Virus record (IMG/VR): IMGVR_UViG_3300027710_001941
Span: 1-23,464 of that record
Source of the DNA: a virus
Strand: one strand, 5' to 3'
DNA length: 23,464 bases
Each line of letters starts with the position of its first letter. Within the stretch, counting starts at the first letter, position 1. A program made the translations under genes and the position numbers. Positions 1 through 23,464 of the stretch are shown one piece after another. Under the pieces are notes generated by a model. The model saw only the letters and a program-made list of their open reading frames with translations, had not been told where the DNA came from and did not search any database.

Positions 1-273
1 CCTGTGTCTGAAGTGTCGGCCAAAGATGAGTTCTTAAACATCAAAAATGTCACTCGTGATGACCAGCTTGCGGCACATCGCGTACCTGCACAACTGATTG
101 GTATCGTACCTAATAATGCAGGAGGCTTTGGTGATGTTGAAAAAGCGGCGAGGGTATTTGTCACCAATGAATTAGAACCCTTGCAAGAACGATTTAAGGA
201 ACTAAACGATTGGTTGGGCGAGGAGGTAGTTCGCTTTGAACCCTACAGCTTAGGTATTGAAAGCAAAGAATAA
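1..273 (+). CDS. Q: Phage portal protein, gpQ family, C-terminal part
   Basis: C-terminal 90 or so residues of a P2 gpQ-type portal protein; the reading frame is open at the window edge, so the true start is outside. The segment carries the family's characteristic tail, including KDEFLNIKNVTRDD, AAHRVPAQLIGIVPNN and GGFGDVEKAARVF, close to what I remember of P2 Q. The portal forms the dodecameric ring at the capsid vertex through which DNA is packaged and to which the tail connects. It is read rightward while the tail operon at the other end of the window is read leftward. This is the P2 arrangement, where Q diverges from P and ends facing cos. A strong terminator follows the stop codon directly. 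Confidence 0.93.
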   Translation, partial: PVSEVSAKDEFLNIKNVTRDDQLAAHRVPAQLIGIVPNNAGGFGDVEKAARVFVTNELEPLQERFKELNDWLGEEVVRFEPYSLGIESKE

Positions 274-290
274 ACTTTTTATTTCATGCC

Positions 291-313
291 AACCACCTTC
301 GGGTGGTTTTTTT
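291..313 (+). terminator. Rho-independent terminator after Q
   Basis: AACCACC and GGTGGTT form a perfect 7-bp stem closed by a stable TTCG tetraloop and followed by a run of T. It begins 18 bases after the Q stop codon and should end the rightward portal transcript before cos. Confidence 0.93.
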
Positions 314-339
314 ATGCCTAAAAAAGATGGAAAAAAGCA

Positions 340-358
340 GTTGTGACCCCGCCACGCC
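340..358 (-). other. cos: Candidate cos (cohesive end) site
   Basis: On the minus strand this reads GGCGTGGCGGGGTCACAAC. From memory, the 19-base cohesive ends of P2 and 186 begin GGCGAGGCGGGG and GGCGTGGCGGGG, so the first 12 bases match the 186 form; the last 7 do not. The position, just beyond the 3' end of Q and its terminator, is where P2 carries cos. Sequence and position agree, but the cut points cannot be proved from sequence alone. Confidence 0.66.
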
Positions 359-377
359 TGCCCACTAAATAGGTCGG

Positions 378-491
378 TTTTGATGCAGGAGATGCAAATA
401 GGCAAAGCCATGCGGCTGTAAGGGGCTTATCCATCATTCAGCCATGTTTTTTTGATGCAGAATGACGCAATTTGATGCGGTTTTGATGCAG
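378..491 (+). repeat. Four copies of TTTTGATGCAG beside cos
   Basis: Copies of TTTTGATGCAG lie at 378-388, 450-460 and 481-491, and a variant ATTTGATGCGG at 470-480; the last two are directly adjacent. They start about 20 bases from the cos candidate. Repeated short motifs beside cos are commonly terminase small-subunit binding sites, so a packaging role is the likeliest reading. Replication or partition sites are alternatives. Confidence 0.6.
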
Positions 492-565
492 AGATATTAA
501 ATAAATCAACTAAGAAAAAATTTAGGGGTAAAAATATAAATTGGGGATAGGGGGTCAAAAAAAAC

Positions 566-850
566 GGTAAGAAGGTAAGAGTAAAAAATATATACCCTCA
601 AAACCTTGAGGCTCAAGGCTTTGAGTATTTTATGAAAAGGTAAGTTGACGGTAAGATACGGTAAGATTTTATACTCTATTTTTATAAGCTATTGTTTTTA
701 TTGTTATTTGTTTTTTAGTGTTCTTACCATTCATAAGGGTAAGATTATTACCATATTCTTACCTTTTTCTTACCGTTGAATCAAAACGCTGTAAGCCTTG
801 AGGCTCTAAGGCTAGAGACATATTTTAAAAAGGCTCTTACCATTCTTACC
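566..850. repeat. Mirror-image GGTAAG/CTTACC iteron array, possible replication origin
   Basis: Eleven copies of one hexamer occur in 285 bases. GGTAAG starts at 566, 574, 639, 650, 660 and 738; CTTACC starts at 723, 758, 769, 836 and 845. All but one of the plus copies lie left of an AT-rich core (about 666-720) and all the inverted copies lie to its right, so the array is roughly two-fold symmetric. A perfect palindrome, CCTTGAG-G-CTCAAGG (604-618), lies inside the left half, and a degenerate copy (about 796-811) inside the right half. This looks like an iteron origin around a melting region, comparable to the P4 ori/crr repeats bound by the alpha primase-helicase. The primase-helicase encoded at 2672-5323 is the obvious partner. 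The 300-1018 stretch shows no convincing gene. Confidence 0.65.
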
Positions 851-1018
851 GTTTTCCCATGCCCCCAAACTTTTAGAGAAAAATTTAAAATATGCCATAA
901 TCCTAACATGACATTTTTTCTTCGGAAAAATCTTAAATAGTGCGCTTTGATATTGTTATCTTTCGCCTGAATTACGCCATTTTTATTTAATTTATTGATT
1001 TTCATGTATTATTTTTAT

Positions 1019-1064
1019 CTTGACATGGTGGGGGTCGCTGGTTCGAGTCCAGTTACGTCTACCA
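1019..1064 (+). other. attP: attP core: 3' half of tRNA-Val(GAC)
   Basis: The sequence starts in the anticodon loop (CTTGACAT, anticodon GAC), followed by anticodon stem GGTGG, variable loop GGGTC, T arm GCTGG-TTCGAGT-CCAGT, acceptor strand TACGTCT, discriminator A and CCA. The 5' half (D arm, 5' acceptor, 5' anticodon stem) is absent; the DNA upstream is AT-rich and unrelated. It is therefore not a functional tRNA but the 46-bp identity block that integrases use to enter a tRNA gene and rebuild its 3' end. Its place beside int supports this. Phage genes lie on both sides, so attP, or the junction between tandem prophages, fits better than a chromosomal attL or attR. Confidence 0.87.
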
Positions 1065-1077
1065 AAAATTCTATTAA

Positions 1078-1105
1078 AACCAGCTAGTTACAAGCTGGTT
1101 TTTTT
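1078..1105 (+). terminator. Rho-independent terminator carried behind the tRNA fragment
   Basis: AACCAGCT and AGCTGGTT form an 8-bp stem with a 7-base loop, followed by T5. It lies 13 bases after the CCA of the tRNA fragment. After integration it would terminate the rebuilt host tRNA transcript. The reverse direction has a short TTTTAAT tract and may also stop leftward transcription leaving int. Confidence 0.88.
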
Positions 1106-1116
1106 ATGCCTAAATT

Positions 1117-1149
1117 TTTTCGGGGTATTTTCGGGGAGTTTTCGGGGTA
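1117..1149 (+). repeat. Three tandem 11-bp repeats, TTTTCGGGGTA type
   Basis: TTTTCGGGGTA (1117-1127), TTTTCGGGGAG (1128-1138) and TTTTCGGGGTA (1139-1149) are in perfect 11-bp register, about one helical turn, between the att core and the 3' end of int. This is where lambda-type integrases have arm-type sites on the P' side, so these are probable Int arm-binding sites. Confidence 0.6.
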
Positions 1150-1174
1150 TTACCGTGAAAATCCTAACCAAAGA

Positions 1175-2311
1175 TTAACGAAAACTTACTTTCACAGGCT
1201 TAATTTCACCGTGACCGCTCATGTAATGACTCCACATTCTTTCATCGGCATGACCAGCAAGTGCCATCGCATATTCTTTGCCATATTTTTCGGTGATTAG
1301 TGTAATACCCAATGCGCGTATGTCGTGCCATGTTGGTTTCTCACCGTCACCCATATCATCATAAACACCCGCCTTGTCTCGCCAATAAGTAAATTCTTTG
1401 GTAAGAAAATTGGGTGTCATGGCGAATGGGTGTGCTTTGGCTGCTCTAATTTTTGCGTTTATTATAGTCGGTCTATAATGGAGTAAATAGGGGCAAGGTA
1501 TGCCTGTACTTAAGCAAGCTTCGACAGCCTCCCGTAATTCAGGGTGCATATCTATTTCAATAAACACGGGCTTATTGTAGTTTTTGGTTTTTTCTTGCAG
1601 TACGGTTAGTGTGTTTTTTTCAAGATTAACGTGTTCACGATGTAGATTGACTTCATCACCACGCCGCTGAATGCTATGTAGTGCGATATCTATCGCTCTT
1701 TGCATATAGTCAGGACATATCGCTCTAATTTGCATTAATGCGGTGAGTGTATGTCTCCCTCGTTTCTTAGCTGGCATAATTGGAAGCATGGTTTTACTGG
1801 GAATGTTGTCGTCAACCCAGCCTTGATGGCAACAAAATGCCCATAGCTGTACGAGTAAAATACGATGTTTGACGTAACTATGAGCTGTTTTTGAGTTTAG
1901 AAAAATGGCGATATCCGTCACTGCGATGTCTGAAATATTCCTATTATTAAAAACCCGTAAATATTCACTAAGGCGATACTCAATTTCTTGCATAGAGCGA
2001 GTGCTATACGTTTTTTTATAAAGATGCAGTTTTTTAAACTGTTCTATGGCGAAGTCAATTGGTGGTGATTTTGGTGCTTTATTTTCTTGATACCGATTAA
2101 GTATTTTGTGAAAAATATCAGGGTTGCGTGATAGCTCAACGTTGAGAGCCATTGCTGCGTCAATAGCCTCTTTTTTATCTTTGCCTAATGATGAGCGTGT
2201 GCCATCGGGGAAAACGTAACGGTAATAAACCGTACCGTTTTTCTTTCTGTCGATTTCTAGATGTGGTGGAAGGTCTTTATTACCTGCTTTACGTGGTAGT
2301 GGTGGTGACAT
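1175..2311 (-). CDS. int: Lambda-type tyrosine integrase
   Basis: A 378-aa site-specific recombinase that would integrate the phage at tRNA-Val and, with Xis, excise it. The N-terminus (about residues 18-58, around NGTVYYRYVFPDGTRSSLG) resembles the arm-binding domain of lambda Int. A SAM-like core-binding domain follows (about 83-165). The catalytic residues are visible: Arg in QRRGDE (216/217), Lys in the beta-hairpin near 241-243, H-x-x-R in WHDIRALG (H329, R332), His in LAGHAD (H354) and the nucleophile Tyr in MWSHYM (Y363). Length and motifs are complete. Its ATG follows the stop codon of the xis-like gene directly, so the two are translationally coupled. The 3' end points at the att core about 110 bp away. 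Confidence 0.95.
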   Translation of the reverse strand: MSPPLPRKAGNKDLPPHLEIDRKKNGTVYYRYVFPDGTRSSLGKDKKEAIDAAMALNVELSRNPDIFHKILNRYQENKAPKSPPIDFAIEQFKKLHLYKKTYSTRSMQEIEYRLSEYLRVFNNRNISDIAVTDIAIFLNSKTAHSYVKHRILLVQLWAFCCHQGWVDDNIPSKTMLPIMPAKKRGRHTLTALMQIRAICPDYMQRAIDIALHSIQRRGDEVNLHREHVNLEKNTLTVLQEKTKNYNKPVFIEIDMHPELREAVEACLSTGIPCPYLLHYRPTIINAKIRAAKAHPFAMTPNFLTKEFTYWRDKAGVYDDMGDGEKPTWHDIRALGITLITEKYGKEYAMALAGHADERMWSHYMSGHGEIKPVKVSFR

Positions 2312-2590
2312 TTATATGGCCTTTTTTTGCATGAATTGCGCTAATACTTTGTTGGCGAGAGGGTTACCCGTTTCAACAGTACATGATGGTATAGGCGATT
2401 CGTCAGTTTTTTTTACGACTGATTTATAAAATAATGGCTCACCCCAAGCGTTCGTTTCCACAAAATATCGTCCACCGATTGAACGTCCTGCCAGCAAACC
2501 CTGATCAATATGTTTTTTTAAGGTGACAACAGCGGGAGCTGAACCCTCTGCAAAGTAGCGTGTTCTGAATTGTGAGATTTTTTCTAGCAT
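2312..2590 (-). CDS. xis: Excisionase-like small DNA-binding protein
   Basis: A 92-aa protein directly upstream of int with no gap (TAA then ATG). Residues about 20-46 (VVTLKKHIDQGLLAGRSIGG) have the winged-helix pattern of Xis/AlpA proteins: a helix, a short turn and a Gly-rich wing ending in RYFVE. This region corresponds to the typical 'T..kWI..G.ipg.kiGgr..v' signature. Size, position and motif all suggest the directionality factor that bends DNA at the att site. No recognisable domain follows residue 50. The assignment rests on a short motif and on context; a transcriptional regulator of the same fold is the alternative. Confidence 0.78.
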   Translation of the reverse strand: MLEKISQFRTRYFAEGSAPAVVTLKKHIDQGLLAGRSIGGRYFVETNAWGEPLFYKSVVKKTDESPIPSCTVETGNPLANKVLAQFMQKKAI

Positions 2591-2634
2591 AGCAAATTCT
2601 CGGTATTAAACATTAAACACTGGGAAATTGGCAG

Positions 2635-2663
2635 GCACTAAAAAGTACCTACTGTTTTGGTGC
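2635..2663 (-). other. Stem-loop between primase-helicase and xis
   Basis: GCACTAAAA (2635-2643) and TTTTGGTGC (2655-2663) pair as a 9-bp stem with one G-U, in the 81-base gap between the primase stop codon and the xis start. There is no T run downstream on the minus strand, so it may be a processing or attenuation element separating replication from integration genes rather than a full terminator. Confidence 0.4.
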
Positions 2664-2671
2664 TAATGGCT

Positions 2672-5323
2672 TCAGTTGGCCTGTGGTTTGTTAAAAATCC
2701 AGCATTTGATGCTGCGTGGTTTATCACCGTTTTGATGAATGCTAGAGCTAACAACCCGATTGCTTTCTACAAAGCGATAACGCAGTGATGTGGGTAAAAT
2801 CCGTTTAAGTTCGGTTAAGTCACCCATCGGTTGTTTGGCAGCTAAGGCTTCTTCGGCAAAGTGATTTAGGTTGATGGCGATATAGTCTTTGCTGTGATGA
2901 GCGTGATTAAGTGTGGGTCTGTCGCGGCGGCTTTCGATGTAGTCGTACACATCCCAAAATTGTTGTACTAAGGGATGGTCTTGGTTAATGCGTTGTTGGC
3001 GTTCGATGGCTAGGTCAATCAGTGTGTTTTTGACCGATGATTTGAGTTCTTCGGTGATGGGAATAACCAAACCTAAAGCATCAACTAAGGCCATGATTTG
3101 GGCATGATTAAAACCAATACGCACGTTTTTGATGTCGGGACATTGGCTGATAAGCGTTTCATAAATGGGTGTTTGAGTGAGTACAATTTGCAGGATGTCC
3201 TTTTCAAGCGTTAATGCTTTGAGCATAAAACCACTTAATACATTCACGTCCATTTTGGCGATTTCTTTGGCCAGCTCACGGGTGGCACGTTGACCCCGTT
3301 TAAAGCCTAAATGAATCAAGCGTTCTAAGACGGCATCACTGGCGTTGACAGTCGCATTTTGAGCAATGACCATTGCCCCCCGAAAGGGTGGTTCGTAGGT
3401 TTCATTGCCACTGTTTTTAATACCGACAGCTCGCGGTGAGCGACCGTTGTATAACGGTTTAAGTTCGTCAAAGTCGAATTTTTTGGCTTTGCTGTCTTCG
3501 TCTCGGTCACCTTCCATCAGTACAATGGGTAAGTTGCCGACTTGTGCCATGTTACGGCTTCGACCTGAGAGCGTGGATTTTGAGGGGTCGAAACCTTCAT
3601 AACCTGTACGGCCAGCCAGTTTCCATAAAAATTCAATGAGGGTGGTTTTGCCTGCCCCTGGTTCGCCAACGATTTCTAAAAAAGGATAGCTTTGTTGGTG
3701 GTGACGAATTTGCTCGGCAAAAAAACTGCCCAACCAAAATGCTAAAGCGACGATACCTTTGTCACCAAAACAGGTATGTATTTTAGGAGCAAAGCTGCTG
3801 TCAAACTCTTTGAGTTTATGATTAAGCTGTAAATTGACCGATTGGTTTAGGCTTTTGAGATTGATTTTACCTAAGTCAAAATAGTCTTCGTTGTTGAGTT
3901 GATAGATTTTGCCTTCTTTAACGGCAATCTTGTTAAAGACGTAAGTGCTGTATTCTTTGCTGTAGCCAATAAAGTCGATGGTTTCGACCGTTTTAATGTT
4001 TTCCACTTTATACCTCAAAAAATTATCAAGTTGGTGGCCATTGCCTGTGTAAAGTGCGCCGCCTGCAATGCTGAGTAAGCGTTTTTTAAACTCAGAATTA
4101 CTGGCGAGCTGTGCGCCTGTGAAGGTGTTTTTGATTTGTTTGCCATCGTGAAAAGTGATGCGGAAGTAGTACCAGCTCTCGTCTGTGAGTTTGCTTTCTA
4201 AAAAGTACAGGGGCGTTGGGCAGCAGCTCGCAATCTCGGTGATGTTGCCACTGGAGGCCAATGCTTCGTCACGCATTGCGTCATCGTCAGAGTCTTCTTT
4301 GCGTAAATCACCGAGCTTTTTTTCGTAGGCTTCGAGGTCGAGCTTAAACCAGTACAAGCGGTTTTTATGGTCAAAGGTAAACGCACGGCGTTCGGTGTAT
4401 TTGTAAATTAGCAGGGCTTTTTCGGTGGAGGTTTTGGCGGTGAGTAAGTTGCCATAGTAGCGATAGGTTTCGATATCCTTTGGTGATAGCTTGCCCATTA
4501 GGTGCAAGTCGTTCCAGTCTTGGCTTTTGCCTTGACTTGTTTTGGGGGCTTGTGCGGCTACGCTTGGCCAACCGTCTGCAATGGCGCGTTCCATCCATTT
4601 TTCAATGGCTTTGTGACCAGCAGGGTCGTTATCCATTGCCCATACTAATGTGGGTCGGGCGATGTTGTTAGCAAGACATTGAGCAGCAAGGGCTTTTAAG
4701 GCGGTGCTGGGGTAGTTGCCACTCGATAGCGTGGAAACCGACCTGATGTGGTTATGTTCTAAAGTGATGGCGTTAAAAATGCCTTCGGTTATCCATATTT
4801 CTTTGGCTTGGCTTAGGTCTACATTGGGCAGTGTCCACCACAAGCCGTCATAGTTCCAACCGTATTTAAAGTTGGCTTTCCGTGGTTTGAAGCGTTCGGG
4901 CTTGTCAATAAGTCGTTCCCAATAACCATCGGCGAAGGGAAAGCGTACTGTGGCAGAGCCTATGCCTAAGTCACGACTAAAATAGTTATCTTGGCTGTAT
5001 AAGCCTTTTATTTGGTTAAGGTCAAAGCCACGGGCTTCTTTTAAATAAGCATCGGCGGCGGCATTAGGGTGTTTGTCGTCTGCTTTAAATCGGTCACTCC
5101 ATGATTCAAATAAATCAGGATATAGCTCACGCAATGAGCCTTCGTAACTGCAATTATTTAAGCGACCGCATTTAATGACCCACGGAGCTTCGGCACTGGC
5201 AAATAGCTCTTTTTGATGACAAGACGGGCATCGGCCTTCTTGTAACCATTTGTTTTTATGTTTCTTAAAGGCGAAGTCAGCCACGAGGCGTTTAAGTGCC
5301 TCGTCTAAAATCATCGGATTCAT
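2672..5323 (-). CDS. Phage primase-helicase (zinc finger, Toprim, AAA+ helicase)
   Basis: An 883-aa replication protein combining primase and helicase. The N-terminus has a four-cysteine zinc ribbon (C32-P-S-C35, C52, C58). A Toprim domain follows, with EIWITEGIFNA (E180) and LVWAMDNDPAG (D231, D233). The C-terminal half is a helicase of the DUF927/SF3-like type: Walker A GEPGAGKT (553-560), Walker B VLMEGD (601-606), sensor IAQNA (653-657) and a probable arginine finger in AVLERLIHLGF (R668). The layout recalls the P4 alpha protein, which primes, unwinds and binds origin iterons. No separate iteron-binding domain is obvious here. It lies in the early operon, seven bases downstream of the 112-aa gene. 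It probably acts at one of the two iteron arrays in this window. Confidence 0.9.
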   Translation of the reverse strand: MNPMILDEALKRLVADFAFKKHKNKWLQEGRCPSCHQKELFASAEAPWVIKCGRLNNCSYEGSLRELYPDLFESWSDRFKADDKHPNAAADAYLKEARGFDLNQIKGLYSQDNYFSRDLGIGSATVRFPFADGYWERLIDKPERFKPRKANFKYGWNYDGLWWTLPNVDLSQAKEIWITEGIFNAITLEHNHIRSVSTLSSGNYPSTALKALAAQCLANNIARPTLVWAMDNDPAGHKAIEKWMERAIADGWPSVAAQAPKTSQGKSQDWNDLHLMGKLSPKDIETYRYYGNLLTAKTSTEKALLIYKYTERRAFTFDHKNRLYWFKLDLEAYEKKLGDLRKEDSDDDAMRDEALASSGNITEIASCCPTPLYFLESKLTDESWYYFRITFHDGKQIKNTFTGAQLASNSEFKKRLLSIAGGALYTGNGHQLDNFLRYKVENIKTVETIDFIGYSKEYSTYVFNKIAVKEGKIYQLNNEDYFDLGKINLKSLNQSVNLQLNHKLKEFDSSFAPKIHTCFGDKGIVALAFWLGSFFAEQIRHHQQSYPFLEIVGEPGAGKTTLIEFLWKLAGRTGYEGFDPSKSTLSGRSRNMAQVGNLPIVLMEGDRDEDSKAKKFDFDELKPLYNGRSPRAVGIKNSGNETYEPPFRGAMVIAQNATVNASDAVLERLIHLGFKRGQRATRELAKEIAKMDVNVLSGFMLKALTLEKDILQIVLTQTPIYETLISQCPDIKNVRIGFNHAQIMALVDALGLVIPITEELKSSVKNTLIDLAIERQQRINQDHPLVQQFWDVYDYIESRRDRPTLNHAHHSKDYIAINLNHFAEEALAAKQPMGDLTELKRILPTSLRYRFVESNRVVSSSIHQNGDKPRSIKCWIFNKPQAN

Positions 5324-5330
5324 ATTTTTT

Positions 5331-5669
5331 CTACTGAGTGACAGAGCGCACAGTCAGGCTATTGGCTGTGTTGATAAGGTCTTGTACCGTAAAATAAATG
5401 CGGCGTTTATGTTGTCGGTCGTGAATGACAACGAGGCTACTATTGGAACGGTCAATGTCCAGTTCGGCGGCACACAAGCTGCTTTCGTAGTGGGCGATTT
5501 CTTTAATGGCCACTTTAACACCCACATCGGAGGGGTAGCCTTTAAGTTTGAGTTCGTTGGCGATAGCCTGAATCAGTTGTTCACGGTGACCATTAAGATA
5601 AGCATAGTAATGCTGCTCGATGTAGGTTTTGGCCATGCCGTGAGCCATGTTGTAGTCGAGATTAGACAT
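5331..5669 (-). CDS. Hypothetical phage early protein, 112 aa
   Basis: I do not recognise the family. The protein is soluble and mixed alpha/beta by eye, with an N-terminal helical half (MAHGMAKTYIEQHYYAYLNG) and a C-terminal half rich in beta-prone stretches (SSLVVIHDR, RRIYFTVQDL). It has no Cys pairs, membrane segment or nucleotide-binding motif. The start overlaps the stop of the Ogr-like gene by eight bases (ATGTCTAA), with AAGGAG about eight bases upstream, so start and translational coupling are secure. Its stop is seven bases before the primase-helicase start. A replication accessory role is suggested only by position. Confidence 0.8.
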   Translation of the reverse strand: MSNLDYNMAHGMAKTYIEQHYYAYLNGHREQLIQAIANELKLKGYPSDVGVKVAIKEIAHYESSLCAAELDIDRSNSSLVVIHDRQHKRRIYFTVQDLINTANSLTVRSVTQ

Positions 5670-5994
5670 CTAATTCTCCTTGTACTTCTTGCTGTTTGAG
5701 CGTGAATTCGCGTTGATTAAGCTGTGCTAATAACTTTTCTTTTTTGGCTTTTAGATGTTGCGATAAGGGCAACATCGGTACACCATTTTTGTTTTCGGCA
5801 AGGGTGAGTGCGCGTAGCGGTTCTATGGCGCATACCCATGTTAAACCGCAGGTTGCAGAGTCACAGCGATAGGTGACTTCGCGGTAAAACTTGCCTTTGC
5901 TAAGTGCGGTCATTTTGATGACGTAGGCAACATGAGAACAATAAATACACTCAGTGCGAATATGACTCGTATTGTTGTAGCGTTTGCGTGTCAT
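5662..5994 (-). CDS. ogr: Ogr/Delta-like zinc-finger late transcription activator
   Basis: A 110-aa protein (start chosen at the ATG overlapping the upstream stop as ATGA; an in-frame ATG 12 bases earlier is less likely). It has a single C-x2-C ... C-x4-C finger: C16-IY-C19 and C44-DSAT-C49, the last followed by GLTWV as in Ogr/Delta proteins, where the second pair is followed by a G-hydrophobic-aromatic stretch. In P2 and P4 these proteins bind upstream of late promoters and contact the RNA polymerase alpha subunit. The C-terminal 45 residues form a charged, probably coiled-coil extension (LKAKKEKLLAQLNQREFTLK) that makes it longer than P2 Ogr (72 aa). P2 keeps ogr next to gene D; here it is inside the early operon. 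Confidence 0.78.
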   Translation of the reverse strand: MTRKRYNNTSHIRTECIYCSHVAYVIKMTALSKGKFYREVTYRCDSATCGLTWVCAIEPLRALTLAENKNGVPMLPLSQHLKAKKEKLLAQLNQREFTLKQQEVQGELDV

Positions 5995-6167
5995 TTGTTC
6001 ACCCATGCTGGCTGGCCAATATCACCTGTGAGTTGATAGCGCACATTTTCTAAGCGTTGCTTGGACAACATTTTGACGGCTTCTTCAACCGAACTTAGAC
6101 CGTATTGTTGTTGTATTTGTTGTAATATTTTGAGTTCTTGGTCGTTTAGGTCTATTTCTATTGTCAT
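5991..6167 (-). CDS. Small ribbon-helix-helix-like protein, 58 aa
   Basis: A short gene that begins MTIEIDLNDQELKILQQI and ends QPAWVNK, with the stop TGA overlapping the Ogr-like start (ATGA). The beginning, a beta-strand (TIEIDL) followed by two helices (QELKILQQIQQQYG and SVEEAVKMLSKQRL), fits an Arc/MetJ ribbon-helix-helix fold. It ends 15 bases downstream of the next gene in the operon. It fills the gap between 6006 and 6183 exactly and keeps the early operon nearly gap-free, which supports it as real. A DNA-binding regulator is the likely role; its target is unknown. Confidence 0.72.
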   Translation of the reverse strand: MTIEIDLNDQELKILQQIQQQYGLSSVEEAVKMLSKQRLENVRYQLTGDIGQPAWVNK

Positions 6168-6182
6168 TGCAGCACTCTTTGA

Positions 6183-6392
6183 TTACGAATGAGGCACTGG
6201 GTTTTGTGCATCGGTTTGAGTAGCATGATGCTCTAGTAGTAGCCGTTTGGCCTCGCGCATGACCATTTCGCGCACGAGTCGGCTTTTATCAATGCCCGTA
6301 TAGTTGGAGTAGGCTTCAATGAGTCCATATTCGTATTTGTCTAAATTGACAGCTATACGATGACAGCGAACGCGATTAGGGTCTGGGTACAT
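6183..6392 (-). CDS. Ribbon-helix-helix-like regulator, 69 aa
   Basis: The N-terminal strand (RCHRIAVNLD) followed by helices (EYGLIEAYSNYTG and DKSRLVREMVMREAKRLLLE) matches ribbon-helix-helix transcription factors. AAGGA lies seven bases upstream of the ATG. It is the second of three consecutive small genes of this predicted fold behind the early leftward promoter. No toxin gene adjoins it, so an antitoxin role is not supported. It may play the Cox/Apl-like or copy-control part. Confidence 0.78.
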   Translation of the reverse strand: MYPDPNRVRCHRIAVNLDKYEYGLIEAYSNYTGIDKSRLVREMVMREAKRLLLEHHATQTDAQNPVPHS

Positions 6393-6402
6393 GGCGGATT
6401 CC

Positions 6403-6603
6403 TTACGAAGTGGCGGAATTGCTTTGTTGTTCTAGGGCTTTTAAGCCTTCAATGCAAAGAACACGCGCCATATTAGCGAGGCTTCTGTTATGGACTTTAG
6501 CAAGGTGTTTAACTTGCTCTAGGTGTTCATTGCTTAGACGTAGGCCTATGGGTTTATTGATTTCGACACCTCTAGGCGAATAAGTAGGGCGTTGGCGTTG
6601 CAT
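6403..6603 (-). CDS. Ribbon-helix-helix-like regulator, 66 aa (first early gene)
   Basis: The first gene of the leftward early operon, divergent from the XRE repressor. It carries a strand (INKPIGLRLS), then helices (NEHLEQVKHLAKVHN and SLANMARVLCIEGLKALEQQ), the ribbon-helix-helix pattern seen in plasmid and phage copy-control and antirepressor-like proteins. By position it corresponds to P2 cox or 186 apl, the early protein that counters the lysogenic repressor, but it has a different fold from Cox. The ribosome site is weak (GAGAGAA). The start lies about 35 bases from the predicted early -10. Confidence 0.75.
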   Translation of the reverse strand: MQRQRPTYSPRGVEINKPIGLRLSNEHLEQVKHLAKVHNRSLANMARVLCIEGLKALEQQSNSATS

Positions 6604-6635
6604 GGTGTATTATTCTCTCACTCAGTCTTACACAA

Positions 6636-6641
6636 TATAAT
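6636..6641 (+). promoter_or_regulatory. -10 box of the repressor promoter
   Basis: A perfect TATAAT at 6636-6641 on the plus strand places a start near 6648, inside the operator. The matching -35 is poor (TTCTCT at 6613-6618). Overlap of the start site with the operator implies autoregulation of the XRE repressor. Confidence 0.55.
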
Positions 6642-6668
6642 AATGTTTGAAATTATTCAAACTGTCAA
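6640..6668 (-). promoter_or_regulatory. Early leftward promoter
   Basis: On the minus strand a perfect -35 TTGACA (6668-6663) is followed after 17 bases by CATTAT (6645-6640). It points into the operon running from 6603 to 1175. The repressor operator occupies the spacer, so bound repressor would exclude RNA polymerase. Confidence 0.72.
6645..6662. promoter_or_regulatory. Repressor operator, GTTTGAA-N4-TTCAAAC
   Basis: A perfect 7-bp inverted repeat with a 4-bp spacer (ATTA), 18 bp in all, centred between the -35 and -10 of the early promoter and covering the predicted repressor transcription start. Size and symmetry suit a dimeric XRE/Cro-type repressor. Only one copy is seen in this interval. 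Confidence 0.75.
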
Positions 6669-6684
6669 TGGTAAAAGGTGGAAA

Positions 6685-7008
6685 ATGTCTAACCTTTGTG
6701 AGCGTTTATTAGAAGAAAGAAAGCGTCTTGGTTTCACTCAGACTGATTTTGGGGCTTTGGGTGGTGTGTCTAAGTGGACGCAACTCAATTATGAGAAGGG
6801 CGCAAATAACCCAGATTTAGACTATTTGGTTAAAGTCGCGGCAGTTGGTGCGGATATTTTATATATTTTGACGGGTAATCATGGCGCGACAAGTTTGTCG
6901 TCAGAAGAACAAAGTGTGCTTGTGTCTTATCGTGCGATTGCATCGGCAGAGCAAAAAGCAGCGTTAGTGGCACTGATGATAACCATGAAAGCCTCTGAGC
7001 ATGGCTAA
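6685..7008 (+). CDS. XRE-family lysogeny repressor
   Basis: A 107-aa protein with an N-terminal helix-turn-helix (about residues 6-60; RLGFTQTDFGALGGVSKWTQ followed by YEKGANNPDLDYLVKVA), the Cro/C1 XRE fold. The C-terminal helical tail (SAEQKAALVALMITM) probably dimerises. The start is taken at ATG 6685 because AAAGGTGG stands just before it; upstream in-frame starts at 6592 and 6643 would overlap the operator and divergent gene. It should bind the operator at 6645-6662 to silence the leftward early operon and set its own level. It has no peptidase domain, so induction by RecA-mediated cleavage is unlikely, as for P2 C. Confidence 0.88.
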   Translation: MSNLCERLLEERKRLGFTQTDFGALGGVSKWTQLNYEKGANNPDLDYLVKVAAVGADILYILTGNHGATSLSSEEQSVLVSYRAIASAEQKAALVALMITMKASEHG

Positions 7009-7023
7009 AAAAAATAGCCATGC
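6999..7023. terminator. Stem-loop between convergent genes
   Basis: GCATGGCTA and TAGCCATGC form a perfect 9-bp stem around a loop of seven A, spanning the repressor stop codon. The 3' side lacks a T run in either direction, so it may be a weak bidirectional terminator between the repressor and the convergent 65-aa gene. Confidence 0.45.
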
Positions 7024-7036
7024 TAATCAATATCTA

Positions 7037-7234
7037 TTAGGTTTTTATGAGGGGCAAGTCGCTAATTGCCCGATGTAGTTCCTCCTCTAAATGAAACAAG
7101 GTGCCAGCAAGGGACTCTGTATCCAGTTCAATATTCTTGTGCGTGACGTGGGTTGTCAGTTGCAGTATCAATTTTATTTCTGCATGAATTCGTTGAAGCT
7201 GAATTAGTTTTTCCTCACTGATAATATAACTCAT
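7037..7234 (-). CDS. Small coiled protein, 65 aa, paralogue of the 66-aa gene upstream of rep
   Basis: A helical protein beginning MSYIISEEKLIQLQRIHAEI, with a second helix near LAGTLFHLEEELHRAI. It aligns along its length with the 66-aa product of 8389-8589: I-S/T-E-E/D, Q-L, A at the same spacing, and LxLQL at about residues 20-26. No known domain is recognised. AGGAG lies about seven bases before the ATG. It is the last gene of the leftward replication operon, 123 bases after the initiator gene, and converges with the repressor. The 7235-7357 gap shows no clear gene. Confidence 0.68.
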   Translation of the reverse strand: MSYIISEEKLIQLQRIHAEIKLILQLTTHVTHKNIELDTESLAGTLFHLEEELHRAISDLPLIKT

Positions 7235-7357
7235 TGATTTATCTCCTCTGCCTGTTGTGGCAGCAGTTATGTTAATAATTGCCCTTAAAAAAAGGGGTGA
7301 GGAGTGTTCACGCTTTTGGCTAACTTTTCAGTGTAATTCTTTTAACTGGCTCTGTGT

Positions 7358-8392
7358 TTAGGCCGCTTTTAAGCCAAGCGTTTTGCGTAGTTGTGCTAAC
7401 GCATCATCGCCTTTGGCCAATTGCTCGGCACTTTTAGCATTAGCTTGTTGTTGCTGTTTTTGTTCGGCCAGTGTTTCCCATAAGGGCTTAACAGGTTGAA
7501 TAAACTCGGCAGCCAGTTTTGTGGGTTGAGGCGATGGGTTATCCAGTGGCTTATCAACTGGCTTGTCTTTTTCGCGTTTGAGCCATAGGGCATATTGATA
7601 AATCCATTCGTCACGGGTGTTTTTAAAGTCTTTGGCAAGGTAATGAGCAACAAAGTGATTCAGTGTGTTGCTGGTGTGTTTGGTCATGGGGACTTCGAGT
7701 TTGGCCATAAACGGTTCTAGTTCGTTAGGCTCAACCTTAAAGTCAAAGGGCATACAAAATTTTGTTGTTGTGTGTGGTGTAACGCTTTTAGGCGTTACAT
7801 CGAGCCTGCTTTGGTTATTTAAAAAGTCTTTACTTACAACAACTTCTTTTTCTAAATTCTCTAATTTTAAATCTAAATCTCCCCCCTTACCCCCCAATGT
7901 AACGGTTACAGGCATTACAGTGGCGTTACTTGTAACGGTTTGAGGCGTTACATCGGCGTTACAAGGAGGTGTTACATCGTGCGTTACGGTTGTTGTTACA
8001 TTGGCTAAGGCTTTTTGTTTTGCTCGATGACGCGCTACTCGTTCGGCACTGCTAGTACGTTGGCGTGGTGGTTGAGTGGTGGTGTCTTTGGGTTGTTCGG
8101 TGTCGCTGTAAAGCTCAACCAGCATGGGGCTGTAGTAGCGGTTGTCTTGCGAGTTGAGTCTAAATTGTGACAGGACGGCATTTTTAATTTTTTGCCAACG
8201 TTTGACTGTTAAGCCCAACCATGAGGAAAGGGCTGTGTCGTCATTGGGTATAGATAAGGCGGGCGTTTGTTTCATGGCCAAACAAAGCAGGTCTAAAAAT
8301 GCGGCTTTGACCAGTGGGCTGGCTGTGAGGCGAAAGCCAAATATATAGCTGTCGTGAGCAAACTTTAACCACGGGAGGCTTTGAATGTTCAT
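7358..8392 (-). CDS. Phage replication initiator, O-like
   Basis: A 344-aa protein. Residues about 15-98 resemble the N-terminal domain of DUF1376-type phage replication proteins (LTASPLVKAAFLDLLCLAM; IPNDDTALSSWLGLTVKRWQ; YYSPMLVELY), followed by the basic SSAERVARHRAKQK motif common in that family. A low-complexity linker rich in V-T and V-T-P (about 131-207) is encoded by the iteron array. The C-terminal domain (about 225-272; KHTSNTLNHFVAHYLAKDF, IYQYALWLKRE) looks like a DnaT-type domain that contacts helicase or single-stranded DNA. The tail is Gln/Lys-rich. The ATG overlaps the previous stop as ATGA. The layout, DNA-binding N-terminus, origin in the linker and helicase-recruiting C-terminus, mirrors lambda O without visible sequence identity. 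Confidence 0.8.
   Translation of the reverse strand: MNIQSLPWLKFAHDSYIFGFRLTASPLVKAAFLDLLCLAMKQTPALSIPNDDTALSSWLGLTVKRWQKIKNAVLSQFRLNSQDNRYYSPMLVELYSDTEQPKDTTTQPPRQRTSSAERVARHRAKQKALANVTTTVTHDVTPPCNADVTPQTVTSNATVMPVTVTLGGKGGDLDLKLENLEKEVVVSKDFLNNQSRLDVTPKSVTPHTTTKFCMPFDFKVEPNELEPFMAKLEVPMTKHTSNTLNHFVAHYLAKDFKNTRDEWIYQYALWLKREKDKPVDKPLDNPSPQPTKLAAEFIQPVKPLWETLAEQKQQQQANAKSAEQLAKGDDALAQLRKTLGLKAA
7778..8000. repeat. ori: GTTAC iteron array inside the initiator gene, likely origin
   Basis: Eleven GTTAC/GTAAC motifs occur in about 220 bases. GTTAC starts at 7794, 7905, 7925, 7947, 7958, 7971, 7983 and 7995; GTAAC at 7779, 7899 and 7932. From 7947 on the spacing is 11-13 bp, close to the helical repeat. 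Two copies form TGTAACGC-N6-GCGTTACA (7778-7799) and one forms TGTAAC-G-GTTACA (7898-7910). An AT-rich stretch (about 7808-7880) lies between the outlying pair and the main cluster, a candidate unwinding element. The motif encodes the V-T linker of the protein, so part of the repetition could be coding, but the inverted copies and phasing argue for binding sites. Confidence 0.68.
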
Positions 8393-8589
8393 GCTTGGCC
8401 TCCTTGCATGGTGATTTGTGTGAGGGTGCTTTGAAGTTGGCTGTGTATGTTGTTGATGGTACAGACAAAAGCGTTGGCCGATAGGGTGAGGGTGGCTTGG
8501 TTGGTATTGGCGGCTAACTGCAAGAGGAGTTGCAGTTGTGCGTTAACCGATTCGAGTTGGTTGATTTGGTCTTCGGTGATGTGGTTCAT
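8389..8589 (-). CDS. Small helical protein, 66 aa, paralogue of 7037-7234
   Basis: Starts MNHITEDQINQLESVNAQLQ, with AAGGAG eight bases upstream, and ends with a TGA overlapping the initiator start (ATGA). It is predicted to be two helices (about 6-28 and 44-58) rich in Gln and Leu, with an LLLQL core shared with the 65-aa protein on the other side of the initiator gene. The pair brackets the initiator gene and probably arose by duplication. No function is recognised; small helical partners of replication proteins are one possibility. Confidence 0.7.
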   Translation of the reverse strand: MNHITEDQINQLESVNAQLQLLLQLAANTNQATLTLSANAFVCTINNIHSQLQSTLTQITMQGGQA

Positions 8590-8599
8590 GGCGCACTCC

Positions 8600-8830
8600 T
8601 TAATGCAGTGGAGGAGTGGCGGTTTGGGTGATGACTTGCCCAAAGCACTGAGCAATTCGGCCTTTGCTGTCGATGAACTGGGTATGGCGAAGGGCGGCAC
8701 GCGTTGCACCCGAATGGGTTTTATATATGCGTTTGAGGATTTTGGTTTGTGGTTTGCCGTCTGGCTCAATTCTTACGGTGGTAACTTGGACACGATATGT
8801 AACCGTGACGCGAGCGGGTGCATTGCTCAT
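8600..8830 (-). CDS. Hypothetical protein, 76 aa, first gene of the replication operon
   Basis: A basic small protein with a beta-rich N-terminal half (ARVTVTYRVQVTTVRIEPDG) and a helical second half (TRAALRHTQFIDSKG). The family is not recognised. It begins the leftward operon that leads to the initiator, ten bases from the next gene. Its ribosome site is weak (TAGG, about 10 bases upstream), so its translation could depend on the structured leader upstream. A large rightward reading frame overlapping it has no ribosome site and is dismissed. Confidence 0.65.
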   Translation of the reverse strand: MSNAPARVTVTYRVQVTTVRIEPDGKPQTKILKRIYKTHSGATRAALRHTQFIDSKGRIAQCFGQVITQTATPPLH

Positions 8831-8871
8831 GATGATGTGCCTATGTGGTTGTTTATTCTTCTATCACCATC

Positions 8872-8951
8872 GGCTGCGAAACCAATGGTGACAGGTTAAG
8901 CAGGGTTCGCAGTACCAGCAACCACACTGGCCAACCTTTCGGTTGCCCCAC
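8872..8951 (-). promoter_or_regulatory. Structured leader of the replication operon with sRNA-complementary boxes
   Basis: On the minus strand the leader holds CTGCGAACCCTG (8912-8901), GGTTTCGCAGCC (8883-8872) and a GAAA-loop hairpin CAACC-GAAA-GGTTG. The first two can pair with each other (9 of 10 positions). GGTTTCGCAGCC is an exact 12-base copy of a stretch in the predicted small RNA just upstream, and CTGCGAACCCTG complements that RNA at 11 of 12 positions. A further GTGGGG (8951-8946) complements the 5' hairpin of the RNA. No convincing promoter lies between the small-RNA terminator and the first gene, so the operon may depend on read-through. Confidence 0.5.
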
Positions 8952-8991
8952 CTAACCCATCATAAAACGCAGGCAGGCGGAAATTTAGCAT

Positions 8992-9013
8992 AAAAAAAGT
9001 CGCAAGCGCGACT
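8992..9013 (-). terminator. Intrinsic terminator of the predicted small RNA
   Basis: A perfect 6-bp stem AGTCGC/GCGACT with loop GCTT, followed on the minus strand by seven T. It stands about 160 bases upstream of the first replication-operon gene, so leftward transcripts must read through it to express the initiator. Confidence 0.88.
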
Positions 9014-9069
9014 CATGCTTGTGGTTGACTATGGCAGGCTGCGAAACCTGTCTACCCATGTGGGGTAGT
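8992..9069 (-). ncRNA. Predicted ~78-nt regulatory RNA, P4 CI / c4-like
   Basis: The minus strand has a consensus -35, a short transcribed region with two hairpins, CTACCC-CACAT-GGGTAG (9068-9052) and GACAGG...CCTGCC (about 9051-9034), a single-stranded stretch, and a textbook terminator AGTCGC-GCTT-GCGACT (9013-8998) followed by T7. No ORF fits. The loop of hairpin 2 contains GGTTTCGCAG, complementary to the following leader. In P4 and P1/P7, a short RNA of this size processed or terminated in the leader of the replication/antirepressor operon pairs with the leader and causes premature termination, which gives immunity. The assignment is by architecture; the start point is approximate. Confidence 0.6.
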
Positions 9070-9075
9070 GCGGAT

Positions 9076-9104
9076 AGGATGGCGTGATAAAAAAAGGTTG
9101 TCAA
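9076..9104 (-). promoter_or_regulatory. Promoter of the predicted small RNA
   Basis: A perfect -35 TTGACA (9104-9099) is followed after 17 bases by CATCCT (9081-9076), a weak -10. The start is expected near 9069, giving an RNA of about 78 nt up to the terminator. Confidence 0.55.
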
Positions 9105-9111
9105 GGGGTTG

Positions 9112-9131
9112 TGTATTAAAATGTTACACTT
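9112..9131 (+). promoter_or_regulatory. 20-bp motif, copy 1, upstream of the kinase operon
   Basis: TGTATTAAAATGTTACACTT; a copy with one difference lies at 12844-12863. It contains the inverted half-sites TGT-N11-ACA. It stands 170 bases before the kinase start and just upstream of the small-RNA promoter, which points the other way. P2 late promoters carry TGT-N12-ACA as the Ogr site, so a site for the Ogr-like protein is one idea. A regulator specific to the cargo is another. Confidence 0.5.
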
Positions 9132-9301
9132 ATGGTCTGATTAAAATAGAGGAGTTAGATTAGAAAACACTAAAATTATAGTACAAAGTATATATAGCTG
9201 ATATAGGTTGATTTGATATGCTAAATTTGCCTAAAAAATAAGTCATTGAACGTAAGGGTGGCTCTGATGAAAACCTCAAATATGACTCTAGGATAAAATA
9301 A

Positions 9302-10468
9302 ATGCTTGATGATTTGTTAATAGAAGCCGTTGTTAATGGTAGTGTCCTTGAAGAAAATTATACTGATATAAGTGTTGTAAATGTGGTAGCAGGGCAGCCT
9401 AAACGAGGATTTTTCTCTATTATATTCAAAGCATTCGATACAACAAGCAATGTAGAAGTTGCGGTCAAGTTTTTTTCACCTATACATAATAGTGATACAT
9501 ATCGCATGTTATCATTCGAGCGTGAAGCTAAAATATTAGAATCCCTAAAAGATAAAAAAAGATGCTTACAAATAAACACTGCCCTTAAAACTGCGACTTT
9601 AAGTTTAAGTTTAGCAAATAGTCACCGTCCATTGAATTTGCAAGTGAAATATTTCGTAACTGAATGGATTGATGATGATATTGATGAGTTTTTCTTAAGC
9701 AATAGCTCTAATATTGATATTTTAGATAGATTGAGAGTATTTCGAGATATTGTATTAGCTGTAGCCGCTTTACATAGAAGTAATGTTTGTCATCGTGATT
9801 TGAAGCCTGATAACTTAAGAAAAGCACTAAGACATAAAGAGAAAGTAATTGTAGCCATTGATTTAGGAACTGCAGCACTTTTGGATTCGCATAATATTAT
9901 ACCTAGCTATACTTATTGTGTTGGTATGATCCCTTATGCAGCACCTGAGTCAAAATGTGGTTTGGCGGGTATAAGAAGACTTGATTCTTATGCTGATATA
10001 TTTTCTTTAGGTTGTATGTTTTACGAGTTATTCAATGTTGATTACTATTACGACAAATTTGATAATATAAATCCAAATGTGGATGCAAATGTATTAACAT
10101 TGTTTGGTGCTACAATTGCTCGAGAAAAAAAAGAAGAGGATAAAATAAATCGCTTGAATTGTCTGCTTGATATACATGCAAAAGGAGTTGCGAATGTAAG
10201 TGTTTGTGGATGTAACTCTCTAATTCCTTCTGCTACAAATGGAATAATGCAAGAGCTTTTGGATGGTCTTGTTGCTTTCGATTACCGAAAAAGATTTAAC
10301 AACTTTGAGCATATTATTCGCAAGGTTGATATCATTTTAAAAGTTCTTACGCATCAGAAATTATATCAACATCGTATTAAGATTAACAATGCATCTAGAA
10401 ATAATAGGATTGCAAAACGCGCTAATGTATTGACAGATAAATTGAGATCATTGGTAGCTGGGAGTTAA
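9302..10468 (+). CDS. Hanks-type Ser/Thr protein kinase
   Basis: A 388-aa soluble kinase with the key subdomains: a glycine-loop region (GQPKRGFFSIIFKA, about 31-44), VAVK with the ATP-binding Lys (K56), an alpha-C helix Glu (E73 or E75), the catalytic loop HRDLKPDN (164-171, base D166), DLG in place of DFG (D187), an APE-type motif in PYAAPES (211-217) and the F-helix Asp in ADIFSLG (D231). The glycine loop is degenerate, but catalytic residues are intact, so an active enzyme is likely. There is no membrane segment or PASTA domain, so it is not a PknB-type cell-wall sensor. About 140 C-terminal residues are not assigned. The TPR gene starts three bases after its stop. The gene is AT-rich and lies in the cargo region. 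Some known anti-phage systems, such as Stk2, use kinases, but I cannot assign this one to a named system. Confidence 0.9.
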   Translation: MLDDLLIEAVVNGSVLEENYTDISVVNVVAGQPKRGFFSIIFKAFDTTSNVEVAVKFFSPIHNSDTYRMLSFEREAKILESLKDKKRCLQINTALKTATLSLSLANSHRPLNLQVKYFVTEWIDDDIDEFFLSNSSNIDILDRLRVFRDIVLAVAALHRSNVCHRDLKPDNLRKALRHKEKVIVAIDLGTAALLDSHNIIPSYTYCVGMIPYAAPESKCGLAGIRRLDSYADIFSLGCMFYELFNVDYYYDKFDNINPNVDANVLTLFGATIAREKKEEDKINRLNCLLDIHAKGVANVSVCGCNSLIPSATNGIMQELLDGLVAFDYRKRFNNFEHIIRKVDIILKVLTHQKLYQHRIKINNASRNNRIAKRANVLTDKLRSLVAGS

Positions 10469-10471
10469 GAG

Positions 10472-12319
10472 ATGTTAATTGATGATGATATCCCAGAGAA
10501 ATCCAATCTTAATTTGGAGAAACCTATCTTTCAGGTAATTTTGCCTGTAGATGCAAATATTCCTCTTTATATAGATTTTTCCCCAAGAAACGACTATGAA
10601 GACGGGGTGTTTCTACCAGATTTGAATAATTTTACAGTTGTTGACAAGGACTATCATAAAACGTCCAATTATAGTGATTTATTCTTGAGTGAATACGAGT
10701 TATTGAGCAAGAAGAGTGATCGTTTTTCTGACTCTCCTGTGTATCTAAATAAGATGGCTTCTATTGCTCGGCGACTAGGTAAATATGACTTAGAGCGTTT
10801 CTATATTCAGAAAGCCATGTATTTAGTTGAAAATGATTATTTTTTTAATAAATATGGTGAAAGTCTAATCTTATCTGGGGAGCTGAATAGTGCTGAAAGA
10901 CATTTTAAATCACGAGATTTTAGTGAAAACTTTGGGGCTAATCTACGTTTGGCTTATTTTGATGTGCTCAAAGGAAGTTATGCGACTGCAAAAAAATATA
11001 TTATTAGATCCATACTAATTCAACCCAATGATTATAGCTCATATTTGTTTCTTGGCATTCTTGAATTAATTACTAAAGAGCCAAACTCTGCAATTCGATG
11101 CTTTAGATTAGCATCCGAGTTGCGGCCATCGTCATCAATAGCGCATTTAAATATTGGAGTTGCATATTTAGGAATTGGAAATAGGGAAAAGGCATTTAAT
11201 TCATTAAAACTCGCGGTATCACTTGATCCGCTTAACTCTAAAGCATTAGTTCTTCTCGTAGATGTAGCTGTTTCTATTAAAAAGTCTGATCAGGTTATAT
11301 CATTTCTAAAGTATTATTTGTCTATTAAAGATGAAGATGTTCTTGTTCATGAACGGCTTGCTCAGACTTATTTTGAATTAGGCGACTGCCACTCAGCACT
11401 GTATACCTTAAAAAACCTAAAAAGAGTCGTAGGAAGTGATCCAGTTCGGGTTTGGAATAATATTGGTGTCGCCTATCATCGAATGGGTATTAAGCATCGC
11501 AATGATGCTTTTAAATCGTTTAAAAATGCAATTTCTAATGGTATTTGTAATAATCGTGACAGTTTAATTGCCGCTAGAAATGTTTGTATTATGCTTGCTG
11601 ATGTAAAGGAATACCATACGTTACTAGGTCTTACTAAGGAGTTGTTAACTTATGATGTTCAAAGTGAGCTAATTTCTGATGTTCAGTTTTCAGACTTTTA
11701 TGTTTTTCATCTTTTGGGATTGGCAAATTTAAAAAAATTTGATGATGCCGTTGTATTCGCCGAAAATATATTATCGATAGAGCGAGCACATGATGCATTG
11801 AAGATATGGGTGGCTAGTTGGCTGATTTCCCATTACGCTCTTGAAGGGCATAAACATGCTATAAAATTGGCTGATGCATTCTGCGATATATTGCCAGTGA
11901 TTGATAAACAAATCGGATATGAAAGAATGTCTACCTTAATTAATAGTATTGTTTTCGCATATGTTGAAGCTGATTGTACAAATAAAGCAATAAAATTATT
12001 GCCAAAACTATCAAATTATGTCCATAAAATATCATACCCTACGGCTACATTAGGACTTTTTCATTTAAGAAACGGAAATATTGAGCGTGGGAAAGAATTA
12101 TATAATGAGTCAATTAGGCTGGCTGATTATGACGTTAAGGACAAGATAAGGCAGAAATTAAATTATGAACTTGCTAAATATTGGTTTAGTCAGGGAGATG
12201 TTAGGAATGCCATTAAATACATAGAAAAAGCAATAGAGACTAAAGGAGGGGTGCCACAAATTGAGTCTGCCGTAAAGAAATTTAATGCTAAAATAATAAA
12301 AGCAATAAGAGCTCCTTAG
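10472..12319 (+). CDS. TPR-repeat protein partnered with the kinase
   Basis: A 615-aa, largely helical protein. Canonical TPR units are seen at about 186-219 and 222-254 (AHLNIGVAYLGIGNREKAF, LAVSLDP), about 292-326, about 328-360 and near the C-terminus (about 563-598, LNYELAKYWFSQGDVRNAI). The intervening helices suggest a continuous solenoid from about residue 90. The first 90 residues are acidic and unassigned. There is no signal peptide, membrane helix or enzymatic motif. GGGAG within the kinase end serves as its ribosome site, so the two genes form one translational unit. A TPR solenoid usually binds proteins; here it may be the kinase's substrate, scaffold or sensor. Confidence 0.88.
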   Translation: MLIDDDIPEKSNLNLEKPIFQVILPVDANIPLYIDFSPRNDYEDGVFLPDLNNFTVVDKDYHKTSNYSDLFLSEYELLSKKSDRFSDSPVYLNKMASIARRLGKYDLERFYIQKAMYLVENDYFFNKYGESLILSGELNSAERHFKSRDFSENFGANLRLAYFDVLKGSYATAKKYIIRSILIQPNDYSSYLFLGILELITKEPNSAIRCFRLASELRPSSSIAHLNIGVAYLGIGNREKAFNSLKLAVSLDPLNSKALVLLVDVAVSIKKSDQVISFLKYYLSIKDEDVLVHERLAQTYFELGDCHSALYTLKNLKRVVGSDPVRVWNNIGVAYHRMGIKHRNDAFKSFKNAISNGICNNRDSLIAARNVCIMLADVKEYHTLLGLTKELLTYDVQSELISDVQFSDFYVFHLLGLANLKKFDDAVVFAENILSIERAHDALKIWVASWLISHYALEGHKHAIKLADAFCDILPVIDKQIGYERMSTLINSIVFAYVEADCTNKAIKLLPKLSNYVHKISYPTATLGLFHLRNGNIERGKELYNESIRLADYDVKDKIRQKLNYELAKYWFSQGDVRNAIKYIEKAIETKGGVPQIESAVKKFNAKIIKAIRAP

Positions 12320-12361
12320 TCTATTGTAATACTAGTTGGCTTTAAATATATAGTATGGGGG

Positions 12362-12367
12362 TTGACA
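12362..12367 (+). promoter_or_regulatory. -35-like TTGACA before the DUF2511 lipoprotein
   Basis: A perfect TTGACA lies 50 bases upstream of the start at 12417. No good -10 sits at standard spacing (TTACAT is 23 bases on), so this is a weak promoter candidate. Confidence 0.3.
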
Positions 12368-12416
12368 AAAAAAGCTCACCAATTAACCCATTACATGATT
12401 TTCAAGGACGAAATAA

Positions 12417-12818
12417 ATGCACCGCATCACCATAACCCTTGCTTTGGCTTGTACTTTACAAGCCTGCTTTGACTCTTCACAAGAAGCCTTTGCTGCATCT
12501 TTAGGCACAGTCTTAAACAATAGCTTTTCTATACCACTACAATCTAAGCCACCAAAGCCAGTTACATCTGCACCCGTATCACGCCAATCTTATGGTGAAG
12601 ATTGGCCGTTTATTGTCGATTTAGGAACTATCGGTTGTGAGGACGGGCTGTACCCATACTTTAAAGCCAAAGGCCACATCTACAAACTCACCGAAATGGC
12701 CAAACCCAACTATGAATCAATAGCTACTATTTGGCGCGATAATCCCAACAAAGTAGGTACAAAATATAGCCTGCTCATTGTTATTGATACAGCGATGGGG
12801 TTTTGTGATTTGGGGTGA
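12417..12818 (+). CDS. DUF2511 (YebY-like) lipoprotein
   Basis: A 133-aa protein with a lipoprotein signal (MHRITITLALACTLQAC; lipobox LQAC, Cys17), a Ser/Pro-rich linker (about 30-58) and a C-terminal domain starting near EDWPFIVDLGTIGC. That domain has the Trp-Pro entry, the two Cys (G-C-E and the C-D-L-G end) and the final beta-strand of the DUF2511/YebY type. It should be exported and anchored in the envelope. AAGGA lies eight bases before the ATG. Lipoproteins carried by temperate phages often alter the host surface or block superinfecting phage; this is inference. It lies 97 bases after the TPR gene. Confidence 0.75.
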   Translation: MHRITITLALACTLQACFDSSQEAFAASLGTVLNNSFSIPLQSKPPKPVTSAPVSRQSYGEDWPFIVDLGTIGCEDGLYPYFKAKGHIYKLTEMAKPNYESIATIWRDNPNKVGTKYSLLIVIDTAMGFCDLG

Positions 12819-12843
12819 TTGCAAACAAAAAAATTAAATCCTC

Positions 12844-12863
12844 TGTATTAAAATCTTACACTT
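12844..12863 (+). promoter_or_regulatory. 20-bp motif, copy 2, upstream of the second lipoprotein
   Basis: TGTATTAAAATCTTACACTT, 19 of 20 identical to 9112-9131 and in the same orientation relative to the gene that follows. A shared decamer, AGTTAGATTA, follows at 12912 here and at 9153 after copy 1, though at different spacing. The shared motif suggests common control of the kinase operon and this lipoprotein. Confidence 0.5.
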
Positions 12864-12947
12864 TAATTAGGGGTAGGGTATTGTTAGGATGATGGTTGTG
12901 CATTTAGGATTAGTTAGATTAAGTTGTGGATTTTAGGTGGATTATCT

Positions 12948-12966
12948 TTCCTTATTAGTTAAGGAA
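12948..12966 (+). promoter_or_regulatory. Inverted repeat just before the second lipoprotein ribosome site
   Basis: TTCCTTA and TAAGGAA form a perfect 7-bp inverted repeat with a 5-base spacer, ending six bases before GGGAG. It could be an operator or an RNA hairpin affecting translation initiation. Confidence 0.4.
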
Positions 12967-12983
12967 TAAAAGGGAGAATGATT

Positions 12984-13760
12984 ATGAAAAATTTATGTTT
13001 GGTGACTTGTTTTATATTGCTGTCTGGATGCTCTGTTTTAGATTTTGATGGCAAAAATGTTAGTAAGTTTGGTGCAGCAGATTTATTTAAACAACCAATA
13101 GAAGATATTGATCTCATATCAATAATCACTAAAAGCGAAGTAAACAGTAAAGGATTAAGTCCTAAAGATTTTTCGGGAAAATTTGATGCTGTGTTGGCAA
13201 GTTACACTCCAGCTAATACATTGGAACGAAATCGGATTCAAGACAGAATCATTATGGCTTCAAACGAATTATGTGAAAGTTATAAGATTACCCTTAAAAA
13301 AAAGCAGTCGAAAAATAATTTTTGGTGGGGAGCAGCAGCTACGACTTTTGGTGCAGCAGGTTCGGTTATAAATGGTGCTCATGCAGCAAAAAATTTGTCG
13401 GCTTTGTCAGGTTTGTCTTCTGGAGTTAGGGCTGAATATAATCAATCATACTTTTCGGATGTGGCATCCCAAGTAATAACTAAAGGGATAAATGCTAGAC
13501 GCTCTGAAATACTAGAAAAAATAATGACAGCTAAAAAAGCGACATTAGAGGAGTACACAGTTGAAAACGCGATTGCAGATGCAATTACATATCATGGAGC
13601 ATGTAGTCTTATTGCAGGTTTGGAGCAAGCTGATTCAGCAATAACAAAATTGAATACCACTAATAATGTTGGTCTTGATGCTTTAAATGCTAATGCTATT
13701 TTTAAAGCAAAGGTAAGTGATGCAGGTGGGGGCGGTTCTTCGCCTACTACGCCGCAATAA
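12984..13760 (+). CDS. Lipoprotein of unknown function
   Basis: A 258-aa protein. The start is set at ATG 12984 because GGGAG (12972-12976) is correctly spaced there and too close to the ATG at 12978. The lipoprotein signal reads MKNLCLVTCFILLSGC with lipobox LSGC. A helical region with conserved-looking Arg/Asp/Cys (RNRIQDRIIMASNELC) is followed by a Gly/Ala-rich hydrophobic stretch (about 112-135, FWWGAAATTFGAAGS) that may be a membrane-inserting hairpin, then another long helix (RRSEILEKIMTAKKATLEEY). The C-terminus is Gly/Ser/Pro-rich. I recall similar hypothetical lipoproteins in proteobacteria but no function. An envelope role such as superinfection exclusion is possible. Confidence 0.72.
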   Translation: MKNLCLVTCFILLSGCSVLDFDGKNVSKFGAADLFKQPIEDIDLISIITKSEVNSKGLSPKDFSGKFDAVLASYTPANTLERNRIQDRIIMASNELCESYKITLKKKQSKNNFWWGAAATTFGAAGSVINGAHAAKNLSALSGLSSGVRAEYNQSYFSDVASQVITKGINARRSEILEKIMTAKKATLEEYTVENAIADAITYHGACSLIAGLEQADSAITKLNTTNNVGLDALNANAIFKAKVSDAGGGGSSPTTPQ

Positions 13761-13831
13761 TTTAGCAGGCTGGGCTTTAATCACTTCAGAATTTTTTGTT
13801 TTGGCTAAATTCATATGAGTTTTAATTGACT

Positions 13832-14791
13832 ATGCAAAATATTCAAAGGTATTTTGGCTATGAAGTATGCTTGATGGATGAGTTAGACCCAGTTAGACTC
13901 TCTGTTTTAAAAGAGAAAGCAGAAAAAATTAGAGCATTACATGATTTTTCTGAACAGAATTATAATGTCTATTTTCATCAGTTAAGTTTAATACCCGATA
14001 CTAGGCATTTTTCTTCATATTTATCAATTGAAGAGAAAATATTAAAGTTGGATTTAACATTTTCAGTAAACCAAAAACAAGTTAAAAATCGAAAAATAAA
14101 GCTATTCAATTTTCTGTTAGACTCAGAATATACTAAAGATGTAAAAAAATTTTTTACAGCAGATTTAATAAGTTATGCTCTTACTGGCTCTATGTTAAAA
14201 AATGAGTACGGTTTTAGAAACGAAATAGTTACATTTGTAGCCAAAAGTTTAAGAAAAGACCATAGAAAATTAAAAGTATCAGTCAGTTGCCAACCAACTG
14301 AGTTAATGAGAGGTATTCTAACTAAAAAAATTGATGCACACCTTACACAAGTTGATTTTAGGTTAGATGGTAAGAACGTCAGTTTACTTTATAAAAAGGT
14401 AAGTAATAGCTTCACACAGTTAGAACATAAGGGGTATATTGTAATGAATAAGTATATAAATCATGGACAAGTGGTTGCCCAAGGTGAAAATGCCCTTGGT
14501 ATTGGTAATACTTTAAATCAGCAGCAAGCGATTCCACTTGCAGAAATGCAGCAACTTCGTGCAGAGTTAATACTATTAAGAAAACAGCTTAAGGCTATGG
14601 CAGACACCGAGAACGTTTTACACGATATGACTTTAGGTGAAATAGCATCAGCTCAGGTCGCAATAGAAAATAATGACTCCAATACAGCCATAGAACATTT
14701 GAAAAAATGTGGCCAGTGGGCATTAGAGACCAGTCAAATAATAGGTACTACCTTATTAACTACATACCTTCAAGGTTATATGGGTGGCTAA
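13832..14791 (+). CDS. Hypothetical cargo protein, 319 aa
   Basis: The family is not recognised. The start at ATG 13832 is uncertain: the ribosome site is weak, TTG at 13826 is in frame, and ATG 13874 is a later option. The N-terminal part (about 1-200) is a charged mixed alpha/beta region without signal peptide. Near residue 208 there is a sequence of the form INHGQVVAQGENALGIGNTLNQQQ, a Gly/Asn-rich linker, then a coiled-coil (LAEMQQLRAELILLRKQLK) and a C-terminal helical domain (LGEIASAQVAIENND...) ending in a hydrophobic segment (IIGTTLLTTYLQG). Such a C-terminal module recurs in various bacterial multi-domain effector and sensor proteins, which suggests oligomerisation. It converges with the OLD gene. 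Confidence 0.65.
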   Translation: MQNIQRYFGYEVCLMDELDPVRLSVLKEKAEKIRALHDFSEQNYNVYFHQLSLIPDTRHFSSYLSIEEKILKLDLTFSVNQKQVKNRKIKLFNFLLDSEYTKDVKKFFTADLISYALTGSMLKNEYGFRNEIVTFVAKSLRKDHRKLKVSVSCQPTELMRGILTKKIDAHLTQVDFRLDGKNVSLLYKKVSNSFTQLEHKGYIVMNKYINHGQVVAQGENALGIGNTLNQQQAIPLAEMQQLRAELILLRKQLKAMADTENVLHDMTLGEIASAQVAIENNDSNTAIEHLKKCGQWALETSQIIGTTLLTTYLQGYMGG

Positions 14792-14929
14792 TTGCTATTA
14801 TGGAGAAAAAATACTGAGATTAGTTGTTATGCATTAATGACTAAATTCAAAATTTATTTGTATCTTCGGTGTATGATGAGCGGGGGGGCTAGTTATTAAT
14901 GGACAACACCTCGGCCTCCCTTGATTCAA

Positions 14930-16444
14930 TTATGTTTTAGTGCGTAGGGCTATCAATTGTGATTCGATTCGTTTGAGGTCTGTGATAATTTCGTTGGCAG
15001 ACTCACAAAGTGCAACTTTCCCCCTTTCTTCATCTTCATCAAGCCATTCAAGAACTTTATTAAGTAATAAGCGTTTCGCTTCACGTTTTTTTTGTTTATC
15101 AACAATACCTAATACTTGTGTAACCTCATCACTAAAGTTTTCTGGGTAATACTTCTCGAAATTGTCGTGAGTATAAGTAGCGAAACGATCAGATAGCCAA
15201 GATGGAAATTTCACCTTTAATTCTGCTATTGTTTTTTTGCCAATATCATCTCCATCTGCACGAACCCACGCAGCATCTCGATACGCTTCTTCCAAGTGAG
15301 TGAAGAGGGCAAGCCTTTGAAAGTCCCTAAATGTTGGTTCAATTTTGCTTATGCCGTTTACAGCGAGAGTTCGAATTCGCGTAAGCTTTGGGGTAAACCA
15401 AGGAATAAGATAATCACGAATGATACGTTCCGCTGATGACTCCTCAAGTATTAGCCAGCCATCCCATAAATCAAAGTCTGAAAAAGAATAACCTAGACTA
15501 CGAAGAACTTCTAATCGTGCATGAGGTGTGTTTTCAATAAGAGTCGCCTCAGACTCAGTTGGTAATATATTTGGCTTAGCATGAATATGATAAATCATGC
15601 TGTTTTTGGTAGAGCCTAAATGAGTTAGAACAATATTTGAATGTGTCGAGATAACAAATTGATTATGCTCAGAGCTGGCAATAATTAAGTCTAATAAAGC
15701 TTTAAGGGCTGCTGGGTGTAAGTCATTTTCTGGTTCTTCTATTAAGAATAATTTACCTTTTGCAACAGCTAGCTCAGCAAGTAATGCTGCAATATTTGCA
15801 ACCCCTTCTCCCATTTGGGTAATAGGTAAGGCCTCCCCATTGTCTAGAAAAATCCCAACTGTGTGGCCATTACCAGAAGAGTAGGCAGTGACTAAGAAAC
15901 CTAGTATTGACATACATGCATCGGCATATTGTCGATGAAAAGGGTAGGCTGCGTTTGATATTCTATTCAGTTTGGCTGCTAAATAGCCCATATGAGGCTC
16001 TATAGATTTGGTATTTTTATCATTTACGGTATCTTGATAGCCATATGATTTTCTTCTAGATAAAAATGGAATTATAAAGTGATTCGGTTCTTCCCGAGAG
16101 AAGATATTTTTTTGTAGTGGCTCATCATTATCCTTTAGTGTATATCCATGTGTAGTGCCAGAAATTTTTTCAATAGTAAGCCTTATTATTTTGTCATCAG
16201 TGGAGTATTTCCACTTTGGATGGTCAGAAGTATTCGTTAGTACGAAATTTATATAAAAAGCTCTAGCTCCTACGCGTATATCAAAAAGTGGGGAGTCACA
16301 GCCTTCTTGCATCAAATAAAGTGCTTTTATAATTGACGATTTGCCTGTGTTATTTTCACCAATTAAAATGTTAATTGATTCAAGATCAATATTTAATTTT
16401 TTAAAGGAGCGAAAATCAGATAGATATATAGATTTGACTTGCAT
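14930..16444 (-). CDS. OLD-family ATPase-Toprim nuclease
   Basis: A 504-aa protein. The ABC-type ATPase part has Walker A GENNTGKSS (29-37), the signature region MGEGV (211-215), Walker B LFLIEEPE (232-239) and the His loop STHS (266-269). The C-terminal part looks like a Toprim nuclease: WLILEESSAE (E334, E339) and VRADGDDIG (D397, D399). P2 Old, the founding member (about 586 aa), blocks lambda growth in P2 lysogens. AAGGA lies eight bases before the ATG. No UvrD-like gajB or AriB-type partner is next to it, so it fits class 1 (stand-alone) OLD. It is likely a phage-borne anti-phage gene in the cargo block between the 319-aa gene and gene D, reading with the tail operon. The 138 bases beyond its 3' end contain no gene, only a G7 run. 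Confidence 0.85.
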   Translation of the reverse strand: MQVKSIYLSDFRSFKKLNIDLESINILIGENNTGKSSIIKALYLMQEGCDSPLFDIRVGARAFYINFVLTNTSDHPKWKYSTDDKIIRLTIEKISGTTHGYTLKDNDEPLQKNIFSREEPNHFIIPFLSRRKSYGYQDTVNDKNTKSIEPHMGYLAAKLNRISNAAYPFHRQYADACMSILGFLVTAYSSGNGHTVGIFLDNGEALPITQMGEGVANIAALLAELAVAKGKLFLIEEPENDLHPAALKALLDLIIASSEHNQFVISTHSNIVLTHLGSTKNSMIYHIHAKPNILPTESEATLIENTPHARLEVLRSLGYSFSDFDLWDGWLILEESSAERIIRDYLIPWFTPKLTRIRTLAVNGISKIEPTFRDFQRLALFTHLEEAYRDAAWVRADGDDIGKKTIAELKVKFPSWLSDRFATYTHDNFEKYYPENFSDEVTQVLGIVDKQKKREAKRLLLNKVLEWLDEDEERGKVALCESANEIITDLKRIESQLIALRTKT

Positions 16445-16691
16445 TGCTGTTCCTTAGTGTTTTTGAATTTATAACCACCCTATTTATATTTTTTCTTGAA
16501 GAAGTTCGTTGAAAATTTAAAATATGAAAGATATTTAAATTAAACTGACATACTAATTCAAATAAATAAAATAATAATGGAAATTTCTGGTTATATTAAC
16601 TCCTCATACATAGTATTATATTGTTATAGTAATTAACAGGGGGAAGACTATGATTTTTTCTATTATCAATGTCGATTGAGTTGGCGTTATA

Positions 16692-16706
16692 TGGTTTATT
16701 AAACCA
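16692..16706. repeat. Palindrome over the D stop codon
   Basis: TGGTTTA-T-TAAACCA, a perfect 7-bp inverted repeat with one central base, overlaps the stop codon of D. There is no T run on the minus strand, so it is at best a weak end to the tail transcript. The 250 bases upstream of OLD (16445-16691) are AT-rich and hold no supported gene. Confidence 0.4.
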
Positions 16707-17688
16707 ATGTCTCCATCTCCAACCCTGTCGTTAGCCCTGAGCTACTCAAACTGTGAGTGGCTTTAATCACCAACCACGAATGATTATCTATTTCAGATTT
16801 CCAACCATTGAGATTGGCGGGTGTCTCAGGGATGATTTCAGGCCGACCAAGTGCCAATGTCAGGCTAAAAGTGGCTGCATTGCGTTGACTGCGTTTAAGT
16901 TCGGCATTGGCGGCGTATTTGGCTTCGGCTTCGCTTTTATAGGTTTTACGAATCACTTTGAGTTTATCTGCTTTGCCAACCATCACCTCTTGCCGTTTTG
17001 CCCCTTTTTTATCACCCCAGTAAGCCTTAACGCCTGTATAGCCACTTTCACGCTCCACAAGGGTATAGCGGTGTTGGTCGCCATCTTCACGGGTAATGGT
17101 CACGGGTGGTATGGGTTTACCGCTAACAGTGGTGGCTTGACCTGCTTTAAACAGCATCAAATGGCCTGATTTAACCGTGACAATGGCATCGTAGTCTTTG
17201 GCCAAACGAGACAATAGGTTTAAGTCGCTTTCATCGGTTTGGTCAACATGGGCAATGTTGATGCTGGCAAGCTCTTTACTGACTTTGGGTGTTAGCTTAT
17301 GGGCTTTGGCAATGGTGGCCACAATCTCGCCTAATGTTTTGGCGTGGTAACTGGTGGCTTTTTTTGCGTGAATGTTATCCTTAAAGTCTGCGCTGCGCGC
17401 TTTAATGGTCAGTTTGTCGGGTGAACCTGAATGCTCCACTTCATCAACGATAAATGTGCCTTTGTTAATGAGTGCGCTATCTGTCCAACCGAGTGATAAC
17501 TGAATCACCGCGCCACGTTTTGGCAAGGCGAGGGCATTGTCGTGGTCATCAAGTACCAGTTCAAGTTCGTCTGCCTCAAGGCCGCGATTATCGGTAAGCG
17601 TGAGGGATTCTAATCGGTCGTGGATTTTGGCTAAAATATCAATGCCACCCACCACCAATTTAAAATCAGGTTCGTGATGGCCGCTCAT
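16699..17688 (-). CDS. D: Tail protein gpD (P2 late control D; hub/spike component)
   Basis: A 329-aa homologue of P2 gpD, the baseplate hub-like tail protein related to T4 gp27 and VgrG. The N-terminal PDFKLVVGGIDILAKIHDRL with LTLTDNRGLEADELELVLDD and RGAVIQLSLGWTD is characteristic, as are DESDLNLLSRLAKDYDA in the middle and the QRNAATFSLTLALGRP and HSLSSSGLTTGLEMET segments at the end. Length is near that of P2 D (387 aa), a little shorter. The start overlaps the U stop (ATGA). It is the last tail gene. In P2 ogr follows D; here the OLD-type gene does. Confidence 0.95.
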   Translation of the reverse strand: MSGHHEPDFKLVVGGIDILAKIHDRLESLTLTDNRGLEADELELVLDDHDNALALPKRGAVIQLSLGWTDSALINKGTFIVDEVEHSGSPDKLTIKARSADFKDNIHAKKATSYHAKTLGEIVATIAKAHKLTPKVSKELASINIAHVDQTDESDLNLLSRLAKDYDAIVTVKSGHLMLFKAGQATTVSGKPIPPVTITREDGDQHRYTLVERESGYTGVKAYWGDKKGAKRQEVMVGKADKLKVIRKTYKSEAEAKYAANAELKRSQRNAATFSLTLALGRPEIIPETPANLNGWKSEIDNHSWLVIKATHSLSSSGLTTGLEMETLV

Positions 17689-18113
17689 AAGTCGTTAATG
17701 CCTTCTAAAATTAAATCACCGAGTAAATCAACACGGTCATCGTCAACACGTTTGAGGTTAATATCAAAGTCGATTTTTTTGGCTTGGCCGTTTTTTAAAA
17801 ACACGCTCTTGGTTTCGTTTAAATCAGTGATGTTGTACACCCCATAAAAACGGCCTGCACCATCCACTAATGTCCATGCTTTGCCTGTATCACCCATTGC
17901 GCGTAAATAACTCAGGCTAATGGCTTTGCCCGTGACTTCGGGGCGTAGTTCGCCTTTAAGCGAAATCGTATCGTTACCTAAGCCAATAAATTGTTGGCGT
18001 GGTCGTACTTTGAGTACGCTGTTTTCGGCAAAACGCCATGAGGTTTTGCGTTGCAGTTCTTGGTAGCTCAGTGTATTGATGCTAAAGATAAATAAGCCCA
18101 ATGCCAGCATCAT
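17685..18113 (-). CDS. U: Tail terminator/assembly protein gpU
   Basis: 142 aa from the ATG at 18113, chosen because GAGG stands eight bases upstream and the protein then starts MMLALGLFIF, as P2 U does (MM-ALGLFVF). The longer frame opens with a TTG six codons earlier. Family features include LSYQELQRKTSWRF, FIGLGNDTISLKGELRPEVTG, RAMGDTGKAWTLVDG.GRFYG and the C-terminal KIDFDINLKRVDDD. gpU is needed to finish the tail. It is coupled to T upstream and D downstream. Confidence 0.94.
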   Translation of the reverse strand: MMLALGLFIFSINTLSYQELQRKTSWRFAENSVLKVRPRQQFIGLGNDTISLKGELRPEVTGKAISLSYLRAMGDTGKAWTLVDGAGRFYGVYNITDLNETKSVFLKNGQAKKIDFDINLKRVDDDRVDLLGDLILEGINDL

Positions 18114-18123
18114 GGTTAAGTCC

Positions 18124-20610
18124 TCAATCAATATCAGTTAAAGAGGCACGTTGACGCGATTTTTTTTGACGTTCGTGCTGTTTGATTTGCTGCATGACTA
18201 ACTCGGCGAGCTTTTTCTCGTCCATGCCTGTCGCTGCATGAATAGTAATGTTGTAGTGGCTGTCGCCAGTGGCAGCTATTGGCGCACGAGGGCTAAGTGG
18301 CGGTCGAGTATCTAAAGGCGTAGCAGTGGCAGTTGTTATGGCCGAGCCAAGCATAATGCCTGTGGCCGTTTGTTTAAGCTGCTTGGTTAAGCCCATCACG
18401 GTATTAAGAGGTGCGCTTTGATTTTGAGCCAAGCCTTGCTCTAAGCCTGTCATGGTGTGTAGGCCAATTTCGGCAAACACACGCGAGGGCGATTTAATGC
18501 CTAATTTTTCTTTGACAGTATTGCTAATGCTATCGCCAATCTCGGCGACCTTTGTTTTAACCGCCTCCCATTTTGCGGATATGCCTTGCCATAGCCCATC
18601 AATAATTTGGCTACCCATCGTCATAAATTTACTGGGTAAGTTAGCTATCCATTCAATGGCGCGAGAGAGTGGTTGCACCAACCATTTATCCCACACATCT
18701 TTAATGGGTTGCCAGTATTTGTAAATTAACAGGGCAGCAACAGCAATGGCTGTGATAATTAACACGATAGGGTTGGCTAATAGTATTCGTCCTAAACCCA
18801 TCACAGCAAAGCCAACAACACGCAAAGCTGTCCATAAACTTTTAAATACGCCAATAAGACTAAAGCCCCCGATGCCTAAATAACCCAACATAAAACGTAA
18901 GGCAGCAAAGGGAACAAGTACCCCAGCGACTGCTATGGTTAAACCACCTAATACCACTAACGTAATCGCCAGTAAGCCTAAAAACTTCATGATTGAGTTG
19001 GCGAGCATGGGGTTCTCTTTTGCCCAATTGCCAACACCTTCTGAGACATTAGCTATCCATTCACTTAGTGCCTTTAACTCAGGGGCAATCGCCTCACCAA
19101 AGTTAGCCATTGCATTGGTAAACGTACCTGTTGCCGAATCCCATAGGTTTTTTAAAGTGCCGAGCTGTTGATTAACACGCTTTTGTAAATCAGCTTGGGC
19201 AGACATTTTGGCTAAGGTTTCGTTATAACCGTCTTGCCCTTTATCAATGAGTAGATTTAAGGCTTGGATGGTTTCGGAATCATTACCAAATAAGCCACTT
19301 AATATGGGCAGACGTGCTTCGGTACTTAGGGTTTTGAGTTGTGACAGTTGCTTAAACATATTGTCAAGACCACCAAACTCGCCCTTGCCGTTGGTAAAAT
19401 TCATCTGTAAGTTTTGGCCAGTTGCCTTTTTATAGTCATCCAGTTGTTTTTTGATATTGCCTGTATCCATCATTTTGGCAAAAATTTTACTGTAGGCATT
19501 ACCTGCAGCTTCACCAGCCATTGCTGCTTGGTCGGCCATCACTAATAAGGGAGCCATCGCTTGTGCGCCTTTTAAACCTTCAGCCTTAATAGTTTTCATG
19601 CCTGCAGCTAGTTTGGCAAAGCCACTGAGCATATTGGTTTTATCGACACCGAGATAATAGGTTCGTTGGATGGTGTCCATTAAGCCCATCATGTCGCCTT
19701 CAGCCGTTTTGGTGGCATCTTGCAGTTTGGCAGCAAACTCTGCGGCCTCTTCAAAGGGCATTTTCATTTGTACGGCAAGATAGCCCGATGCTTCACCCAC
19801 GCCACCTAAAATGGCTTTAAACGACATACCTTGCTTGACCAACATAGCCATCATATTTTGAAAGTCTGCTGTCGTTCCGGGTAGGCTATTACCGAGTTTG
19901 GTGGCTAAGGCATTAATTTGCTCAAACTCAGGCGCGACTTGGCCACTCGCCTTCATCATCGCAACACGCAATTGAGTCGCTGCATCCTCGTTGTCGGCAT
20001 AAGCCTTGACAGGCACAGACAAAGCAGCACCCGTGGCAGCACCAGCCATTATCATGCCTGTACCTTTGGCTGCTAACTCTCGACTTTGTTGCATGGTTTG
20101 CTGATATTGCCGATTGGCCTCATTAAGTCGTCTCAGTCGTTCTTGTTGCTCCTGCATAGCGCGATTGGCTATTCGTAATCGATTAGCCAATTCTTGCTCA
20201 TGTTGTGACAAATTATTGACATCCACGCCAGCTTGTTGCAGTCGCTGGCGGACTTGCTGTAACTGTTGCGTCTGGTCAGTTTCGGCTTGTGTTAGCTGAT
20301 TCACAGCCAGTTGTGCGCGTTGTAAGTCACGAATCATGCGCTGGCTAGGATTGGATGTGGCAGCAATCGCGGCCTGCATCTGCTGTAGCTTTTGCCTTGC
20401 TTGTGTGAGTTCGTTTTGAGTGGTGACTAAACCTTGTGTCAACTGCTTAAAGCTATTGATATCACCTTGTTGGCGTTGTAAGGCTTTGACTTGCTCACGG
20501 GTTGCTCTTAGGGCGGCGGTAGCGTGTGAGCTACCGCCTGCAATTTGACGTAGTGGGGCAGTGGCACGGTCAAGCACTTGTAAAACGGCAGATATACTTA
20601 AATTAGCCAT
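18124..20610 (-). CDS. T: Tail tape-measure protein gpT
   Basis: An 828-aa protein, close to P2 T (815 aa). Residues about 1-180 are a Gln-rich coiled coil. The conserved phage tail tape-measure (TP901/gpT) region follows with EDAATQLRVAMMKASG, PGTTADFQNMMAMLVKQGMS and AEFAAKLQDATKTAEGDM. A hydrophobic, membrane-prone stretch lies at about 545-635 (IMKFLGLLAITLVVLGGLTI; GRILLANPIVLIITAIAVAA). The C-terminal region includes LGIKSPSRVFAEIGLHTM, typical of the family's end. It sets tail length and helps DNA entry. Its start overlaps the E' stop by eight bases, and its stop overlaps the upstream extension of U. Confidence 0.95.
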   Translation of the reverse strand: MANLSISAVLQVLDRATAPLRQIAGGSSHATAALRATREQVKALQRQQGDINSFKQLTQGLVTTQNELTQARQKLQQMQAAIAATSNPSQRMIRDLQRAQLAVNQLTQAETDQTQQLQQVRQRLQQAGVDVNNLSQHEQELANRLRIANRAMQEQQERLRRLNEANRQYQQTMQQSRELAAKGTGMIMAGAATGAALSVPVKAYADNEDAATQLRVAMMKASGQVAPEFEQINALATKLGNSLPGTTADFQNMMAMLVKQGMSFKAILGGVGEASGYLAVQMKMPFEEAAEFAAKLQDATKTAEGDMMGLMDTIQRTYYLGVDKTNMLSGFAKLAAGMKTIKAEGLKGAQAMAPLLVMADQAAMAGEAAGNAYSKIFAKMMDTGNIKKQLDDYKKATGQNLQMNFTNGKGEFGGLDNMFKQLSQLKTLSTEARLPILSGLFGNDSETIQALNLLIDKGQDGYNETLAKMSAQADLQKRVNQQLGTLKNLWDSATGTFTNAMANFGEAIAPELKALSEWIANVSEGVGNWAKENPMLANSIMKFLGLLAITLVVLGGLTIAVAGVLVPFAALRFMLGYLGIGGFSLIGVFKSLWTALRVVGFAVMGLGRILLANPIVLIITAIAVAALLIYKYWQPIKDVWDKWLVQPLSRAIEWIANLPSKFMTMGSQIIDGLWQGISAKWEAVKTKVAEIGDSISNTVKEKLGIKSPSRVFAEIGLHTMTGLEQGLAQNQSAPLNTVMGLTKQLKQTATGIMLGSAITTATATPLDTRPPLSPRAPIAATGDSHYNITIHAATGMDEKKLAELVMQQIKQHERQKKSRQRASLTDID

Positions 20611-20719
20611 CGGTTTCTACCCGTTGACGTGCTTGCTCACGCCATTGCATTAACTCGGTCAAACTCATGCACTCCATCGCTTGGGGTGGCCAATGAAAGA
20701 CCACAGCAATATCCGCCAT
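20603..20719 (-). CDS. E': gpE' region of the tail chaperone
   Basis: A 38-aa frame starting MADIAVVFHWPPQAMECMSL and ending VETDG, the conserved GpE' sequence (P2: MADI...FHWPPS.M..M.L.EL..WR). In P2 this region is made as the C-terminal extension of E by -1 frameshifting rather than alone. Here the -1 frame from E is open through it. It overlaps the T start by eight bases. Confidence 0.88.
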   Translation of the reverse strand: MADIAVVFHWPPQAMECMSLTELMQWREQARQRVETDG

Positions 20720-20727
20720 CGCGTCTT

Positions 20728-21030
20728 CTACTCGGTTGGGGATGGCTGTTCCTGATTGGCTTTCTTCACCAAAAAAAGCGCAACATTACTCCCTAAGTCC
20801 ACTAAGTCGGCTGGGTCTAAACTGTCCGCGTCCTGCTCGGTGATAATGGGGGTTGTAATGCGCGGCAATACTTTTTTGAGTGCATTAACGTCCATTTGCA
20901 GTAAGTCGGTTAAGTTAAGGCCACGTAGTTCACCTGCACTAGGTTTACGCAACGTGACACTGGTAATGCTTTGCTCGCCACGTTTTAAAGGGGTATCAAG
21001 GATGATGGTTTTGGTAATGGGTGTATTCAT
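20728..21030 (-). CDS. E: Tail assembly chaperone gpE
   Basis: A 100-aa protein of the P2 gpE family (phage tail E): LKRGEQSITSVTLRKPSAGELRGLNLTDLLQMDVNALKKVLPRI and PADLVDLG..VALFLVKK. It sits before the tape measure, as tail chaperones do, and with E' coats the tape measure before the sheath and tube assemble. GAAGG precedes the start; the ATG overlaps the stop of the 53-aa gene (ATGA). Confidence 0.92.
   Translation of the reverse strand: MNTPITKTIILDTPLKRGEQSITSVTLRKPSAGELRGLNLTDLLQMDVNALKKVLPRITTPIITEQDADSLDPADLVDLGSNVALFLVKKANQEQPSPTE
20770..20776 (-). other. Programmed -1 frameshift site, T TTT TTG
   Basis: On the minus strand the E frame reads CTT TTT TTG GTG (codons ending at 20770), giving the heptamer T TTT TTG used in P2 E. 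A -1 slip continues as GGT GAA GAA AGC and stays open into E', ending at 20603. The fusion would be about 142 aa (21030 to 20603). E' is in the -1 register relative to E, as required. Confidence 0.86.
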
Positions 21031-21188
21031 GATTTTTTACCTTCAAGTTTAAGTTCATCATAACGATTAAGGTTAAAAGCCCAATTCGCGTTTTTGTCGT
21101 GCAAGGTGTTGGCAAGTTTCTTGGGAAGAAACGGCATAACTGGATGCACGATGCAGTTATGCACAAAGTCCTTAAACCATTGTTTCAT
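21027..21188 (-). CDS. 53-aa phage protein between FII and E
   Basis: A complete small gene: it starts where FII stops (TGATG, sharing one base) and its stop overlaps the E start (ATGA), so the three genes are tightly coupled. It begins MKQWFKDFVHNCIVHPVMPF, then LPKKLANTLHDKNANWAFNL. I recall similar short proteins with a VHNC-A/V-HP-MPFLP motif in many phages, with no known function. The His/Cys/Pro motif may be structural or bind a metal. In P2 nothing lies between FII and E, so this is an insertion relative to P2. Confidence 0.75.
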   Translation of the reverse strand: MKQWFKDFVHNCIVHPVMPFLPKKLANTLHDKNANWAFNLNRYDELKLEGKKS

Positions 21189-21700
21189 CACGCTAAACCG
21201 ATAGCACGACGTTGTTCTTCTAATAAATCCACGCCATTGACCTTAAAAATCATGCCCATAAAATCTATTTCGATTAAATCGACACCGTTTTCAACGAGAC
21301 GATAATAAGTCAGGCGGGCTTTGAGTTTGACTTCGGTGTTCTCACCGGGTTTCGCTTTTCCCATGTCAATTTCTTGCCAACGGCCACGCATATAAATTTC
21401 GTAGGCTGTGACTTGGCCTGTATCCTCTTGTTGATATGCGCCTGCAAAGCGTTGTGAAACCCCATCCACTTTGGTTGTACCAAACTGCAATAAAGCCTGT
21501 TTGATAACACCGCCTGCGGTTAATTCCATTTCGAGGGTTTCTTGACCCATATCAACGGCCACTGCACCATCCATCCCTGCTGCACGATAGTCTTCAAATT
21601 TACGCGCCAGTTTGGGAAGCTGCACTTCGGCAACTTCACCCAACCAACTGATACCGTCATTAAAGATATTCATGTTTTTGAGTTTTTTAGGTAAAGCCAT
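21188..21700 (-). CDS. FII: Tail tube protein gpFII
   Basis: A 170-aa protein matching P2 FII (172 aa): MALPKKLKNMNIFNDGISWLG at the start, then EVQLPKLARKFEDYRAAGMDG, MELTAGG, GAYQQEDTGQVTAYEIYMRGRWQEIDMG and the end KLKARLTYYRLVENG..LIEIDFM...KVNGVD. It forms the inner tube of the contractile tail. It lies 14 bases after FI. Confidence 0.96.
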   Translation of the reverse strand: MALPKKLKNMNIFNDGISWLGEVAEVQLPKLARKFEDYRAAGMDGAVAVDMGQETLEMELTAGGVIKQALLQFGTTKVDGVSQRFAGAYQQEDTGQVTAYEIYMRGRWQEIDMGKAKPGENTEVKLKARLTYYRLVENGVDLIEIDFMGMIFKVNGVDLLEEQRRAIGLA

Positions 21701-21714
21701 AATGTTTTTGCTCC

Positions 21715-23271
21715 TTATTGGCCGTTAATGGATTTGGCAAAATCAACCAAATAGCGGTCGGTAATGCGTTGACGTAACATCAAGTTTTCTAAAGGCGGCA
21801 CAGGCGTATAGTCATAATCGATATAGCATTGACCAGCCTTTAGTACGTCTTTGGTATTGATTTCGGCATCAAACCAACATTCGCCATCAATAATGTAGCC
21901 ATTGCTTTTTAGCTCACGGAACTTGGCATTAATGCCTTCGATAATGTCTTTAATCAGCGAGGCGTGCATAGGCTTATCCACTGCCCAAAAGTGACCATCC
22001 GCAATAGTGTCGGCCAAGACTTGTGCAGTGCGGGTGTAGTTTTCAAAGGCAAACAAGGGGTCAGATGAGCAAGTACGTGAACCCCAAAAGCGAAAGCCTT
22101 GTTGCTGAATGAGCGTAGTGACTTCATTGGCGTTAAGGTAGCCAGCATCGGTGTTGGGGTCTTGTAAGTCCCAAAATACATCTTTGCTAATGCCCATCAC
22201 GCCATTCACTGGCACGTTGGATAAGGTTTTATGCCAGCCAACTTCTTGGTCAATTTTGGCACGTAAGCCGAGTGCATATGCCACTGAAGAAACTTCTTGC
22301 TCTAGAGCAACCGTTTCGGTGGTAGCCGACCCCGTGCCTTGATTACTCAAGCCCCAAAAGCCCAACATATCGCCTAAAACGGTTGAGTCATCCGCGACCG
22401 CTAAACTGGCGGCTGTGCCAATTAATGTGGTGCTTAAAGTAAAGCTGCCATCGGCATAGGTGAGGGTGACGGCACTAGAGCCAATCACGGTGTTGATGGC
22501 TGATTCAAGCTGCTGGGCAACATCGGCTAACGAGGTGACTTCGGAGAACTCCCAACCCGCGACTGTATAAGTTGTGCCATTAACATCTAAGGTTAAGTCT
22601 TCGATACCCAGTTCTTGCCATGTCAAAAGCTCAGTGGTTGCGGCATTGGCAGGCGACACTAATTGAGCAGGTGTACCATTGGCGACTTGGGTGAGTGACA
22701 CAATGTTGGTGAAGTGTGGCCAAACAACCATCGCTTCACGCGCACCAAAATTATTGCGGTAGGCAACAGCTGCTTCTTTGTTGGCTGCACCATCGGCATA
22801 AAAATAGGCAAAGGCACGTAGTTTTTGTGAGATGCTGATTAGCTCATTAGCAACTGCTAAATTATCTAAATAGGGGACACCTAAAATGCGCGGCTTAACA
22901 CCTACCTGAGACTGTGCGCTAAGTAAGGCTTTTAAACCTGTTTTTTGGCCGTTGGGCAATACTGTTCCCACTACATTGGCTGTGGTGGCAGCAGGGGAAG
23001 AGCCTTCTGCGACACGCACAATGACCATCACAGGTTTGGTATTGGCTTCAATGGCCTGTAAAACTTTGAGTAAAGTGCCTTGTGTCCCTGCTTTGGCAAT
23101 GGCTTTGTAAATGTCGGTAACTAAGACAGGCCGATTTAAGGGGAAAAAGTCAGGGTCAGCATCGGCAGCGATGGCCACAAAGCCAATGATAGCCGTGCTG
23201 GGGGTACGAATTATGCGTGTGCCTTCGTTAATTTCGATAACGCGGACACCGTGATGATATTGGTCAGGCAT
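21715..23271 (-). CDS. FI: Contractile tail sheath protein gpFI
   Basis: 518 aa, against 396 for P2 FI. The N-terminus (YHHGVRVIEINEGTRIIRTPSTAIIGFV) and C-terminus (AYALGLRAKIDQEVGWHKTLSN; DGFRFWGSRTCSSDPLFAFENYTRTAQVLADTI; VKDIIEGINAKFRELK) follow P2 FI closely. Between them, at about residues 190-328, lies an extra region of about 120 residues (GIEDLTLDVNGTTYTVAGWE, GSFTLSTTLIGTAASLAV, LGFWGLSNQGTG) that resembles the beta-rich repeats of DUF3383-type phage tail proteins. This is probably a surface domain on the sheath. AGGAG stands about seven bases before the ATG. It begins the tail-tube operon. Confidence 0.95.
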   Translation of the reverse strand: MPDQYHHGVRVIEINEGTRIIRTPSTAIIGFVAIAADADPDFFPLNRPVLVTDIYKAIAKAGTQGTLLKVLQAIEANTKPVMVIVRVAEGSSPAATTANVVGTVLPNGQKTGLKALLSAQSQVGVKPRILGVPYLDNLAVANELISISQKLRAFAYFYADGAANKEAAVAYRNNFGAREAMVVWPHFTNIVSLTQVANGTPAQLVSPANAATTELLTWQELGIEDLTLDVNGTTYTVAGWEFSEVTSLADVAQQLESAINTVIGSSAVTLTYADGSFTLSTTLIGTAASLAVADDSTVLGDMLGFWGLSNQGTGSATTETVALEQEVSSVAYALGLRAKIDQEVGWHKTLSNVPVNGVMGISKDVFWDLQDPNTDAGYLNANEVTTLIQQQGFRFWGSRTCSSDPLFAFENYTRTAQVLADTIADGHFWAVDKPMHASLIKDIIEGINAKFRELKSNGYIIDGECWFDAEINTKDVLKAGQCYIDYDYTPVPPLENLMLRQRITDRYLVDFAKSINGQ

Positions 23272-23335
23272 GAGTTATGCTCCTGTTTGAAAATCATGTG
23301 TTATGTGTGAAAAAATCGTTTATTTTGATGAGGTA

Positions 23336-23464
23336 TTACCAGTACACATTAGCAAAGCCATCGCCTCCATCGCCGCCCGCACCACCACCTGTCCCTGTAC
23401 CGCCTCCACCACCACCGCCTCCTGAGCCAAGAGTCCCATTGCCGCCTGCTCCGACTGTAGGATG
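23336..23464 (-). CDS. Tail fibre protein, glycine-rich C-terminus (partial)
   Basis: The last 42 codons of a protein whose start lies beyond the right edge. The sequence is 22 of 42 Gly, including a run of eight, and ends DGFANVYW. Its place upstream of FI corresponds to P2's H-G fibre region, so it is a probable tail fibre or adhesin. Polyglycine C-termini occur in phage adhesins, and no separate fibre chaperone gene lies between it and FI, unlike P2, where G sits there. The 64 bases between this gene and FI contain ACACATAACACA but no clear promoter. Confidence 0.65.
   Translation of the reverse strand, partial: HPTVGAGGNGTLGSGGGGGGGGTGTGGGAGGDGGDGFANVYW

Follow-up and report, generated by a model that had tools for sequence, protein, structure and literature searches.

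Protein kinases have precedents as phage defence components. The staphylococcal Hanks kinase Stk2 is reportedly used in phage protection, and a prophage-encoded tyrosine kinase is said to cause abortive infection; PMC9122126 lists references for both. The described arrangement that comes closest to the gene pair analysed here is listed in PADLOC under the name PDC-M71, a kinase (A) together with a TPR protein (B), which is itself only a defence candidate. In the open-licence literature, we found no paper naming PDC-M71 and no description of an anti-phage pair made of a kinase and a TPR protein.

The preliminary description of the pair knew of no system made of exactly a cytoplasmic kinase and a 615-aa TPR solenoid in a P2-like phage. 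Since PADLOC already lists a kinase with a TPR protein, this combination is not new as a kind; the pair itself is not a member of PDC-M71. As discussed below, the pair probably forms a two-gene defence system against superinfecting phages that is carried as prophage cargo.

The kinase and TPR genes in a mosaic phage

The window, which is the whole stretch of 23,464 nucleotides that was analysed (IMG/VR record IMGVR_UViG_3300027710_001941, positions 1 to 23,464), contains the following features:

2672 to 5323, minus strand: primase of the PHROG 1139 type, assigned by PHROG match, common to Pseudomonas phages such as Dobby
7358 to 8392, minus strand: replication protein gene (rep), one edge of the hotspot
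8900 to 16698, no strand assigned: variable cargo site, from the rep-side genes to the tail gene gpD, occupied in related phages by other candidate defence systems
9302 to 10468, plus strand: Hanks-type Ser/Thr protein kinase, 388 aa, ATG start, catalytic residues intact, basic C-terminal tail, no transmembrane stretch
10472 to 12319, plus strand: TPR alpha-solenoid protein, 615 aa, ATG start, acidic N-terminus, C-terminal repeat motif also seen in one PDC-M71B protein
12002 to 12319, plus strand: C-terminal part of the TPR protein, its best-conserved part and the part aligning to PDC-M71B
12417 to 12818, plus strand: DUF2511 ORF with a short signal-like start
12978 to 13760, plus strand: lipoprotein-like ORF, 260 aa, with the motif LSGC
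13826 to 14791, plus strand: AT-rich ORF of 321 aa, flanked by the lipoprotein-like ORF and the OLD-like gene
14930 to 16444, minus strand: OLD/GajA/AriA-like ATPase with a C-terminal Toprim-like region, best PADLOC matches AriA and NsnB
16699 to 17688, minus strand: P2-type tail protein gpD (PHROG tail family), the other edge of the hotspot

The kinase and TPR reading frames have exactly the coordinates, ATG starts and strand first reported for them, and the gap between them in the ORF list is three bases (GAG), the two genes being encoded as a single unit. The sequence GGGAG is found directly 5' of the ATG of the TPR gene, and promoter and terminator scans gave results at chance level.

The kinase matches the Pfam family Pkinase (E value of 7.6e-24, residues 35 to 333) and has the catalytic residues K56, E75, H164-R165-D166, K168, N171, D187 and A214-P215-E216, bearing out the earlier claim that K56, D166, N171 and D187 are intact. 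All of these residues are unchanged in a 39%-identical kinase from a Moraxellaceae metagenome-assembled genome (MAG), which is described below. The kinase departs from the usual motifs in having DLG for DFG and a glycine loop that is down to a single glycine. An AlphaFold model of the kinase, built from two sequences, was unusable (pLDDT of 38). The TPR protein is matched by many Pfam TPR units (TPR_8 with an E value of 1.7e-19 and TPR_2 with 8.4e-17), and its AlphaFold model folds into an unbroken alpha-solenoid from about residue 65 to 589, with a pLDDT mostly between 70 and 90 and the acidic N-terminus unmodelled. The fold search with this model resulted in general TPR and superhelical proteins only, giving no functional hint. 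With a hydropathy window of 19 residues, no transmembrane-like stretch was found in either protein.

Matches to PHROG tail families were obtained for the sheath protein (1e-127) and for gpD (1e-139), and the tail genes are of the P2 type and follow the order FI, FII, E, T, U, D of a P2-like contractile tail. Relatives of the PHROG 1139-type primase, 39 to 48% identical, occur in phages that include those of Pseudomonas and Escherichia, and therefore the replication module is not P2's own. The phage, first described as P2-like, keeps that name for its tail only and is a mosaic of a P2-type tail and a different replication module.

The kinase, the TPR protein, the lipoprotein-like ORF, the 321-aa ORF and the OLD-like gene have a GC content of 0.32 to 0.37, compared with 0.42 to 0.48 for the tail genes, the DUF2511 ORF being the exception within the AT-rich cargo (0.43). 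The placement of the kinase and TPR genes in a phage cargo block was thus correct, the block being the AT-rich interval between the rep side and gpD. The OLD-type neighbour was confirmed by both Pfam and PADLOC; its protein shows, by eye, a Toprim-like pattern E...G...DGDD. This gene of the cargo site is likely to serve in defence separately from the pair and may act as a single-gene system. The 321-aa ORF has no match in Pfam, PADLOC, PHROG or NCBIfam. The DUF2511 and lipoprotein-like ORFs may be cargo that acts at the envelope or in superinfection exclusion.

A genome from the same family as the Moraxellaceae MAG contains a prophage whose gpD is 82% identical and whose sequence is that of the viral record L022, and we therefore consider a Moraxellaceae host likely for the window phage.

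Comparison with PDC-M71 and other defence kinases

The search with PDC-M71B led to a true PDC-M71 locus in another genome (G646, locus L011), in which the kinase gene is followed by the TPR gene with an overlap of 8 bases. As in this locus, the kinase gene of the window lies directly 5' of the TPR gene. Gene order and coupling are the same in three loci, namely, the window with its 3-base gap, the MAG with an overlap, and G646 with the 8-base overlap.

The TPR protein of the window matches a single PADLOC family, PDC-M71B (49 bits, 7.8e-14), and does so over a C-terminal stretch covering positions 383 to 510 of the 515-position profile, whereas the true member reaches 294 bits over positions 1 to 498. 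Generic TPR controls (n = 4), which scored at most 34 bits, matched the N-terminal half of PDC-M71B instead. The motif ATxG[LF]xxxRxGxxExGxxxY, which was defined from these same sequences, is present in the C-termini of the window, MAG and G646 TPR proteins and was not found in any other locus retrieved up to that point. In the pairwise comparison with the window TPR protein, one generic TPR control scores as high as the G646 protein, and no significant match resulted when an alignment of two TPR sequences was compared, as a profile, with the TPR protein of G646. On PDC-M71A, the window kinase scores 53 bits over positions 53 to 244 of 352, compared with 225 bits over positions 6 to 345 for the true member, and this score is lower than those on PD-T4-6 and mad6, so that PDC-M71A is neither its best nor a full-length match.

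Distant homology to PDC-M71 is likely. Because the match to PDC-M71B is C-terminal only and the kinase fits PDC-M71A no better than other models, the pair is not classed as a PDC-M71 member and is best described, from its profile matches, as rare and as either a divergent relative of that candidate or a parallel to it.

The best PADLOC kinase matches are the defence kinases mad6 and PD-T4-6, although the matches of the window kinase to defence models mostly reflect the generic kinase core. The top score is for mad6 of the MADS system (85 bits over residues 35 to 261), whereas the NCBIfam model MAD6 gives 58 against a cut-off of 460, and the MADS gene set was not found among the cargo proteins scanned. 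PD-T4-6 shares the kinase core with the window kinase (80 bits) but is a single-gene system without a TPR partner, and only residues 35 to 247 of the window protein align with it. The Mokosh protein MkoA matches with 57 bits, covering only the kinase part of a 1112-position model, and the Mokosh partner gene is absent beside the window kinase. The match to Stk2 is weak and falls short of an Stk2-level assignment (33 bits over positions 125 to 238). We know of no TPR partner for Stk2.

Relatives of the pair and the gpD-rep interval

The genome-contig search with the kinase resulted in a single match, the Moraxellaceae MAG (locus L002), with 39% identity. Here, the start of the TPR gene overlaps the 3' end of the kinase gene, the TPR gene then runs off the contig, and the last 85 residues of the TPR relative are found on a second contig of the same MAG. 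The identity to the window TPR protein is about 33% for residues 1 to 458 and rises to 52 to 53% for residues 524 to 608. The MAG pair is adjoined by genes for HsdS, HsdR (1454 bits), a type IV restriction enzyme (283 bits) and an S24-type peptidase. With restriction genes of types I and IV next to it, the MAG pair therefore sits in a defence island.

The preliminary description would have been contradicted by kinase and TPR genes that are not linked in other genomes; the MAG pair, at 39% and about 33% identity, is linked. Recurrence of the pair in other prophage cargo sites, which it proposed to look for, was not found in viral contigs, phage records or plasmid records. The recurrence seen consists of one orthologous pair, with its TPR gene split over two contigs, and one distant PDC-M71 pair. 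With the kinase profile, 1 of 299 Moraxellaceae genomes was positive, which is the MAG itself, and a sample of 399 genomes of the phylum gave no further match. Viral contigs searched with kinase and TPR queries, either single sequences or alignments, and also with the TPR C-terminus contained no relative of the pair, in scans that need exact short peptide matches and can miss distant relatives. In phage and plasmid records, the TPR protein had no match and the kinase had generic kinase-core matches only, and the pair was not found in E. coli genomes searched by DNA. TPR matches in four other genomes (L012 to L015) were rejected as relatives, being generic TPR proteins without an adjacent kinase.

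Using gpD and rep as anchors, we located the equivalent interval in related phages. In the phage L043 (gpD 94% and rep 78% identical), the interval holds PDC-M11A/B (451 and 172 bits) at positions 4382 to 5795. In L022, the prophage of genome G759 with the 82%-identical gpD, it holds PDC-M53A/B (769 and 244 bits) at positions 12346 to 15238 and also carries an HSDR_N-type protein and a HicB-like antitoxin. In L055 (gpD 76% identical), a PDC-S49-like KAP NTPase at positions 3579 to 5321 adjoins gpD in a locus that is incomplete and lacks the rep edge. With PDC-M11, PDC-M53 and the KAP NTPase found in relatives, the gpD-rep interval is therefore a hotspot of candidate defence genes, in agreement with the earlier remark that phages often carry anti-competitor systems in such cargo blocks. 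A hotspot of this sort has also been described for P2-like phages of E. coli, where it lies elsewhere, namely from gpA to gpQ (PMC9122126).

The PDC-M11A/B pair of L043 and the PDC-M53A/B pair of L022 are strong, full-length candidate defence pairs in their own right. The genome with the KAP NTPase locus belongs to the set of Moraxellaceae genomes analysed.

Proposed function of the pair

The location of the MAG pair in a defence island, the gpD-rep hotspot and the OLD-like neighbour all argue for a defence role of the kinase and the TPR protein, as do the gene order common to three loci, the unchanged catalytic residues, the well-conserved TPR C-terminus and the fact that defence kinases are the best PADLOC kinase matches. 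This role, for which the context gives moderate support, is better supported now than when it was proposed. As a possible mechanism, the TPR protein would hold the kinase inactive or recruit the target of the kinase, and it would respond to an incoming phage by detecting one of its products or activities, with the conserved C-terminal repeats as the probable site of detection. Upon detection, the kinase would phosphorylate a host (or phage) protein, and growth or phage production would stop, so that the infected cell releases no rival phage, as in abortive infection. The exact direction of signalling between the two proteins is proposed with less confidence than the defence role itself. The TPR protein is conserved most strongly in its C-terminal repeats, suggesting that these make the key contact. 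A basic kinase tail and an acidic TPR N-terminus are found together in the window and in the MAG but not in G646, which is a hint that the tail may dock on the TPR N-terminus.

A role outside phage defence has to be weighed against this. Most bacterial Hanks kinases are regulatory, and the cargo also includes the lipoprotein-like ORF (12978 to 13760) and the DUF2511 ORF (12417 to 12818), which would suit lysogenic conversion, with the kinase and a TPR scaffold altering host physiology (stress, envelope or growth control) without acting directly on phages. However, the sole orthologous pair is in a restriction-rich island, the hotspot repeatedly holds defence candidates, and presence in 1 of 299 Moraxellaceae genomes is the rarity expected of mobile defence genes and not of regulators, which makes lysogenic conversion unlikely in our view. 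The tight gene pairing, and the HicB-like antitoxin genes at the same site in related phages, could also point to a toxin-antitoxin-like module for prophage maintenance, in which the kinase is a growth-stopping toxin, the TPR protein is its antidote, and any anti-phage action is secondary or absent. Usual antitoxins are small, whereas the partner here is a 615-aa solenoid; moreover, the putative toxin gene comes first and the MAG copy adjoins restriction genes, so that we regard such a module as slightly more doubtful than lysogenic conversion.

That two unrelated accessory genes became neighbours by chance is very improbable. TPR and kinase domains are both common, and TPR proteins retrieved by loose similarity lack an adjacent kinase, but the adjacency is kept at 39% and 33% identity in a wholly different genomic context. 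Within the defence reading, the pair might even represent a separate, undescribed class of two-component anti-phage kinases, which could move between prophage hotspots and chromosomal defence islands. In this class, direct recognition of a phage protein by a solenoid sensor would activate a Hanks kinase in the cytoplasm. The tie to PDC-M71 would then be convergence or very distant ancestry. We put this forward as a speculative possibility of low probability.

Further defence systems of Moraxellaceae phages could usefully be sought at the gpD-rep site. If the proposed mode of action is true, the pair would be a compact two-protein system in which sensing by the TPR protein is separate from shut-off by the kinase, and both the phage trigger and the phosphorylation target would be findable. 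It would also provide a divergent relative for comparison with the PADLOC candidate PDC-M71.
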